Under the pieces are notes generated by a model. It was not told the DNA's origin and made no database searches. It was given only the letters and a program-made list of their open reading frames with translations. A stretch of DNA of 64,000 nt from Prolixibacteraceae bacterium (lineage in GTDB: Bacteria > Bacteroidota > Bacteroidia > Bacteroidales > Prolixibacteraceae), in the NCBI GenBank assembly GCA_025355875.1, contig JANXYV010000093.1:1-64000 (forward strand), in the 5' to 3' direction. Below, one piece after another: positions 1 through 64,000 of this stretch (its first letter is position 1; each line of letters opens with the position of its first letter). Both the position numbers and the translations under genes were made by a program.

Positions 1-36
1 TTTTGTCCTTTAAAATCTAATACCGAGTTTTGTGTA

Positions 37-102
37 AGCATAAGTCTTTGAGTTTTATTGGTTAATTGCCTAATCAAAAATAATACTCTTTAGACTTATG
101 CT
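37..102. repeat. Imperfect inverted repeat upstream of the first gene
   Basis: AGCATAAGTCT at 37-47 is matched by its reverse complement at 92-102. The inner flanks continue the pairing imperfectly, so the arms reach roughly 20 bp around an AT-rich loop. It could be the terminator of a gene left of the window or a leader structure for the gene at 152. No Bacteroidota -7 box is visible between it and that gene. Confidence 0.5.
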
Positions 103-151
103 ACTCTAGCAAAAGTGCACATTACAAACATAGGGACTTAAAATCAGAATC

Positions 152-817
152 ATGGTAAAATTTCGTCTTCCGAAAGGATTATTCTTGCAAATCTTCTTAT
201 GCTTCAATATTTTAATTGGTTTCGCACAGAGAAACCCAATAGAAGTGACTCATTACGTTTTTCCGGAATTTACCAAAGGCATTGTTTTAATGAAAACAGG
301 AATACGAAACGAATCATTACTAAATTACAATTCGTTGACTAAAGAAATGATCTTCCTGAAAAATACGACAAAGTTGGCTCTTGGTCAGTTGGAAACAATT
401 GATACGGTTTATATTCTTAACCGCAAATTCATTCCCCAACACGACCATTTTATTGAACTCATCTATAAATCGAAGTATTCCCTTTTTGTTGATCATAAAT
501 GCAAGTTAAAAGATCCGGGCAAACCTGCCGGATACGGTGGAACATCACAAACTTCAGCAATTTCAACCTATTCCACTTTTTTCTCAGGAGGTAGGGCATA
601 TGAAATGAAGTTGCCTGAAGGATACGAAACCCAGTCTTCGGTTGAGTATTGGCTTGATAAGGATGGAAAGATGAACAAGTTTTTGAGCATCCGTCAGTTG
701 TCGAAATTATTCGATGAAAAGGAAAGCCTATTTAAAGCATACACTAAGAAAAACGATGTGGATTACGACAATCAAAACAGTATTGTTGAGTTGCTTAAAT
801 ATTTACAGGCCAACTGA
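152..817 (+). CDS. Secreted protein of unknown function
   Basis: The 221-residue product begins with a basic stretch, a hydrophobic core (LFLQIFLCFNILIG) and FAQ, a typical Bacteroidota signal peptide with cleavage near residue 25. The mature part is soluble-looking and mixed alpha/beta, with a central Gly/Ser/Thr-rich stretch around residues 125-145 (YGGTSQTSAIS). I recognise no catalytic motif or family. It stands alone, convergent with the DUF6155-like gene 26 bp away. It is probably periplasmic or surface exposed, and the function is unknown. Confidence 0.75.
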   Translation: MVKFRLPKGLFLQIFLCFNILIGFAQRNPIEVTHYVFPEFTKGIVLMKTGIRNESLLNYNSLTKEMIFLKNTTKLALGQLETIDTVYILNRKFIPQHDHFIELIYKSKYSLFVDHKCKLKDPGKPAGYGGTSQTSAISTYSTFFSGGRAYEMKLPEGYETQSSVEYWLDKDGKMNKFLSIRQLSKLFDEKESLFKAYTKKNDVDYDNQNSIVELLKYLQAN

Positions 818-843
818 AATCATTTATTCTATCCGGGAATGAA

Positions 844-1359
844 TTACTGAAGATACATATCTGCCAGATCTTCGAAGGCAGTTCGGTTAGGCCACTGCTG
901 ATCGAAGGCATCACCGGCAATTTTTTCTATTCGCCCCTTGAAATCAGTCAGAATTCCTTTTTCTGAAACAAACCTCAAGGCCTCATCAAACGATTTGTAA
1001 AGGCTGGTATAAAAAGATTCCTGGCGAATTAGATGTTCTCCTGAAAAGCTTTGGGCAATTTCGATATTGAAAAGCATTACGTCAGCAAGTAACGACGAAT
1101 CGGCATCAAGTAAAATGAGCTTTTTGATCCACTTTTGGGCAACCGATCGCCTCAACTTGGCCCTCCGGCTCCCTACCGGATAATACTCCTTGCTGATCTG
1201 AAAACGGCACTGCTCCATCAGTTCGTTTTCCCTCGGATTAAACGCAAAGTCATAATATTCCTTGACATCTTTGAACCGGTTATAGATCTCCGCAATTTGC
1301 TCCTCCAATTGTTCTTTGGTTAATGATTTCAGATATTTTCGGAGTTCGCGCTTGCTCAT
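844..1359 (-). CDS. DUF6155-like protein
   Basis: This is a 171-residue, highly charged, mostly helical cytosolic protein opening with MSKRELRKYLKSLTKEQLEE, the N-terminal pattern I associate with DUF6155 proteins. There is no signal peptide or membrane segment. It lies 18 bp downstream of yebC on the same strand and is probably co-transcribed with it. The biochemical role is unknown. The family assignment comes from memory of the N-terminal motif, not from a search. Confidence 0.7.
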   Translation of the reverse strand: MSKRELRKYLKSLTKEQLEEQIAEIYNRFKDVKEYYDFAFNPRENELMEQCRFQISKEYYPVGSRRAKLRRSVAQKWIKKLILLDADSSLLADVMLFNIEIAQSFSGEHLIRQESFYTSLYKSFDEALRFVSEKGILTDFKGRIEKIAGDAFDQQWPNRTAFEDLADMYLQ

Positions 1360-1377
1360 TGGAATAGTGGAATCGTA

Positions 1378-2088
1378 TCAGGCAATGTTTGTAAAGACCG
1401 ACTGTACATCGTCGTCATCTTCCATTTTATCAATCATTTTTTCAATGTCGGTCAATTGTTCTTCGGTAAATTCAACCGGAGTATTCGGAATCCGCTGCAG
1501 GTTCGCTTTGCTTACTTCAATTTTCAAAGCTTCCAGCGCATGCGACATCATGCCAAAATTGGTGTAATCGGCATGAACATAGATAATCCCTTCATTTTCT
1601 TCAATTTCTTCGAGACCGGCATCGATCAGTTCCAATTCCAGATCTTCAATGTTCATACCGTCTTTTTTATGGAACTCGAAAACCGCCTTTCGCGAAAACA
1701 TGAATTCGAGTGAACCGGTTGGCACAAGTGCACCACCAGCTTTATTGAAATACATTTTTACATTGGCGACAGTACGGGTAGGATTGTCGGTCGCACATTC
1801 AATAAAAATCAAAACACCATGAGGTCCTTTTCCTTCATAGTTAACTTCAACAAAATTTTCTGCATCTTTTCCTGATGCCCTTTTGATGGCCGCCTCGATA
1901 TTGTCTTTTGGCATATTCTGAGCCTTGGCATTCTGAATGGCAGTGCGCAGTTTTGCATTCATTTCCGGATCAGGTACACCTTCACGTGCAGCAACAGTGA
2001 TCGCTTTTCCCAGCTTTGGAAATGTACGCGACATTTTATCCCAGCGTTTTTCTTTGGATGCTCTTCGGTATTCGAACGCTCTTCCCAT
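1378..2088 (-). CDS. yebC: YebC/PmpR family protein
   Basis: At 236 residues it matches the usual YebC length of about 240. It opens with [20 protein letters not shown] and carries the family signature [16 protein letters not shown] near residue 60. YebC proteins were described as DNA-binding regulators, and some members assist ribosomes at proline-rich stretches; the sequence cannot separate these roles. The ATG at 2088 is well placed, with a TACTTTTG box about 45 bp upstream. It is divergent from the DEAD-box gene and leads into the DUF6155-like gene. Confidence 0.93.
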
Positions 2089-2131
2089 ATCAATCGGTTT
2101 TTAAGGTTACAATTCAAAATTTTTAACGGCA

Positions 2132-2139
2132 CAAAAGTA
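2132..2139 (-). promoter_or_regulatory. -7 promoter box (TACTTTTG) for yebC
   Basis: On the minus strand this reads TACTTTTG, a full match to the Bacteroidota consensus TAnnTTTG, 43 bp before the yebC start. No clear TTG element sits 19-20 bp further upstream, so the match rests on the -7 box alone. Confidence 0.5.
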
Positions 2140-2263
2140 CAAATTGCATTGCTTTTTCCCGAATGAATCCCGGAAATAAATGCGCCCGATTTTTGGTTCT
2201 AAGATAATTCGGGTAATCAGGTCATTAGCAGATATTCAAAAGTTATTGTTGACAAAGTTTTTG

Positions 2264-2271
2264 TACTTTTG
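2264..2271 (+). promoter_or_regulatory. -7 promoter box (TACTTTTG) for the DEAD-box/Nramp operon
   Basis: A full TAnnTTTG match lies 24 bp upstream of the ATG at 2296. TTG triplets at 2246-2248 and 2249-2251 are present, but the spacing (15 and 12 bp) is shorter than the usual 19-20 bp. Confidence 0.55.
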
Positions 2272-2295
2272 CCAAACTTGTACTAATTGCATACT

Positions 2296-3516
2296 ATGAC
2301 ATTTGATGAATTTGGCCTGAACGAGAAAATATTGGAAGCGATTTCGTACATGGGCTATGAAAAAGCTTCTGAAATACAAGAGCTTACTATTCCTGCAATA
2401 TTAGACGGACACGATATTCTGGCCTGTGCACAAACAGGTACCGGGAAAACGGCGGCATTTATGTTGCCTATTCTGGATCATCTGGCAGCTGCTGACAACC
2501 ACGATTTGAGTACCCTAGTGGTGGTTCCCACTCGTGAACTTGCGATTCAGATCAACCAGCAAATACAAGGTTTTGCCTATTTCCTGAACATCAATTCTGT
2601 AACTGTTTACGGCGGACGTGATGGTTCTGATTGGGATGCTGAAAGCAAAGCCCTGACCAAAGGCACCAACATTATTGTTGCTACGCCAGGGAAACTGATC
2701 TCTCACCTGAACCTTGGATATGTGCAGTTCGACAAGATTAAACATCTGGTATTGGATGAAGCCGACCGAATGCTGGATATCGGTTTTTATGACGATCTGA
2801 TGCGAATTTTAAGCTATGTTCCCGATAACCGGCAAACATTAATGTTCTCGGCAACGATGCCTCAAAAAATCAGGGAACTGGCATCCAAAATATTAAAGAA
2901 TCCGGTAGAATTCAGCACGGCAGTTTCCAAGCCTGCTGAAGGTGTTCTTCAGGCAGCGTATGTGGTTCACGAAAACCAAAAGATTCCGGTCATCAATAGC
3001 CTCATCTCCAACAAACCCGATCTGGACAGTATTCTGGTCTTTAGTTCGACCAAAAGAAAAGTGACTGAAATTGTGAAAAGCTTAAAAAGAGCGGGAAATT
3101 CGGTGGAGGGCATTTCATCGGATCTGGAACAAAAAGAACGCGAAGACGTTCTGATGCGTTTTCGCTCCCGCCGGACGAGGGTTTTGGTGGCTACTGATGT
3201 TTTAAGTCGGGGCATCGATATTAAAGATATAAACCTGATCATCAATTTTGACGTTCCTGGATCGGCAGAAGATTATGTGCACCGCGTTGGAAGAACGGCC
3301 CGTGCTGATAAAACAGGCATTGCCATCAGTTTTATCAACGAGCAGGATATGGAAAAATTTGACCGGATCGAGAAGCTCATCGAGATGGAGGTATTAAAGA
3401 TACCTGTTCCTCCTGAATTGGGTGAAGGGCCGGTTTACAAAGTCCGCCCTCAGCGCAGGGGTGGTCGTCCTCAGGGAAAACGAAATTTTTCTTCTGGAAG
3501 GAACCCAAAGCAATAG
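2296..3516 (+). CDS. DEAD-box ATP-dependent RNA helicase (RhlE type)
   Basis: This RNA-unwinding ATPase has the full motif set in order: Q motif (MTFDEFGLNEKILEAISYMG), motif I AQTGTGKT, Ia PTRELAIQ, II DEAD (LDEADRMLD), III SAT and VI VHRVGRTAR. A short basic Gly/Arg-rich tail (RPQRRGGRPQGKR) probably binds RNA. I chose the ATG at 2296 over a TTG three codons earlier because family members start at this point. The Nramp gene begins only 5 bp after the stop, so the two are very likely one operon. Likely roles are ribosome assembly or RNA turnover; the precise RhlE/DeaD subtype is uncertain. Confidence 0.95.
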   Translation: MTFDEFGLNEKILEAISYMGYEKASEIQELTIPAILDGHDILACAQTGTGKTAAFMLPILDHLAAADNHDLSTLVVVPTRELAIQINQQIQGFAYFLNINSVTVYGGRDGSDWDAESKALTKGTNIIVATPGKLISHLNLGYVQFDKIKHLVLDEADRMLDIGFYDDLMRILSYVPDNRQTLMFSATMPQKIRELASKILKNPVEFSTAVSKPAEGVLQAAYVVHENQKIPVINSLISNKPDLDSILVFSSTKRKVTEIVKSLKRAGNSVEGISSDLEQKEREDVLMRFRSRRTRVLVATDVLSRGIDIKDINLIINFDVPGSAEDYVHRVGRTARADKTGIAISFINEQDMEKFDRIEKLIEMEVLKIPVPPELGEGPVYKVRPQRRGGRPQGKRNFSSGRNPKQ

Positions 3517-3521
3517 CAAAT

Positions 3522-4781
3522 ATGTTTTCCTTCTTTAAAAATATTGACAACGTTAACCACAAACCAACTTTTGGGGCTTTAAAAATCCTGAAGTACATTG
3601 GACCAGGCTTGTTGGTAACAGTTGGCTTTATTGATCCCGGTAATTGGGCCTCGAACATTGCCGCAGGTTCCGATTTTGGATTTACCTTGCTCTGGATGGT
3701 CACTTTGTCAACCATCATGCTCATCATTCTTCAGCACAATGTAGCCCACCTGGGTATTGCAACCGGATTGTGTCTTTCCGAAGCGGCCACTAGGTATTTG
3801 CCTCCTTGGACTTCACGCACCATTCTTGGTTCTGCCATGCTCGCATCAGTTTCCACTTCATTGGCCGAAATTCTGGGTGGAGCCATTGCTCTTCAAATGC
3901 TTTTCAAGATTCCAATTCCAGCATCAGCCATCCTGGTGGTTATTTTTGTCGGAATCATGCTTTTTACCAATTCATACGCTCTCATTGAAAAAATCATCAT
4001 TGCCTTTGTATCCATCATCGGTTTATCATTTCTCTATGAATTGAGTTTGGTGAATGTCGATTGGGTTCAGGCCGGAATTTGCTGGGTGGTTCCTTCAATT
4101 CCTGAAGGTTCGATTCTGATTGTAATGAGTGTTTTGGGTGCGGTAGTAATGCCTCACAATCTTTTTTTGCATTCCGAAATCATTCAAAGCCGCCAGTGGA
4201 ACCTCGAAAATGATGAAATAATCAAAAAACAGCTTGATTATGAATTTGTTGACACTTTAGTTTCGATGCTGATTGGTTGGGCGATAAACAGCGCCATGAT
4301 CATATTGGCTGCTTCAACATTTCATTCAGGCGGAGCGAAGGTGGAGGAGTTGCAGCAGGCACAATCGATGCTTGGTCCCCTTTTAGGCAACCATGCGGGT
4401 GTGGTTTTTGCCATCGCTTTACTTTTCGCCGGAATTGCCAGTTCAATTACTTCAGGAATGGCTGGAGGAAGTATCTTCTCCGGCCTTTTCAGCGAACCTT
4501 ATGATATCAAAGACAATCACAGCCGTTTGGGAATTGGTCTATCACTGATCACTGCTTTGCTACTGATTTTTGTAATAGGGAATCCGTTTAAAGCGCTGAT
4601 AATTTCCCAAATGGTTTTGAGCATTCAGCTACCTTTTACCATTTTTCTCCAGATATACCTAACCGCTTCGACCAAGGTCATGGGCAAGTATGTGAATACC
4701 AGATTTACCACCGCAATAATGCTTTTCGTTGGTGCAATTGTCACATTCCTGAACATCTTACTTTTCATTAGTTTTTTCTGA
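3522..4781 (+). CDS. Nramp family divalent metal transporter
   Basis: A 419-residue inner-membrane protein with about 11 hydrophobic segments. It carries both metal-site signatures: DPGN (about residues 38-41, first membrane helix) and MPHN (VVMPHNLFLHS, sixth helix). The Met in the second motif is typical of proton-coupled Mn/Fe transporters rather than the Mg-type NRMT branch. Whether it prefers Mn(II) or Fe(II) cannot be read from sequence. It sits 5 bp behind a DEAD-box helicase, which suggests co-expression. No metal-regulator operator was recognised. Confidence 0.93.
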   Translation: MFSFFKNIDNVNHKPTFGALKILKYIGPGLLVTVGFIDPGNWASNIAAGSDFGFTLLWMVTLSTIMLIILQHNVAHLGIATGLCLSEAATRYLPPWTSRTILGSAMLASVSTSLAEILGGAIALQMLFKIPIPASAILVVIFVGIMLFTNSYALIEKIIIAFVSIIGLSFLYELSLVNVDWVQAGICWVVPSIPEGSILIVMSVLGAVVMPHNLFLHSEIIQSRQWNLENDEIIKKQLDYEFVDTLVSMLIGWAINSAMIILAASTFHSGGAKVEELQQAQSMLGPLLGNHAGVVFAIALLFAGIASSITSGMAGGSIFSGLFSEPYDIKDNHSRLGIGLSLITALLLIFVIGNPFKALIISQMVLSIQLPFTIFLQIYLTASTKVMGKYVNTRFTTAIMLFVGAIVTFLNILLFISFF

Positions 4782-4995
4782 AACTGTTAAAAATTGAGGT
4801 TCAGACTCATCCGTACCCTCCTTTCAAATTGAATTTCAAGCTATTTCCTACCCGAAATCTGGTAAAACAAACTCAATTCGTGTTCCTGATGTTTTGTTGA
4901 TAAGCCGGAAAAAATCATTTCCGGAATCATTGAAACCTTCATCTGACAAAGATTATAGACTGAAATTCGATGTGAACAATTGTTGATAACCGTCA

Positions 4996-5617
4996 ATGAT
5001 TCTGCGTTTATTTAAACTTCGAAAAATACTTGCATGAAGGGTATCTGATGTTGTATCTTTATTTCATCAGACGAGCGATAAAAAGCTGCTCGGAAGGAAT
5101 GGAGAAGGGATCCAGTTTTTAACTGAACTGGAAAACGGATCATCCGGATCTTTGGATCTGCATTCTGAAAGAGTTGAAGTTGGAACCGGAAGCTTGCTTT
5201 CAAAGTTCATCAACCATCAAATTGACCGTCAAAAGTTCATTCGAATGTTGATTCAGGAAAAGGAAAGATTGGAGGGAATTTAGGTTTCGGAAGATCAATC
5301 GGAGTGTAAAAAATCGTCTTCGGGCGGTGAAATACTTCTTACCGGAACACTGATCGAAAGATCGGTAAAAGGTGACTTTACCGGGAACTTCGTCCGTGAA
5401 GTGCGATTCGAAAGGATCAATCGGGCGGACGACCTGAAGAGTTGGCTGTAAAAGGCGAATTCGGAAGGTAATGGGCTGGATGAAAAAGCTGAAAGGCCGG
5501 ATCGGAAAGCCAGCTTTAATAACCGTAGTCTGGCACTGAGGCGAAACCTTCGGGTCAAACCAAAAGTGAATGGGAACTTTCTTAACGGATTGTTCCCATT
5601 CGTGTTTTATACGTTTT
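4996..5617 (+). pseudogene. Probable decayed gene in one frame with three stops
   Basis: This 0.8 kb gap has no intact gene. One plus-strand frame starting at ATG 4996 keeps ordinary codon usage over more than 200 codons and is broken only by TGA at 5035-5037, TAG at 5281-5283 and TAA at 5449-5451. The pieces look protein-like, for example KLLGRNGEGIQFLTELENGS, SLLSKFINHQIDRQKFIRML and TGNFVREVRFERINRADDLK. The frame runs into the 3' end of the kinase gene on the other strand. I recognise no family. Minus-strand ORFs over the same stretch are Arg/Ser/Leu-rich, as shadows usually are. The call rests on stop scarcity and composition only. Confidence 0.35.
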
Positions 5618-8236
5618 TTAATCCTCTAATTTTACCAGAAAGGATTGTGGAAGAGTAAAAAAGAAAGTTGATCCTTTTTGAGGTTTTGATTCAAGCCAGA
5701 TTTTCCCGCCTAGCAGTTCAGCCAGATTCTTTGTGATGGCAAGCCCAAGTCCATTTCCTCCATATTTTCGGGTATGAGCTGCTTCAACCTGCCTGAACCG
5801 GTCGAACACTTTGTCGTGAAATTCTTTTGCAATTCCAATCCCGGTGTCTTTGACATGAAACTGAATGTTGTTGTCTTCCAGCTTGACCCCGATTTCGACA
5901 TATCCTTTGTCAGTAAATTTCAATGCGTTTCCTACAAAATTGATCAATACTTGTTTTATACGCATTTCATCGCTCCGGAATATGATTTGCTGATCAGGAA
6001 TTCCGGGCGCGAACCGAAATTCAATCCCCTTTGAGCTGGCTTTAAACGAATATTCCTTCTGGATATCCGAAATCAGGCTTTGCGCCGACAAATTAGTCTC
6101 ATTCAGGAATACCTGTCCAGCCTCAATCTTAGAAATATCAAGCACATCATTGATGATTGAAAGTAAATTATTGCCGCTCAGATTGATCAGGTCGGCAAAT
6201 TCCCTTCTTGATTCGGCGTTCAAATCGGGATCGGTCAATAAATCCGAGAAACCAAGAATGCTGTTCAGCGGGGTCCGTATTTCGTGCGACATATTGGCCA
6301 GGAAAGCAGATTTCAACCGATCGCTTTCAACTGCTTTTTCCTTTGCAGCGATCAGGTCTTTCTCCATGGTTTTACGTTTACTGATATCTTCACTAAGCAC
6401 AATGAAATTAGTGATTTTTCCTTCCTGGTTTTTGATGGGGGAAATCTGTACAGATTCCCAATATTTTTCTCCGGTTTTGGTCCGGTTCTGATGTTCGCCT
6501 TTCCATTCCTGACCCGCATATAAACGGTTCCATATTTCAATGTAAATGTCGTTTCCAATATGGCCGGGCTTCAGGATGCGAATGACCTTCCCGACGAGTT
6601 CATCTAACATATATCCGGAAACAGTCAGAAATTTTTTATTTACATATTCAATGATCCCACTCGTGTCGGTAATTATAACCGACGCAGGATTCTGGTCGAT
6701 AGCAACCGAGAGTTTGAGAATTTCGAGATCGGTTTTTTTACGGCTGGTGATGTCTTCTTTGATGGCCATGTAATTGACAATGCGGTTGGTCTCATCACGA
6801 ATAGGCGAAATCAGGACTGATTCCCAGAAAAGTTCCCCATTCCGTTTGGTATTTTGTATTTCACTCCGATATTCGTTTCCTTCAGAAATAGTTTGCCAAA
6901 GCTTTTCATATTCGGCTTGCGGAGTATATCCTGATTGAAATATCCTTGGATTTTTGCCTTTTATTTCTTCCATCGAATAGCCCGTAATTTCCAGCAATTT
7001 CGAATTTACATATTCAATGTTCCCGTTGGTATCTGTAATAATAATGCTCGCCGGGCTTTGCTCAACTCCTTTTGAAAGCTGGATCAGCTTTTGTTCCGAT
7101 CGTTTTTCCTTGGTGATATCGTGCCCGACTCCCACGAGGCCGATGATCTCTCCGGAATCGTTGATCAGTGGAACTTTTGAGGTAGAGAGGTGCCTTTTAT
7201 TCCCAAAAAGGTCGGGAACCACTTCGATCTTGTTAATGATGGATTTTCCTGATTGAATGACGAATAAATCGTCGGCATAGGTTTGATCGGAAATTTGCAG
7301 GTTCAGTAATTCAAGGTCGGTTTTACCTATTGCTTCGCTTTCATGGGCCAATCCCAATATTTCAAGATCGGCTTTGTTCGAAATCAATTTCCTTCCTGAA
7401 ACATCCTTTACATAAATCGGATCAGGAATATTGTCAATTAAGGTTCGAAGAAGAATTCGTTCGTCAGCGATTACTTGCTCTGCTTTTTTGCGTTCAGTAA
7501 TGTCTGACAGAACACAATGAATCTGTTTAAAATCGCCCGAGGCGGTGTGACCTATCTGGCCTTCGAGCTGGGCGATGATCACCATACCGTTTTTTGTGGT
7601 CATTTCAAACTCCATTTGAATTCGTCCTCCGGCTTTCAAAGCAGGGAATTCTTTTTTGAAGAAGTTGACGTATTCCGGAGTCAAAAAATCACCAAACCAA
7701 TGCCCGGTAACTTCTTCCTTTTCATAACCCATCAGTTCATGCCAGGTTTCATTAATATCAGTCAGATATCCGTTTTCATCGAGCGATTGATAAGCAATCG
7801 GGGCTTTGTCAAACAATAATTTAAAGCGCTCTTCACTCTCCTTCAACAATTCTTCGGAATTCTTTCTTTCAGTAACATCGCGCATGATACCTTCATGGAA
7901 AAGGATTTCACCGTTTTCTCCCAGGTTGTACCATCCATGGTCTTCGACCCATATCTCAGATCCATCCTTTTTCTTGAGCCTGAAAATTCCCATTTCCTCG
8001 TACTTTTCCTGCAATACAAGGCTTTCCCTATCTTCAGGACTAAAATACAATTCGGTTTTTATATTGATGGCCATCAACTCTGCTTTTGAACTGTATCCCA
8101 GCATTTTTACCATTGCCGGATTGACTTCCACAAAAGCGCCGTCGTGAGTGCTTTTATAAACACCGTCGGGCAATCGTTCCACCAAATTTCGGTATATCCT
8201 CTCGCTTTCGTGTAAATGAGCTTCAAGTGGTTCCAT
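5618..8236 (-). CDS. Multi-PAS sensor histidine kinase
   Basis: About 872 residues with no membrane segment or signal peptide, so probably a cytoplasmic sensor. Five PAS/PAC units fill roughly residues 10-625. The fourth and fifth are near copies (SPASIIITDTNGNIEYVN versus NPASVIITDTSGIIEYVN), pointing to internal duplication. HisKA follows with the phospho-acceptor in HEIRTPLNSILGFSDLL, then HATPase_c with N, G1 (DTGIGI) and G2 (YGGNGLGL) boxes. I chose ATG 8236 over an upstream TTG at 8263. There is no receiver domain and no response regulator nearby, so its partner is elsewhere. It lies 34 bp downstream of the second kinase and is probably in one operon with it. Confidence 0.92.
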   Translation of the reverse strand: MEPLEAHLHESERIYRNLVERLPDGVYKSTHDGAFVEVNPAMVKMLGYSSKAELMAINIKTELYFSPEDRESLVLQEKYEEMGIFRLKKKDGSEIWVEDHGWYNLGENGEILFHEGIMRDVTERKNSEELLKESEERFKLLFDKAPIAYQSLDENGYLTDINETWHELMGYEKEEVTGHWFGDFLTPEYVNFFKKEFPALKAGGRIQMEFEMTTKNGMVIIAQLEGQIGHTASGDFKQIHCVLSDITERKKAEQVIADERILLRTLIDNIPDPIYVKDVSGRKLISNKADLEILGLAHESEAIGKTDLELLNLQISDQTYADDLFVIQSGKSIINKIEVVPDLFGNKRHLSTSKVPLINDSGEIIGLVGVGHDITKEKRSEQKLIQLSKGVEQSPASIIITDTNGNIEYVNSKLLEITGYSMEEIKGKNPRIFQSGYTPQAEYEKLWQTISEGNEYRSEIQNTKRNGELFWESVLISPIRDETNRIVNYMAIKEDITSRKKTDLEILKLSVAIDQNPASVIITDTSGIIEYVNKKFLTVSGYMLDELVGKVIRILKPGHIGNDIYIEIWNRLYAGQEWKGEHQNRTKTGEKYWESVQISPIKNQEGKITNFIVLSEDISKRKTMEKDLIAAKEKAVESDRLKSAFLANMSHEIRTPLNSILGFSDLLTDPDLNAESRREFADLINLSGNNLLSIINDVLDISKIEAGQVFLNETNLSAQSLISDIQKEYSFKASSKGIEFRFAPGIPDQQIIFRSDEMRIKQVLINFVGNALKFTDKGYVEIGVKLEDNNIQFHVKDTGIGIAKEFHDKVFDRFRQVEAAHTRKYGGNGLGLAITKNLAELLGGKIWLESKPQKGSTFFFTLPQSFLVKLED

Positions 8237-8270
8237 AATCCTAAACCTTTTTAATCGGGGCAAACATACA

Positions 8271-10151
8271 TCATTTTAATGGCAAAGAAAAAATAAAATT
8301 GCTGCCATTTCCAGGTTTACTATCAACCCAGATTGCACCTTTATGCCTGACAACAAAATCTTTACATAAGATTAACCCTAAGCCGGTTCCCTGTTCGTTT
8401 TCGGTTCCTATGGTAATTGTTTGCTTATCGATTTGGAAAATTGCGGTCTGTTTTTCTGTCGGAATGCCAACTCCATTATCTTTTACCGAAACACGAATTT
8501 CATGATCGTTTTCGGTGGCTGATATTTTCACTTTGCCTCCTTTGTAGGAGAATTTTATTGCATTCAAAATTAAATTCCGCAGGATCGAATCCAGCATATT
8601 CTTATCTGCAAAAATATAGACCGATTTTTTTATGCTGTTCACCACGCTGATCCCTTTAATCTTAGCAGAACTATGGGTCATTTTGAGAGATTCTTCCACC
8701 TGTGAATTCAGGTTCAGGATTTCAGGACGAAACGGACTGCTACCCGTTTGGTTCTGTGCCCAGGCTAACAAATTCTCAAGCAATTTATAGGCTTGCTTTG
8801 CAGCCGTTTCTATGGTATTCAGGCCTTGCAGAAGGGTTTCATTATCCAAATCATCGAAACTCTGGATCATCAAGTCTGAAAATCCGATAATGGCATTGAA
8901 CGGATTTTTCAGGTCGTGTGCAATGATCGACAGAAATTTGTCTTTGGTTGCATTGAGCTGAATCAACTCTTCCGCCTGTTTTTCAAGAAGCTTTTCGGCA
9001 TTAATCCGCTTGGTAATTTCAGTAAAGTTAACGGCAATCCTATCCTTTTCGGTTTGAAAAGCCTGCACCTCGAATATTCCTGAAACTGATTCATCTTCAT
9101 ATTCAATCTCAAACTGTTTGGAACCTGTTTCTCCTTTCGCAATGCTTATGTACATCTCCGGATATTCAGTTGTGGCAAGATTTGGAAATGCCTCTTCAAT
9201 GGTTTTACCAACCAGCATTTGATGGGATATTCCCAAAATCCGGTCAGCGGCAGGATTTGCTCCCGAAAAGATTAGTCTTTCGTCATCCTCAAGTTCGTAA
9301 AAATGCATGGCATTGGTTGACGATTCTATAACACGCCGAAATTTTTCTTCGCTTTTGAGTAAGGCTGTTTCTGTCTGTTTACGCTTGGTAATATCTCTGA
9401 AAAATGATTGATAGGTTCCATCGGGCATCTTTTTAGAATTCATTTCAACAATGATGCGATTGCCCGATTTCTGACAGATCTCCCGCTCTGTTTTGATGAC
9501 TTCTCCCAGTTCCAAACGATTATACATGAGAGGCTTTTGACTCAGGAATTCTTCTGAAAACAAGTCTTTCATGTTCATTTGTAAAAGCTCTTCCCGGTTG
9601 TAACCCGTTAATTCGATGGCAGAATTGTTGACTGTAATAAAATTCCCGTGAGTATCTCCCTGAAAAAAGGCGTCAGGAGCCAAATCAAGAAGCATACGGT
9701 ATTGTTCTTCGCTTAGAAAAAGTGAATCCTCTGGATGCTGCCGTTCTGTAATTTCGGTGCTATGTATGAGGTAGCCCGAAACAACCTGTTCTTCATTGAC
9801 AGTCGGATTGATAGATACTTCGATGAAGCGGATTCCTTTACGGGAAGCTTGACTGAGTTGGTTGCTTTTTATCCGATCAAGATTAATTTCAGTTTTGTAT
9901 TTGACGGATTTACCAGCTTTGATGTCCTTAATTGCCTGCTGAGGAAGGTTTCTATCTGTGAAAAGATTAATCGATTTTATGTCATCCAGACATTTAATTC
10001 CAAACAATTCCAGATAGGCCGAATTTACGTCAAACAGATTACCGATAGAATCATAAAATTCTATAGCTATTGGAGAAAGTTTAAAAAGCGAAGCGAATTC
10101 ATCGTGTTTCATAAATCTAAGTTTTTTATCGGGCATAAAACAAAACATCAT
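8271..10151 (-). CDS. PAS-domain sensor histidine kinase
   Basis: Up to 626 residues with three PAS units (about 20-135, 140-262 and 265-390), a HisKA domain whose H box is HDLKNPFNAIIGFSDLM (the HDLKNP variant), and HATPase_c with VKDNGVGIP and GTGLGLILC. It is soluble, with no transmembrane segment. The start is uncertain: ATG at 10151 or 10148, or ATG at 10112 (MKHDEFASLF), which gives the more usual PAS N-terminus. It is first of two kinases on this strand. A strong terminator at 10301-10327 separates it from the SPFH gene upstream. No cognate regulator is visible. Confidence 0.9.
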   Translation of the reverse strand: MMFCFMPDKKLRFMKHDEFASLFKLSPIAIEFYDSIGNLFDVNSAYLELFGIKCLDDIKSINLFTDRNLPQQAIKDIKAGKSVKYKTEINLDRIKSNQLSQASRKGIRFIEVSINPTVNEEQVVSGYLIHSTEITERQHPEDSLFLSEEQYRMLLDLAPDAFFQGDTHGNFITVNNSAIELTGYNREELLQMNMKDLFSEEFLSQKPLMYNRLELGEVIKTEREICQKSGNRIIVEMNSKKMPDGTYQSFFRDITKRKQTETALLKSEEKFRRVIESSTNAMHFYELEDDERLIFSGANPAADRILGISHQMLVGKTIEEAFPNLATTEYPEMYISIAKGETGSKQFEIEYEDESVSGIFEVQAFQTEKDRIAVNFTEITKRINAEKLLEKQAEELIQLNATKDKFLSIIAHDLKNPFNAIIGFSDLMIQSFDDLDNETLLQGLNTIETAAKQAYKLLENLLAWAQNQTGSSPFRPEILNLNSQVEESLKMTHSSAKIKGISVVNSIKKSVYIFADKNMLDSILRNLILNAIKFSYKGGKVKISATENDHEIRVSVKDNGVGIPTEKQTAIFQIDKQTITIGTENEQGTGLGLILCKDFVVRHKGAIWVDSKPGNGSNFIFSLPLK

Positions 10152-10300
10152 GTTAAATCCAGATAACCTTCACAAATCTCAATTTTTGAGTTCGATGATT
10201 AGGGGTGGATTTAAAAACCCTAAGATATGAAAATAATAACTTGTACGATTTTTTCTGATTTGCTTTGTCAAGTTTTGATTATTATCACCTGTTGAAATCA

Positions 10301-10327
10301 AAAAGTCCTGCATTTTGCAGGACTTTT
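10301..10327 (-). terminator. Intrinsic terminator of the SPFH gene
   Basis: AAAAGTCCTGCA at 10301-10312 and its exact complement at 10316-10327 form a 12-bp stem with a 3-nt loop. Read on the minus strand the stem ends in a T-rich run. It lies 45 bp beyond the SPFH stop codon and insulates the kinase operon. Confidence 0.85.
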
Positions 10328-10371
10328 AAAAGACAATATTCTATGTTCTACAATAAACCTCGCTCCTTGTG

Positions 10372-11268
10372 CTATTTCCCATCAACAATAATCGGACTGC
10401 CTTTTTTGCTGTCCATTATGATCAGTTTTGCGTTGGGTGAAGTGGCTATGGCTTTGATCATTTCGTACTGAAGCTGTTTATCGCTCAATCCGGTACTCAA
10501 AATTTTCTGATAGTCGGCAATCCCCTGTGCTTCTACTCGTTTACGCTCGGCTTCCTGTTTCTCTTTTTGAAGTACAAAAGTCATTTTCTGCGCATCCTGT
10601 TCAGCATTGATCTTGGATTCAATTGTGGCTTTCACCGATTCAGGAAGGGTGATGTTGCGGACCAGAAGCTGTTCGAGGATCAGGCCCCGGCTTTTAAAAT
10701 CACTTTCAATCGTTTTAAAAATCCGCGCCTGAAATTCGTCGCGTTTGGAGGAAAACAAAGCTACAGCATCGTAATATACCGCATTGTCACGTATTTTCGT
10801 TCTGCAGATTGGCCGTACAATGGTGTTCCGGTAATCCGTTCCAATTTCGCTTAAGATTCGTGGTGCTTCAATCGGGATGACTTTATAGAGTACTGTTAAA
10901 TCAATGATTACTTCAAGTCCGTCGGCCGAAAGTACCCGGATTGCATCATCACCTGCTTTATCGCCTTCATCGTGTACGCCCGACATGGTGTAATTCTGGG
11001 TTCGGACGTCAAAAGTCACCACTTCTACCAATGGATTAATAACATTCAGCCCACTTTCAAGAATGGTTCGGTTTACTTTTCCGAAGAGTTTCTGGACTCC
11101 GACATCACCGGGTTCAATTTGTTTGACTGAAGCTAAACCTGCACCTACCAGTACAATGAGAAATCCAATAATCCGGACCATGTTACTGTATGGCTTAACC
11201 GGAGAATCGTTGGTTGAAACCACAAAGCCAATAGTGACTACTGCAATGCCAATAAAAATTAGAAACAT
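10372..11268 (-). CDS. SPFH/prohibitin family membrane protein
   Basis: The 298-residue protein has two closely spaced hydrophobic segments (about residues 1-17 and 31-46) and then a band-7/prohibitin domain (VKQIEPGDVGVQKLFGKVNR, later RGLILEQLLVRNITLP). A charged coiled coil follows (about 215-260, AEQDAQKMTFVLQKEKQEAE). Such proteins form large ring- or cage-like oligomers at the inner membrane and often scaffold proteases. Which partner is used here is unknown, as no NfeD or FtsH-type gene is adjacent. It is monocistronic, bounded by the AraC gene upstream and a strong terminator downstream. Confidence 0.9.
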   Translation of the reverse strand: MFLIFIGIAVVTIGFVVSTNDSPVKPYSNMVRIIGFLIVLVGAGLASVKQIEPGDVGVQKLFGKVNRTILESGLNVINPLVEVVTFDVRTQNYTMSGVHDEGDKAGDDAIRVLSADGLEVIIDLTVLYKVIPIEAPRILSEIGTDYRNTIVRPICRTKIRDNAVYYDAVALFSSKRDEFQARIFKTIESDFKSRGLILEQLLVRNITLPESVKATIESKINAEQDAQKMTFVLQKEKQEAERKRVEAQGIADYQKILSTGLSDKQLQYEMIKAIATSPNAKLIIMDSKKGSPIIVDGK

Positions 11269-11407
11269 GTGTTTTGATTTTAAGGTTAGAATTCAGAACA
11301 ATTTATGTTTTGTAAATATACAATTTAAACCGACTCCTTGAATTCCAAACGGACATTCAACGAAAAAAAAAACGAATAATTGATTATCTCATAGACCAGT
11401 CATGCCT

Positions 11408-12274
11408 TTATTCCTGGTTGTTTTGTTTCCGGTATCTTTCCGGCGGATAGCCGGTATTCATTTTAAAAATCCGTGAAAAATAAGATGCACTTTTGAAACC
11501 GGTCTGTTCCATGATCTCTTTTTGTCCCGACTCGGTCGTAAGCAAAAGGAACTGCGCGCGTTCAATCCGTTTCCGGATAATGTAATCGCAGGGAGCCATT
11601 CCGGTAATCGATTTGAATACTTTTGAAAAATGATCCTTTGACAGATATGCTAGGCTGGCCAGCTCACTGACCCGAATTTCAAGCTGCAGGTTATTCTGAA
11701 TATGAATCAACACAGGCTGAATATTATACTTTAGCATGCTGGTCAGGGCATGACTTTGTCCAGGTTCCAGAAAATGCGAGAAAAGCTGTTTCAAAATCCC
11801 AGTTGTTTCCAAGTGTTGACTGGCTGATTTGTAGCTGACTTTCTTGTTCAGCCAAAGTTTGGTCTGGTAAACATTTGGATGATGGTGCGGTAACTGAAGA
11901 TCTGGATTGATTTGAAGAATTCGCTGAAATAAACTTTGATCGAGTTCGCATGCCGAAGTCTTATTCTTGATAGCATGCTGGTTGAACGGGCTCAATCCAT
12001 TGGCCTGGTCAATGCTCAAATGAATGTAATAATGCGACAGACCTGTTCCAAAATGATAACTGCACGAGGTCAAACTGGGAATCATGTAAAGGTTTCCAGC
12101 CTCAAGAAGAATCCTGTGATTTCCAATATTTAATGAACCATTTCCTTCCGTGATAAAATAAATCCGCGTGAACGGACTGATGATATCTTTGTAGTCAGAA
12201 TCCTGACTGAAGCTCAAATGTGCAACATTTTGAAGGTGAAACACAAGCGATTCGCTGATTTGTTCTGAATACAT
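11408..12274 (-). CDS. AraC-family regulator, likely of the rhamnose/fucose cassette
   Basis: 288 residues. The N-terminal half is a cupin-like sugar-binding region (FTRIYFITEGNGSLNIGNHR). The C-terminal 100 residues hold two helix-turn-helix motifs of AraC type (VSELASLAYLSKDHFSKVFK and GFKSASYFSRIFKMNTGYPP). It is divergent from rhaT across a 197-bp gap, the classic layout for a regulator controlling its neighbour. A RhaR/RhaS-like role with L-rhamnose as inducer is inferred from that position only. A -7 box TAATTTTG precedes it at 12309-12316. Confidence 0.88.
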   Translation of the reverse strand: MYSEQISESLVFHLQNVAHLSFSQDSDYKDIISPFTRIYFITEGNGSLNIGNHRILLEAGNLYMIPSLTSCSYHFGTGLSHYYIHLSIDQANGLSPFNQHAIKNKTSACELDQSLFQRILQINPDLQLPHHHPNVYQTKLWLNKKVSYKSASQHLETTGILKQLFSHFLEPGQSHALTSMLKYNIQPVLIHIQNNLQLEIRVSELASLAYLSKDHFSKVFKSITGMAPCDYIIRKRIERAQFLLLTTESGQKEIMEQTGFKSASYFSRIFKMNTGYPPERYRKQNNQE

Positions 12275-12308
12275 CCACTTTTAAATGAGAGGTTTATTTA
12301 TATGACGT

Positions 12309-12316
12309 CAAAATTA
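12309..12316 (-). promoter_or_regulatory. -7 promoter box (TAATTTTG) for the AraC regulator
   Basis: This is a full TAnnTTTG match on the minus strand, 34 bp before the regulator start. No TTG element is visible at the expected distance, which would fit an activator-dependent or weak promoter. Confidence 0.45.
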
Positions 12317-12397
12317 AGAAAATATCGGTTGTAAAAATATCGCTGAATTGTGCAATATTTTCCCTGAAATGTTCAAGCTTTAGTTTGGGTTAACACG

Positions 12398-12405
12398 TAT
12401 GTTTG
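12398..12405 (+). promoter_or_regulatory. -7 promoter box (TATGTTTG) for rhaT
   Basis: A TAnnTTTG match on the plus strand lies 66 bp upstream of rhaT. A TTTG at 12384-12387 is too close (10 bp) to be a standard -33 element, so activation by the divergent AraC protein is plausible. Confidence 0.4.
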
Positions 12406-12471
12406 TATCAGTATTCGAATATTCCAGACTTGAATACCCCTATTGAACCAATTGACTAACCCATTAACCAT

Positions 12472-13518
12472 ATGAATACAAGTATTTTAACTGGCATTTT
12501 CCTTATTGCGATCGGCGCATTTTCATCCGGAAGTTTTGCCGTGCCTTTCGGAAAAATCAAAGGCTGGCAATGGGAAACCTTCTGGATGGTTTTTAGCCTG
12601 GGAGCGTACATTTTGTTTCCAATGGTGGCATGCCTGGTTTTTGCTCCTGATTTTCTTTCCATCATTCAGGCTACTCCGGCGTCAACATTAATCACGGTCT
12701 TTTTGCTGGGCGCTGTTTACGGAGTAGGAAATCTGTCCTTTGGTTTGTCACTGCGCTACCTGGGATTATCGCTCGGATATGCCTTGTCGCTGGGATTAAT
12801 GCTTGGAATCGGAACATTGATTCCGCCCTTGATTGACGGACGTTTGCAGGTAATGATGCAAAGTTCCGGAGGCTTACGATTAATATGGGGTGTGGTAGTT
12901 GCCTGCTTCGGAATTGCGGTTTCAGCCTGGTCGGGAATACTGAAAGACAGATCTGTTTCGGAGGCCAAAAAAAAGGAACAAGTCAGGGAATTTAACTTCA
13001 TGAAAGGTGCAATGGCTGCCATTCTGGTCGGAATTACAGGCTCGGCCATGTCGCTTGGTTTCGAACAAGGCATCCCTATTTCGGAAACTGCGGCCAGACA
13101 TGGAATTGATCCTTTATTTACCATGCTTCCTGTTTTCGTGGTTTTGTTCTCCGGAACATTTGTCACCACGCTAATCTGGTGTGTTGCCTTTCTTGGAAGC
13201 AGAAATAAATCATTAAAAAATTACACCACCGCCGGATCTTCCAAAACCTTGATTTTGAATTACCTGTTCGGATTACTTGCCGGCATGCTCTGGTTCGGAC
13301 AATTCATTGTTTTCGGAATGGGCAAAAGCAAAATGGGACCTTTCACGTTCACTTCATGGGGAATCCTGATGGCGCTAACCATTGTTTTCGCTACGGTTTG
13401 GGGCCTGATCCGAAAAGAATGGAAAGGCGCACATCTCAAGGTTTACCTGTTGATGGTTTTATCGCTGATCATCATTATTATCTCTTCATTTATGATCGGA
13501 ATCAGCGGGTCGGAATAG
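12472..13518 (+). CDS. rhaT: L-rhamnose/proton symporter RhaT
   Basis: A 348-residue inner-membrane protein with about 10 membrane helices and the RhaT N-terminal pattern (GAFSSGSFAVPFGKIKGWQW, GAVYGVGNLSFGLSLRYLG). It imports L-rhamnose, and possibly related 6-deoxysugars, with protons. The AraC regulator upstream and the mutarotase RhaM 3 kb downstream support rhamnose use. Genes for RhaA, RhaB and RhaD are not in the window. It is followed by a hairpin repeat at 13524-13585. Confidence 0.93.
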   Translation: MNTSILTGIFLIAIGAFSSGSFAVPFGKIKGWQWETFWMVFSLGAYILFPMVACLVFAPDFLSIIQATPASTLITVFLLGAVYGVGNLSFGLSLRYLGLSLGYALSLGLMLGIGTLIPPLIDGRLQVMMQSSGGLRLIWGVVVACFGIAVSAWSGILKDRSVSEAKKKEQVREFNFMKGAMAAILVGITGSAMSLGFEQGIPISETAARHGIDPLFTMLPVFVVLFSGTFVTTLIWCVAFLGSRNKSLKNYTTAGSSKTLILNYLFGLLAGMLWFGQFIVFGMGKSKMGPFTFTSWGILMALTIVFATVWGLIRKEWKGAHLKVYLLMVLSLIIIIISSFMIGISGSE

Positions 13519-13523
13519 CAAGA

Positions 13524-13585
13524 GTTCCAAGTTTCAAATTCAGGTCGGGATATTAACCTGAAATTTGGAACCTGAAACTTGGAAC
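13524..13585. repeat. Long intergenic inverted repeat between rhaT and the URO-D gene
   Basis: GTTCCAAGTTTCA at 13524-13536 is the exact complement of 13573-13585. The inner words AAATTCAGGT and ACCTGAAATTT also pair. The stem is about 22 bp with a bulge and has no T-run, so it is more like a palindromic intergenic element or RNA-stabilising hairpin than a clean terminator. Confidence 0.6.
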
Positions 13586-13623
13586 AACTTTAAACATTTA
13601 ACTTTCAGCATTCAACAAAAGAT

Positions 13624-14874
13624 ATGACAACCTCAAGAGAACGAATATTATCGGCCATTAAACACGAGGAACCTGATCGTGTTCCGATCGATTTGAGCGC
13701 TACACCCAGTTCAGGAATTTCAGCTATTGCCTACAGCAACCTGGTGAAACATATGGGCCAGTCTGATCTGCCGGTAGAGATTTATGATGTCGTTCAGCAA
13801 TTAGCTCAGCCGGATATGACAATTCTGGATCAATTTGGTATTGATGTACTCGATATTGGACGAACTTTCAACGATCGGCCTGGCGACTGGACCCCAATGG
13901 TCATGGCTAATGGGGCATCTGCTTTTTATCCTGCATGGTTCAAACCAACAAGAATGCCAGATGGCTCGTATCAAACCTACGACAGCGATGGCAAACGGAT
14001 GCTTTCGCGTATGCCGATTGGAGCTACCTTCTTTGATCAGACTTATTTCCCTTATGTTGACAGTTATCCTGATTCGTACGAAAATTTGTCTGCAGAGATG
14101 GGACGAATCATGTGGGCACGCGATGCTCACAGTCCATGGGATCATTCAGGTGAATCGGACTTTTGGTTAAAATTACGCGAAAACACCCTGAAGTTACGGC
14201 GAAGTACTGATAAAGCTCTTTTGGTGGTTTGCGGTTGCAATTTGTTCGAGTGGGGAACCTTCCTTCGCCGGATGGACAACTTCCTGATGGACCTGATGTG
14301 CGATCCGTATAATGTTGAAAGACTGCTCGACCAACTCATGATCCGCCATCTGGCGACACTTGAGAAGGTATGCAATTCAGTGGGCGATATTGTCGATATT
14401 ATCCGTTTTGGTGATGATCTGGGTATGAGTTCAGGTCCTTTCATGGATGTTGACACTTATAAAACATTGTTCAAGCCAAGGCATAAAATGCTGTGCGACT
14501 ATGTGAAATCGCATAGTAAAATGCATCCTTACATCCATTCATGTGGCTCTATTTCGCTACTAATGCCCGACATGATTGAAGCTGGTATTGAAATCTTCAA
14601 CCCGGTTCAGACTAACTCCCGGAACATGGCCCCCGACTTCCTGAAAAAAGAATTTGGACAGAATTGTACCTTCTGGGGTGGCGGAATCGAAACGGTTGGA
14701 ACACTCAATGTGGGTACTCCGCAACAGATTCGCGATCAAGTTTTCGAACGGCTCGAAATCTTCTCGAAAGGTGGCGGATATGTGTTCAACACGGTACACA
14801 ACATTCTGCCAGACGTTCCTCCGGAGAATATTGTGGCCATGTATGACGCGATAAAAGAATTTAATCAGAAATAA
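13624..14874 (+). CDS. URO-D/methyltransferase superfamily protein (not HemE)
   Basis: 416 residues with the URO-D superfamily TIM-barrel start (MTTSRERILSAIKHEEPDRV) and a C-terminal HSCGS-containing motif (MHPYIHSCGSISLLMPDMIE). It also has GGGYVFNTVHNILPDVPPEN, which in this superfamily covers corrinoid or thiol methyltransferases and uncharacterised sugar-locus members. It is longer than HemE (about 340-350) and lacks the HemE N-terminal signature, so heme synthesis is unlikely. It lies between RhaT and an alpha-L-fucosidase, 14 bp before the latter, implying a role in deoxysugar use. The reaction is unknown. Confidence 0.82.
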   Translation: MTTSRERILSAIKHEEPDRVPIDLSATPSSGISAIAYSNLVKHMGQSDLPVEIYDVVQQLAQPDMTILDQFGIDVLDIGRTFNDRPGDWTPMVMANGASAFYPAWFKPTRMPDGSYQTYDSDGKRMLSRMPIGATFFDQTYFPYVDSYPDSYENLSAEMGRIMWARDAHSPWDHSGESDFWLKLRENTLKLRRSTDKALLVVCGCNLFEWGTFLRRMDNFLMDLMCDPYNVERLLDQLMIRHLATLEKVCNSVGDIVDIIRFGDDLGMSSGPFMDVDTYKTLFKPRHKMLCDYVKSHSKMHPYIHSCGSISLLMPDMIEAGIEIFNPVQTNSRNMAPDFLKKEFGQNCTFWGGGIETVGTLNVGTPQQIRDQVFERLEIFSKGGGYVFNTVHNILPDVPPENIVAMYDAIKEFNQK

Positions 14875-14888
14875 TCAAACCGATCAAA

Positions 14889-16580
14889 ATGAAGAAGATT
14901 AGACTAAAAATTTTACTGATCCTGATCCTTTTTTCAGGAGCGACTGTACGTTCATTTTCGCAATCTAGCGATATAAAAACCAAGCCGGTTGGGAACGAAA
15001 AGCGAATTCAGGAATGGAAAGATGCCCGTTTCGGCATGTTTATCCATTGGGGGCCGGTAACGTTGAAAGGAACCGAAATTGGCTGGTCACGCGGCGATGA
15101 AATCCCGGTTGACATGTACGATAATTTGTACAAACAATTCAATCCGGCGAATTTCAATGCCGACGAATGGGTGAGCGTGGCCAAAGCCGCCGGAATGAAA
15201 TACATTGTACTAACCACGAAACACCACGATGGTTTCTGCCTTTGGGACACCCGTCAAACCGACTACAACATCATGAATTCGCCTTTCCACCGCGATGTGG
15301 TCAAGGAGCTGTCCGAAGCCTGCCGCAAACAGGGAATCGAATTCGGAACTTATTATTCGACAACCGATTGGCATAATCCAGATTTTCCACTTACAAGCCC
15401 AGGAGGAACAATCAGGCGTGAAAAAAGCAACCTCGAAGCCTATACCACTTACCTGAAGCGGCAGGTTGGCGAACTTCTGTTGAATTACGGACCACTTTTT
15501 ACCCTTTGGTTCGACGTGCCTCAAGAGTTTGATGCTATTCGTGGACAGGGCGTAATAGATTATATCCATCAGATTCAGCCTGATATCATTGTAAATGACA
15601 GAACAGGCGCCAAAGGCGATTTTGATACTCCGGAACAGCGGGTCGGCGGATTCCAGATTAATCGTCCCTGGGAAACCTGCATGACCATTGCCAACCAGTG
15701 GGCCTGGAAACCCAATGATGAAGTAAAATCACTCGAACAGTGTCTTCAAAGTCTGGTCCGCTCGGCAGGAGGCGATGGTAACCTGCTCTTTAACGTAGGT
15801 CCAAAACCAGATGGACAGATGGAACCCTTACAAGTTGAACGTTTGAAAGAGATGGGTCAATGGCTTCAAAAATACGGTTATACCATCTATGAAACCCGTG
15901 GTGGTCCGTTTAAACCTGCCGACTGGGGTGTCAGTACCCGAAAAGGCAACTTCGTTTACCTGCATATCCTGAAATGGCCGGGAAGAACACCGAAGATAAC
16001 GCTTCCTGATCTGGGAATCGAAATCAAAAATTGTAAATTGGTTCAGGGCGGGAACATCAATTTGACCAAATCAGGTCAGAATACTATACTTGAATTTACT
16101 ACCAAAGAGTTGCAGCCCATCAACACCATCGTAGAACTGGAATATGCCGGAAATGTAATGAATGTTGCTCCGGTGGAAAGCAATTCCTACTCGCTTTCCT
16201 ACCTGAAACCGGTGAATGCTTCCTCAAATCTGAAAGGTTTTTGGTCGAACTATCTTTGGGTGGAGATGTCGGCGGTCACCAATGGCGACTGGTTCGGTTC
16301 GTTTTGGGAACCTGATCCAAAAGACAAGCAACCCTGGGTAGAAGTTGACCTGGACAAACCGGAAAAAATCAGCGGAGCCATTTTATATGAACGGGGAATC
16401 GCGGTAAAAGCTTTCGAACTTCAGGCGCTGGTGGGCAATCAGTGGAAAACCATATCCAAAGGAAAGTCCATCGGAAGTAAACTGGAACTCAAATTGTCCA
16501 AAACTACCGCTCAAAAAGTAAGGCTGGTAATGAAAGAATTTTCGCAACTGCCAGGAATCTATGAGATCGTGCTGCTCTAA
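14889..16580 (+). CDS. GH29 alpha-L-fucosidase, exported
   Basis: 563 residues: signal peptide (LKILLILILFSGATVRSFSQ), GH29 barrel (about 35-340) and a C-terminal discoidin-like F5/8C region (about 450-563, ending KVRLVMKEFSQLPGIYEIVL). Catalytic landmarks are FGMFIHWGP, TTKHHDGFCLWD and LWFDVPQEF; the Asp of LWFD (residue 209) is the expected nucleophile. It releases terminal L-fucose from glycans in the periplasm or at the surface. It follows the URO-D-like gene by 14 bp and precedes the mutarotase. The pairing of a fucosidase with rhamnose transport genes suggests the cassette handles 6-deoxy-L-hexoses in general. Linkage specificity is not readable. Confidence 0.93.
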   Translation: MKKIRLKILLILILFSGATVRSFSQSSDIKTKPVGNEKRIQEWKDARFGMFIHWGPVTLKGTEIGWSRGDEIPVDMYDNLYKQFNPANFNADEWVSVAKAAGMKYIVLTTKHHDGFCLWDTRQTDYNIMNSPFHRDVVKELSEACRKQGIEFGTYYSTTDWHNPDFPLTSPGGTIRREKSNLEAYTTYLKRQVGELLLNYGPLFTLWFDVPQEFDAIRGQGVIDYIHQIQPDIIVNDRTGAKGDFDTPEQRVGGFQINRPWETCMTIANQWAWKPNDEVKSLEQCLQSLVRSAGGDGNLLFNVGPKPDGQMEPLQVERLKEMGQWLQKYGYTIYETRGGPFKPADWGVSTRKGNFVYLHILKWPGRTPKITLPDLGIEIKNCKLVQGGNINLTKSGQNTILEFTTKELQPINTIVELEYAGNVMNVAPVESNSYSLSYLKPVNASSNLKGFWSNYLWVEMSAVTNGDWFGSFWEPDPKDKQPWVEVDLDKPEKISGAILYERGIAVKAFELQALVGNQWKTISKGKSIGSKLELKLSKTTAQKVRLVMKEFSQLPGIYEIVLL

Positions 16581-16581
16581 T

Positions 16582-16618
16582 AATGACTATCAATGACAAT
16601 TAAATGACTATCAATGAC
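16582..16618. repeat. Half copy of the AATGAC repeat family
   Basis: The 16-mer AATGACTATCAATGAC occurs twice, at 16582-16597 and 16603-16618, giving four AATGAC words 10-11 bp apart. It fills the gap between the fucosidase and mutarotase genes and has no inverted GTCATT arm here. See the related arrays at 23180, 31285 and 45241. Confidence 0.7.
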
Positions 16619-16634
16619 TAAAAATTCTATTCAC

Positions 16635-16958
16635 ATGAAACGATACGGACAAACGATCGGGGTTGACCCGCAACAATTTGAAAAATACAAGGAATACCAT
16701 GCTGCCGTGTGGCCTGAAATTCTGGAAATGATAACGGCCTGCGACATCAGGAACTATTCCATTTTTCACAAAGACAGCCAGTTATTTGCTTATTTCGAAT
16801 ACGTAGGCGAAGATTTTGCAGCGGATATGGCAAAAATGGCAGCCGACCCGAAAACCCAGGAATGGTGGGACATCATGATGCCCCTGCAGAGACCATTAGA
16901 AAATCGCTCAGAAGGCGAATGGTGGGCGAACATGGAAGAAGTTTTTCATCTGGATTGA
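16635..16958 (+). CDS. rhaM: L-rhamnose mutarotase
   Basis: This 107-residue protein interconverts alpha and beta anomers of L-rhamnose (or L-fucose). It has the family active-site residues: YKEYHAAVWPEI with the conserved Tyr and His, and the WW pair in TQEWWDIMMP, ending in the conserved VFHL. The start at ATG 16635 (MKRYGQTIG) matches the usual length of about 104 residues; the earlier ATG at 16614 lies in the AATGAC repeat. It closes the deoxysugar cassette and is followed by a terminator shared with the convergent gene. Confidence 0.92.
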   Translation: MKRYGQTIGVDPQQFEKYKEYHAAVWPEILEMITACDIRNYSIFHKDSQLFAYFEYVGEDFAADMAKMAADPKTQEWWDIMMPLQRPLENRSEGEWWANMEEVFHLD

Positions 16959-17020
16959 GAGCGCTTTGTTCATGACCTCCTTTTTTATTGTGAATTTCTT
17001 TTGAAATTTTTGATAGCAAA

Positions 17021-17047
17021 AAAGGCTGCCCTTTGGAGACAGCCTTT
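17021..17047. terminator. Bidirectional intrinsic terminator
   Basis: AAAGGCTG at 17021-17028 pairs with CAGCCTTT at 17040-17047 around an 11-nt loop, with A-rich and T-rich flanks. It sits between two convergent genes, so it can end rhaM transcripts and those of the exported isomerase-like gene. Confidence 0.75.
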
Positions 17048-17057
17048 AAAATGTTTG

Positions 17058-17921
17058 CTATAAGTTTTTAATATAGATAGCACTATCCTTGAACTTTTCC
17101 TGATCCATTTCCACAAAGTAGTTTTTTACGCCGTACTTCTCGGCAGAGGCAAAGAATTCTTTCCAGTCGACAATCCCTTGCCCGATGGGAACATTCTTTT
17201 TTTCGGAGGGTGACCAATCGGCCAAATGTGCGGAGATAAAACGTCCTGGATACTTCTTAAAATAATCAGCAGCCTTGTATCCAATGCTGATCACGGCTAC
17301 CTGAAACTGCATTTTCACCAGATCAGCATCGAAATGCTCCATCAACTTGTCGTAGATCAAAACGCCATCCATTTTTTCGAATTCCATGTGGTGATTGTGA
17401 AAACCAGTCTGAATGCCCGACTTCTTCGTTTTTGCACCAACTTCGTTGAGCTGGTCAACCGCCTTCATCCAGTCGCTCATCGTAGCTTCCTTCGGAAGCC
17501 AGAAGCTGGAACAAATCATTTGTTTCTGTCCCGATTCGAGCGCAAAATCTATCCGTTCGTTCAGATTATCGCGCAGTTCGCCAAATCCATAGTGAGTACT
17601 CTGTAGAATCAGTCCGCAATCTTCAACTATTTTGCGCATTTCTTTGCCTTTCATACTCATCAAAGGGCCAAAACCCGAACTTTCATAGCCCGGAGGAGAA
17701 CACATTTCGACACTTTGATAACCCAACCCGGCCATCATTTTTAAAGTTCCTGCAAAGTCTTTTGTCAATTGGTCTTTTACTGTCCAAACCTGGAAGCCAA
17801 GCGGTTTTTTCAGTGCTTTCGAAGCTGGTGATGCCAACAGATTCATTGGAATTTGGGTAGCAAGAGCTGCCGATCCGATTCCCAAAATACTTCTACCTAA
17901 AAATTGTCTTCTATTTATCAT
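17058..17921 (-). CDS. Tat-exported sugar isomerase/epimerase-like TIM barrel
   Basis: 287 residues. A twin-arginine signal (NRRQFLGRSILGIGSAALAT) predicts folded export to the periplasm. The mature part is an AP-endonuclease-2/xylose-isomerase-like barrel with candidate metal ligands in QSVEMCSPPGYESSG, GFHNHHMEFEKMDG, ISAHLADWSPS and FVEMDQEKF. Exported members cluster with Gfo/Idh/MocA and DUF1080 proteins and may isomerise 3-keto sugars. The substrate is not identifiable. It is convergent with rhaM and downstream of the oxidoreductase gene on the same strand, about 100 bp away with a GC hairpin between. Confidence 0.85.
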   Translation of the reverse strand: MINRRQFLGRSILGIGSAALATQIPMNLLASPASKALKKPLGFQVWTVKDQLTKDFAGTLKMMAGLGYQSVEMCSPPGYESSGFGPLMSMKGKEMRKIVEDCGLILQSTHYGFGELRDNLNERIDFALESGQKQMICSSFWLPKEATMSDWMKAVDQLNEVGAKTKKSGIQTGFHNHHMEFEKMDGVLIYDKLMEHFDADLVKMQFQVAVISIGYKAADYFKKYPGRFISAHLADWSPSEKKNVPIGQGIVDWKEFFASAEKYGVKNYFVEMDQEKFKDSAIYIKNL

Positions 17922-17981
17922 GATATTAAGTTTTTAGAATTTCAAATTTTGATCGATTCATCTTTATTAAAATAACCTGCC

Positions 17982-18003
17982 CCCTTCCCCAAATGGGGAA
18001 GGG
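17982..18003. repeat. GC-rich intergenic hairpin
   Basis: CCCTTCCCC at 17982-17990 and GGGGAAGGG at 17995-18003 form a perfect 9-bp stem with an AAAT loop. Further C-runs and G-runs flank it (TTGGGGATGGGG to the right). It lies just after the oxidoreductase stop codon and has no T-run. It resembles palindromic intergenic elements seen in many Bacteroidota and may stabilise the mRNA end. Confidence 0.6.
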
Positions 18004-18018
18004 TTGGGGATGGGGCTA

Positions 18019-19596
18019 TTAGATTGTTTCCGGATTCCAGCCTTTGCGATATTCCCTTTTCAGATAGTCATTCGCCTTTTCATCATTAGTAATTTTCATG
18101 GCATCGGCATCATACATCAGTGTTTTGCCTGATCGAAGTGCTACAGCATAAAGGTTAACTGCCTCTGTAATTGGCCATGCCTGACGGAATCCACCATCAA
18201 TCTGCTTTCCGGCTTTTACACCATCTATAAAACGCTTGATTCCGGGAATTTTCACAGCACCTGAAGCGGCAGAAACCTCTTCGCTTTTCTTTACTCCCTG
18301 TGATAACAAATATGGATTTTCGGCATGAAAACCGCGGGTCAGAATAATATCTTTATCTCCCACAAACATCATTCCTTCCGAAGGAAATTCGACACCCTGC
18401 TCATAAAATTCCCTGAGCACCGGCGGCTTCATTCCACCATCGTACCAAATCAGATCGATTGCCGGACGACCTTCAACAGCCGGGTATTTAAAGCGCATGT
18501 TACAGGCAAACGGGAAGCTAAAATCATTGTGTATTTTATAGGCAGCTCCATTGTCATTAATATCGCACACGCTGCTGAAATTTGGCTCGATAATCGTTGG
18601 TTTACCTAGTTTTAGCGCTTCAAAAACAGTCCACAAGCTATAGTGCCCCATGTCGGCCATTGAACCACCGCCAAAATCATACCAGCCACGGAAAACCATG
18701 TTGGTATAATGCGGATGGTACGGACGTTCGGCTTCAGGACCGAGCCACAAATCCCAGTCAAATCCTTCGGGAAGTTGGGGTTTTTCGTCGGGAATTTTGG
18801 CATATTGTGGCCAGACTGGGCGGAACGACCAATTATGGACTTCCTTCAATGTGCCAATTGCCCCGCTGTTGATCCATTCCATTATTTTTGGCATGTCTTC
18901 ACCATTCGAATCCCACGGCAGCAGGTGGGTTGTGGCTTGCGATTTCATAGCCATTTCATACACTTTTCGGCCTTCAAGCAAGCGGTTCGACAAAGGTTTA
19001 TGTACAGAAACTCCGATATTTCGTTTGATCGCTGCTGCGCTTATAATTCCGTGCAAATGGTCGGGAGTCATAACCTGAACGGCATTCAGATCCTTTTCTT
19101 TTTCAAATAATTCTCTGAAATCGGTGTATGGATGGCAATTATATTTTTTGCCGGTCGTTTTTTCGTAATACGCATCAACAATTTCTTTCCCGTTATTTAA
19201 CCCCCCGGGAATTGTATTGCTACCACCTGTATTCCAGTTTGGTTTTCCCATTAATTCACGCATTTCGTCGCGTAAACCGGTTGACCCCCAATCGTAATAA
19301 TTGATTGCTTTTCGCTGTGGGTCACAAACTGCGGTAATCTGAACTTCGGGAAGTTTAATTATATCAACCAACTGGCGTAATCCCTGTGTTCCCAGCCCTA
19401 TATATGCCACGTTGATTTTATCGCTTGGGGGGATAAATCCGGAGCCACCCAACACATGCCTTGGAACAATAGTCATTGCAAGAGTAGCAGTAGTTAAACC
19501 ACCAATAAATTTCCGGCGGTTGAGGAGATTTTCTTTTGCGGCGTCATTTTGGGGAGCAGACAACTCCTCCGGAAGGCTTGATTTTTGATTTGTCAT
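18019..19596 (-). CDS. Tat-exported Gfo/Idh/MocA family oxidoreductase
   Basis: About 525 residues. A twin-arginine signal (LLNRRKFIGGLTTATLAMTI) is followed by the Rossmann start INVAYIGLGTQGLRQLVDII and the dinucleotide-linked motif AVCDPQRKAI. The catalytic lysine region is SVHKPLSNRLLEGR (EKP-like). I chose ATG 19596 because the 25 preceding residues are not family-like. Such proteins oxidise or reduce sugars with a tightly bound NAD(P). With neighbouring DUF1080 and isomerase-like proteins, a periplasmic 3-keto-glycoside pathway is plausible but unproven. It is divergent from the second TIM-barrel gene. Confidence 0.9.
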   Translation of the reverse strand: MTNQKSSLPEELSAPQNDAAKENLLNRRKFIGGLTTATLAMTIVPRHVLGGSGFIPPSDKINVAYIGLGTQGLRQLVDIIKLPEVQITAVCDPQRKAINYYDWGSTGLRDEMRELMGKPNWNTGGSNTIPGGLNNGKEIVDAYYEKTTGKKYNCHPYTDFRELFEKEKDLNAVQVMTPDHLHGIISAAAIKRNIGVSVHKPLSNRLLEGRKVYEMAMKSQATTHLLPWDSNGEDMPKIMEWINSGAIGTLKEVHNWSFRPVWPQYAKIPDEKPQLPEGFDWDLWLGPEAERPYHPHYTNMVFRGWYDFGGGSMADMGHYSLWTVFEALKLGKPTIIEPNFSSVCDINDNGAAYKIHNDFSFPFACNMRFKYPAVEGRPAIDLIWYDGGMKPPVLREFYEQGVEFPSEGMMFVGDKDIILTRGFHAENPYLLSQGVKKSEEVSAASGAVKIPGIKRFIDGVKAGKQIDGGFRQAWPITEAVNLYAVALRSGKTLMYDADAMKITNDEKANDYLKREYRKGWNPETI

Positions 19597-19711
19597 GTTG
19601 GTTAGAATTAGGTTTTCTAAATCGAAAATTAGTTTCGGAAAAGATAATGAACATTTCTTATATTTAGGCAATTCTTAATCAAGTTTTCTCAGCAAACAAT
19701 CAATTAGAAAC

Positions 19712-20596
19712 ATGGCAACTTCTCTATCACGACGTATTTTTCTTCAAAAGGCAGCAATTGCAGGCATTGGGTTTTCAGTAATTGATCCATTTTCGGCTTT
19801 GGCCGCAGGGAAACATCCGGGAATGAAACTGGGTTTGGTAACCTATCAGTGGGGAAAAGACTGGGATTTACCAACTCTGATTGCCAACTGCGAAAAAACC
19901 GGCTATTTAGGTGTTGAATTGCGCACCGAACATGCGCATAAGGTTGAAATAAACCTCTCTCCGGCACAAAGAAGCGAGGTAAAGAAAAGGTTTGCCGATA
20001 GCCCGGTAAAATGTCTGGGATATGGATCAAATTTTGAATATCACAGTGCGGATCCGGCCATTCTTCGGAAAAATATTGATCAAACAAAGGAATACATCAA
20101 ATTGTGCAAAGATATTGGGGCTTCCGGCATAAAAGTAAAACCAAATGATTTGCCAGTTTCGGTCCCGAAAGAAAAAACAATAGCACAAATTGCTGCATCA
20201 TTAAATGAAATAGGAAAATTTGCCCTGGACTACGGGCAATTGGTTCGGGTGGAAGTACATGGAAACCTGACTCAGGAAATCCCGAATATGAAAGCCATTT
20301 TTGAACAGGTGACCGAAAAGAACGTGAAAATGTGCTGGAATTGTAACGATCAGGATTTGCTGCCACCGGGACTGGAAGCCAACTTTAATTCAGTAAAGAA
20401 ATGGTTTGGCGACACGGTCCATGTCCGTGAATTCAACGTTGGAACGTATCCATACCAGGAACTGATGAGTTTATTTTCCGGCATCAACTATGAAGGCTGG
20501 ATATTACTCGAAGCCCGCACCGAACCCACCGATAAAATCGCTGCAATGAATGAACAAATGAAGCTGTTTATGGAAATGCTGACGAAAACAAAATAA
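19712..20596 (+). CDS. Tat-exported sugar isomerase/epimerase-like TIM barrel (second)
   Basis: 294 residues with a twin-arginine-type leader (SRRIFLQKAAIAGIGFSVID) and an isomerase/epimerase barrel containing GYLGVELRTEHAHKVEIN, LVRVEVHGNLTQEIPN, VKMCWNCNDQDLLPPG and WILLEARTEPTD as likely metal or substrate sites. It is divergent from the Gfo/Idh/MocA gene, so the 115-bp gap probably holds both promoters. A TATATTTA near-match to the -7 box is present. It is probably the partner or counterpart of the barrel protein at 17058. The substrate is unknown. Confidence 0.85.
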   Translation: MATSLSRRIFLQKAAIAGIGFSVIDPFSALAAGKHPGMKLGLVTYQWGKDWDLPTLIANCEKTGYLGVELRTEHAHKVEINLSPAQRSEVKKRFADSPVKCLGYGSNFEYHSADPAILRKNIDQTKEYIKLCKDIGASGIKVKPNDLPVSVPKEKTIAQIAASLNEIGKFALDYGQLVRVEVHGNLTQEIPNMKAIFEQVTEKNVKMCWNCNDQDLLPPGLEANFNSVKKWFGDTVHVREFNVGTYPYQELMSLFSGINYEGWILLEARTEPTDKIAAMNEQMKLFMEMLTKTK

Positions 20597-20600
20597 AAAA

Positions 20601-20674
20601 TCAGGAAAAAGGAAAGAGGAAAACGAAAAACTTTCCGCTTTCCCTTTTCCTCTTTCCAAATGACTTTTTCCTGA
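20601..20674. terminator. Long two-part hairpin between convergent genes
   Basis: TCAGGAAAAA (20601-20610) pairs with TTTTTCCTGA (20665-20674), and the adjacent GGAAAGAGGAAAA (20611-20623) pairs with TTTTCCTCTTTCC (20645-20657). A 7-nt one-sided bulge separates the two stems. It fills almost the whole gap between the TIM-barrel gene and guaA and can serve both directions. Confidence 0.7.
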
Positions 20675-20677
20675 ATT

Positions 20678-22207
20678 CTATTCCCACTCGATGGTTGCCG
20701 GTGGTTTGGAACTGATATCGTATACCACGCGGTTGATTCCCGGAACTTTATTGATGATTTCGTTGGACATTTTGGCCAGAAATTCATAGGGCAGATGCAC
20801 CCAATCAGCGGTCATTCCGTCGGTGGAAGCCACTGCACGCAAAGCAGCCACATTTTCGTAGGTACGCTCATCGCCCATCACACCTACCGACTGTACCGGC
20901 AACAGCACGACACCGGCCTGCCAGACTTTATCATACAAACCCCATTCTTTCAGGCCGTTGATGAATATCGCATCGGCTTCCTGAAGGACACGGACTTTCT
21001 CCGGAGTTACATCGCTCAAAATACGGATTCCCAAACCCGGTCCGGGAAAAGGATGACGGCCAAGCAAATCCGGATTTATTCCCAAAGCCTTCCCCACCCT
21101 GCGAACCTCGTCTTTAAAAAGCAATTTCAGTGGTTCGACCACTTTCAGGTGCATTTTTTCGGGCAAGCCGCCCACATTGTGGTGCGATTTGATCGTCGCC
21201 GATGGACCGTTTACCGAAACTGATTCGATCACATCCGGATAAATCGTTCCCTGGGCCAACCATTTGACATCCTGTATTTTGTGCGCTTCTGCATCGAAAA
21301 CTTCGATAAAGTTGCGGCCAATTGCTTTCCGTTTTAGTTCCGGATCGGTAATTCCGGTCAGATCGTCCCAGAACTTTTGCTGCGCATCGACTCCAATCAC
21401 ATTCAGGCCCATGTGCTGGTACGAATCAAGCACTTGCTGAAACTCATTTTTCCGCAGCAAACCATTGTCTACAAATATGCAGGTCAGGTTTTTGCCAATG
21501 GCCCGGTGAAGAAGCACACCGGCTACCGATGAATCCACTCCTCCGGAAAGTCCGAGTACCACCCGATCGTTGCCTAACCTGGATTTGAGTTCCATTACTG
21601 TAGTTTCGATGAATGAATCCGGCGTCCAGTCTTGACGGCAACCGCAAATATCAACCACAAAATTCTGCAGGAGCTGGGTTCCTTCGGTGGTATGATACAC
21701 TTCAGGATGAAACTGAATTCCAAACGTTTGTTCGCCTTCGATCTGAAAAGCGGCAAATTCAACATCAGCCGTACTGGCTATCACTTCAAAGTTTTCAGGA
21801 ATGCGTTCGATGGTATCACCATGCGACATCCAAACCTGTGTATGTTGAGAAACCTGCTTAAACAAAGGATTGGACGGGTTAACGAACCCAAGATTGGCTC
21901 TTCCATATTCGCGCGAGTTGGAAGCCATCACTTCGCCTCCGTAAAAATGCGCAAGGTATTGCGCACCATAGCAAACACCAAGCAAGGGCAACTTTCCCTT
22001 GATCAAAGACAAGTCGGGCCTTGGAGCATTCGTATCGCGAACAGAAAACGGGCTTCCGGATAAGATGACGCCTTTCACGGTTTCGTCAATTGCGGGATAA
22101 TGGTTATATGGATAAATTTCGCAATAAACGTTCAATTCCCGCACACGGCGGCCAATCAACTGGGTGTATTGTGAACCAAAATCGAGAATGAGTATTTTTT
22201 CCTGCAT
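20678..22207 (-). CDS. guaA: GMP synthase (glutamine-hydrolysing)
   Basis: 509 residues, converting XMP, glutamine and ATP to GMP. The class I glutaminase domain (about 1-195) has the catalytic Cys in [18 protein letters not shown] and the His-Glu in [10 protein letters not shown]. The ATP-pyrophosphatase domain has [16 protein letters not shown], and the C-terminal dimer domain ends in KPPATIEWE, the canonical GuaA end. ATG 22207 ([19 protein letters not shown]) is the correct start; upstream codons are leader. A TATCTTTG box lies 22 bp upstream. Confidence 0.97.
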
Positions 22208-22229
22208 TGGGCTATTTTTTGAGTTGGCG

Positions 22230-22237
22230 CAAAGATA
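22230..22237 (-). promoter_or_regulatory. -7 promoter box (TATCTTTG) for guaA
   Basis: A full TAnnTTTG match on the minus strand is placed for a short leader of about 15-20 nt before the guaA ATG. No clear -33 TTG is seen at the right distance. Confidence 0.55.
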
Positions 22238-22344
22238 GATAAAATTCATTCTGATGAAAAAGGACGCTGTTCGTCGAAATCAGAAGTAAGAAAAATGTAA
22301 AGAATGTCATAGAGCCAGAATGAAACCAGAAAAGAGCAAAAAAA

Positions 22345-22376
22345 AACAAAGCTTCCTGATTCCAGAAAGCTTTGTT
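22345..22376 (-). terminator. Intrinsic terminator of the DUF1080 gene
   Basis: AACAAAGCTT (22345-22354) and its exact complement AAGCTTTGTT (22367-22376) form a 10-bp stem with a 12-nt loop. On the minus strand it is followed by a run of nine or more T, 9 bp after the stop codon. Confidence 0.88.
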
Positions 22377-22384
22377 CAATTCAT

Positions 22385-23140
22385 TTATAATTCCCGGATC
22401 CAAATATTCCGGTAACTGACCGGATTGCCGTGATCCTGAAGCTCAATTGGACCGGCTCCATGAGGTTTTTCAAAATACTCAGGAATACCAATGTATTCGG
22501 TCGGGCCACGCAAAGCCACATGATTCTGAACTAAAACGCCGTTGTGTAAAACTGTCACTGTTGGAGGAGCAAAATAGGTTCCATTCGGGTTAAAACGAGG
22601 CGCTGTATAAATTACATCATACACTTGCCATACGCCAGGTCCTTTGCAGACGTTTACCAACGGAGGATATTGTTTGTAGAAGCTTCCGGCCTGACCATTG
22701 CGATAGGTCCGGTTGTTGAAATTGTCCAGTACCTGAAGTTCGTACAATCCCTGAAGGAAAATTCCGCTGTTTCCACGTCCCTGGCTTTCTCCAACGACTT
22801 CTGCGGGCGAACGCCATTCGATATGCAACTGGAAATCGTTGAATTCCTTTTTCGTTTTGATGTTTCCGGTACCTTTTGCCACAGTTGCACAACCATCCGC
22901 AACCGTCCATCCGGGTTCGGTTCCATCTGCTTTTGTCCATTCCTGACTCAGATTCTTTCCATCAAAGAGAACGATGGCATCCGATGGGGCATCCATTGGG
23001 GTAGTGCCTGGAGTAACCACGGCGATTTCAGGATCCCAGATTTCGGTCATTTCAGGTTTCATCGGGAAATCGGTTCTTCCCTGGGCAAAAATAGCAGTGC
23101 AAGCTAAAACGCCCACTGCAGAAAGAAATACATGTTTCAT
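22385..23140 (-). CDS. Secreted DUF1080 (3-keto-disaccharide hydrolase-like) protein
   Basis: 251 residues with a signal peptide (MKHVFLSAVGVLACTAIFAQ) and a concanavalin-like DUF1080 fold: IVLFDGKNLSQEWTKADG, FNDFQLHIEWRSPAE, RGNSGIFLQGLYELQVLDN, and the end GPIELQDHGNPVSYRNIWIR. Characterised members hydrolyse or eliminate 3-keto-glycosides, which fits the nearby oxidoreductase and isomerase-like genes. It is separated from them by guaA and lies alone between a strong terminator and an AATGAC repeat array. Confidence 0.9.
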   Translation of the reverse strand: MKHVFLSAVGVLACTAIFAQGRTDFPMKPEMTEIWDPEIAVVTPGTTPMDAPSDAIVLFDGKNLSQEWTKADGTEPGWTVADGCATVAKGTGNIKTKKEFNDFQLHIEWRSPAEVVGESQGRGNSGIFLQGLYELQVLDNFNNRTYRNGQAGSFYKQYPPLVNVCKGPGVWQVYDVIYTAPRFNPNGTYFAPPTVTVLHNGVLVQNHVALRGPTEYIGIPEYFEKPHGAGPIELQDHGNPVSYRNIWIREL

Positions 23141-23179
23141 TGTTGTTGGTTTTAAGTTAAATATTTGTCATAAATTTTA

Positions 23180-23291
23180 GTCATTCAATTGTCATTAGGT
23201 GGTCATTTAGTTGTCATTTAGTTGTCATTTGAGTATCATCATTCAAGTCACTTCTACAATTAATGACGTGAAGCAAATGACCATTAATGAC
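23180..23291. repeat. AATGAC/GTCATT inverted array, copy A
   Basis: Five GTCATT words start at 23180, 23191, 23202, 23213 and 23224, exactly 11 bp apart. Three inverted AATGAC words follow at 23262, 23276 and 23286 (spacing 14 and 10). The right arm, read on the minus strand, contains GGTCATTTGCTTCACGTCAT, nearly identical to the array at 45241. It occupies most of the gap between the DUF1080 and phosphohexomutase genes. Confidence 0.8.
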
Positions 23292-23312
23292 TCATAAGTT
23301 ATTGACCTGCAC

Positions 23313-25061
23313 TTAAAGATCAAGTTCTTTCATGATTGCATCTATTTTTTCATCCGCATGTTTTTCAACGGCATCATAATCAGCACAATTGGTCAATTCA
23401 CCGGTCACCTCAAAATAGAATTTTATCTTGGGTTCTGTTCCGGAAGGACGAACCGAAATCTTCGTTCCATCTTCGGTAAAGAATTGCAAAACGTTGGCAG
23501 TGGTCTTCTGATTGATTGGAGTTTCTTCTCCTGCAATCAGGTTCCGGGCAATATTCACATCGTAATCTTTTACAATTTTCAGCCGCGAACCACCCAGAAC
23601 TTTTGGAGGATTGGCTCGGAAATTCACCATCATCTGCTCAATTTCTTCAGCGCCTGTTTTACCTTTCCGGACCACATATTTCATTTTCTCACGAGAGAAA
23701 CCATATTCCATATAGATATCGAGAAGCAATTCATAGAGTGTTTTACCCTGATCTTTAGCCCATGCAACAATTTCGGCCATCAGTGCACACGACGAAACCG
23801 CATCTTTGTCTCGGACAAAATCGGCCGGCATAAAACCGAAACTTTCTTCACCGCCGCCAATGTAAACTTTTTGTCCTTCCAAATCGCGAATGACTTCAGC
23901 AATGTATTTGAACCCGGTAAACACGTCGTAAAAATCGACATGGTTCCGTTCCGCAATTTTGGCGATCAGCTCGGTGGTAACGATGGTTTTTACGATAAAC
24001 TCATTTCCTTTCAGCGAATTGCTTTCCTTGCGTTTGCTGATGATGTAATAGATAAACACCAGGGCCGTCTGATTCCCGTTCAGGATCACAAACTTTCCTT
24101 TATCATTTTTTACAGCGACACCAATGCGGTCGGCATCAGGATCGGAAGCCAATACCACATCGGCATCAACCTCAACCGCTTTGGCAATTGCCATTTCCAA
24201 TGCTGCCGTTTCTTCCGGATTTGGTGAAACGACGGTAGGGAAATTACCGTCAACCACATCCTGTTCAGGAACATTCATAATGTTGGTAAATCCAAATGCA
24301 CGCAATGCGGCCGGGATCAGGCGAACTCCGGTTCCGTGAATCGGGGTATACACGATTTTCAGATCTTTCTGCCGTTGAACGACTTCCGGAGAAATAGAGA
24401 CCGTCTTCACTTTTTCGAGGAAAAGGTTGTCCATGTCGGCGCCCAAAATAATGATTAAACTTTTATCGCCTATAAATTTGATGTCGGCGGCCTTTACTTT
24501 CGAAACTTCATCGATGATTTTTTCGTCATGAGGCGACACAATTTGAGAACCATCGTCCCAATATGCTTTGTAACCATTATATTCTTTTGGATTGTGCGAG
24601 GCGGTCAGGATAATTCCACTCTGGCAACCCAATTCGCGAACGGCAAACGAAAGTTCCGGAGTTGGCCGCAAATCTTCGAACAAGTAAACTTTAATGCCGT
24701 TGGCAGCAAATATTTCGGCACTGGTTTCCGAAAACAGGCGGCTGTTGTTGCGGCAATCGCAACCAATCGCAACCTTGATTTGAGAAAGACCGGCAAATTC
24801 CTTTTTCAGGTAATTGCTCAATCCCTGTGTGGCGGCACCAACGGTATAGATATTCATGCGGTTTGTTCCGGCGCCCATGATTCCACGCAAACCTCCGGTA
24901 CCAAATTCAAGGTCGCGGTAAAACGAATCAATCAGCTCTGAAGGATCCTCGTTTGCAAGCATTCTTCTGACTTCGGCCTGGGTTGCTTCATCATAAACAT
25001 CGGTCAACCACTCAGCGGCTTTCGATTTTACACTCTTTAAAACTTCCTGATTTGATGACAT
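23313..25061 (-). CDS. Phosphoglucomutase/phosphomannomutase family enzyme
   Basis: 582 residues, an alpha-D-phosphohexomutase of the long PgcA-like type. It has the phosphoserine loop ILTASHNPKEYNGYKAYW, the metal loop ASDPDADRIGVA, the sugar loop GGEESFGF and the C-terminal phosphate loop VRPSGTEPKIKFYFE. It interconverts hexose 6- and 1-phosphates and so supplies glucose-1-phosphate. It is the last gene of the minus-strand run rfbA-rfbC-rfbD-pgm, starting 4 bp after the rfbD stop, which fits feeding RfbA. Confidence 0.94.
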   Translation of the reverse strand: MSSNQEVLKSVKSKAAEWLTDVYDEATQAEVRRMLANEDPSELIDSFYRDLEFGTGGLRGIMGAGTNRMNIYTVGAATQGLSNYLKKEFAGLSQIKVAIGCDCRNNSRLFSETSAEIFAANGIKVYLFEDLRPTPELSFAVRELGCQSGIILTASHNPKEYNGYKAYWDDGSQIVSPHDEKIIDEVSKVKAADIKFIGDKSLIIILGADMDNLFLEKVKTVSISPEVVQRQKDLKIVYTPIHGTGVRLIPAALRAFGFTNIMNVPEQDVVDGNFPTVVSPNPEETAALEMAIAKAVEVDADVVLASDPDADRIGVAVKNDKGKFVILNGNQTALVFIYYIISKRKESNSLKGNEFIVKTIVTTELIAKIAERNHVDFYDVFTGFKYIAEVIRDLEGQKVYIGGGEESFGFMPADFVRDKDAVSSCALMAEIVAWAKDQGKTLYELLLDIYMEYGFSREKMKYVVRKGKTGAEEIEQMMVNFRANPPKVLGGSRLKIVKDYDVNIARNLIAGEETPINQKTTANVLQFFTEDGTKISVRPSGTEPKIKFYFEVTGELTNCADYDAVEKHADEKIDAIMKELDL

Positions 25062-25065
25062 ATTT

Positions 25066-25935
25066 TTAATTTTTTAGCTGAAAATATTCGGTCAAGGTAT
25101 CGCGCCAATGCGGAATTTGCAGACCAAAAGTAGATTTTATTTTCGATTTATTCATGACACTGTAGGGTGGACGTTGCACCGGCGACGGATAATCTTCCGA
25201 CGCAATCGGCTTAACCATGCACTTGATTCCTGAAATCTCAAAAATGGCTTTGGCAAAATCGTACCAGCTTGCAACGCCTTCGTTCGAATAGTGATATATA
25301 CCAGGTATGAAATGCTTCTCGCAGCATTCAACAGATGAAATGATCGTTAATATTGCCAGAGCCAAGTCTGCAGCATTGGTTGGTGATCCAATCTGATCGG
25401 CGATAACCCCCAGCTCCTGACGTTCATTTCCCAAACGAACCATTGTTTTTACAAAATTATTTCCGAAAGCCGAATACAGCCAGGAAGTTCGGATAATCAG
25501 GCTTTCCGGATTGAATTTCAGGCAGAGCAATTCGCCTTCCAGTTTGGTCTTCCCGTAAACAGATTGAGGATTGACCGGATTATCTTCCACATATGGTCTT
25601 GGTCCACGTCCGTCGAATACATAATCGGTCGAAACATGGATGAATTTACAGCCGACTTTTAAAGTTTCTTCTGAAAGGATTCTTACCGCGGTGGCATTGA
25701 TCAACATTGCTGTTTCAACATCGGTTTCCGCCTTATCAACGTTGGTGTATGCAGCGCAATTGACCAGGTACTTTGCCTGAAATCCGGAGAGAAACTCGGC
25801 CACTTTTCCGGAATTGGTGATGTCGAGTTCAGCCACATCAGTGAAGCAAAACTCCATCTCAGGATAAATGCCTGAAATTTTTCGGATTTCGGAACCCAAT
25901 TGACCATTCGCTCCCGTAATCAGTATTTTTATCAT
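25066..25935 (-). CDS. rfbD: dTDP-4-dehydrorhamnose reductase
   Basis: 289 residues of extended SDR fold with the NADPH motif ITGANGQLGSEI, the catalytic site VSTDYVFDG and later YxxxK (VYGKTKLEGE), and the conserved RTSWLYSAFGNNFVKTM. It carries out the last step to dTDP-L-rhamnose. It follows rfbC with a 1-bp gap, showing translational coupling. It is cytosolic, with no oddities. Confidence 0.96.
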   Translation of the reverse strand: MIKILITGANGQLGSEIRKISGIYPEMEFCFTDVAELDITNSGKVAEFLSGFQAKYLVNCAAYTNVDKAETDVETAMLINATAVRILSEETLKVGCKFIHVSTDYVFDGRGPRPYVEDNPVNPQSVYGKTKLEGELLCLKFNPESLIIRTSWLYSAFGNNFVKTMVRLGNERQELGVIADQIGSPTNAADLALAILTIISSVECCEKHFIPGIYHYSNEGVASWYDFAKAIFEISGIKCMVKPIASEDYPSPVQRPPYSVMNKSKIKSTFGLQIPHWRDTLTEYFQLKN

Positions 25936-25936
25936 T

Positions 25937-26494
25937 TTACTTGAAATTGAAATTCATTTCGGCATCAGCGAAAGAAGGATTTTGCAAGTCTTTTCCTGAA
26001 ATTACCGCCTCATCAAAAGGAATTTGCCAGTCGATGGCCAGTTTTGGATCATCCAACCGGATTCCCCGTTCGGCTGCCGGATTGTAGAATGCGTCACATT
26101 TATAGGAAAAAATGGCGTAATCGCTTAAGACTGAAAACCCATGTGCAAAACCTTTCGGAATATAAAATTGATTTTTCTTCGAGGCGCTCACTTCCAATCC
26201 ATACCATTGGCCGAAAGTAGGAGAACCTTCCCGTAAATCGACTGCCACATCGTAGACGGTTCCTCGTACCACCCGAATGAGTTTGGTCTGTGCAAAAGGT
26301 GCAAGCTGGTAATGCAATCCACGAATCACCCCGCGATGTGACTTCGATTCGTTATCCTGGACAAAGCCAGTTGTTAATCCAGCTTCAGTGAATTTTGTTT
26401 CGCTGAAACTCTCAAAAAAATAGCCCCGTTCATCTGCAAAAACCCGGGGTTCGATGATTAATAAACCCGGTATTGGTGTTTCAATTATCTTCAT
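25937..26494 (-). CDS. rfbC: dTDP-4-dehydrorhamnose 3,5-epimerase
   Basis: 185 residues, the usual size for this cupin epimerase. It contains ERGYFFESFSETKF, the catalytic His region SHRGVIRGLHYQLAP, and the FYIPKGFAHGFSVLSD signature with its conserved His. It epimerises C3 and C5 of the 4-keto-6-deoxyglucose nucleotide. It lies between rfbA (9-bp gap) and rfbD (1-bp gap). Confidence 0.96.
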   Translation of the reverse strand: MKIIETPIPGLLIIEPRVFADERGYFFESFSETKFTEAGLTTGFVQDNESKSHRGVIRGLHYQLAPFAQTKLIRVVRGTVYDVAVDLREGSPTFGQWYGLEVSASKKNQFYIPKGFAHGFSVLSDYAIFSYKCDAFYNPAAERGIRLDDPKLAIDWQIPFDEAVISGKDLQNPSFADAEMNFNFK

Positions 26495-26503
26495 AAATAT
26501 TCT

Positions 26504-27385
26504 TTAAAACAATAAAACTTTCCGGTTGGCCAGGTTGATCAGGTATTCACCGTATTGATTCTTCTTAAGCGGCTCAGCCAATTTAAGCAGCTGTTCCTTA
26601 TTTATATACCCGCGGAGAAAAGCGATTTCTTCTATACAAGAAACTTTCAGACCCTGCCGTTCTTCAATGGTATGAATAAAGTTGGAAGCCTGCATCAGGC
26701 TTTCGTGCGTTCCGGTATCCAGCCAGGCAAAACCGCGTCCAAGCAATTTCATGTTTAGACGACCTTCGTTTAGGTACACTCGGTTTAAATCGGTGATTTC
26801 AAGCTCACCGCGTTTTGAAGGTTTCAATGCCAGGGCTTTTTGAACCACATCGTTGGTATAAAAATATAATCCGGTAACTGCATAATTTGACTTTGGAAAT
26901 TCCGGTTTTTCTTCGATTGACAAAACCTTACCTTTTTCGTCAAATTCGGCAACTCCATAGCGTTCCGGATCATTCACATAGTATCCAAAAACGATGGCAC
27001 CGTCCTTGATGGACGCCGCCTCTTCAAGAATGGAACTAAAATTATATCCATAAAATATATTGTCGCCCAGAACCATACAAACAGAATCACTGCCGATAAA
27101 CTTTTCGCCAATGGTAAAAGCCTGTGCCAATCCGTCGGGCGATGGCTGAATGGCATATTCAAGCTTAATCCCCAACTGACTTCCATCTTCCAGCAAATCC
27201 TGGTACAGATGAATATCTTTCGGAGTCGAAATAATCAGGATTTCGCGGATTCCGGCAAGCATGAGAACCGACAAAGGATAATAAATCATCGGTTTGTCGT
27301 AAATCGGGATGATTTGCTTCGATATGCTTTTAGTAATCGGATACAAACGGGTACCGGAGCCACCGGCCAAAATAATTCCTTTCAT
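26504..27385 (-). CDS. rfbA: Glucose-1-phosphate thymidylyltransferase
   Basis: About 293 residues with the nucleotidyltransferase start [18 protein letters not shown] and family blocks [41 protein letters not shown] and [13 protein letters not shown]. It makes dTDP-glucose from glucose-1-phosphate and dTTP. I chose ATG 27385 because the nine preceding codons (from a TTG) are not family-like. It is the first gene of the rfbA-rfbC-rfbD-pgm operon. The 4,6-dehydratase gene rfbB, needed for the pathway, is not in the window. Confidence 0.95.
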
Positions 27386-27739
27386 AAATTTGTTTTTATT
27401 TCGATTTCGCAAGACAGATTTCAGGAGAACAAATATCTGAATAATCTGAAAGCAAAGGAAGATAAATATTTTATGATTTAAAATTGATCAGTTCAAATAA
27501 GCAGTTTTTCAAGGTCTGAATGTTCAAATATGTTCTTTGAAGACGGAAAAGGCACTTTAAATTTCAGACGTCAGCAAGGAAAGGAACCGCAATATCCGAA
27601 CAGATAGTCTGACTTATTCATGACTCCATCCAGATGATTCGAAAAATCACTGAAAACCTTTGTTTTATATCGGAATAGTCTTAATTTTGCGGCGCATTTA
27701 TTTATATATAGTCTAACTCATTAATTAATTGATTATTAA
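27386..27739. other. Intergenic region between rfbA and rpsA
   Basis: This 354-bp AT-rich gap separates divergent genes. It holds the rpsA promoter near its right end. For rfbA I see no full TAnnTTTG box; GATATTTG, one mismatch, is the nearest. I see no ORF, repeat or hairpin of note. Confidence 0.6.
27659..27689 (+). promoter_or_regulatory. Complete Bacteroidota promoter for rpsA
   Basis: TTTG at 27659-27662, a 19-bp spacer and TAATTTTG at 27682-27689 match the TTTG-N19-TAnnTTTG primary sigma consensus in both sequence and spacing. It predicts a leader of about 45 nt. Confidence 0.75.
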
Positions 27740-29938
27740 ATGGTAGAAAACAACACAGAGAACCTTGATCCTAAGGTAGAACTCGAACAGCAGGAAACTG
27801 TTGAAGTACAGGATGCAGTGGTTGAAGAAACTGCGGCAAAAGTTGAAGTATTAACTGAAATAGCTGAAGAACCAATTGCTGAAGTAGCTGAAGAAGTAGC
27901 TGAAGTAGCTGAAGAACCCGTTGCTGAAGTTATTGAAGAAACCGCTGCTGAAGTTATTGAAGAAACCGCTGCAGTAATTGAAGAACCAATTGCCCAGGTA
28001 ACTGAAGAAATTGCAGAACCGGTTGAAGAAACTCCCGCTCCCGTGGCAGTTGTAGTTGAAGAAACTGTTGCTCCGGCAGTGGTTGAAGAAGATTTTGTTG
28101 AACCGGTAGTGATTCCGGTTGTAAAGAAAACCAAAGCTCCAAAGGCTATTGCTGTTGAACCAGCGTCGTTCGACTGGGATGCCCTGGAAGAAGAAGACAA
28201 AGGGTTCAGTGGAAGAGCAAAAAACGAACTCGAATCTCTTTATGAAAAAACCTTGACTACAGTTCAGGAAAAAGAAGTAGTAGAAGGCAGGGTAATTTCG
28301 ATGAACAAACGCGAAGTCGTGATCGACATTGGTTACAAATCGGATGGAATTGTCAGTTTGAACGAATTCCGTTACAATCCTGAATTGAAACCAAAAGATA
28401 CGGTTGAAGTGTACATCGAAAGCCTGGAAGATTTAAAAGGTCAGATGATTCTTTCGCACAAAAAAGCCCGTGCAATGCGTTCATGGGATCGTGTAAACGA
28501 AGCACTTGACAAAGATGAAGTAATCAAAGGATTCATCAAATGTCGTACGAAAGGCGGGATGATCGTGGATGTATTCGGAATTGAAGCATTCCTTCCTGGT
28601 TCACAGATCGATGTGAAACCAATCCGCGATTACGACATGTATGTGAACAAAACGATGGAATTCAAAGTGGTTAAAATCAATCATGAATTCCGGAACGTGG
28701 TAGTTTCGCACAAAGCATTGATCGAGGCAGAACTCGAATTGCAGAAAAAAGAAATTATCTCTAAACTTGAAAAAGGACAGGTACTTGAAGGTACTGTTAA
28801 AAATATCACTTCGTACGGTGTATTCATCGATCTTGGCGGCGTAGATGGTTTGATCCATATCACTGACTTGTCTTGGGGTCGTATCTCTCATCCAAACGAA
28901 ATCGTTGAACTGGATCAGAAACTGAATGTCGTAATTCTCGATTTCGATGATGACAAAAAACGTATTGCTTTAGGCCTGAAACAATTGACTCCTCACCCTT
29001 GGGACAGCCTTGGCGCTGACCTGAAGGTTGGTGATTCAGTAAAAGGTAAGGTGGTTGTAATGGCTGACTATGGTGCATTTGTTGAAATTGCAGCTGGTGT
29101 TGAAGGTTTGATCCACGTTTCAGAAATGTCGTGGTCTCAGCATCTTCGCAGCGCTCAGGACTTCCTGAAAGTTGGTGATGAAATCGAAGCTCAGATTTTG
29201 ACCCTGGACCGTGACGAACGCAAAATGTCTTTGGGTATCAAACAATTGAAATCTGATCCATGGCAGGAAATCGACACTGTATTCGGTGTTGGGACGAAAC
29301 ACAAAGCAACTGTTCGCAACTTCACCAATTTTGGTGTATTTGTTGAAATTCAGGAAGGTGTTGACGGATTAATCCATATTTCAGATTTAAGCTGGACCAA
29401 GAAAATCAAACATCCATCTGAATTTACAGCCATCGGTTCTGAAATTGATGTCATTGTTCTAGACATCGACAAGGAAAACCGTCGTTTGAGCCTCGGCCAC
29501 AAACAATTGGAAGAAAATCCATGGGATGTGTTCGAAACCATTTTCTCAGTCGATTCGGTACACGAAGGAACTGTGGTTGAATTGTTCGACAAAGGCGCAA
29601 CCATTGCCCTTCCTTATGGAGTCGAAGGTTTTGCCACTCCGCGTCATCTGGTAAAGGAAGACGGAAGCCAGGCTCAACTGGAAGACAAAATGGAATTCAA
29701 GGTCATCGAATTCTCCAAAGCAGCCAAACGAATCATCCTTTCTCATTCACGCGTTTTCGAAGATGAGAAAAAAGCTGAAGAAACGGCTAAACGGAAATCT
29801 CAGCCAAAAGCTCCAAGCAAAGCGGTTAAACAAGTGAAAGAAGTTCAGGCGCCCATGGAAAAAACGACCCTTGGCGACATTTCTGAATTGGCTGCCCTGA
29901 GAACTCAGATGGAAGCGGACGAACAAAAAGAAAATTAG
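27740..29938 (+). CDS. rpsA: 30S ribosomal protein S1
   Basis: 732 residues. Six S1 RNA-binding domains span about 175-680 (for example VLEGTVKNITSYGVFIDLGG, VKGKVVVMADYGAFVEIAAG and ATVRNFTNFGVFVEIQEGVD). They are preceded by about 145 residues of Glu/Ala/Val-rich low complexity. This acidic extension is built from EE-rich repeats and includes an exact 24-bp tandem duplication at 27923-27970. There is no Shine-Dalgarno sequence before ATG 27740, only an A/T-rich leader, as is common in this phylum. Role: mRNA binding during translation initiation. It is followed by the STAS and RNase Z genes. Confidence 0.96.
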   Translation: MVENNTENLDPKVELEQQETVEVQDAVVEETAAKVEVLTEIAEEPIAEVAEEVAEVAEEPVAEVIEETAAEVIEETAAVIEEPIAQVTEEIAEPVEETPAPVAVVVEETVAPAVVEEDFVEPVVIPVVKKTKAPKAIAVEPASFDWDALEEEDKGFSGRAKNELESLYEKTLTTVQEKEVVEGRVISMNKREVVIDIGYKSDGIVSLNEFRYNPELKPKDTVEVYIESLEDLKGQMILSHKKARAMRSWDRVNEALDKDEVIKGFIKCRTKGGMIVDVFGIEAFLPGSQIDVKPIRDYDMYVNKTMEFKVVKINHEFRNVVVSHKALIEAELELQKKEIISKLEKGQVLEGTVKNITSYGVFIDLGGVDGLIHITDLSWGRISHPNEIVELDQKLNVVILDFDDDKKRIALGLKQLTPHPWDSLGADLKVGDSVKGKVVVMADYGAFVEIAAGVEGLIHVSEMSWSQHLRSAQDFLKVGDEIEAQILTLDRDERKMSLGIKQLKSDPWQEIDTVFGVGTKHKATVRNFTNFGVFVEIQEGVDGLIHISDLSWTKKIKHPSEFTAIGSEIDVIVLDIDKENRRLSLGHKQLEENPWDVFETIFSVDSVHEGTVVELFDKGATIALPYGVEGFATPRHLVKEDGSQAQLEDKMEFKVIEFSKAAKRIILSHSRVFEDEKKAEETAKRKSQPKAPSKAVKQVKEVQAPMEKTTLGDISELAALRTQMEADEQKEN
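27923..27970 (+). repeat. Exact 24-bp tandem duplication inside rpsA
   Basis: The unit GCTGAAGTTATTGAAGAAAC followed by CGCT occurs at 27923-27946 and again without change at 27947-27970, adding eight residues to the acidic extension in frame. Confidence 0.85.
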
Positions 29939-29982
29939 TCGGCAGTTATTACAAATCCATTTGAATTGATTATATTGGCTTC

Positions 29983-30336
29983 ATGGATTTTGAAATAATT
30001 AATATAAAAGACTACACGCTTATTGTTGTTCTGAACGAAAGGCTGGATACAAATATCGCACCCGATCTGAAAGCAGACCTTGTACGTGTAAATGCTAATG
30101 GCCAGAACAACATCGTTCTGGATGTCAGTCAATGTTCGTATTGTGATTCTTCAGGATTAAGTGCTATTTTGGTAGCCAACCGACTCTGTGAAGATAAACT
30201 TGGGACCTTTATTTTAACTGGCCTTCAAGCTGATGTTGAACAGATTATCCGGATTTCGATGCTTCATACCGTTTTAACAATCACAAAAACGATTGACGAA
30301 GCAGAAGAAATCCTGAGACAAAAGGAAATAAATTAG
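29983..30336 (+). CDS. STAS-domain protein (anti-sigma factor antagonist type)
   Basis: 117 residues forming a single STAS domain. The phosphorylation loop CSYCDSSGLSAILVANRL carries the conserved Ser of DSSGL (residues 55-59), so a serine kinase could control it in a partner-switching system. No RsbW-like kinase or PP2C phosphatase gene lies nearby. It is 44 bp after rpsA and 7 bp before the RNase Z gene, and probably co-transcribed with the latter. The partner is unknown. Confidence 0.88.
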   Translation: MDFEIINIKDYTLIVVLNERLDTNIAPDLKADLVRVNANGQNNIVLDVSQCSYCDSSGLSAILVANRLCEDKLGTFILTGLQADVEQIIRISMLHTVLTITKTIDEAEEILRQKEIN

Positions 30337-30343
30337 CCGATCC

Positions 30344-31285
30344 ATGTCCGGTCAGGCTTCGCCTTTTCAGTTGACCATTCTCGGAACCAGTTCCGCGTTA
30401 CCCACGTCAAACAGATATCCAACCGCTCAGGTACTTCAGGTACCTGGGCGGTTTTTTTTGATCGATTGTGGCGAAGGAACCCAAACCCAAATGAGGAAAT
30501 ATGGAATTGGGTTCTCGAAAATTAATCACATTTTCATTTCGCATCTCCACGGCGACCACATTTTCGGACTAATTGGACTGATCTCGACGATGTCGCTTCT
30601 GGGCCGGAAAAATGACTTGCACTTGTACTCGCACTCCGAACTTCAAAAATACCTGACCGATCAGATTCAATTTCATTATTCTGAAGGAATTCCCTTCAAA
30701 ATCACCTGGCATCCGCTGAATTTCAAGAAAGAACAAAAGATTTATGAGGATAGCAAAGTGACCATCTATTCGTTCCCTTTGGTACACAGAATTCCAACCT
30801 GTGGCTTCCGGTTCGACGAAAAACCGGTCTTGCCCAATTTAATTCCTGAAAAAATCGAAGAATACCAAATCCCAATCCGCGAAAGACAACGAATCAAGGA
30901 AGGTGGAGATTTTACTACTTCTGAAGGAAAACTGATTCCGCATGCTGAACTGGCTCTGAAAAAGCATGAGCCGCGTTCTTTCGCGTTTTGCAGCGACACA
31001 CGGTATGATGAATTGTACATCGATTCGGTCCGCAATGTGGATCTGCTCTATCACGAAGCTACTTTTGCCAGCGACAACAGTGATTTGGCGCACAGTACAT
31101 TTCATTCGACCGGCAAAGATGCCGCAACAGTCGCCCAAAAAGCAGGAGTCAGCCAACTTATAATCGGACATTTTTCAGCCCGTTATAAAGATCATCATAC
31201 AATCCTGAAAGAAGCCCAGGCGGTGTTTCAGGATACTATAGCAATTGCGGAAGGGGATGTTATCAAAGTTGAGAAAAACAAATAG
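30344..31285 (+). CDS. rnz: Ribonuclease Z
   Basis: 313 residues of metallo-beta-lactamase fold. It has the RNase Z start FQLTILGTSSALPTSNRYPT, the Zn site HLHGDH (residues 67-72), FCSDTRYDE and the C-terminal LIIGHFSARY (His ligand). It is the endonuclease that trims tRNA 3' ends. It follows the STAS gene by 7 bp. Its TAG stop codon overlaps the first base of the AATGAC/GTCATT repeat copy B. Confidence 0.96.
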   Translation: MSGQASPFQLTILGTSSALPTSNRYPTAQVLQVPGRFFLIDCGEGTQTQMRKYGIGFSKINHIFISHLHGDHIFGLIGLISTMSLLGRKNDLHLYSHSELQKYLTDQIQFHYSEGIPFKITWHPLNFKKEQKIYEDSKVTIYSFPLVHRIPTCGFRFDEKPVLPNLIPEKIEEYQIPIRERQRIKEGGDFTTSEGKLIPHAELALKKHEPRSFAFCSDTRYDELYIDSVRNVDLLYHEATFASDNSDLAHSTFHSTGKDAATVAQKAGVSQLIIGHFSARYKDHHTILKEAQAVFQDTIAIAEGDVIKVEKNK

Positions 31286-31339
31286 TCATTGATGGTCATT
31301 AACTTCGCGTCATTAATGGGAAAAGTTACAATGAATGAC
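31285..31339. repeat. AATGAC/GTCATT array, copy B
   Basis: GTCATT words at 31285, 31295 and 31309 (spacing 10 and 14) form the same arrangement as the reverse-complemented right arm of copy A. A single inverted AATGAC follows at 31334. The core GGTCATTAACTTCGCGTCAT matches the copies at 23 and 45 kb. It lies between the convergent rnz and helicase genes. Confidence 0.75.
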
Positions 31340-31349
31340 AACCAGTTGA

Positions 31350-32771
31350 CTACTCAAAAAATTCCTTGTTAAAATTCACCAGGTACAATCGTTCTGTCGG
31401 GCGGGTAAGAGCGGTGTAAAGCCAGCGCAAGAATTCAATGTTGAGCATTTCTTCAGTCACATATCCCTGATCCACAAACACTGCTTTCCATTGCCCGCCC
31501 TGTGCTTTGTGACAAGTTATGGCATACGAAAACTTGACCTGCAAAGCATTAAAATAAGGATTCTCCCTGATCTTTTCCCAGCGTTTCTTTTTACTTCGGA
31601 TATCCAGATAATCTTCTGAAACAGCGTCATATAATTTCCGGGTCTGTTCGTTGGTTAAGGAGGCAGACTCAATGGACAAAGCGTCCAGAATGATCTTGCA
31701 ATCGAACTCAATGTCAGGATAGTCAAGGAGTCGGAGACTAACATCAGCAAACCTGAACCCGTACATTTCTTCGTATTTGTAGATCGAAGCAATTTCGGCA
31801 ATATCGCCATTGGCAATAAAATCGATGGTTTCACTGGCCTCGAGCCAGAAGTAATTGTTTTTCACGATCAACAGCAAATCTCCAACCGAAATATCAGCCT
31901 CTTTATACAAAATGGTACTCCGGATGCCTTCATTAAATTTATTGGCACGTTTGTTCGAGCGGGTAACCACGATCGTCTCAAACAAGCCAAAGCGATTGTA
32001 ACAGGTTGAGATTTCCTCTATCAAATCAGCTCCTCCAAGCCTTCGGATATCATCAAACTGTTTATATTCAAGATGGAAATACCCAGGTGAATAAAATCCG
32101 TTGGTAATCAGGTTTCGGATGAAAGTCGCATTGTACAGGATTCCGGAGTTTTGGTCCTGACGTACCACCTCTGTCAATTCATATTCATAAACATCCCGGT
32201 CGTAAAAATCGAGTTCTTTCTTTGACAAGGCCGGACTCACATCTAACCCGACCGGAGGAAGCTGAGCGGTATCGCCAACCAGGATCAGCCGGCAATTTGA
32301 CCCGGAATATACATATTCGATCAGGTCTTCGAGCAAACGCCCCGAACCAAAAATCGATGATTCACCATTCGAATTCGAGACCATGGAAGCCTCATCGACG
32401 ATGAAAAATGTGTCTTTCATCAGATTTTTATTCACGACAAACCGACCCATTCCATCGGTTGAAGTCTGCTGGCGATAAATGCTTTTATGGATAGTATAGG
32501 CCGCCTGTCCCGAATATCCGGTCAAAACTTTAGCTGCCCGTCCGGTGGGAGCCATCAAGACCGATCTGAATTTGAATTTCGCGAACGTTTTGACCAGCGA
32601 TCCCAAAATAGTCGTTTTCCCGGTTCCGGCATAACCTTTCAGAACAAAAACCGCATCAGGATCAGATCCGGCAATAAAATCGGAAAGTTTATCCGACAGT
32701 TCTTCTTGTCCCCGGGTAGGAGATAAACCTAAATTCTGGAGGATTTCAGCCCGAATGTGATTTTTTATCAT
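31350..32771 (-). CDS. RecD/PIF1-like superfamily 1 DNA helicase
   Basis: About 473 residues. Walker A GYAGTGKTTILGSLVKTF, APTGRAAKVL, Walker B FFIVDEASMVSN, LVGDTAQLPPVG and the C-terminal UvrD_C_2 motif SYAITCHKAQGGQWKAVFVD are all present. Single-domain RecD-like helicases of this kind are annotated as ATP-dependent 5'-3' DNA helicases in Bacteroidota. ATG 32771 (MIKNHIRAEILQNLG) is preferred over the in-frame upstream codon. It is not part of a RecBCD complex, as no recB or recC lies nearby. Confidence 0.9.
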   Translation of the reverse strand: MIKNHIRAEILQNLGLSPTRGQEELSDKLSDFIAGSDPDAVFVLKGYAGTGKTTILGSLVKTFAKFKFRSVLMAPTGRAAKVLTGYSGQAAYTIHKSIYRQQTSTDGMGRFVVNKNLMKDTFFIVDEASMVSNSNGESSIFGSGRLLEDLIEYVYSGSNCRLILVGDTAQLPPVGLDVSPALSKKELDFYDRDVYEYELTEVVRQDQNSGILYNATFIRNLITNGFYSPGYFHLEYKQFDDIRRLGGADLIEEISTCYNRFGLFETIVVTRSNKRANKFNEGIRSTILYKEADISVGDLLLIVKNNYFWLEASETIDFIANGDIAEIASIYKYEEMYGFRFADVSLRLLDYPDIEFDCKIILDALSIESASLTNEQTRKLYDAVSEDYLDIRSKKKRWEKIRENPYFNALQVKFSYAITCHKAQGGQWKAVFVDQGYVTEEMLNIEFLRWLYTALTRPTERLYLVNFNKEFFE

Positions 32772-32818
32772 GATCTGCAAAATAACACAAAACCAAGGAT
32801 TCCGATGCATTTTTTAAC

Positions 32819-32826
32819 TAAATTTG
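32819..32826 (+). promoter_or_regulatory. -7 promoter box (TAAATTTG) for DUF3822-rsmD
   Basis: A full TAnnTTTG match lies 37 bp upstream of the DUF3822 start. No -33 TTG is found at 19-20 bp. Confidence 0.45.
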
Positions 32827-32863
32827 CCAGTGACCATCGCTGGTAACTGTATTCAACGGCCAT

Positions 32864-33709
32864 ATGCACGAACAGAATTTTGTTGACGAATCTTTTGACA
32901 TAAAACTTGCATCCGGATATCATTTGTCCATCCAGGTCGGCTTGGATGGATTTTCCTTTTGCATTCTCGATGTTCTCCGGAATAAATATCTCGCCTTTAG
33001 GCATATTCCATTAATTGTCGGCAAACTGCAATTCCTCACCCGGAAGGTTGAGACCATTTTTGAGCAGGAAGATAAACTGAATGCAGCATATCAATCGGTT
33101 ACTGTATATTACTCAACCCATAAGGCAACTCTTGTCCCGAAAGATTATTCAAGCGCTGCCCATTTCGGCAAACTGGCCGAGTTGACCAACGATCTCAGCC
33201 GGAACGAGGAGGTTCGGGCTGATCCTATACCCGGATTCAATTATGAATTGGTCTACTGTTGTCCGAAAGACCTAATTTCCTTTCTGAACCGAAAATATAC
33301 CGATTTCCACTTCAGGCATAAATCGATTCCTTTTCTGGGTTCGGCATTGGAACAGCGAAATGAAAAGAAAAACACGGTTCTGATCAATTTCGAAAAGAAG
33401 TATATCCGGGTCATTGTCATCATAGGTATGCAGATTTCATTGTATAACAGCTTCTATTTTAAAAATGAACTGGACTTTCTATACTATACCCTCAATATTT
33501 GTCAAAGCCTTCAAATTGATCCGGTACTCGACGAAATCATGATCAGCGGATTCGTGGCCGATGATTCGGGCTACATCAGACAACTGAAGAAATATCAGGG
33601 CAATGTGCGGTTCCTGAAACCCGCCATAGGGTTTAGTTATGGAAAAATTTTTGAAAAAACACAGAGGCATCAGTTTATCAGCTTATTAAATTCTTATACA
33701 TGCGAATAG
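32864..33709 (+). CDS. DUF3822 family protein
   Basis: 281 residues, assigned to DUF3822, a family found in Bacteroidota beside rsmD. It starts MHEQNFVDESFDIKLASGYH and looks like a degenerate actin/hexokinase-type (ASKHA) fold, with repeated beta-strand segments such as KNTVLINFEKKYIRVIVIIG and DEIMISGFVADDSGYIRQLK. There is no signal peptide. It overlaps rsmD by 10 bp, indicating translational coupling and perhaps a shared role in ribosome maturation. The function itself is unknown. Confidence 0.85.
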   Translation: MHEQNFVDESFDIKLASGYHLSIQVGLDGFSFCILDVLRNKYLAFRHIPLIVGKLQFLTRKVETIFEQEDKLNAAYQSVTVYYSTHKATLVPKDYSSAAHFGKLAELTNDLSRNEEVRADPIPGFNYELVYCCPKDLISFLNRKYTDFHFRHKSIPFLGSALEQRNEKKNTVLINFEKKYIRVIVIIGMQISLYNSFYFKNELDFLYYTLNICQSLQIDPVLDEIMISGFVADDSGYIRQLKKYQGNVRFLKPAIGFSYGKIFEKTQRHQFISLLNSYTCE

Positions 33710-34248
33710 TCGGTGGAATGCATAGGGGAAGAGTTTTTGAACCAGGGAAAAAATTTAAAGCCCGGCCCACTACCGACATGGCAAAAGAAAGCCTGTTCAA
33801 CATTCTGCAAAACACAGTGGATTTTGAAAATATCAGGGCTTTGGATCTTTTCTCCGGAACGGGAAGCATAAGCTACGAGTTTCTTTCAAGAGGTTGTCCG
33901 GATGTAACTTCGGTGGAAATCAATGCGGCTCATATTCATTTCATTCATGAAGTAATAGAAAAACTAGGCGAAAAGAACATCAGGATAGTTAAATCGAACG
34001 CCTTTGTTTTTGCCAAACGAATCGATGAACAATTTGACCTGATTTTTGCTGATCCGCCATACGACCATCCCAAATTTGCAGAAGTTGCTGATTTGATTTT
34101 CAATAACAAGCTGTTAAAACCCAATGGCCTGTTTGTTCTGGAACACAATTCTCACTTCGATTATTCAAAGCATCTAAATTTCAAGGAATTACGCCGATAC
34201 GGAAGTGTGCATTTCAGCCTGTTTACCGCAGAATCAAATGAAATCTAG
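33700..34248 (+). CDS. rsmD: 16S rRNA (guanine(966)-N2)-methyltransferase
   Basis: 182 residues, a SAM-dependent methyltransferase. MRIVGGMHRGRVFEPGKKFK is the RsmD start, RPTTDMAKESLFNIL the substrate-recognition block, ALDLFSGTGSISYEFLSRG the SAM motif I, and FADPPY the catalytic (D/N)PPY motif. Its ATG lies inside the end of the DUF3822 gene. Confidence 0.95.
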   Translation: MRIVGGMHRGRVFEPGKKFKARPTTDMAKESLFNILQNTVDFENIRALDLFSGTGSISYEFLSRGCPDVTSVEINAAHIHFIHEVIEKLGEKNIRIVKSNAFVFAKRIDEQFDLIFADPPYDHPKFAEVADLIFNNKLLKPNGLFVLEHNSHFDYSKHLNFKELRRYGSVHFSLFTAESNEI

Positions 34249-34282
34249 ACCAGTGTAAATGATCCATACCGACTTTACGTTG

Positions 34283-34400
34283 AAAATTATAAAATGCCGC
34301 CAAAGCTCAGAGAAGCCAAAAACTGCCAAAACTGAACACTCACACCTTACATCGGTGGAATTTGGTGTTTTTGTGAATTGGTGGCATAATTTTTAATTTT
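34283..34400. repeat. Imperfect inverted-repeat element of about 118 bp
   Basis: The left end (34283-34301, containing ATGCCGCC) and the right end (34380-34400, containing GGTGGCAT) are near complements with AT-rich outer tips. Parts of the interior also pair (CACACC against GGTGTT). It sits alone in the gap between rsmD and the ABC exporter genes and could be a long transcript-end hairpin or a miniature element. Confidence 0.45.
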
Positions 34401-34470
34401 ATTGTAACAAGTAAACTGTAACAATTACCTGCCAACCGACACTAATAGTCATGTTTTCAAATCTTTGATC

Positions 34471-35403
34471 ATGGAACTATTTCAGGCAAACAACATTGTG
34501 AAAGAATATGCCGAAAATACGGCATTGAGTTCGGTCAGCATTTCGGTAAAAGAAGCCTCTATTTTTGGGCTGCTTGGACCGAATGGCGCCGGAAAGACCA
34601 CGCTGATCCGCATTATCAACCAGATTACCGCTCCCGATAGCGGTGAATTGTATTTCGAAGGCAGACCGATGAAGTCTGACGATATTTACCGGATTGGCTA
34701 CCTTCCCGAAGAGCGCGGACTGTATAAGAAGATGAAAGTGGGAGAACAGGCGCTTTACCTGGCCCAGTTGAAAGGAATGTCGAAGCGCGATGCGCTCAAG
34801 AACCTGAAAACCTGGTTCGAAAAATTTGAAATTCAAGCCTGGTGGGGAAAAAAGGTTCAGGAATTATCAAAAGGTATGGCCCAAAAAGTACAGTTCATTA
34901 CCACAGTGATCCACGAACCCAAACTTCTGATCTTCGACGAGCCGTTCAGCGGTTTCGACCCGATCAATACCAACCTGATCAAAAACGAAATTCTCGACCT
35001 TAAAAAGAAAGGCACCACCATCATCTTTTCAACCCACGACATGCCGTCGGTCGAAGAAATCTGCGATCATATCGCGCTGATCAACCAATCACGAAAAATT
35101 CTCGACGGACAGATTGACGAAGTCCGCGAAAAATTCAAAACCAATACGTTTGAAATCGAGTTCAGGGGCGAAACACCAGACATTCAAAACGATTTGGGAA
35201 CCTACCTGAAAATTCTGGAACTCGATGAACATTCCGTCCGAAAGCAAATGAAAGTTCAGGTTCTGAACGGGCACTCCAACAATGAGTTTTTGAAAATTCT
35301 CATGAACCGGTTCGAAATCGTTTCATTCAGGGAGATCATTCCCAGCATGAACGATGTATTCATCCATGTTGTTGAGGAAAATAACCGCGAAATCAAGCTA
35401 TAA
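34471..35403 (+). CDS. ABC transporter ATP-binding protein (NatA-like)
   Basis: 310 residues with Walker A GPNGAGKTT, signature LSKGMAQKVQ, Walker B LLIFDEPFSGFDP, an H-loop in IIFSTHDMPSVEE, and a C-terminal extension (DUF4162-like) after residue 220. ATG 34471 is used; a TTG two codons earlier is unlikely. It pairs with the ABC-2 permease 97 bp downstream. The NatAB-type exporter class is inferred from the partner; the substrate (sodium, peptide or lipid) is unknown. The gap between the two genes contains overlapping inverted repeats. Confidence 0.93.
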   Translation: MELFQANNIVKEYAENTALSSVSISVKEASIFGLLGPNGAGKTTLIRIINQITAPDSGELYFEGRPMKSDDIYRIGYLPEERGLYKKMKVGEQALYLAQLKGMSKRDALKNLKTWFEKFEIQAWWGKKVQELSKGMAQKVQFITTVIHEPKLLIFDEPFSGFDPINTNLIKNEILDLKKKGTTIIFSTHDMPSVEEICDHIALINQSRKILDGQIDEVREKFKTNTFEIEFRGETPDIQNDLGTYLKILELDEHSVRKQMKVQVLNGHSNNEFLKILMNRFEIVSFREIIPSMNDVFIHVVEENNREIKL

Positions 35404-35408
35404 GCAGA

Positions 35409-35466
35409 CAGTCGCAGTCTCAGTCGACAGTTTTTATACTTAACACTGCGACTGACCACTGAGACT
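35409..35466 (+). promoter_or_regulatory. Overlapping, mutually exclusive hairpins between exporter genes
   Basis: Hairpin 1 pairs CAGTCGCAGT (35409-35418) with ACTGCGACTG (35445-35454). Hairpin 2 pairs AGTCTCAGT (35416-35424) with ACTGAGACT (35458-35466) and is followed by a T-run, like an intrinsic terminator. The left arms share three bases and the two pairings interleave, so they compete. This is an attenuator-like or polarity element between the ATPase and permease genes, or a decayed repeat. Confidence 0.45.
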
Positions 35467-35500
35467 TTTTTAATGTGTCCAATTAAAGAACTATACCGAT

Positions 35501-36847
35501 ATGAACAAATCTATTTTAATCCTGAAACGCGAATACCTGACCCGGGTAAAGAAAAAATCGTTCATCATCACGACCTTGCTGATCCCAATTTTCATGGCTG
35601 CTCTCACTGTTTTGCCTACTTACCTGGCCATGATGGACGATAAAGAAGAACGGACCATCGCGGTTTACGACCCGACCAGCCTGATTCTTGACAAACTCGA
35701 AAGCAATCAGTTCACCAAATTCCATTACATTCCCAAACAGGAATATCAGGAGTTGAGCCAGAATTTCAAATCAGACAAATATTACGCTCTCCTCTATGTT
35801 CCCGAAAACATCCTGACTACCAATCGAGCCGAGATGATCTCGAACAAGCAAGTGACTTTCGATGTCAAAAATATGGTTACCAGCCGGATCGAAAATATCA
35901 TCGAAACAGAGAAACGAAAACAGGTCGTCAATGAAAGTGGAATTCCGGACCTGGAAAAGAAACTGGCTGCCACAAAAACCAGCATCACCGTTGACACCAT
36001 TAAACTGGGTGAAAAAGGGGAAGCCAAGAAGAGTTCGACCGAAATTGCCATGGCTATCGGTTACCTTGCCGGTTTCCTTATTTACATGTTTGTATTCATC
36101 TACGGAACGATGGTCATGCGCGGAGTGATGGAAGAAAAATCGAACCGGATTGTGGAGGTCATCATTTCGTCGGTAAAACCATTCCAGCTTCTTTTTGGTA
36201 AAATTGTTGGCATTGGCCTGGTTGGCCTGACTCAGATTGCCATCTGGATGATCCTGGGTTTCGGAATTACTTCCGGAGTAACCGCATTCATGGGACATGG
36301 ATCGTCTGAAGCAGTTGCTCAGGCGCAAAACATCATGAGTTCGCAGGCTGCCGGACAGATCGCGCAGGCTGCGCCGGCCCAAAGCAACGTCACAATGGAA
36401 ATCATTCAGATGATCGGGAACCTGAATTTGCCACTGATCATTTTTTCTCTGTTTTTCTATTTCGTTGGAGGATTCATTTTGTATGCCTCACTTCAGGGCG
36501 CCATTGGTTCGGCGGTCGACAGCGACGAAGATGCCCAGCAAATGATGCTGCCCGTGATGATGCCACTTATCTTTTCAATCATCATTCTTTTTGCGGTCGC
36601 CAAAAATCCGGAAGGACCTCTGGCATTCTGGGCCTCGATTATACCATTTACCTCGCCCGTCATCATGATGGTAAGGATACCGTTTGGAGTACCCGCCTGG
36701 CAGTTAATTCTTTCGATGGTTTTGCTTATCGGAACCATTTTTGGATGCATCTGGATGGCAGGCAAAATCTACCGCACCGGAATCCTGATGTACGGCAAAA
36801 AAGTGAATTTTAAAGAAATTGTTAAGTGGTTGTTCTATAAAAACTAG
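35501..36847 (+). CDS. ABC-2 type permease (NatB-like)
   Basis: 448 residues. One N-terminal membrane helix (FIITTLLIPIFMAALTVLP) is followed by a large extracytoplasmic domain (about 45-180) and then five to six helices in the C-terminal half (for example YLAGFLIYMFVFIYGTMVMR and NLPLIIFSLFFYFVGGFILY). This is the NatB/ABC2_membrane_3 layout. The loop at about 265-300 is Ala/Gln-rich (SSEAVAQAQNIMSSQAAGQI). It forms the exporter with the upstream ATPase. The substrate is not determinable. Confidence 0.92.
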   Translation: MNKSILILKREYLTRVKKKSFIITTLLIPIFMAALTVLPTYLAMMDDKEERTIAVYDPTSLILDKLESNQFTKFHYIPKQEYQELSQNFKSDKYYALLYVPENILTTNRAEMISNKQVTFDVKNMVTSRIENIIETEKRKQVVNESGIPDLEKKLAATKTSITVDTIKLGEKGEAKKSSTEIAMAIGYLAGFLIYMFVFIYGTMVMRGVMEEKSNRIVEVIISSVKPFQLLFGKIVGIGLVGLTQIAIWMILGFGITSGVTAFMGHGSSEAVAQAQNIMSSQAAGQIAQAAPAQSNVTMEIIQMIGNLNLPLIIFSLFFYFVGGFILYASLQGAIGSAVDSDEDAQQMMLPVMMPLIFSIIILFAVAKNPEGPLAFWASIIPFTSPVIMMVRIPFGVPAWQLILSMVLLIGTIFGCIWMAGKIYRTGILMYGKKVNFKEIVKWLFYKN

Positions 36848-36911
36848 TTAAAGAGTTCTTTGTATTTTTATTTGAATTAATTTCTTATTATTGTTGCCAA
36901 TAAGTACAGTT

Positions 36912-36998
36912 ATGAATACTTTTTCACTGATTATGCCTATGGATATGTGTTGCAGCCCGCGGCCGCAGGTGGAAGGTATGCTTTCTGTTATCCATTAA
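36912..36998 (+). CDS. Putative cysteine leader peptide for cysK (28 aa)
   Basis: ATG 36912 to TAA 36996-36998 encodes 28 residues with adjacent Cys codons TGT-TGC at 36948-36953 in the context MPMDMCCSPRPQVEG. The GC-rich stretch after the Cys codons (36954-36970) stands out from the AT-rich surroundings. It is the only ORF between the exporter permease and cysK and is followed at once by an intrinsic terminator, so the expected role is ribosome stalling when Cys-tRNA is short rather than a functional peptide. No strong Shine-Dalgarno sequence is seen. A TTTG at 36859-36862 with a near-match TATTATTG at 36886-36893 could be its promoter. Confidence 0.65.
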   Translation: MNTFSLIMPMDMCCSPRPQVEGMLSVIH

Positions 36999-37031
36999 AA
37001 TCAATAAAGAGATAATATTTTAAAGCCTTCC
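36971..37031 (+). promoter_or_regulatory. Candidate antiterminator pairing of the cysK leader
   Basis: GGAAG at 36971-36975 and GCTTT at 36980-36984, inside the leader ORF, are complementary to CTTCC (37027-37031) and AAAGC (37022-37026) of the terminator left arm. They give ten base pairs with a 4-nt bulge. A ribosome stalled on Cys codons 13-14 would leave 36971-36984 free, while one at the stop codon would mask part of it. The parts fit classical attenuation; the pairing is inferred, not measured. Confidence 0.5.
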
Positions 37032-37052
37032 GAACACCGGAAGGCTTTTTTT
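37022..37052 (+). terminator. Intrinsic terminator (attenuator) before cysK
   Basis: AAAGCCTTCCG (37022-37032) pairs exactly with CGGAAGGCTTT (37038-37048) around a 5-nt loop, followed by a run of T. It lies 24 nt after the leader stop codon and 28 nt before the cysK ATG, so it must be bypassed for cysK expression from an upstream promoter. No promoter box is visible between it and cysK. Confidence 0.85.
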
Positions 37053-37079
37053 GTTTATAACCTTAAAAAAGACAATAAG

Positions 37080-37991
37080 ATGAGAGTAAACAACATTTTG
37101 GAAACCATTGGCAATAGCCCGTTGGTCCGTATCAACAACCTGTATCCGGCCGGATACGAAGTCTTTATTAAATTGGAAAAAACCAATCCGGGCGGCAGCA
37201 TCAAAGACCGGATTGCCCTTTCGATGATCGAAGATGCCGAGTCAAAGGGAATTCTGAACCCTGAAAGCGTAATCATCGAGCCTACTTCCGGAAATACCGG
37301 AATTGGTCTGGCGTTGGTGGCCGCAGTAAAAAAATATAAACTGATTTTGGTGATGCCTGAATCAATGAGCATCGAACGTCGTCGCATCCTCACAGCATAC
37401 GGGGCAGAATTGGTTTTAACTCCGCGCGAGCAAGGCATGAAAGGAGCTATTGCCAAAGCGAACGAACTTCAGGCAGAAACTGTTGGAGGATGGATTCCAT
37501 CGCAATTCGACAATCCGGCCAACCTCGAAGCACACCGTAAAAATACAGCACGGGAAATCCTGGCTGATTTTCCGGAAGGATTTGATTACCTGATTACCGG
37601 AGTGGGAACCGGCGGACATATTTCCGGAGTGACTGAAGTATTGAAACAACATTTTCCCAACCTAAAATCGTTTGCGGTTGAACCTGAACTGTCACCGGTG
37701 ATCAGCGGTGGATCCCCCGGCCCCCATCCGATTCAGGGAATTGGAGCTGGTTTTATTCCGGCAAACTGCAAGAAGGAATTGCTAGACGGAGTCATTCAGA
37801 TTTCGAAAGATGAAGCTTTTGATTACGCCAGGCGTGCAGCCAAAGAAGAAGGTTTATTCCTTGGAATTTCCTCGGGAGCCTCACTGGCAGCGGTTGCCAA
37901 GAAGATTTCAGAACTGCCGGTCGGTTCAAAAATACTTACTTTTGGTTATGATACCGGCGAACGTTATCTTTCGATAGAAGGTTTGTTTTAA
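37080..37991 (+). CDS. cysK: Cysteine synthase A (O-acetylserine sulfhydrylase)
   Basis: 303 residues, a PLP enzyme of fold type II making cysteine from O-acetylserine and sulfide. [16 protein letters not shown] is the family start, [15 protein letters not shown] carries the PLP lysine (K42), [11 protein letters not shown] is the substrate loop, [10 protein letters not shown] the phosphate-binding loop, and [11 protein letters not shown] the conserved C-terminus. CysK rather than CysM is favoured by the length and the TSGNTG and GTGGH contexts. It is probably controlled by the leader peptide and attenuator just upstream. A terminator follows at 38026-38051. Confidence 0.95.
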
Positions 37992-38025
37992 CCGGTGAAT
38001 CTTATATTCACTGATAGGAATTGCG

Positions 38026-38051
38026 AATGGCTGGTTTTACCGGCCATTTTT
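38026..38051 (+). terminator. Intrinsic terminator after cysK
   Basis: AATGGCTGG (38026-38034) pairs with CCGGCCATT (38040-38048), with one U-G wobble, around a 5-nt loop followed by T-rich sequence. It lies 34 bp past the cysK stop. Confidence 0.75.
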
Positions 38052-38097
38052 GTTTCTGCAATTCTTGATGCACCTCATGAAAGTCAAACCAATTATC

Positions 38098-38105
38098 TAT
38101 ATTTG
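38098..38105 (+). promoter_or_regulatory. -7 box (TATATTTG) flanked by a direct repeat
   Basis: A full TAnnTTTG match lies 25 bp before the gene at 38131. The 10-mer GTCAAACCAA occurs on both sides (38083-38092 and 38109-38118, 26 bp apart). These could be operator half-sites or a small duplication. Confidence 0.45.
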
Positions 38106-38130
38106 AAGGTCAAACCAAATTTGAGAATCC

Positions 38131-38622
38131 ATGAAAAAACTACTTCTTGTGCTTACACTGGTTGTTACTACTGGTCTTTACTTTACTGCTTCTGCAAAAA
38201 ATAAGGCTGAAAAAAACCGGAATTCGGGCGAAAAGATATTTATAGAAAAGGCCGATCACACCTTAACCTTGATTCAGGAGGCTGCCGAAAAAGGCTCATT
38301 CAAAGGAGTTGCATTCATCGCCTATATTCCGGGCGAAGTCACAACTTCATGGATTTCGAAGATGAAAGTAATTGGAAACCTGACCGGTGACAAAAACAAC
38401 TTTCTAGGCATTGTCAATGGTAAAGCGGCCGAAATGGCTTCAACCTTGCAAAATAGCGGAAGTCATGTCCGCGAAGTTTATACCGGAGAATTTGGTTGGC
38501 AGGGCGGGCTGATCAAAAAGGTCAGTTCTGGATACCTCCTCGCAGCTTTCTCAGGTGGAAAAACCGAGCAGGATTTGGAGGCCGCCAAAATCGGGCTCGA
38601 CTGGCTTGCCAAATATTTTTAG
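38131..38622 (+). CDS. Secreted protein with weak GlcG/HbpS resemblance
   Basis: 163 residues. A signal peptide (MKKLLLVLTLVVTTGLYFTA) is followed by a basic linker and one compact domain ending in GEFGWQGGLIKKVSSGYLLA and AFSGGKTEQDLEAAKIGLDW. That end resembles the C-terminal half of GlcG/HbpS-type domains, some of which bind heme, but the N-terminal half is divergent, so I leave the function open. It is monocistronic with its own promoter box, after the cysK terminator. Confidence 0.7.
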   Translation: MKKLLLVLTLVVTTGLYFTASAKNKAEKNRNSGEKIFIEKADHTLTLIQEAAEKGSFKGVAFIAYIPGEVTTSWISKMKVIGNLTGDKNNFLGIVNGKAAEMASTLQNSGSHVREVYTGEFGWQGGLIKKVSSGYLLAAFSGGKTEQDLEAAKIGLDWLAKYF

Positions 38623-38680
38623 AAGTGTTGGCAATCGTGCAAATTGAAACTTCTGGCATAACCATCTTCGATTCAAAACG

Positions 38681-39508
38681 TTGAAAGCATTTCGGGCACT
38701 GATTCATTTAAACCTGTTTATTTCACTGGCAGCCGTTTCCTTAACTGTCGAAACCCCGCTGCAACTAGGCCTGAAGCCGCATTGGCAGCCTTATCTGCTC
38801 TTCATTTTCTTTGCTGTTTTATTTGAATATGAACTCCACCAGCAGCTTTCGGCATTGACCAGCAAACAAACTCTGAATCGGAAGACGCAGTTTCTCCTGA
38901 CTTTTATTTCTGCTGCAGGATTTTTAGGCTCCTGCTTTTTTGTTTCAAAAATAACTTTGTTGGGTTTTATCCCGATTGGAATGCTGACTCTGTTGTATTC
39001 GTTCCTGATCTTCGGCAAGCCAAAATACCAATTCGGAATCCGGAAAATCCCTCTTCTGAAAACCATCCTGATCGCCACCGTTTGGTCAGCATCGACCTCA
39101 CTCCTACCGGTTTTTCAGTCGGACGAAAATTTTCAGTTCATCCTACTGATTCTGGTTTTTCTGGAACGCTTTTTCTTTATTCTCGCGATTGCCATTCCTT
39201 TTGATATCCGTGACCGACAGGCTGATCAGATTGCCGGAATGATAACCTTCCCAACCTTACTTGGTGAGGACCGGGCGATGAAATTTTCCTATTTTTTCCT
39301 GCTTGTATTTCTCCTGGTTTCAGTTTTTCACTATGCGGTTCCATCAGAAAGATTCATTCTCGGCGCTTTCAGTATTTCTGCACTAAGCACTTTCCTTTTT
39401 ATCCGAAATTTCAGGAATCGCCCAGATTACTATTTCGGAATTCTGGATGGGACTCTGATCCTTCAGGGAATCCTGGTCTGGGCATTCTCCCAGATTAATT
39501 GCAATTAA
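38681..39508 (+). CDS. UbiA-like integral membrane protein
   Basis: 275 residues with about eight membrane segments. It has the second Asp-rich motif of UbiA prenyltransferases (FDIRDRQADQIAGMITFP) but no recognisable first motif (NDxxD), the equivalent place reading FEYELHQQLSAL. It may be catalytically altered or not a prenyltransferase. The start is TTG at 38681; no ATG is available before the first helix. Its last 14 bp overlap the convergent M64 gene within a perfect palindrome. Confidence 0.7.
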   Translation: MKAFRALIHLNLFISLAAVSLTVETPLQLGLKPHWQPYLLFIFFAVLFEYELHQQLSALTSKQTLNRKTQFLLTFISAAGFLGSCFFVSKITLLGFIPIGMLTLLYSFLIFGKPKYQFGIRKIPLLKTILIATVWSASTSLLPVFQSDENFQFILLILVFLERFFFILAIAIPFDIRDRQADQIAGMITFPTLLGEDRAMKFSYFFLLVFLLVSVFHYAVPSERFILGAFSISALSTFLFIRNFRNRPDYYFGILDGTLILQGILVWAFSQINCN

Positions 39509-40766
39509 AGTCAATCATTTCCTGAATCGACTTTTTGCAGACGGGGCAAAACACGTCAATGGTGTGCAAATTGTTCATCAGGCAATTGATCCTTGGACGG
39601 TATACTCCTTTCGAAACATAACCGCCTCCTTCGTAAACACCTAGTTTTTCAGCGTTTTTATCTTTTGATGGAGTTGGTATTTCAGTTCCTTCAGGAAGCA
39701 TGCTTTTCCATTTCTGATCAAAATGAACCAAGGTGGTCAGGTTGGGCTCCCAGGGTTCAATATCAGCCGGATAGAATTCGGAATATTCCACCCCGCCAAC
39801 ATATTCATCGCCCAATCCGGCAAACAGATGCCCAAATTCGTGAATATAAATCTTGGCTGCTTCGTCAGCATGATGGGCTGCACTGATTCCATAGAAATTA
39901 TAAACAGCGCCACCACCATATTTATCCGTATTGGCCAGGATATAGATGTAATCATAAGGCGCGTTTCCGGCCATATCGCGAACTCCCTGAAAATCCTTGA
40001 TCATCAGGTAGCGCTCCGAATCAAAGGTGTAATAGGAACTGTTCAACCGAGTTTTGTTCCAAATATCTTTTCCCGGAATGTCGGGACCCGCACTTTTCGA
40101 AGGCGCCCAAACCCCGCGGATATTAAATTTGTCTTTGTTTTCGGAATACGGTGAATACTTAAAAAATCCTTCCGCAAATTTTCGGCAATCTTCCCTGAAA
40201 AGTTTTTCCTGCTTTTCGGTATACCCTTCTGAAAGGAGCACGATATCAACCTTGACAGCTGGTTCGCCCGAATGAACCACATCAAAAACAGGTAATTCTT
40301 CCCTTTCTTTTTTGATAAAATAGCTTTTAGGGTCCACTGTGTAATCAAATTTTTTCACAAAAACACCTTTTTTGTCGCGACTTGAAATGGTTACCTGAAC
40401 CTTTTCTTTTGGGAAAGGCAAGATAAGCGATTCAGGATAACAGCAGGCAGTGGTTTTCGCTTCCGGAGTAGTTTGCCATTCGTTGAAGAGCGTGCTGAAT
40501 CCGCGTGAATACAGCACTTCACCGGTTTCGGCACTTTTGACTTCCATGAATTGTTCACCATAGTGCAGGTTGTCGATCAGGTTGGTTTGCGACCCGGCCC
40601 AGTAAGGTTCCTGAATCAGTTCATCAAAGAAGAACTGCTCGTTTTCGGAATTTCCGCAATGGAAATAATCGAGTCGCAGGGTTTTCTCTTCGAAAAATTT
40701 ACTGAACTGGGCACTCAACTGCTGAGTAGATATCAGGAAAAAGGCAATGATGGCAAGGTATTTCAT
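39495..40766 (-). CDS. Secreted M64 (IgA peptidase-like) metallopeptidase
   Basis: 423 residues. It has a signal peptide (MKYLAIIAFFLISTQQLSAQ), an N-terminal M64 beta domain (about 22-160) and a zinc peptidase domain with HEFGHLFAGLGDEY; His309, Glu310 and His313 form the metal and catalytic site, and the Asp of GLGDE is a probable ligand. Cys residues near the C-terminus (INCLMNN and FCPVCKKS) may form disulfides. Homologues cleave IgA in Clostridium ramosum, but most M64 members act on unknown substrates. It overlaps the UbiA-like gene by 14 bp at the 3' end. Confidence 0.9.
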   Translation of the reverse strand: MKYLAIIAFFLISTQQLSAQFSKFFEEKTLRLDYFHCGNSENEQFFFDELIQEPYWAGSQTNLIDNLHYGEQFMEVKSAETGEVLYSRGFSTLFNEWQTTPEAKTTACCYPESLILPFPKEKVQVTISSRDKKGVFVKKFDYTVDPKSYFIKKEREELPVFDVVHSGEPAVKVDIVLLSEGYTEKQEKLFREDCRKFAEGFFKYSPYSENKDKFNIRGVWAPSKSAGPDIPGKDIWNKTRLNSSYYTFDSERYLMIKDFQGVRDMAGNAPYDYIYILANTDKYGGGAVYNFYGISAAHHADEAAKIYIHEFGHLFAGLGDEYVGGVEYSEFYPADIEPWEPNLTTLVHFDQKWKSMLPEGTEIPTPSKDKNAEKLGVYEGGGYVSKGVYRPRINCLMNNLHTIDVFCPVCKKSIQEMIDFNCN

Positions 40767-40803
40767 GAGTTTAGCGTTGATTTTTTTTCAAAAATAGTCA
40801 ATT

Positions 40804-42024
40804 TCAATTTACCGTAATCACTCTTGATCGGGTAACTACTTCGTTGTTGTTTTCGAAATAGCTGATGCGGATTTTTGTGTTTGATCCTAACAAAAATTGA
40901 ACCTTAAGCGTACTTTGTTTTCCGGCCTCAACCACTTCAAAATATTGCAAACGGTTAATGCTATCATACACGGTTTGCTTCCAGTTGGTATCAGATTCCA
41001 TCCAATACGCCCATGCATAGGGCGAATCTCCCCCCCCTTCAATGTATTCCATCTTTATTTTTAAACTTACACCTTTAGGCGTTACCGCCGAAAAGCTGTA
41101 ATACCTCCCAAAATCTGTATTGTAGCTGATAAACGATGTATTATTATCATTCAAAATATTTAAAACGCCATCAACCGATTCCGGATATGTAATTAAACTG
41201 ACCGGTACGAATGAGGTATTTTGGATGAACTGGGTAAGGTATTTCTCAAAGTCAGGAATTTGGGCTGTAGAGCCAATGCCGCTATATCTTTCCTCCAGAT
41301 TCTTCCTGATTTTTGCCGGATTCAGTGAGATTGCCTGAGTGATTAATTCCGTTCCCAGTGCTTCATTGTCCAGTTTTCCATCGGAGCTGAGATCTCCGCT
41401 CAAGTTTGCCAATAGCTCAGACAATTGAGCTTCCGAATGATAACCTTGTAAAATGACGGAAATAGCCAATAAAATCGCATTGTCGTCGCCTGATTTGCTG
41501 ATGTCAAGCAATTCGGAATTTTGGATATCACTTTTACTCATACTGAAGACAGCCAGAATCTCGTTCATCGCCTGCTTCTTGGCTGCGGCAAAAGAAAGTC
41601 CATCCGCGATCAGTTTTTCTACCCGGGCCTTTTCCAGGGTTGAAATCACATTGACATTCAAGGTACTGATGTCTTTTACATCGGCTAAAGCATACAAAGT
41701 AAGTTGGGAAGTTGAAACTTCTCCGGAAACTTCGTTAAAGTAAAATCCGTCAGACTTTAAAGAGATGTAGGGTGACGACAACTGAAGATTGGAAAGTTCG
41801 AAAGTTCCCGAATTGTCCTTGATTTGAGCGCTAAACACTTTACCGGTTTGTGAAAGATCAGAATTCAATTCTGAAACTGAAACCGAGGTGCCATTCAGGA
41901 ATGGACCTTTCTGAACGTAACCGGTCAATTGCGACTTGACAATGATTTCGGGACTATCATTCTTGCTACAAGATACGAAGGCAAGGGCAAAAGCTATTAG
42001 AGCAATAAGAAAAACAGTTTTCAT
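40804..42024 (-). CDS. Lipoprotein of unknown function
   Basis: 406 residues with a lipoprotein signal (MKTVFLIALIAFALAFVSCS; acylated Cys at residue 19). The first 110 residues look like a beta-sandwich (LTGYVQKGPFLNGTSVSVSE). A helical middle (120-235) contains KLIADGLSFAAAKKQAMNEI, and there is a second beta domain at the C-terminus. The pattern is reminiscent of surface lipoproteins with carboxypeptidase-regulatory-like domains. It lies 37 bp upstream of the M64 gene on the same strand, so co-expression is likely. No enzyme motif was recognised. Confidence 0.78.
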   Translation of the reverse strand: MKTVFLIALIAFALAFVSCSKNDSPEIIVKSQLTGYVQKGPFLNGTSVSVSELNSDLSQTGKVFSAQIKDNSGTFELSNLQLSSPYISLKSDGFYFNEVSGEVSTSQLTLYALADVKDISTLNVNVISTLEKARVEKLIADGLSFAAAKKQAMNEILAVFSMSKSDIQNSELLDISKSGDDNAILLAISVILQGYHSEAQLSELLANLSGDLSSDGKLDNEALGTELITQAISLNPAKIRKNLEERYSGIGSTAQIPDFEKYLTQFIQNTSFVPVSLITYPESVDGVLNILNDNNTSFISYNTDFGRYYSFSAVTPKGVSLKIKMEYIEGGGDSPYAWAYWMESDTNWKQTVYDSINRLQYFEVVEAGKQSTLKVQFLLGSNTKIRISYFENNNEVVTRSRVITVN

Positions 42025-42119
42025 GGCTAACTAATTTTTGGTTATGTAAAGATATGACAATGGCTGTAAACAAAACTCAGATATCTGTCATATATTTTCC
42101 ACCCAACCTGTATTTTTGA

Positions 42120-42151
42120 GCCCGGCAGCTTCATTAACGGAGCTGCCGGGC
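42120..42151. terminator. Perfect GC-rich hairpin between two minus-strand genes
   Basis: GCCCGGCAGCT (42120-42130) pairs exactly with AGCTGCCGGGC (42141-42151). It lies just after the alpha-galactosidase stop and should end that transcript. The T-run, however, is on the plus-strand side (GTTTTTTT), so as an intrinsic terminator it faces the wrong way. TATTTTTG abuts it on the plus strand. Confidence 0.6.
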
Positions 42152-42159
42152 CCGTTTTT

Positions 42160-44328
42160 TTACTTTTCTTCAGTAATCTCGATCACCGCACTGGTCAGGT
42201 CACTATTGTTGGGTAAGGATAAACCGATTTTCAGGAGGTAATCGCCTGAAAAGGTTTTACCTTCAGCGGCAAACCATGAATTTACGCCCGGCATTTTGTT
42301 GATTTCTTCGATCTTGTATTTTTTATTCGCGTCCAATCCAAGCAACTTCACCGGACTGAATTGATTAAATGTTCGAGGATGAAGCGCATAGGAAAATATC
42401 AAAGCTTTGCTTTTATCTTCATTGGCGTACATGAGAACTGCCCGTTCTTCGTCGTAAGGCGAAACCAGCCGGTACAACTCGCCTTTCCAGATCAGGTCCC
42501 GGAGTCGGTTGTGGATTTGAATGGCCTGCTGGCTGAATTTCAGCTCGTCAGGAGTCATTTCGTTCACCCGGATATCGTACCCCATTTTGCCCATCATCGC
42601 CACGTCAGTCTTGTATTTCAGAGATTGTTTTCCCCAGGAGGTGATGTGGTTGCACGAAGTGATGCTCGGGAAAAAGTACGAATAGCCCCATTGAATAAAT
42701 ACCCTTTCGTACGGATCGGTATTATCGCTGGGCCAGAATTCGGTAAAATATTTTAGAGCGCCGTAATCGGTGCGGCCTCCGCCACCCGAGCAAAGCATGA
42801 TCGGCAACTTCGGATATTTCGTGCGTAAACGGTCCATCACACGATAAAAACTCCGCACATATTCTATTTGAACATGTGATTGCTGATCTTTCAGATAAGG
42901 TGAATAGGTATTGGTCATCATCCGGTTGCAATCCCATTTGATAAAGGCAATCTTTGGATTTTTGGTCAGCATGTCATCAACCAGTTTATACACAAATTCC
43001 TGAACTTCAGGATTACAAAGATCAAGCACCAACTGGTTGCGGTAATAATGTTCGTCGCGGTTGGGCAATTTCAGCACCCAATCCGGATGTTTTTCATAGA
43101 GTTCGCTTTTGGGGTTCACCATTTCGGGTTCGATCCAGATTCCGAATTTCACACCTTTGGCTTCGGCCTGTTCAACCAGGTAGCCCAATCCGTGTGGTAA
43201 TTTGGTCTGGGTTTCCTGCCAGTCGCCCAATCCGGCCCGGTCGTTCGATCGTGGATATTTGTTCCCAAACCATCCGTCGTCGAGTAGAAAAAGATCGACG
43301 CCCAGATTTTTTGCACCTCCAAACAGTTCGGTTAGCTTGGGTTCATCAAAATCGAAAAAAGTTGCTTCCCAGTTGTTCAGCAAGGAAAGCCGGTTTCCAT
43401 TGCCATCCATCACACCATAATTGCGCGCCCATCGATGAAAATTCCGGCTGGCCTGCCCTTTGCCGGTATTGCTGAACGTGAATAAAAATTCAGGTGTGGT
43501 GAACGTTTCGTATGGCTTCAGGTGATATTCCGAAGCAAAGGGATTGATTCCGGAAATCATCCGCAGCGAATTGCTGTTGTCGAGTTCGAACGACATCTGG
43601 AAACTGCCTGTCCAGCCTAGTGTTCCGGCTATTACTTCTCCTGAAGTCTCGGTTGACGGAATGTTTTTTGAAAGGAAGAACACCGGCGTCTGATACATGT
43701 TTGCACGGGTTCCGAGTTTGCTGTCGATAGTTTTGATGCCGCTGGTCAGCTGACTTTCTTCCATGCGCATTTCCTTGGCCCAGTCACCATGAAACTGGGT
43801 AAGCCAGTATTTATAAGCATCGAGATGGATCATCGATGACGCGTATTTTGTCAGCAACACTGGATTTTTTTCCTGATGCCGGATTTCAGTCCATGTTTTG
43901 ATGATGTTTTCCTTCTGAAAAGCCACAAAATTCAGGCGCACTTCGACCGGATATTTCGAATCTTTCAGGAGAATAGAAGTGGTAATCAGGTTTCCGTCAC
44001 GGGTCGTTTTTTCATCTGCCACCAGTAGTTCAAGCGAGGGATTTCCATCATTGTGCAGAATTTTGATGGCAGGTTCAAACAAATTATCGGTTCCCGAAGG
44101 AATATATGCTTCGTGCAAGTTAGGCAAAGAAAGATAATCGGCCGGATCCTTCAATTTTTCGCCCAGATATACCTGATACAGTTTTTGATTTTTACCAACC
44201 GAAAGAACCAAAGCTGTGTTTTCAGTACCGACAATGATTTGTCTTTGAGTCTGAGAGGCAGCGGGGAACTGTGCTTTCAGATTCAACAAGGTAAATAGGA
44301 AAAATGGAAGAAGGAAAATCTTTTTCAT
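42160..44328 (-). CDS. GH36 alpha-galactosidase, exported
   Basis: About 722 residues. Signal peptide MKKIFLLPFFLFTLLNLKAQ; N-terminal beta-supersandwich (about 25-320); catalytic barrel with LFLLDDGWFG, GIWIEPEMVNPKSELYEKHP, the nucleophile Asp in FIKWDCNRMM, MLCSGGGGRTD and the acid/base Asp in WPSDNTDPYE; then a C-terminal beta domain. It hydrolyses terminal alpha-galactosides such as raffinose or galactomannan side chains. ATG 44328 is chosen because it begins the signal peptide; the longer in-frame extension is not plausible. It stands alone with its own promoter. Confidence 0.95.
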   Translation of the reverse strand: MKKIFLLPFFLFTLLNLKAQFPAASQTQRQIIVGTENTALVLSVGKNQKLYQVYLGEKLKDPADYLSLPNLHEAYIPSGTDNLFEPAIKILHNDGNPSLELLVADEKTTRDGNLITTSILLKDSKYPVEVRLNFVAFQKENIIKTWTEIRHQEKNPVLLTKYASSMIHLDAYKYWLTQFHGDWAKEMRMEESQLTSGIKTIDSKLGTRANMYQTPVFFLSKNIPSTETSGEVIAGTLGWTGSFQMSFELDNSNSLRMISGINPFASEYHLKPYETFTTPEFLFTFSNTGKGQASRNFHRWARNYGVMDGNGNRLSLLNNWEATFFDFDEPKLTELFGGAKNLGVDLFLLDDGWFGNKYPRSNDRAGLGDWQETQTKLPHGLGYLVEQAEAKGVKFGIWIEPEMVNPKSELYEKHPDWVLKLPNRDEHYYRNQLVLDLCNPEVQEFVYKLVDDMLTKNPKIAFIKWDCNRMMTNTYSPYLKDQQSHVQIEYVRSFYRVMDRLRTKYPKLPIMLCSGGGGRTDYGALKYFTEFWPSDNTDPYERVFIQWGYSYFFPSITSCNHITSWGKQSLKYKTDVAMMGKMGYDIRVNEMTPDELKFSQQAIQIHNRLRDLIWKGELYRLVSPYDEERAVLMYANEDKSKALIFSYALHPRTFNQFSPVKLLGLDANKKYKIEEINKMPGVNSWFAAEGKTFSGDYLLKIGLSLPNNSDLTSAVIEITEEK

Positions 44329-44359
44329 AAGAATATCTGTTAGATTTGTTTTAGTGTTA

Positions 44360-44390
44360 CGAAGATATCGAAACCCGATGGCACTGACAA
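44360..44390 (-). promoter_or_regulatory. Promoter of the GH36 gene
   Basis: On the minus strand a TTG (plus 44388-44390), a 20-bp spacer and TATCTTCG (plus 44360-44367, one mismatch to TAnnTTTG) lie 32 bp before the GH36 ATG. Confidence 0.5.
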
Positions 44391-44478
44391 CTCTATTCAG
44401 TTTTGATTTCAATATTTGCTATAATCCAAGCTAAATAGTTTAATTTAGTTCTTTCATAATCAAAAAAAATCGGTTGCT

Positions 44479-45213
44479 ATGAAACTAAAAGCCTTCCATA
44501 AATTGTCGTACGGATTGTACCTGATTGCTTCGGAATATCGGGACAAAAAAACCGGATACATTGCCAATACCGTATTTCAGGTGACTTCTGATCCGCCTCA
44601 ATTGGCTATTTCGTGCCATAAGAACAACTTTTCAACCCGGATAATTCTTGATTCAGGAGCGTTTTCGGTTTCAGTATTGAAAAAGGAAGTGAACATGAAA
44701 ATTGTTGGCGATTTTGGATTCATGAGTTCAACTGACATCAACAAGTTCTCCGGAATCAACTACCTCAAGGGGCAATCGGGTGCACCAATCGTGATCGACA
44801 GTTCGGTAGCCTGGTTCGACTGCAAGGTGGTAAAATCGATCGATATGGGAACGCATTTCCTGATCATTGGCCAGGTGATTGACTCGGATGAGATTTCGGA
44901 CGATGAGCCGTTGACTTACCAGTATTACAGGGAAAAGTACAAGATGTACTCGCCCAAAAATTCGCCAACCTACATCGAAAAATCGAAGCTCGAAGCTGAA
45001 ATTCCGATGATTCCAGTCCAGGATATTGAACCGGAACACGAGCATTTTTTTGATGGGGAAAGCTATGTTTGTGCCATTTGCGGTTTTACGTATAATCCTG
45101 AAGAAGGCGATCCTTCCATGGGAATTTCTCCAGGCACGCGTTTTGAAGATCTGCCCGCTGATTACAGATGTCCGATCTGCAATGCCAGCAAGGAGTATTT
45201 TAAGAAAGTGTAG
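44479..45213 (+). CDS. Flavin reductase-rubredoxin fusion protein
   Basis: 244 residues. Residues 1-165 form a flavin-reductase-like FMN-binding split barrel ([40 protein letters not shown]). Residues about 190-244 form a rubredoxin domain with both iron knuckles, [17 protein letters not shown] and [13 protein letters not shown] (Cys-x2-Cys twice). This is the high-molecular-weight rubredoxin (Hrb/NROR-partner) type, which passes electrons from NAD(P)H or ferredoxin to oxygen- or NO-reducing flavodiiron proteins in anaerobes. No flavodiiron gene lies nearby. It suggests an anaerobic or microaerophilic lifestyle. Confidence 0.93.
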
Positions 45214-45240
45214 AATAGTGGTCAGTCTTAGTGATTAGTG

Positions 45241-45339
45241 GTCATTTGCTTCGTGTCATTGGTTGTCATTCATTGTAAACTCACCGTGATTTAAATGCAA
45301 TCAATTACAATTGAATGACCACCAATGACTATAAATGAC
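45241..45339. repeat. AATGAC/GTCATT inverted array, copy C
   Basis: GTCATT words at 45241, 45255 and 45265 (spacing 14 and 10) face AATGAC words at 45314, 45324 and 45334 (spacing 10 and 10). The inner arms form a near-perfect 24-bp inverted repeat (45255-45278 against 45305-45329). The core GGTCATTTGCTTCGTGTCAT matches copies A and B. It ends 5 bp before the aguB promoter. Confidence 0.8.
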
Positions 45340-45344
45340 TGAAC

Positions 45345-45376
45345 TTTGAAACGATTCAATCATTTAATTATTTTTG
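45345..45376 (+). promoter_or_regulatory. Complete Bacteroidota promoter for the agu operon
   Basis: TTTG at 45345-45348, a 20-bp spacer and TATTTTTG at 45369-45376 match the primary promoter consensus. The ATG at 45398 follows 21 bp later. This also shows that the in-frame TTG at 45374 is part of the promoter and not a start codon. Confidence 0.75.
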
Positions 45377-45397
45377 CGTCTTAAAATTTGGATACCC

Positions 45398-46285
45398 ATG
45401 AAAAATCAGAACTACAATATCGCATTGATCCAGATTTCGCTGGACGCCACTCCTGAAGTCAATCTAAAAAAGTGTCTGGAATGGATTCGGAAAGCAGCCA
45501 AATTGGGAGCCAAGGTGGTTTGTCTGCCTGAATTATACAGCTCCTTCTACTTTTGCCAGAGCGAAAATCACGATTATTTCGATCTGGCAGAACCTCTGCA
45601 CAATGATTCGTACAAAACTTTCAGCGCTTTGGCTGCGGAACTGGAGTTGGTTTTGATTGTACCGTTTTTTGAAAAGCGTGCCTCAGGCTTGTACCACAAT
45701 TCGGCCTATATTATTGACACCAACGGATCGGAAGCCGGACTGTACCGGAAAATGCATATTCCTGATGATCCGAGTTACTACGAAAAATTCTATTTCACTC
45801 CCGGCGACCTTGGTTTCAAGGCTTTCGATACCCAGGTTGGAAAAATCGGAACTTTAATTTGCTGGGACCAATGGTATCCTGAAGGAGCAAGAATAACCGC
45901 TCTGCAAGGTGCGGAAGTCCTCTTCTACCCCACTGCCATTGGCTGGCATCCTCACGAAAAAGCACAGTATGGTACCAAACAACACGATGCATGGCGAACG
46001 GTTCAGCGCGGACACGCCGTGGCGAACGGAATCTTCGTCGCTGCCTGTAACCGGGTTGGTTTTGAGAAACCGGTAGAATCATCAGCCGGAATCGAATTCT
46101 GGGGCTCTTCTTTTATTGCCGGACCTCAGGGAGAAATTCTGGCTGAAGCTTCTCACGATCACGAAGAAATCATCATGGCAGAAGTGGATCTGGCGCTGAT
46201 GGAAGACGTTCGACGCAACTGGCCATTCCTGAGAGATCGTAGGATTGATGCCTATGGAGATATTAGCAAAAGGTTTATTGATTGA
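45398..46285 (+). CDS. aguB: N-carbamoylputrescine amidase
   Basis: 295 residues, a nitrilase-superfamily hydrolase converting N-carbamoylputrescine to putrescine, CO2 and ammonia. The Glu-Lys-Cys triad lies in VCLPELYSSFYF, LYRKMHIPDDP and GTLICWDQWYPEGA; the last motif, with the following YPTAIGWHP, is typical of AguB. The agmatine deiminase gene lies three genes downstream on the same strand, completing agmatine to putrescine. The start follows the promoter at 45345-45376. Confidence 0.93.
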   Translation: MKNQNYNIALIQISLDATPEVNLKKCLEWIRKAAKLGAKVVCLPELYSSFYFCQSENHDYFDLAEPLHNDSYKTFSALAAELELVLIVPFFEKRASGLYHNSAYIIDTNGSEAGLYRKMHIPDDPSYYEKFYFTPGDLGFKAFDTQVGKIGTLICWDQWYPEGARITALQGAEVLFYPTAIGWHPHEKAQYGTKQHDAWRTVQRGHAVANGIFVAACNRVGFEKPVESSAGIEFWGSSFIAGPQGEILAEASHDHEEIIMAEVDLALMEDVRRNWPFLRDRRIDAYGDISKRFID

Positions 46286-46347
46286 TTAGCATCACAAATG
46301 AACTCAAGGAAGTTCAACCAATCTGACACCATTCTAAAAATCTAACT

Positions 46348-47010
46348 ATGAAAAAACTCATCCAATTTGGCGAAAATGTACCAGGTTATAACATTCCGGT
46401 TTTAAACGAACGTGAAGTCAGGGCGGCCGCTGGCATCCTCTTTCTGTTCACGTACACTTCGCTCATGGCAATACTTTTCAAGGGTTACTTTCCGCTGATT
46501 AAGTATGTGATTTCCGGATTTTTGGCTGATTTCCTGATCCGGGTATTTATTAATCCCAAATTCGCTCCAACCCTCATTCTGGGTAGGCTGATCGTTAAAA
46601 ATCAAACTCCCGAATACGTTGGAGCGGCCCAAAAGAAATTTGCCTGGATCATTGGAGTTTTCCTTTCTTCTTTCATGTTTATCCTGATGGTGATTGTCAA
46701 TTCGTACAGTCCGATAACAGGCATAACATGCCTCATTTGTCTCATTTTCCTTTTCTTTGAATCGGTATTTGGAATTTGTCTGGGTTGTAAGGTTTACCCC
46801 TGGTTTTTCAAGGAAAAGGCGCAGTATTGCCCAGGCGAAATTTGCGAGGTGAAAGATCGACAGCCGATACAGAAAGTATCTGGTTCACAACTTCTGATTT
46901 TGCTTGGATTCATTGTGTTCATCATAATGATAATAATTTTCTTCCGTGAGACTTTTAGTATCAAGCCATTTGATTTGTTTGGTATTGAAAACCATACTGC
47001 GACGAAATAG
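46348..47010 (+). CDS. DUF4395 family membrane protein
   Basis: 220 residues with four to five membrane helices. VLNEREVRAAAGILFLFTYT and the DFLIRVFINPKFAPTLILGR pattern are DUF4395 hallmarks. A CLGCKVYPWFF motif (about 148-158) could bind metal or form a disulfide. It lies between aguB (62-bp gap) and a lipoprotein gene. A link to polyamine synthesis is possible through operon position only, and the function is unknown. Confidence 0.85.
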   Translation: MKKLIQFGENVPGYNIPVLNEREVRAAAGILFLFTYTSLMAILFKGYFPLIKYVISGFLADFLIRVFINPKFAPTLILGRLIVKNQTPEYVGAAQKKFAWIIGVFLSSFMFILMVIVNSYSPITGITCLICLIFLFFESVFGICLGCKVYPWFFKEKAQYCPGEICEVKDRQPIQKVSGSQLLILLGFIVFIIMIIIFFRETFSIKPFDLFGIENHTATK

Positions 47011-47030
47011 GCTGATATTTAGAAAGAGAA

Positions 47031-47861
47031 ATGAGGAACACAATCGCAATTTTAATGTCAGCCATCCTGTTTGCATGCAGCACACCCAAGCCTGAAGGGT
47101 TCATCCTGAAGGTGAAATTTCAGCCTGAAAACAAATACATGATTTCGACTATACGCGGTACGGAAACGACCATCACTTATTCAGGAGAAAAAATTGCCAT
47201 GCAGAAGATTAAAAGCATGCACATCAAAAACCCCAGCTTTTCAGCAGTCAAAACAAAAACAGATTCAGAACTTGAGACCGGGAAAACTTCTGCTGACGGG
47301 AGTTTCACTGCATCGCTGACCTTGAAGAAGATGATGAGCCTTGATGGCAAAAACGAAATTCCGGAAGGAACAGTCATCCTCGGAAAAGTTGAAGGATCAT
47401 CGATCCCGAAGTTCGGGAATGTTGTTTCAGGTACGCTAAGCTTTGACCAGAAGAATTTGCTTCTACAAACGATCAACAGCAGTTTTGAACAATTCAGTTT
47501 CACCGAACAACGGCTCAAAACCGGTGAACAGTTTTCGGTCGACCGGCCGCTTTCACTACCAATGGACGGTACTGAAATTGAAACAATTGTTACGACAACG
47601 TACAAGTTGATGAGTATAAAAAACAACCTGGCTCAGTTCGAAATTACTCAAAACTACCAGATGACGCCTAAAAGACTGGACAATTCATTTTCAGGAAAAG
47701 GCAATGGAAAAGGCCAGCTAATTTACGACATGGAGAATTTTCTGGTCACTGACTATTCAGTAAAAACCGATCTGGAAATGAACAAGAAAATGGACTATTT
47801 TGAGTTCGACCTGAAAACAACGAGTGAATTTAGTCAAACCACCGAAATCGAAAAAAAGTAA
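47031..47861 (+). CDS. Lipoprotein of unknown function
   Basis: 276 residues with a short lipoprotein signal (MRNTIAILMSAILFACS; acylated Cys at about residue 16). The mature part is rich in beta strands with repeated Thr/Ser-Lys patterns (TYSGEKIAMQKIKSMHIKNP, TTYKLMSIKNNLAQFEITQN). The overall look is of a DUF6263-like periplasmic lipoprotein, but I am not sure. It starts 20 bp after the DUF4395 gene and ends 4 bp before aguA, so all four genes look like one operon. Confidence 0.75.
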   Translation: MRNTIAILMSAILFACSTPKPEGFILKVKFQPENKYMISTIRGTETTITYSGEKIAMQKIKSMHIKNPSFSAVKTKTDSELETGKTSADGSFTASLTLKKMMSLDGKNEIPEGTVILGKVEGSSIPKFGNVVSGTLSFDQKNLLLQTINSSFEQFSFTEQRLKTGEQFSVDRPLSLPMDGTEIETIVTTTYKLMSIKNNLAQFEITQNYQMTPKRLDNSFSGKGNGKGQLIYDMENFLVTDYSVKTDLEMNKKMDYFEFDLKTTSEFSQTTEIEKK

Positions 47862-47865
47862 AAAA

Positions 47866-48909
47866 ATGAGCAAGATCACGCGAAGATTTCCTGCCGAATG
47901 GGAAAAACATCAGGCCACACTTCTATCTTTTCCTTCGGAAGGCCGCGACTGGCCGGGGAAATACCATGCCATCAAATGGGCACTTGTCGATTTGATCAAA
48001 AAAATCACCAAATACGAACCGATAATTCTAATTGTCAAGTCTGGTGAATTGCGGGAAAAAGTAACGGTGATGCTCGAACAGGCTCATGTCGATCAAACTT
48101 CGGTCAGTTTTATCCTAAAAGATACCAACCGAAACTGGATGCGCGATTCGGGCCCGGCGATCGTGAAAACCGACGTGGATGGCCGTGAAGCGATTCAGTT
48201 TGGCTTTAACGGATGGGCAAAATATAAGAACCACCGCAAAGATCAGGGGATTCCTGCTGCTGTAGCCAAACACCTGGGCATTCCTTTAATTCCGGCGATG
48301 TATCAAAATAAACTGGTTGTTCTCGAAGGCGGATCGATTGATGTGAATGGCTGCGGGACCTTAATCACCACCGAAGAATGTTTGATGGATCCGGTTCTGC
48401 AGGTTCGAAACAAAGGTTTCCGAAAAGAAGACTACGAAAAGGTGTTTCATGAATACCTTGGAGTAACCAACACCATTTGGTTGGGCGAAGGCATTGAAGG
48501 TGACGACACCCACGGACATGTCGACGATATTTGCCGGTTTGTGAACCGCAACACCGTGGTTGCCGTTCAGGAACCAAACCAATCAGATCCGAATCACCAT
48601 AAACTGGAAGCCAACCTTGAAATACTCCGGAATGCCAAACTGGAAAATGGAGAAAAACTAAATGTCATTTCAATGCCCATGCCAGAAAGAATTGATTTTG
48701 AGGACCTCCGTCTTCCGGCCAGTTATGTGAATTTCCTGATGACCAACGGAAGTATTCTGGTACCCACCTTCAACGATAAAAACGATTACAAGGCTTTGGG
48801 AATTCTCACGGACATGTTTCCTGAACGGGATATCATCGGCATCAATGCAGTCGATTTGGTATGGGGACTTGGAACCTTGCATTGCCTGAGCCACGAAATT
48901 GCAGAGTAA
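47866..48909 (+). CDS. aguA: Agmatine deiminase
   Basis: About 347 residues, a guanidino-group-modifying enzyme converting agmatine to N-carbamoylputrescine and ammonia. Motifs: RFPAEWEKHQATLLSFPSEG at the start, NWMRDSGPAIV, LEGGSIDVNGCGTLITTEEC, GIEGDDTHGHVDDICRFVN, and the catalytic Cys in WGLGTLHCLSHE. ATG 47866 is chosen, 4 bp after the lipoprotein stop; the longer form would overlap that gene. With AguB it makes putrescine from arginine-derived agmatine; the arginine decarboxylase gene is not in the window. Confidence 0.95.
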   Translation: MSKITRRFPAEWEKHQATLLSFPSEGRDWPGKYHAIKWALVDLIKKITKYEPIILIVKSGELREKVTVMLEQAHVDQTSVSFILKDTNRNWMRDSGPAIVKTDVDGREAIQFGFNGWAKYKNHRKDQGIPAAVAKHLGIPLIPAMYQNKLVVLEGGSIDVNGCGTLITTEECLMDPVLQVRNKGFRKEDYEKVFHEYLGVTNTIWLGEGIEGDDTHGHVDDICRFVNRNTVVAVQEPNQSDPNHHKLEANLEILRNAKLENGEKLNVISMPMPERIDFEDLRLPASYVNFLMTNGSILVPTFNDKNDYKALGILTDMFPERDIIGINAVDLVWGLGTLHCLSHEIAE

Positions 48910-48939
48910 TTCGATGAGATTCGAGTCAAGCAAGTGAAT

Positions 48940-50685
48940 CTATTCCATCAAATCGTGTTCCCTGATTCGGCTATGTTTGGAACCATAAATAAAATAAAGG
49001 AAAAGCCCCACCACCAGCCAGATTCCAAACCGAAACCAGTTGGTGACACCTAATTCACTCATCAGGTATAAGTTGGTAAGAAGTCCAAGTACGGGAATCA
49101 ACGACCAACGCTTTGCCACAGCTTGAAAAGTAATTACGATGGAGACGATACAAAAGATCAGGAATGGAAAATGATTCCGCAGGATCATAAAAAGACCGGA
49201 ACCGCTTGATAAGTCGACTGCAAAAGCTGAACTTTCTATGCCGGAACTCCATACACCAAACAACACAATCGCCCAGATTGGCAGCAAATACCGACGGCTG
49301 TCGGAATAGGGAACCCGAAACCCTTTTCCGTCATGTTTTTGTTTGCCGACCGGGTTCAGGATAATAATTCCTCCGGAGACTAATATAAAAGCAAATAAAG
49401 TTCCGATGCTGGTAAGGTCGGTCACTTCGGTCAGGTTCAGAAACAAGGAAGGAATGGCTACCACAAAACCCGTCAGGATAGTTGAAAATGCCGGCGTCCG
49501 GTATTTCGGATGAAGGCGCGCAAAAATAGGAGGTAGAAGTCCGTCGCGGCTCATGCTCATCCAGATGCGGGGCTGTCCCAACTGGAAAACCAGCAGAACG
49601 CTTGCCATGGCAATCACCGCACCGGCAGCAATCACACCCGAAAGTTTGGTCAGGTGTAGTTTGGTAAACACATACGCCATTGGATCGGAAACTCCCAATT
49701 CGTTGTATGGAACCATTCCGGTCAGAACCAAACTGGTCAATACATAGAGGATGGTTGTAATGAGCAGGGCGTAAAACATCGATAATGGTAAGTCACGTTT
49801 TGGATTTTTACATTCTTCGGCCGTAGTCGAAATTGCGTCGAATCCGATGTAGGCGAAAAATACTCCCGAAACCCCTTTTAAAACACCTGCAACTCCGTTG
49901 GGCGCGAATGGGCTCCAGTTTCCAGGTTTCACATAAAATGCGCCGATGCCAATTACCATCAGCAATATAACAACCTTCAGGATGACAAAAATATCGTTGG
50001 TGATCCGCGATTCGCGAATGCCGACATAACAAATCCAGGTGATTAATACCACAATGAACAATGCCGGAATGTCGGCTACCAAATGAAAATTCCCAATGTG
50101 GGGAGCGGTGGTCCAGGCTGTATAGGCACTGCTAAGTTCAGGACTTAATTTTGCAAGGGGTGTTCCGGCATGGATAGCATTCATTGCTGCCTGATATCCC
50201 CGGGAGGCACTCAAAAAGTCGGTTGAAAGATAATCCGGAATATGCAAACCTAAACCATCCATTAAACCTACAAAATAACCCGACCATGAAATGGCTACTG
50301 CAATATTCCCGATGGCATATTCCATGATCAAATCCCAGCCGATGATCCAGGCAATCAGTTCTCCAAAACTCACATAAGCATATGTATAGGCGCTACCGCT
50401 GATGGGAATAGACGCAGCAAATTCGGCATAACACATCGCTGAAAGACCACAGGCAACAGCAGTGAACACAAATAACAGAGAAACAGCCGGACCGCCACTG
50501 GCAGCAGCATTGCCAATGGTACTGAATATTCCGGCACCGATAATGGCCGCCACACCCAGAGCCGTTAAGTCGAAAACTCGCAGGTTTCGCTTCATCCCAC
50601 CGGTACTGCCTTCCATTGATTCAGAATCACTTAAGATATTTTCGATCGATTTTTTTCGAAAAAGGTTATCAATACTCACTTTCAA
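48940..50685 (-). CDS. APC family amino acid permease (YfnA/CAT-like)
   Basis: 581 residues, 12-14 membrane helices. LTALGVAAIIGAGIFSTIGN is the APC helix-1 substrate motif, ISGSAYTYAYVSFGELIAWI and FFAYIGFDAISTTAEECKNP are CAT-family blocks. A long extracytoplasmic loop (about residues 150-205) distinguishes it from short homologues. The start is uncertain: TTG 50685 or GTG 50679 (then MSIDNLFRKKSIENIL); ATG 50616 would remove family-conserved residues. Likely substrate is an amino acid, perhaps cationic. It is convergent with the agu operon; involvement in arginine or polyamine supply is speculative. Confidence 0.9.
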   Translation of the reverse strand: MKVSIDNLFRKKSIENILSDSESMEGSTGGMKRNLRVFDLTALGVAAIIGAGIFSTIGNAAASGGPAVSLLFVFTAVACGLSAMCYAEFAASIPISGSAYTYAYVSFGELIAWIIGWDLIMEYAIGNIAVAISWSGYFVGLMDGLGLHIPDYLSTDFLSASRGYQAAMNAIHAGTPLAKLSPELSSAYTAWTTAPHIGNFHLVADIPALFIVVLITWICYVGIRESRITNDIFVILKVVILLMVIGIGAFYVKPGNWSPFAPNGVAGVLKGVSGVFFAYIGFDAISTTAEECKNPKRDLPLSMFYALLITTILYVLTSLVLTGMVPYNELGVSDPMAYVFTKLHLTKLSGVIAAGAVIAMASVLLVFQLGQPRIWMSMSRDGLLPPIFARLHPKYRTPAFSTILTGFVVAIPSLFLNLTEVTDLTSIGTLFAFILVSGGIIILNPVGKQKHDGKGFRVPYSDSRRYLLPIWAIVLFGVWSSGIESSAFAVDLSSGSGLFMILRNHFPFLIFCIVSIVITFQAVAKRWSLIPVLGLLTNLYLMSELGVTNWFRFGIWLVVGLFLYFIYGSKHSRIREHDLME

Positions 50686-50981
50686 AAAACTTAATTAACA
50701 ATTTAATTTTCAAAACATTACAGTCTATTTAAAACATTTTCAAAACAGAGTATCAAGGATGAACCTAATCTTGAAAATTTATTCGTTCCCTGAAATTGAT
50801 TAAACCATTCAGGATGAATTTGTTTTCGGACACAACTTTTATGACGAGTTAAAGAAAAGAATAAAATTGGAAACTATTAAAGGCAGCAAGGGTAACCTTT
50901 ACCTCTTTTTTGGGATAAAGAACAGTTTCGCGATAACCGTGAACCTGATAAATTCAAGCTAATCGAAAATTTTACCTGTAG

Positions 50982-51503
50982 ATGAAGAAAAAAATCCATT
51001 CTAAGAATATCCTGATATTCTTTCTGTGCCTGACCTTCCAACTAACCACCAACGCCCAAAACCACAAATATTTTATCATTACCGGAAATTTGATTTCGGA
51101 TTCTGATTCAAGCAATTTAGGATCAATTCAAGTTATAAAAAACGATCTGCCTGCCTTGGTCTCGAATATACCTGAAAAAGGAAATTTTCGCCTCGAACTT
51201 GACTACAACTCTGATTATCAGCTAACCTTTGCAAAGAATGGATTCTTATCGAAGACAATTCATGTAAACACCGAGATTCCTGAAGAACTGAACAATGGAC
51301 CAAAGAATCTCCCACATTTCATGATACGAGTCCGACTTTTCAAGGATGATCAGGATGCTGCCAATTTATATACCGGAAATATCATACAGCAAATAAAATA
51401 CTCTCCTGAAAAGAATGACTTTGTTAGGGTATCTACAATTTTCGATATGCAGTATGTTGAGAAAGAAAACTCCAAGACTCCAAATTACAACAGATCCAGG
51501 TAA
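50982..51503 (+). CDS. Small secreted paralogue of the giant repeat protein
   Basis: 173 residues with a signal peptide (ILIFFLCLTFQLTTNAQ) and a domain that aligns along its length with residues about 30-175 of the giant protein 250 bp downstream. Compare KYFIITGNLISDS with KYFVITGKIVPEA, NFRLELDYNSDYQLTFAKNG with RFRFELEFFNEYSLKFQYPG, and VNTEIPEEL with VSTEIPQEV. The domain is probably a beta-sandwich resembling carboxypeptidase-regulatory domains. It lacks the TPR region. It looks like a tandem duplicate of the head domain; the function is unknown. Confidence 0.75.
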   Translation: MKKKIHSKNILIFFLCLTFQLTTNAQNHKYFIITGNLISDSDSSNLGSIQVIKNDLPALVSNIPEKGNFRLELDYNSDYQLTFAKNGFLSKTIHVNTEIPEELNNGPKNLPHFMIRVRLFKDDQDAANLYTGNIIQQIKYSPEKNDFVRVSTIFDMQYVEKENSKTPNYNRSR

Positions 51504-51750
51504 CTGTCTTATTTCTGATTAAAAAGGCCTGCTATCCATTCAATCGCATCACCAGCCATTTGCAATCGAAGTATTAGTGCCATGATTTCCTGACTGTTTT
51601 ATCGTCCTCCGACTTTGATTGATTACCTCCCAAATAAAGATTCAGCCAAACACTCAATTTTTCGCTGATTTGGTTAATTTTACGGGGCATTTTGCAGCTT
51701 GCAATTTCAGAAAGGGTATGACGTTTATTATTTATCGAAATCAGACATGT

Positions 51751-54700
51751 ATGCATAAGACAAAGCGGACAGGGATATGGCTTTTTTTGATTATAATGCT
51801 CTTGTTGCAACTCAGCTCACAAGTGCAAGCCCAGACGCAATCCAAAAAATATTTTGTTATCACAGGGAAGATTGTACCGGAAGCCGGGGAAACGGGGAAC
51901 GGATCAATTGAAATTACCAAAAACGGAAAGGAAACTTCCCGGGTCGATATTCCTAAAAACGGAAGGTTTCGGTTCGAACTTGAGTTTTTTAATGAATATA
52001 GTTTAAAGTTCCAATATCCAGGTCATTTCGATAAAATCATTATTGTTTCGACCGAAATACCGCAGGAAGTGTGGCAGCGCGACAGTGATTTTCCTCCATT
52101 TCCGATGGTGGTCCAACTCCTGAAAGAATTTGAAGGCATCGACAAAAGTTTCGCATTAAAACCATCCGGAAGAATTTTTTACGGAAAAGACATCGACAAC
52201 TTCGAAAAAGAAAGTTACATTTCTGACATCCAGTTTGTTGAGCAAATTGAAAATGCGAAATCGGCTGCCAATCAGGTGCAGAAAGAATCACAGACCATTT
52301 CGAAGGACAATGCACAGGATCTGGCCGGCAAACAAAAAAGCTTTGACCAAATCATCAAGGAAGCTGATACCCACTATCAGCGCGGCGAATACCAGATGGC
52401 CCTGATGAAGTATCTGGAAGCACACAAACTGTTTCCCGACAAAGCATATCCGAATGACCGGGTTGCTGAACTTCAGGATTTGGTAAAAGCCTTGGAAATT
52501 ACCGAAAAACAAAAAGCCGACCTGGAACAAAAATACAAAGCCGCGATTACCCGGGGCAATGGATTCTTCGATCAGAAAAGCTACCGGGAAGCTCGCCCGA
52601 ATTATGAAGAAGCTCTGCAATACAAACCAGGCGATGTATTTGCAAACGGCAGGCTTAACGAAATTGACCAATTGTTGGCCTTGCTCGATAAACAAAAACA
52701 ATTTAAAGATCTGATTGCCAAGGCTGATAAAAGTTATCAGGCTAAAAGCTACGACCAGGCCGTTGACTTATACAACCAGGCCAATCAGGCAATTCCCGAC
52801 GATCAGTATCCAAAAAATCAGATCGCTCTCATCACTCAGGAAAAAGAAAAGCAAGGCAAACTTGATCAAATCGAAAAGGAATACAACCAGAATATTCAAA
52901 CCGCAGCTAACCTAACTCTGCAAAAAGACTACCTGCAAGCTTTAGCTTCGTTTAAGAAAGCCCTGGAAATTAAGCCTGACAGCAAATTAGCCAAAGACAA
53001 AATCTCTGAAATGGAACTTGCTATTGTTGGGCTCGAAACCGACAAAAAATACCAGCAAGCTATTCAACTGGCTGACCAGGCACTGACAACGAACGATTAC
53101 CAGAAGGCAAAAATGCAGTACCAGGAAGCATTAAAGATTAAAGGTACCGAAGCTTATCCAAAAAGCAAGCTTGATGAAATTGCCAAAACAGAAGCGAATG
53201 AAATCAATTTCAATGCATTGACAGCCAAGGCAGAAAAAGCATACGCTGATAAGAATAATGAAGAATCGCTCAACTTATATACACAGGCTCTCGAATTAAA
53301 ACCCAAAAATCCGGCTGTATTAAAACGTATTGACGAACTTCAAAACCTCAAAAAACAGCAGGTCGCTAAAAAGGAATATGACGACCTGATTGTACAGGCC
53401 GATCAGGCATTTCGCGACAATCAGCTGGATGCCGCTACTGCAACATATACTAAGGCGTTATCAATGAATAAAACTGATCCTTACCCCAAAGATCAGATCA
53501 AGAAAATTGAAGTGTACCAAACTGTCATCAAAAAAGCCGACAAATCATTTGCCGCAAAAGACTATACCAGTTCGCTGGAAGCCTACAAAGAAGCGTTGGC
53601 ACAAAAGCCAAATGATGTCGTTGCTTCCGGAAAGATTGCCGAAATCACTAAAATTCTGGATGACAAGAAAAAGCAGGATGAACAGGCCAAAGCTGAATTG
53701 GCTGCATACAATGAAATCCTGAAATCAGGCGACCAGCTGTTTACGACTTCAAAGTATCCCGAATCTCTGGCAAAATATAAAGAAGCAGCCAATCTTCGGT
53801 CTTCGGAAGAATATCCTAAAAAGAAGATCAAGGAAATTGAAGGTATTCAGGATGGTCTGGCCAAAGAAAAAGCCATGAAGGAAAGTGAATATAACGCGCT
53901 TTTAGCGCAGGCTGACAAATCCCTGGAAAGCAAAGATTACGCAAATGCCCAGTCTCAATACCGGAAGGCTTTGGAAATGAAACCGGATGAAGTTTATCCG
54001 AAAGATCAGCTCCGGAAAATTGACGAAACACTGGCTGAAAATTTACGCCGAGATCAGGAAAACCAGCGTTTGCTGAACGAAAAAAACGAGAAAGCATTCA
54101 TTCAGGCTATGGCTGAGGCCGACAAGGCTTTTGGCAGCAAAGATCTCGAAGCTGCCCGAACTGGTTATCAAACGGCTCTGACTTTAAAACCAAACGATCC
54201 GACAGCCAAAGACAAACTTGGCCAAACCGAAGCAAAACTGGCTGAAATTGCACGGATGACCCAGGCTTACAACAAAGCGATTGCCGAGGCAAACAAACAG
54301 CTTACGGATAAAAAGTATCCGGAAGCCAAGGAAAAATACAAGGAATCGTTACAATACCTGCCCGATTCGGATTACCCAAAACGCCAGATCGCAAAAATCG
54401 ACGAGATGCTGGCCCAGAAAGAAGCCGAGCTAAAAAAACAACAGGATTTTGATCAGGTGCTGGCAGAAGGCGAAGCACTGCTTAAAAAGAACGAACTGGC
54501 AGCGGCAAAAGATGCCTACATGAAGGCGTACAACCTGATCCCATCGGAACCACGCCCTCCTAAAAGGATCGCAGAGATCAACGTTTTGCTTGCTGATCAG
54601 GCAAGTAAGGAAGCCAACCTGAAAGCAACCATGGAAGCCTACCAAAATGCGATTCAACGTGCCGACAAGAACTTCAGCAATAAAGAATACAGTTCGGCAA

Positions 54701-57351
54701 GATTGGTGTACAACGAAGCGCTGCTGATCAAGGCAGACGAGAAATATCCGGTCGATCAGCTTGCCCTGATTGAAAAACTGATGAAGGAACAAAATGATCA
54801 ACAGTATAAAACAGCCATATCGAAGGCTGACAACGCATTTAACGCCAATCAGTTCGACAATGCCGTTGCCTCATATAACGAAGCGCTTACCTTCAAAAAA
54901 GATGATCAATATGCCCTCAGTCAGTTAAAAGCCATCGATAAGAAAAAAGCAGATATTGAAGCCGAAAATAACCGTCTGAAGAGTTTGGAGGAGCAATATA
55001 AAGCACTGCTTGCCGATGCGGGAAACGATTTCAAAAATAAAGACTATCCAAAATCGAAGGGAAAATACCAGAAAGCCTTGGGTTTAAAACCTACAGAAAC
55101 CTTTCCGAAAGAACAGATTGATAAGATCGACGGGATTTTAGCTTCCTTGCAAAAAGAAGCGGATACAAATGCACAGTACACACAATTAATCAATACTGCT
55201 CAGGAATTATTTGGACAGAACAAACTGAAGGAAGCCCGTGATACTTATCAGAAGGCATATAATCTGAAGCCATTTGAACCTCTACCACCTAGCCGGATTG
55301 CACAGATCGACGCCATGCTTGCCCAACTTGATGAAACAGCCAAACTGGCTGCCCAAGAAGAGGCACAGCGGCTTGCCAAAGAAAAAGCCGATCGCTTACA
55401 ATATGAAAAGGAAATTGCTGCCGGCGATAAATCGTTTACGGAAAAGCAATACATGATTGCCCGTTCACATTACACTTCGGCCCTAACTGCCTTACCTGCT
55501 GAGAAATATCCGAAAGATCAGATTGCTAAAATTGATGATCTGTTATCGCGTGCAGAAATGGACAAAGCGCTTGCCCTGCAAAAAGCACAGCAAGATTCGA
55601 TGCAAAAGGCAAAAGATAAATTATTTGGAATAGCCATGGCAGCTGCAAAAGATCATGAACAAAATAAGCGCTACCAGCAGGCGATCCAAAAATATGAAGA
55701 GGCAATCCAGATCAATCCTGCACAGGGAGTTCCGATCCGGAAGCAGATCAAAGACATCCAGGACGTCATTCAGCTATTGGCCAGGCAGGATGCCGAGTAT
55801 CAGCGCTTCATCAAGTTAGCCGACGGACTTTTTGCCGGAACAAAGCTGAACGAAGCGTTGACCGAATACCGAAATGCTTCAGCAATCAAGACGGAAGAAG
55901 AGTATCCGAAAAAACAAATCAAGGACATTCAGGCACAACTGGCAGCCATAGACGAAAATTATAACAGCGCCATCAAAAAAGGAGATCAGGCATTCGGTGC
56001 GTCCGACTGGCAAATCGCTAAAACTGCCTATACCGGAGCTTTGGCAATCAAACCGAATGAAGTTTATCCTGCCGGAAGGTTGAAAGAAGTGAACCAGAAA
56101 ATCTCCGATTCGAATATGGCCGCCGCCAGCAAAACTGAAGAAGAAAAAGCCTATAATGAAGCTCTGGCAAAAGCCGAAAAAGCATTGAAAGAAGACCAGC
56201 TGACCAACGCGAAAATGCAGTTTCAGGTTGCCCAAACCATTAAACCAACCGAAAAGTTACCGGCCGACCGGATCAGGGAAATTGACCTGTTGATCGATCA
56301 GCGCAACAAAGACCGATTGGCCAAGTCACAGCGAGAACTGGATGAAAAATATAAACAGGCCATTTCCGTAGCTGATATTTCTTTCCGTGAAAAATCGTAT
56401 ACGATCGCCAAACTTCAATACCAGCAGGCATTGCTTATCAAACCTGACGAATCGTATCCAAAAACGCAGATGACGCTAATCGACAAGCTTTTAAGTGAGG
56501 CAAAACCGGTTGAAACATACTCTTTTCAGCTTCCAAAAACCGAGCAGACTCAGCCGGCAAGCAAACCCGTTTACAATCCGGCAGAAACAGCCAAGGCAAC
56601 CGAAACGCGGGCAGAATCCTTCACCACGATCAACAACTATGATGAGGCGATCAAAAAAGCCGACGATTCTTTTGGAATCAAAGATTACCCGGTTGCCCGG
56701 TTCTTTTACCTGAAGTCCACTGAACTGAAGCCAAAAGAAGAATATCCGAAAAAACAGCTCGAATTGATTCGGAAACTAATTGATTCACAACTGTCAGAGA
56801 AAGATATTTCGGGATATGACAAGGCAATTGCAGATGCAGATGCAGCCTTTGAAAAAAAGAATTACTCAATTGCCAAGTTCTTCTACTATAAAGCGTTGGA
56901 AATAAAATCGTGGGAAAAATACCCCAAAGACCGGATCAATGAAATCCTGGCGCTAACCCATTCGTTACTTTCAGAAAAGGAAGAGCAGGAATACAAAGAG
57001 GTAATCGCGAAAGCCGATGAAGCATTTTTTAGCAAAGACGTTGCCATTTCACGCTTCTATTACAACAAGGCCATTTCAATGAAGAAAGACGAAGAGTATC
57101 CGAAGATCAAACTGAAAGATATTCAGAAACTGATTGATCAGGATCGAAACGATCAGGCCAAGTTGCAGTACCAAAATATTATCGATCAGGCTGATCAGGC
57201 AATGCAGTCAGAGAACTACAGCATCGCACGGTTCAATTACAACAAGGCATTGTCGTTAAAACCGGATGAAAAATATCCAAAAGATCAGCTGAAACGGATA
57301 AAAGAATCGCTGGATAAGTCAAAACTTAAGGAAATTGGAACTAAAAATTAA
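51751..57351 (+). CDS. Giant secreted protein with about 27 TPR-like repeats
   Basis: About 1866 residues. ATG 51751 begins a good signal peptide (GIWLFLIIMLLLQLSSQVQA); the 44 codons upstream are not coding-like. A head domain (about 30-175) matches the preceding small gene. The rest is about 27 degenerate units of 55-75 residues with the pattern AxxxADxxFxxKxYxxAxxxYxxALxIKPxExYPKxQIxxID, typical of TPR helix pairs. The last four units share SIARFFYxKA-type sequences and are probably recent copies. It is presumably a long periplasmic or surface solenoid for protein contacts. Its 3' end overlaps the APH-RapZ gene by 17 bp. Confidence 0.85.
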   Translation: MHKTKRTGIWLFLIIMLLLQLSSQVQAQTQSKKYFVITGKIVPEAGETGNGSIEITKNGKETSRVDIPKNGRFRFELEFFNEYSLKFQYPGHFDKIIIVSTEIPQEVWQRDSDFPPFPMVVQLLKEFEGIDKSFALKPSGRIFYGKDIDNFEKESYISDIQFVEQIENAKSAANQVQKESQTISKDNAQDLAGKQKSFDQIIKEADTHYQRGEYQMALMKYLEAHKLFPDKAYPNDRVAELQDLVKALEITEKQKADLEQKYKAAITRGNGFFDQKSYREARPNYEEALQYKPGDVFANGRLNEIDQLLALLDKQKQFKDLIAKADKSYQAKSYDQAVDLYNQANQAIPDDQYPKNQIALITQEKEKQGKLDQIEKEYNQNIQTAANLTLQKDYLQALASFKKALEIKPDSKLAKDKISEMELAIVGLETDKKYQQAIQLADQALTTNDYQKAKMQYQEALKIKGTEAYPKSKLDEIAKTEANEINFNALTAKAEKAYADKNNEESLNLYTQALELKPKNPAVLKRIDELQNLKKQQVAKKEYDDLIVQADQAFRDNQLDAATATYTKALSMNKTDPYPKDQIKKIEVYQTVIKKADKSFAAKDYTSSLEAYKEALAQKPNDVVASGKIAEITKILDDKKKQDEQAKAELAAYNEILKSGDQLFTTSKYPESLAKYKEAANLRSSEEYPKKKIKEIEGIQDGLAKEKAMKESEYNALLAQADKSLESKDYANAQSQYRKALEMKPDEVYPKDQLRKIDETLAENLRRDQENQRLLNEKNEKAFIQAMAEADKAFGSKDLEAARTGYQTALTLKPNDPTAKDKLGQTEAKLAEIARMTQAYNKAIAEANKQLTDKKYPEAKEKYKESLQYLPDSDYPKRQIAKIDEMLAQKEAELKKQQDFDQVLAEGEALLKKNELAAAKDAYMKAYNLIPSEPRPPKRIAEINVLLADQASKEANLKATMEAYQNAIQRADKNFSNKEYSSARLVYNEALLIKADEKYPVDQLALIEKLMKEQNDQQYKTAISKADNAFNANQFDNAVASYNEALTFKKDDQYALSQLKAIDKKKADIEAENNRLKSLEEQYKALLADAGNDFKNKDYPKSKGKYQKALGLKPTETFPKEQIDKIDGILASLQKEADTNAQYTQLINTAQELFGQNKLKEARDTYQKAYNLKPFEPLPPSRIAQIDAMLAQLDETAKLAAQEEAQRLAKEKADRLQYEKEIAAGDKSFTEKQYMIARSHYTSALTALPAEKYPKDQIAKIDDLLSRAEMDKALALQKAQQDSMQKAKDKLFGIAMAAAKDHEQNKRYQQAIQKYEEAIQINPAQGVPIRKQIKDIQDVIQLLARQDAEYQRFIKLADGLFAGTKLNEALTEYRNASAIKTEEEYPKKQIKDIQAQLAAIDENYNSAIKKGDQAFGASDWQIAKTAYTGALAIKPNEVYPAGRLKEVNQKISDSNMAAASKTEEEKAYNEALAKAEKALKEDQLTNAKMQFQVAQTIKPTEKLPADRIREIDLLIDQRNKDRLAKSQRELDEKYKQAISVADISFREKSYTIAKLQYQQALLIKPDESYPKTQMTLIDKLLSEAKPVETYSFQLPKTEQTQPASKPVYNPAETAKATETRAESFTTINNYDEAIKKADDSFGIKDYPVARFFYLKSTELKPKEEYPKKQLELIRKLIDSQLSEKDISGYDKAIADADAAFEKKNYSIAKFFYYKALEIKSWEKYPKDRINEILALTHSLLSEKEEQEYKEVIAKADEAFFSKDVAISRFYYNKAISMKKDEEYPKIKLKDIQKLIDQDRNDQAKLQYQNIIDQADQAMQSENYSIARFNYNKALSLKPDEKYPKDQLKRIKESLDKSKLKEIGTKN

Positions 57352-58765
57352 AGAGCAGCTCATCAGCTTGTTCGAATCACATTTCAAAGAAGAAGTCACT
57401 TTTTTCGAACAGCTACCCGGATCGGGATCTTACCGCGAATATGTCCGGATGAAGAGTGAAAATCATCAGGTAATCGGCGCGTACAATCAGGATATCAAAG
57501 AAAATCAAGCATTTCTGGAATTCTCTGCTCAATTCCGGAATAAGAACATCCCTGTTCCTCAAATTTACGCAGTCAGCCACGATCAAAAAACCTACCTTCA
57601 GGAAGATTTGGGAAATACAACTTTATTTGATTTTCTGACCAAAACACGCGAGACAGAAGGTTTTTCTGAAAGGATCGTCGAGGTATACAAAAAGGTTCTT
57701 TGTCAGTTGCCGCGAATTCAACTCGTGGCCGGAAAAGATCTGGATTACAGCTTCTGTTACCCGCGCGAAGCATTCGATAAACAGTCGATGATGTGGGATT
57801 TGAATTATTTCAAATATTATTTTCTGAAACTGGCGAAAATTCCTTTTGATGAGCAGGCTCTGGAAGACGATTTTCAGGCATTCAGCGATTATCTGCTGGC
57901 TGTTGACAACCATGCCTTTTTGTACCGCGATTTTCAATCAAGAAATGTGATGCTGAAAGATGGCGAAGTTTATTTTATCGATTATCAGGGCGGGAGAAAA
58001 GGCGCTCTGCAATACGACCTGGCTTCTTTGCTTTATGATGCCAAAGCCAATATTCCGGAAGCCGAACGTGAAGAATTACTGGAGTTTTATCTTGATGAAC
58101 TGAGCCAGTACAAACATACCGACCGCGAAAAATTCAAATCCCTTTTTGGCGGTTACGTTCTGATCCGCATTATGCAGGCTATGGGCGCCTATGGGTTCCG
58201 CGGCTTTTATGAAAAAAAAGAACATTTCCTGAAGAGTATTCCTTTTGCTTTGAAGAATCTGGAAACCTTACTGGCTAAAAATACCATCCAGGTTCCATTG
58301 CCCGAACTGTTTAAGGTACTAAAAGAGGTTACCCAATCTCCGTTTCTGAAATCAATAAGTCCGGTGAACGACCGGCTGACTGTTCGCATCAGCAGTTTCT
58401 CCTATAAAAAAGGAATTCCGAAAGATCCATCCGGAAATGGCGGAGGTTTTGTATTCGATTGCCGGGCGATTCATAACCCCGGAAGATATTCTGAATTTAA
58501 ACATCTGACAGGAAAAGACTCTGAAGTTCAGGAATTTTTAGAAAAAAAGTCGACAATGGCCGAATTTATGGCACCGGTCATCAGTTTGGTTTCACATTCG
58601 GTCGAGGTTTATTCGTTACGTGGATTTTCACATTTGTGCGTTAATTTCGGCTGCACCGGCGGACAACACCGTTCGGTTTATGCAGCCGATAAATTGGCTG
58701 AATATTTAAAAAACAATTATCCGGTCGAGCTTGTTTTAACGCATATCGAACAGGATAACCCATAG
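57335..58765 (+). CDS. APH-type sugar kinase fused to a RapZ C-terminal domain
   Basis: 476 residues. The N-terminal part (about 1-320) is an aminoglycoside-phosphotransferase fold like AmgK-type amino-sugar kinases; the catalytic loop reads FLYRDFQSRNVMLKD (Tyr replacing the usual His) and the metal motif is FIDYQGGRKG. The C-terminal part (about 345-470) matches the RapZ C-terminal domain: ISSFSYKKGIPKDPSG, FVFDCRAIHNPGRY and FGCTGGQHRSVYAADKLAEY. In E. coli RapZ that domain senses glucosamine-6-phosphate. The start is TTG 57335 with AAGGA just upstream, inside the end of the giant gene. Substrate inferred, not shown. Confidence 0.88.
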   Translation: MELKIKEQLISLFESHFKEEVTFFEQLPGSGSYREYVRMKSENHQVIGAYNQDIKENQAFLEFSAQFRNKNIPVPQIYAVSHDQKTYLQEDLGNTTLFDFLTKTRETEGFSERIVEVYKKVLCQLPRIQLVAGKDLDYSFCYPREAFDKQSMMWDLNYFKYYFLKLAKIPFDEQALEDDFQAFSDYLLAVDNHAFLYRDFQSRNVMLKDGEVYFIDYQGGRKGALQYDLASLLYDAKANIPEAEREELLEFYLDELSQYKHTDREKFKSLFGGYVLIRIMQAMGAYGFRGFYEKKEHFLKSIPFALKNLETLLAKNTIQVPLPELFKVLKEVTQSPFLKSISPVNDRLTVRISSFSYKKGIPKDPSGNGGGFVFDCRAIHNPGRYSEFKHLTGKDSEVQEFLEKKSTMAEFMAPVISLVSHSVEVYSLRGFSHLCVNFGCTGGQHRSVYAADKLAEYLKNNYPVELVLTHIEQDNP

Positions 58766-58766
58766 A

Positions 58767-58907
58767 ATGATGTCGAAGACGCAGTGTAAAAAAGAAGATT
58801 ATAAACAGAAGGACGATGGAAAATATGTTTGCAAACGCTGTGAACGGAAAGCCAATAAAGAAGACAAACTCTGCAAACCAAAAAAAAATCAAAGACTGAC
58901 AAACTGA
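58767..58907 (+). CDS. 46-residue Cys-rich zinc-ribbon-like protein
   Basis: ATG 58767 to TGA 58905-58907, one base after the previous stop codon. The lysine-rich product contains MMSKTQCKKEDYKQK, then DGKYVCKRCERKANKED and KLCKPKK. The four Cys are arranged C-x14-C-x2-C-x10-C, so tetrahedral zinc binding is plausible. The sense frame is clean, and the tight spacing to the APH-RapZ gene indicates one operon and translational coupling. I recall similar small C..CxxC..CKPKK proteins in related genomes, without assigned function. It may bind nucleic acid, judging from its charge. Confidence 0.7.
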   Translation: MMSKTQCKKEDYKQKDDGKYVCKRCERKANKEDKLCKPKKNQRLTN

Positions 58908-58930
58908 AGGAATGATTGAATGACTATAAA

Positions 58931-61063
58931 ATGAAAATTTTTCCCGTATTCAAAGATTTGGCCATAGGTGGATTAGTTTTCGCATTGTTTCTTCTACTGA
59001 TTTCATTTTCCCTTCAGGCACAACAAAATCCGGAAGACCCTGTTTCGGAATTACAATCAAAAATCCCTGCTAAAAAAAGTAATGTTCAGGCGGACACGAC
59101 CATCAACCTTCAGGAAGTAATTGTAAAAGCCTTCCAGTCTGAAAAACGATTGCTCGACACTCCGGGATCAATCGACATTTTATCGAACCGGCAATTGCTC
59201 ACTGAACCAACCTTTACCCTGGCTCCATTGGTCAACAAAACCGCAGGTGTTTGGATGCAAAGTGGCACCATGAATACCAACCGACTGACCATTCGTGGCA
59301 TCGGCACCCGATCACCCTATGGGACAAATAAGATCAGGGCCTATTATGGCGACATTCCGCTTACCAATGGCGTGGGCGAAACCACACTCGAAGATCTGGA
59401 CTTGGGAGAAATCTCGAACATCGAAATCATGAAAGGACCGGCCTCCGGATTTTATGGATCCGGATTAGGCGGGGTTTTGCTGTTTAACCCTGTGAAGCCG
59501 CTTACAAGTCAGCTTCTCCAGCAAGTTTCGATAGGATCGTACCAAACCATTCAGTATTCCGGAAAACTGACGATTGCCGGTAAAAACTCCGGACATTCAC
59601 TTGTATTCAGTGACATCCACTCGGACGGATACCGTGAAAATAACGAAACCAACCGCCACAACCTGACCTGGACTTCGTCGTACTCAAAAAACAATACGAA
59701 GATTGATTTACTCGCTGCATATATCAAAACCTACGCATATATTCCCAGCTCTGTTGATTTAAAAAGCTTTCAGGAAACGCCTCAAAAAGCGGCACCCAAC
59801 TGGGCAGCAACACGAGGATACGAGGACTATCAGAAAGCTTTTGGCGGGATTTCAGTTCAGCAAACCCTGGGTAGAAACTGGCAGGCCAAAGTCGGCACAT
59901 TCGGACAGTTCTTCGAAAACTACGAACTGCGTCCTTTCAACATCCTTCAGGAGAAAAGTTTTTATACTGGTCTCCGTTCGGTTCTGGAAAAGAAATATTC
60001 CGGCGAAAAAACGACCAGCAGGTTCATCCTTGGAGATGAGTTTTTTACGGAAAACTACCAATGGCAAACACTTCAAAACAATAACCGGGAACCAGGAAAG
60101 CTTTTATCAGACAATCAGGAATATCGCCGTTACAACAATATTTTTATGCTGGCCGACCTGAATTTTCAGGAAAAGTTCATGCTCTCCGCCAGTTTGAACC
60201 TGAATCAAACCAGATATCAGTACGACGATCATTTTCTGTCAGATGGCGATCAGAGCGGAATTCAGCAATTCAATCCCATCCTGTCGCCCCGATTGGCTAT
60301 GAACTGGCTCAGTTCTGAAAAAATCAGGTTCTATTCGGTGATCAGTCATGGATTTTCACCTCCATCGCTTGAAGAAACCCTGATGCCCGGAGGGCAACGA
60401 AATCCTTCGATAAAGCCGGAAACTGGCTGGAATTTTGAAATAGGAAGCAAAGGATATCTGGGCAATTCTATGTTCTACGAGCTGACTGCCTATTACATGA
60501 AAGTGAAAAATTTACTGGTTGCCCAACGAACCGGCGAAGATGAATACATGGGAATCAACGCCGGGGCAACCAATCATCCAGGCATCGAACTTAGAATAGA
60601 TTATCGCGTTATCGACCAGCCCACGTGGTCGACTTTCTTCCGGATGAACGCCAATCTGACCCACTACCGTTTTGCAGAATTTCTTGATATTGGGCACGAT
60701 TACTCCGGAAATAAACTCACCGGCACACCCGCCGCCACTTCGAACTGGATGCTCGAAACCAAACATACCACAGGTCTTTTTCTCAACCTTCATTTTCAGA
60801 CTGTTGGCCGGATGCCTATCCGCGATGATAACTCGATCTATACAGACGCATATACACTGACCAATCTAATGGCCGGCTATGAAAAGTCTTTTGGAAGCCT
60901 TTCGGTCTATTTATCCTCCGGAATCCAAAATCTTTTCGCCACCCATTATGCTTCCATGATTTTAATAAATGCCGGGGCTGTTGGCAACCAATCGCCACGA
61001 TATTACTATCCTGGAATACCACGCAATTACAAAACGATGCTGAGTTTGAGATATTCGTTTTGA
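58931..61063 (+). CDS. TonB-dependent outer-membrane receptor
   Basis: About 710 residues: signal peptide (GGLVFALFLLLISFSLQAQ), plug domain (about 55-180: NLQEVIVKAFQSEKRLLDTP, NRLTIRGIGTRSPYGTNKIR, SNIEIMKGPASGFYGSGLGG), then a 22-strand beta barrel ending in LSLRYSF with a terminal Phe. It has no carboxypeptidase-like N-terminal domain and no SusD neighbour, so it resembles siderophore/metal/cobalamin receptors rather than SusC. ATG 58931 is used; the TTG at 58916 lies in an AATGAC-type word. It is 23 bp after the zinc-ribbon gene. Ligand unknown. Confidence 0.92.
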   Translation: MKIFPVFKDLAIGGLVFALFLLLISFSLQAQQNPEDPVSELQSKIPAKKSNVQADTTINLQEVIVKAFQSEKRLLDTPGSIDILSNRQLLTEPTFTLAPLVNKTAGVWMQSGTMNTNRLTIRGIGTRSPYGTNKIRAYYGDIPLTNGVGETTLEDLDLGEISNIEIMKGPASGFYGSGLGGVLLFNPVKPLTSQLLQQVSIGSYQTIQYSGKLTIAGKNSGHSLVFSDIHSDGYRENNETNRHNLTWTSSYSKNNTKIDLLAAYIKTYAYIPSSVDLKSFQETPQKAAPNWAATRGYEDYQKAFGGISVQQTLGRNWQAKVGTFGQFFENYELRPFNILQEKSFYTGLRSVLEKKYSGEKTTSRFILGDEFFTENYQWQTLQNNNREPGKLLSDNQEYRRYNNIFMLADLNFQEKFMLSASLNLNQTRYQYDDHFLSDGDQSGIQQFNPILSPRLAMNWLSSEKIRFYSVISHGFSPPSLEETLMPGGQRNPSIKPETGWNFEIGSKGYLGNSMFYELTAYYMKVKNLLVAQRTGEDEYMGINAGATNHPGIELRIDYRVIDQPTWSTFFRMNANLTHYRFAEFLDIGHDYSGNKLTGTPAATSNWMLETKHTTGLFLNLHFQTVGRMPIRDDNSIYTDAYTLTNLMAGYEKSFGSLSVYLSSGIQNLFATHYASMILINAGAVGNQSPRYYYPGIPRNYKTMLSLRYSF

Positions 61064-61144
61064 AAAATGTCATTAATTTATTTGCAATTACCACATTTAA
61101 TATTCATTTTTAGAACCAAAATGGAGAAGAAAACAATTTCAGAA

Positions 61145-61174
61145 TTGTTGAGCTATTTAAACGATATACTTTTG
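61145..61174 (+). promoter_or_regulatory. Promoter abutting the ECF sigma factor start codon
   Basis: TTG at 61145-61147, a 19-bp spacer and TACTTTTG at 61167-61174 fit the Bacteroidota consensus. The ATG of the sigma gene begins 3 bp after the box, leaving essentially no leader. Confidence 0.55.
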
Positions 61175-61176
61175 CG

Positions 61177-61758
61177 ATGATTGATTACTCAAACCAAGAC
61201 CTATTAAATGGAATTCTAAGAAATGATACTATTGTTCTGCAGTTCATTTACAAGAATTTCTATTCGAAGATTAATTTTTTCATCAAAAAGAACAGTGGCG
61301 ATGATGATGATGCTAACGATACTTTTCAGGAAGCCATTATTATTATGTACCGCAAATTAAAAGCCAATGAACTGGTTTTAGACTGTAACTTCGAGACCTA
61401 TCTTTATTCGGTTAGCAGATTTCTTTGGCTCAAGCAACTTGAAAAGAGAAAGTTGGAGAAGGAAAAAATCAAAGATAACCACGAGTACCATGAAGACCTT
61501 TACGACGACAATTTGGAAAAAGTGGTTGATTTGAATGAACGTTACCGGTTATTTCAAAGTCATTTCGCCAACCTTGGCAAAGATTGTCAAAAAATACTTC
61601 AATTGTATTTTGATAAAGTCCCACTTAAAAACATAGCACAGATAATGGGATTTAAGAGCGAAAAGTACGCCAAGAAACGAAAGTTTAAATGCAAGGAATA
61701 TCTTATAAAAAGCATCAAACAAGACCTCGAATATAAAAAGATACTTAGCGGAGATTAA
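61177..61758 (+). CDS. ECF-type sigma-70 family RNA polymerase sigma factor
   Basis: 193 residues. Sigma region 2 covers about 8-95 (DLLNGILRNDTIVLQFIYKN, DDANDTFQEAIIIMYRKL), and region 4 about 125-180 (LGKDCQKILQLYFDKVPLKN, IAQIMGFKSEKYAKKRKFKC). Regions 1.1 and 3 are absent, as in ECF factors. No anti-sigma gene is adjacent; instead it faces a TPR-CHAT protein gene tail to tail, 7 bp apart. The promoter box almost touches the ATG, suggesting a leaderless mRNA; the next Met would delete part of region 2. Confidence 0.9.
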   Translation: MIDYSNQDLLNGILRNDTIVLQFIYKNFYSKINFFIKKNSGDDDDANDTFQEAIIIMYRKLKANELVLDCNFETYLYSVSRFLWLKQLEKRKLEKEKIKDNHEYHEDLYDDNLEKVVDLNERYRLFQSHFANLGKDCQKILQLYFDKVPLKNIAQIMGFKSEKYAKKRKFKCKEYLIKSIKQDLEYKKILSGD

Positions 61759-61765
61759 TACCTCC

Positions 61766-64000
61766 TTATTTAAGGCTTCGTTTTTTACGGGGTCTTTTTC
61801 TTATGTACCAATCGGTCAGAACAAGAAGAGCAGCAAGGATCACAAAAACAACAAAATAAACATCTTTACTGGTAAATAATGGCTCAGGGTTCCCAATACT
61901 CACATAGCCAAGCCAATAATGAGGATGAGCGGTGAGAGGGTCGGAGCCTTCAAGATGTTTTAATTTTGCCAACCGAAGGGCAACATCTTTCTGTTTTCCT
62001 TTTGATAAATAGTAGTAAAAATCTTCCATTATTTTCACACCCGACTTATCATCAACTTGCCATAAAGTCATTACGATTGATGGACATCCGGCAAAAATAA
62101 AACCTCTGGCCATACTCATTACGCCTTCGCCTTTCTGAAGTTTACCCGAACCGGTAGCACATGCACTTAAAACTGCAAGCCGTGCATTCAATTTCATGTT
62201 ATAGATTTCATAGGTGTTCAAATACCCGTCATCTGCAGAACCGGATGCTGGTTGGGAGAAAACCAGTTTTGAAAACATCGGTAAACTATCATTTATAATC
62301 GTATGCATAGCCAAATGTAAAACATCAAATTCGGAGACCCTGTTCTTAAATTCTTCTTCCTGGGCACTAACATCCTTATAAATGCTGGCATCTATATAGC
62401 GCGAAATCCCTTTTACCTCGTCAGCTGCACCAGGTAATGGGTTTAGAAAATACCTGATATTAGTTTCCGGGGCGATCCGAGGTGTTTTTGCATCATATTG
62501 CGGTGAAAAAATGAGGAGGCTCTTTGAACTTGTTTTCTTCTGTTCAAAGTAATCAAACAAAAGGGTAGCAGAATAACTGTAATTGACTACATAATCCTTA
62601 ATCAAATAAGGCAAATTCCTGAAATTCATAGCACTGGTATCCGGCATTTCAGACAAAAGAGCATCAAATGGGATATAAGAGAGTTTGTCGTGAGGAATTA
62701 TAGTGATGTCTTTTCCGCTAATAGTGCGGGCAACAGGTTTTAATAGTTTTTCATACAAACTATTCCCGGAAATAGCATATTTAACGTAGTCATTCCTTTT
62801 AGTGAAAAGGTAATCGGGATTTATTAAAAAGTCATGAACTATCTGAATATTATTCGAATAAGTCGAGTCAATCTTTTCCATTGAAAAATTCACTGAATCT
62901 TTTGTAACAACAAACCGATACAATTCTCCATTTCTATCTGAAACATTTGTTTCTTTCGAAAAATATTCAATGATTGCCTGCCGGGAATTAATTCTAGATT
63001 GTATTTCCTTAATTCCTACTACTTTGTTTTCATATTTAAAGGCATAATATTTAGGATAAGTTTTCTCGAATGAGTTTATTAATCGGTTATGTTCATTATT
63101 ATATTTGAATATTTTCGATGAAAAAAGGTTCACCTTCTGGGTATCGGCAATTTCAGAATGCCTTTCAGCAATTAACAGGGATGTGTACGTCGCGATATTG
63201 CTTTTTAAATTATTCTCTTGCTTCAGCAGTGAATCCGGAATTCCGCCGAATTCCTTTGCTTTCACATCTTTAACTGATGCAAGAAGGTTGGATGACTTAC
63301 TTTTCTCAGAAAACTCAAAAGCCAACTCAACATATTTCTGATTTCTTGATTGATGATACAATTTATAAGCAATTTTAATTGCTTCATAAAAAGTTGATTC
63401 CTGATTCTTTGACAAAAAATATTTGCTTTCTTCATTCTCGAATCCAATTTGAAGACGGTGAATTAACTGGGTGGCTTTGACCAGAGAATTAAGGCTGGCA
63501 TCATAATATTTAAATGATCTTTCATAGTCAAATTCAGACAAATAAATATCAGCCAGCTTTTCCATAGCCAATGCCTTTTTCTTAAATTTATCGATTAATT
63601 GAATGTCAGAAATAACATTTGTAAGTGGCGGGTCAACAAACGGATCATTGGTCTGGAAGGAATCGACCAATGAAACAATTGCGTCCTGATAATATGAAAT
63701 TGCTTCATTCAGGGACTTTTTCCGTTGTGAACGAAAATCATCAATATGTCTTGCCTCCGAATTTTTCATGAAATAATAGTCCCCGAAATTCGATTGAACT
63801 TCAGCATAGGATCTGCTTTTCTTTCCATAAAACTTCACGACAATTGATTTCGCTTTGCTCGAATAGATTAATGCTTTCTCAAAGTCTTTCGTTGAAATTA
63901 GAAATGCAGAGTAGGCCAAGTATTCATCACCTAATTCAATATTATCTTCACCTAACAAACTTATCCAACTGTCAATAGCCAATAAATAATTTTTCTCAAC
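61766..64000 (-). CDS. TPR-CHAT membrane protein, 5' end outside the window
   Basis: At least 744 codons; the frame stays open to the window edge, so the N-terminus is missing. The visible N-terminal half is helical TPR (DEYLAYSAFLISTKDFEKAL, ERSFKYYDASLNSLVKATQL). The C-terminal half is a CHAT caspase-like domain with the catalytic His in DVLHLAMHTIINDS and Cys in AVLSACATGSGKLQKGEGVM, plus FIFAGCPSIVMTLWQVDD and HPHYWLGYVSIG. A final membrane helix (VYFVVFVILAALLVLTDWYI) and a basic tail anchor it. Probably a protease triggered through the TPRs. Convergent with the ECF sigma gene. Confidence 0.9.
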   Translation of the reverse strand, partial: VEKNYLLAIDSWISLLGEDNIELGDEYLAYSAFLISTKDFEKALIYSSKAKSIVVKFYGKKSRSYAEVQSNFGDYYFMKNSEARHIDDFRSQRKKSLNEAISYYQDAIVSLVDSFQTNDPFVDPPLTNVISDIQLIDKFKKKALAMEKLADIYLSEFDYERSFKYYDASLNSLVKATQLIHRLQIGFENEESKYFLSKNQESTFYEAIKIAYKLYHQSRNQKYVELAFEFSEKSKSSNLLASVKDVKAKEFGGIPDSLLKQENNLKSNIATYTSLLIAERHSEIADTQKVNLFSSKIFKYNNEHNRLINSFEKTYPKYYAFKYENKVVGIKEIQSRINSRQAIIEYFSKETNVSDRNGELYRFVVTKDSVNFSMEKIDSTYSNNIQIVHDFLINPDYLFTKRNDYVKYAISGNSLYEKLLKPVARTISGKDITIIPHDKLSYIPFDALLSEMPDTSAMNFRNLPYLIKDYVVNYSYSATLLFDYFEQKKTSSKSLLIFSPQYDAKTPRIAPETNIRYFLNPLPGAADEVKGISRYIDASIYKDVSAQEEEFKNRVSEFDVLHLAMHTIINDSLPMFSKLVFSQPASGSADDGYLNTYEIYNMKLNARLAVLSACATGSGKLQKGEGVMSMARGFIFAGCPSIVMTLWQVDDKSGVKIMEDFYYYLSKGKQKDVALRLAKLKHLEGSDPLTAHPHYWLGYVSIGNPEPLFTSKDVYFVVFVILAALLVLTDWYIRKRPRKKRSLK

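Follow-up and report, generated by a model that had tools for sequence, protein, structure and literature searches.

The cysK gene of this Prolixibacteraceae bacterium is very probably preceded by a ribosome-mediated, cysteine-responsive transcription attenuator, which would sense charged Cys-tRNA. The basis for this proposal lies in the sequence, namely a leader ORF, its Cys codons, three covarying and competing helices, a terminator, a promoter-like motif found only upstream of the leader, and the sulfur genes downstream; from these we infer translation, stalling, the response to cysteine, and how fast and in what order the RNA folds. A cysteine-responsive peptide attenuator was already the reading of the preliminary description, and it is now backed by conservation, helix covariation, the downstream sulfur-assimilation genes and the placement of the promoter-like motif.

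In the window, i.e. the whole stretch of 64,000 nucleotides that was analysed, all features of the leader lie on the plus strand. An ABC-2 permease gene ends at 36847, directly 5' of the leader, and a loose promoter -7-like box (TATTATTG, 36886-36893) precedes the leader ORF. This ORF, of 28 codons (MNTFSLIMPMDMCCSPRPQVEGMLSVIH), runs from the ATG at 36912 to the TAA at 36998, with adjacent Cys codons, TGT-TGC, at 36948-36953 just after a Met codon. The terminator follows 23 nt beyond the ORF end; its arms (37022-37032 and 37038-37048) are paired at 11 of 11 positions, and the T-run that becomes the U-tract reaches 37052. The gene presumed to be controlled, cysK (37080-37991), encodes a cysteine synthase A that scores 398 bits with NCBIfam TIGR01139 (cut-off 351) and also matches PF00291. 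Thus, the 28-codon ORF with adjacent Cys codons, the 11-bp terminator with its T-run and cysK at 37080 are all present where the preliminary description had placed them.

Relatives of cysK were sought in 61 genomes, and 32 orthologous loci of the window's family, Prolixibacteraceae, were examined, 31 of them with upstream DNA. At 26 of these 31 loci there is a Cys-run upstream ORF (uORF) and, beyond it, a terminator, a recurrence that points to more than chance; the uORF is missing at the other five (L008, L009, L010, L024 and L030). Leaders were also seen in Sunxiuqinia indica, Draconibacterium and Mariniphaga. The MCCSP-type ORF expected in relatives is conserved as to its Cys run but not as to its wording, since leaders of the window's genus mostly read MYMCCC (typical peptide, MKANFSYMYMCCCYKQSGEGMFSTNI) and the MCCSPRP of the window is an outlier. 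In the congeners L008-L010 the terminator is kept without a leader ORF, straight after the stop codon of the ABC-2 permease gene, which is perhaps a natural deletion of the sensor.

For the tests described below, six named loci were added to the 26 to give a working set of 32 leaders; L069, near-identical to L066, and L051, L052, L054 and L068, copies of L008, L012, L022 and L026, respectively, had been dropped. All 32 leaders have a terminator with arms of 11-14 nt and at least 11 pairs (one mismatch each in L026 and L064), and their peptides are 19-28 residues long. Both Cys codons are in use (TGT 59 times, TGC 49 times), so that it is the Cys residue and not a DNA word that is kept. The promoter consensus of Bacteroidota is TAnnTTTG. 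The looser motif TA.{1,3}TTG occurs in the 60 nt before the ORF in 32/32 leaders (mean of 10.3 in shuffled sequences, sd 2.4), and between the terminator and cysK in 0/32 (shuffled 2.4, sd 1.4).

The leader is not found at every cysK gene. Counted by hand, 42 of 139 distinct cysK loci carry it, a count from which duplicate sequences, the second-type cysK loci L039-L050 and L020, for want of upstream DNA, are excluded; the script gave 41, with L010 spurious and L026 and L064 missed. A leader stands at none of the 63 cysK loci whose immediate upstream neighbour is a serine-acetyltransferase-like gene (by motif), as against 42 of the 76 other loci (Fisher 2e-14, a value that ignores relatedness and uses the uncorrected 41).

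Four segments of the window RNA can be assigned to the alternative structures. Segment 1 (36916-36924) pairs with segment 2 (36971-36979) over 9 bp, three of them G-U, and segment 2 can instead pair, through 36971-36977, with positions 37025-37031 of segment 3, the left arm of the terminator (37022-37032). Segment 4 comprises the right arm and the T-run (37038-37052). The start of the ORF therefore pairs with its end, forming a hairpin 1:2 whose loop holds the Cys codons. Segment 1, as well as the sulfur regulon discussed below, was absent from the earlier account. The ten-pair antiterminator proposed there is partly sustained: all ten pairs exist, but they enclose a 4-nt bulge, and the contiguous 7-bp helix is computed to be more stable (-8.3 versus -6.0 kcal/mol).

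The three helices covary among relatives. The energy of each leader's own pairing was compared with that of pairings with the partner segments of other leaders, over 20000 permutations. The cognate 1:2 helix averaged -14.36, against -10.78 when permuted (sd 0.53, 27 leaders; 0/20000), and 2:3 averaged -13.05 against -11.37 (sd 0.38, 18 distinct arms; 0/20000). Relatedness was handled solely through a subset with one leader per genus (13 leaders; the genus of L053, L058 and L064 was inferred), in which z was -5.0 for 1:2, -4.2 for 2:3 and -7.3 for 3:4, versus -0.8, -0.2, +0.6 and -0.6 for four control pairings. Over all 32 leaders the controls gave p values of 0.08, 0.35, 0.82 and 0.09, two of them leaning the same way as the cognate helices. 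The compensatory changes anticipated for the hairpins were found, with the controls flat at one leader per genus. Examples changed on both sides are L029 (GGAAAAGU with GCUUUUCU) and L028 (AACACCUU with AAGGUGUU), and L032 has no helix 1:2. The window itself holds an atypical leader, with only two Cys and a weak 1:2 (z -1.19 against partner-permuted pairings). Across the family, the leaders combine several marks of the trp/his type: Cys codons in a leader ORF, an intrinsic terminator, an antiterminator and a hairpin 1:2.

In the mechanism that we propose, transcription would start just upstream of the leader ORF. When Cys-tRNA is scarce, the Cys codons, which sit in the loop that joins segments 1 and 2, would stall the ribosome, so that 1:2 could not close and segment 2 would pair with segment 3 before the right arm of the terminator exists; once 2:3 had formed, the terminator would come too late and cysK would be transcribed. 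When cysteine is plentiful, the ribosome would reach the stop codon beyond segment 2. Helix 1:2 would then close behind it, segment 2 would be kept apart from segment 3, 3:4 would form and transcription would end.

Folding was computed at equilibrium with simple ribosome footprints, not as kinetics. With the ribosome on the last Cys codon, the nascent RNA downstream forms an antiterminator of at least 5 bp in 32/32 leaders, and the RNA of the whole leader folds into the terminator, also in 32/32. In ribosome-free nascent RNA, 1:2 reaches at least 5 bp in 20/32 leaders and 2:3 in 14/32, and untranslated RNA may thus read through; that of the window favours 2:3 (7.3 bp) over 1:2 (3.7 bp). With the ribosome at the stop codon and the RNA truncated 15 nt upstream of the P site, 1:2 has at least 5 bp in 18/32. 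In the complete window RNA with a ribosome on the second Cys codon the terminator still forms at equilibrium (P 0.96), its helix 3:4 having -17.5 versus -8.3 for 2:3. Because the terminator wins at equilibrium even downstream of a stalled ribosome, the switch would have to be kinetic.

The same calculations speak against one step of the preliminary description, in which finished translation was to cover part of the antiterminator segment. At an assumed footprint of 15 nt, a ribosome at the stop codon of the window leaves GGAAGGU uncovered, 16-22 nt upstream of the P-site codon. Termination would therefore need 1:2 to form behind the ribosome and the ribosome to part segments 2 and 3. When the ribosome is masked at the stop codon and pairs across it are allowed, the nascent window RNA keeps 2:3 (P 0.99), so that the proposed mechanism needs pairs across the ribosome to be barred. 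The model thus depends on two presumed steps, a ribosome that bars pairing across itself and an antiterminator that lasts long enough.

A covariance model built from the 32 cysK leaders, R1, matched 75 of 140 family genomes and 14 of 23 genera; at least one of the 75 matches (L010 in genome G011) is without a Cys uORF. This count, like that of model R2 in the family (below) and those from the phylum sample of 395 genomes, comes from searches of more than 40 genomes, in which stricter filters were used and weak matches are lost. R1 gives generic terminators scores up to about 45 bits, and L010 scores 54 bits. Inspection covered 20 of the matched places, and a Cys-rich uORF was present at 20/20. 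Judged by reading, the first downstream ORF at these places is cysK in 14, OsmC-like in four (the one OsmC protein tested matched PF02566) and siroheme-synthase-like in two. At L189 the siroheme-like gene is followed by genes for CysJ-like and sulfite/nitrite-reductase proteins, and downstream of the OsmC gene at L191 come a gene that by eye is cysK-like and one for a sulfite/nitrite-reductase protein with a rhodanese domain. In the window's own genome the window leader scores 87 bits and the next match 45.7, with no other clear score; seven further matches there (L132-L138) showed no convincing leader among ORFs of less than 50 aa with adjacent Cys.

The siroheme gene was found in 30 of 60 family genomes, and 20 of the 30 loci have a second type of Cys leader, MxxxSS...MCMCC...MQK (16 by script and four, with fewer Cys, by eye: L237, L238, L239 and L248). 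Of the ten loci without it, L247 and L251 follow a NirD-like protein (by eye), and some genomes that have no leader at the siroheme gene carry it before DUF2061-CysJ-CysI-like genes (L277-L279). At L291, in a genome without a siroheme-gene leader, a leader precedes cysD-cysN (TIGR02039 and TIGR02034, both above cut-off), and at L283 a leader lies upstream of a cysK (TIGR01139, 445 bits). The own genome carries a second-type leader at G000:C203:14151-14319 (104 bits with model R2), upstream of a sulfite-reductase operon that encodes a DUF2061 protein (PF09834), a siroheme-synthase N-terminal protein (88 bits, cut-off 62), CysJ (731, cut-off 668) and CysI (823, cut-off 757). This leader has only two Cys, non-adjacent, scores 31 bits with R1 and was found via the siroheme gene. 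At L292 (340-570), the DUF2061 membrane protein (PF09834) heads this Cys-leader sulfite reductase operon, which hints at a role of that protein in sulfur assimilation.

Covariation extends to these leaders. In the sulfite-type set (19 leaders, L257 left out of these tests; the script picked a wrong last Cys in L253), permutation gave 0/20000 for 1:2 and p 0.0025 for 2:3; with one leader per genus (nine), 1:2 had p 0.015 and 2:3 p 0.007, versus 0.17 to 0.94 for controls. In alignment A3 (18 sequences, L256 and L257 left out), 84.9% of cells are paired in helix 1:2 and 95.8% in the terminator, and five pairs are changed on both sides versus 2.9 in shuffles, a number reached by 36 of 500 shuffles. 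Helix 2:3 is 95.2% paired in A3, but just one of its pairs is changed on both sides. The L257 leader (MNIQKLHTASCCSCTFMCMMCCCCCM), some 454 nt before the siroheme gene, has nine Cys, the last run being at the ORF end; a 14-bp terminator follows and the 1:2 layout does not fit. At L040, where the downstream gene is a second-type cysK, an ORF (MSFRYRKRAYSYFFSCCC) at about 127-70 nt before that gene has its Cys run at the very end, with no terminator seen by eye, and is closer to the actinobacterial layout.

R2 matched 72 of 140 family genomes and 12 of 23 genera. In the phylum sample it matched 3/395 genomes, the two besides the own genome having Met-rich leaders before metY; R1 matched 2/395, the own genome and G522. 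The metY genes at L285 and L288 score 647 and 703 bits, respectively (TIGR01326, cut-off 495). L288 (1-560) and L289 (reverse strand, 1-530) each hold, by eye, two tandem leader-terminator units with Met-rich ORFs upstream of metY, those of L289 being MNLFVKNNISQKNLRSVMMCMMLFITKG and then ...MMAMMCMSDLMREGII; these units are possible methionine attenuators. A Met/Cys-rich leader (MKSLKQNMMMCMIMSMSMCMMMSMCRILQKAKQ) with a terminator lies at L285 (98-310), ahead of metY and of a gene that is MetX-like (212 bits, under the cut-off), and another (MMIQLFENRIMMCMMPCRMKNMCMMACCMKFYCRRMKH), also with a terminator, at L286 (123-300), where the 2.2 kb examined contain no same-strand ORF of at least 60 aa. 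At L168 (1501-1629, minus strand), a CysCys leader (MIQTVSNITYMYMCCFFMQPRTAYDI) and a terminator precede a gene for a MetN-like ABC importer. In ten other genomes that have the MetN-like gene, the 330 nt before it contained no adjacent-Cys uORF, and the leader of G522 is accordingly regarded as isolated.

Of 41 relatives of an Ignavibacteriales genome, 28 have a close cysK, and at nine of the 28 loci a CCC leader occurs with a terminator of other sequence. Their 2:3 helix gave p 0.18 with the stem alone and p 0.005 with the terminator loop added, a change made post hoc, after the first Ignavibacteriales result; the other two sets stay significant with it. Helix 1:2 was not supported in these leaders (p 0.36).

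Taken as a group, these loci show that the window leader is one of several leaders before sulfur genes and not a lone element. A wider proposal, which we hold to be possible though somewhat less than probable, is that Bacteroidota have a sulfur-amino-acid attenuation regulon in which one design, with Cys and Met codons looped out by a hairpin that lies entirely within the ORF, is used throughout and stalling at either sulfur amino acid would switch on the supply of that amino acid. It would take in cysK, DUF2061-cysG-cysJI, cysDN, OsmC, cysK with sulfite reductase and, through Met-rich leaders, metY.

It must be taken into account that Met codons occur almost as often as Cys codons, so that the signal may not be cysteine alone. 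Sensing of Met as well as Cys through a mixed Met/Cys cluster would widen the cysteine attenuator, and we regard it as rather unlikely. In its favour, Met accounts for 10.1% of the residues in cysK leaders and for 16.7% of those in sulfite-type leaders (start Met excluded), it directly precedes the first Cys in 25/32 cysK leaders, and Met-rich leaders lie upstream of metY genes (L285 and L288, both above the TIGR01326 cut-off, and L289 by eye). However, the nine Ignavibacteriales-related cysK leaders have 2.9% Met and yet always CCC, and Met codons may be spare start codons.

The remaining readings fare worse. It is very unlikely that the nascent peptide itself, in the exit tunnel, arrests the ribosome on a small molecule as TnaC does: a Cys-rich peptide of 19-28 residues is indeed kept in 32 leaders, but outside Cys and Met it drifts widely between genera, with the pairing kept. 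Even less credit is due to a riboswitch, with hairpin 1:2 binding a sulfur metabolite directly and the ORF incidental. A structured leader upstream of sulfur genes would suit it; against this, both synonymous codons serve for the conserved Cys residues, only 7 of 177 columns of alignment A1 are invariant, and no Rfam covariance model reached its gathering score in the 15 kb from 30000 to 45000 of the window. A known Rfam riboswitch or T-box was likewise discarded on these 0 matches. The CCC runs could recall a small thiol- or metal-binding protein, an explanation of slighter probability still, given that four leader peptides had no NCBIfam match (E up to 0.1), that the window peptide has no Pfam match and that the start and end of the ORF are constrained as RNA. 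Finally, it is hardly credible that the terminator merely ends the upstream ABC-2 permease operon and that the ORF is a chance frame, a reading suggested by the permease gene end at 36847 and by the terminators without uORF of L008-L010, since Cys-run uORFs whose helices covary are met again at other genes and in other contexts and the promoter-like motif lies upstream of the uORF in 32/32.

The cysteine-responsive attenuator can be set beside several known systems. Cys-specific T-boxes of Firmicutes sense uncharged tRNA-Cys and act on the transcription of cys genes by direct tRNA binding, with no ORF; here, in contrast, there is a leader ORF and no Rfam match. Polycysteine uORFs of Actinobacteria resemble the present leaders in having a short Cys-run ORF upstream of cys genes. 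In the mycobacterial ones, cysteine-responsive attenuation is reported (Canestrari et al. 2020, as related in passages of PMC9031893 and PMC13236596), and the M. smegmatis case is described as one of control of translation. Actinobacterial cys leaders have no conserved terminator hairpin according to the passages on them in PMC1262725, whereas intrinsic terminator and antiterminator are both conserved here; since the terminator is conserved, our leaders were not assigned to that class as those passages portray it.

Within Bacteroidota, leader-peptide attenuation before amino acid operons has been inferred from the transcriptome of Flavobacterium psychrophilum, a member of the same phylum, for which section 19 of PMC9723704 counts pheA and hisG as conserved 5' elements and gives no cysteine case, and a passage of PMC7366714 suggests it for sORFs of B. 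thetaiotaomicron. The main text of a 2010 survey of premature terminators (PMC2965389) contains neither "cysK" nor a word beginning with "Bacteroid". In the open PMC literature, which leaves most subscription journals and all supplements outside, we found no attenuation by cysteine that uses an intrinsic terminator, and no cysteine attenuator in Bacteroidota.

Little was found in print on the control of cysteine synthesis in Bacteroidota, and the leaders alone point to a regulon of sulfite reduction, sulfate activation, cysteine synthase and OsmC proteins. They also indicate that cysteine has a trp-like attenuator of its own, complete with intrinsic terminator, a concrete and cheaply testable proposition, and the layout with codons in the loop may be useful for locating further leaders and for building cysteine sensors.

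The trp, his and leu attenuators of Proteobacteria have codons for their own amino acid in a leader ORF, helices 1:2, 2:3 and 3:4, and an intrinsic terminator; in trpL, segment 1 contains the Trp codons, and the ORF ends between segments 1 and 2. The present leaders are alike in their leader codons, alternative helices and intrinsic terminator before a biosynthetic gene, and differ in the amino acid, cysteine, in the phylum, Bacteroidota, in control codons that lie in the 1:2 loop and in a stop codon beyond segment 2. They would therefore represent a variant of the design in which the sensing hairpin has both its arms within the ORF. The kind of control is known, and what is apparently new is the amino acid in combination with a terminator, the phylum, the regulon and the layout.
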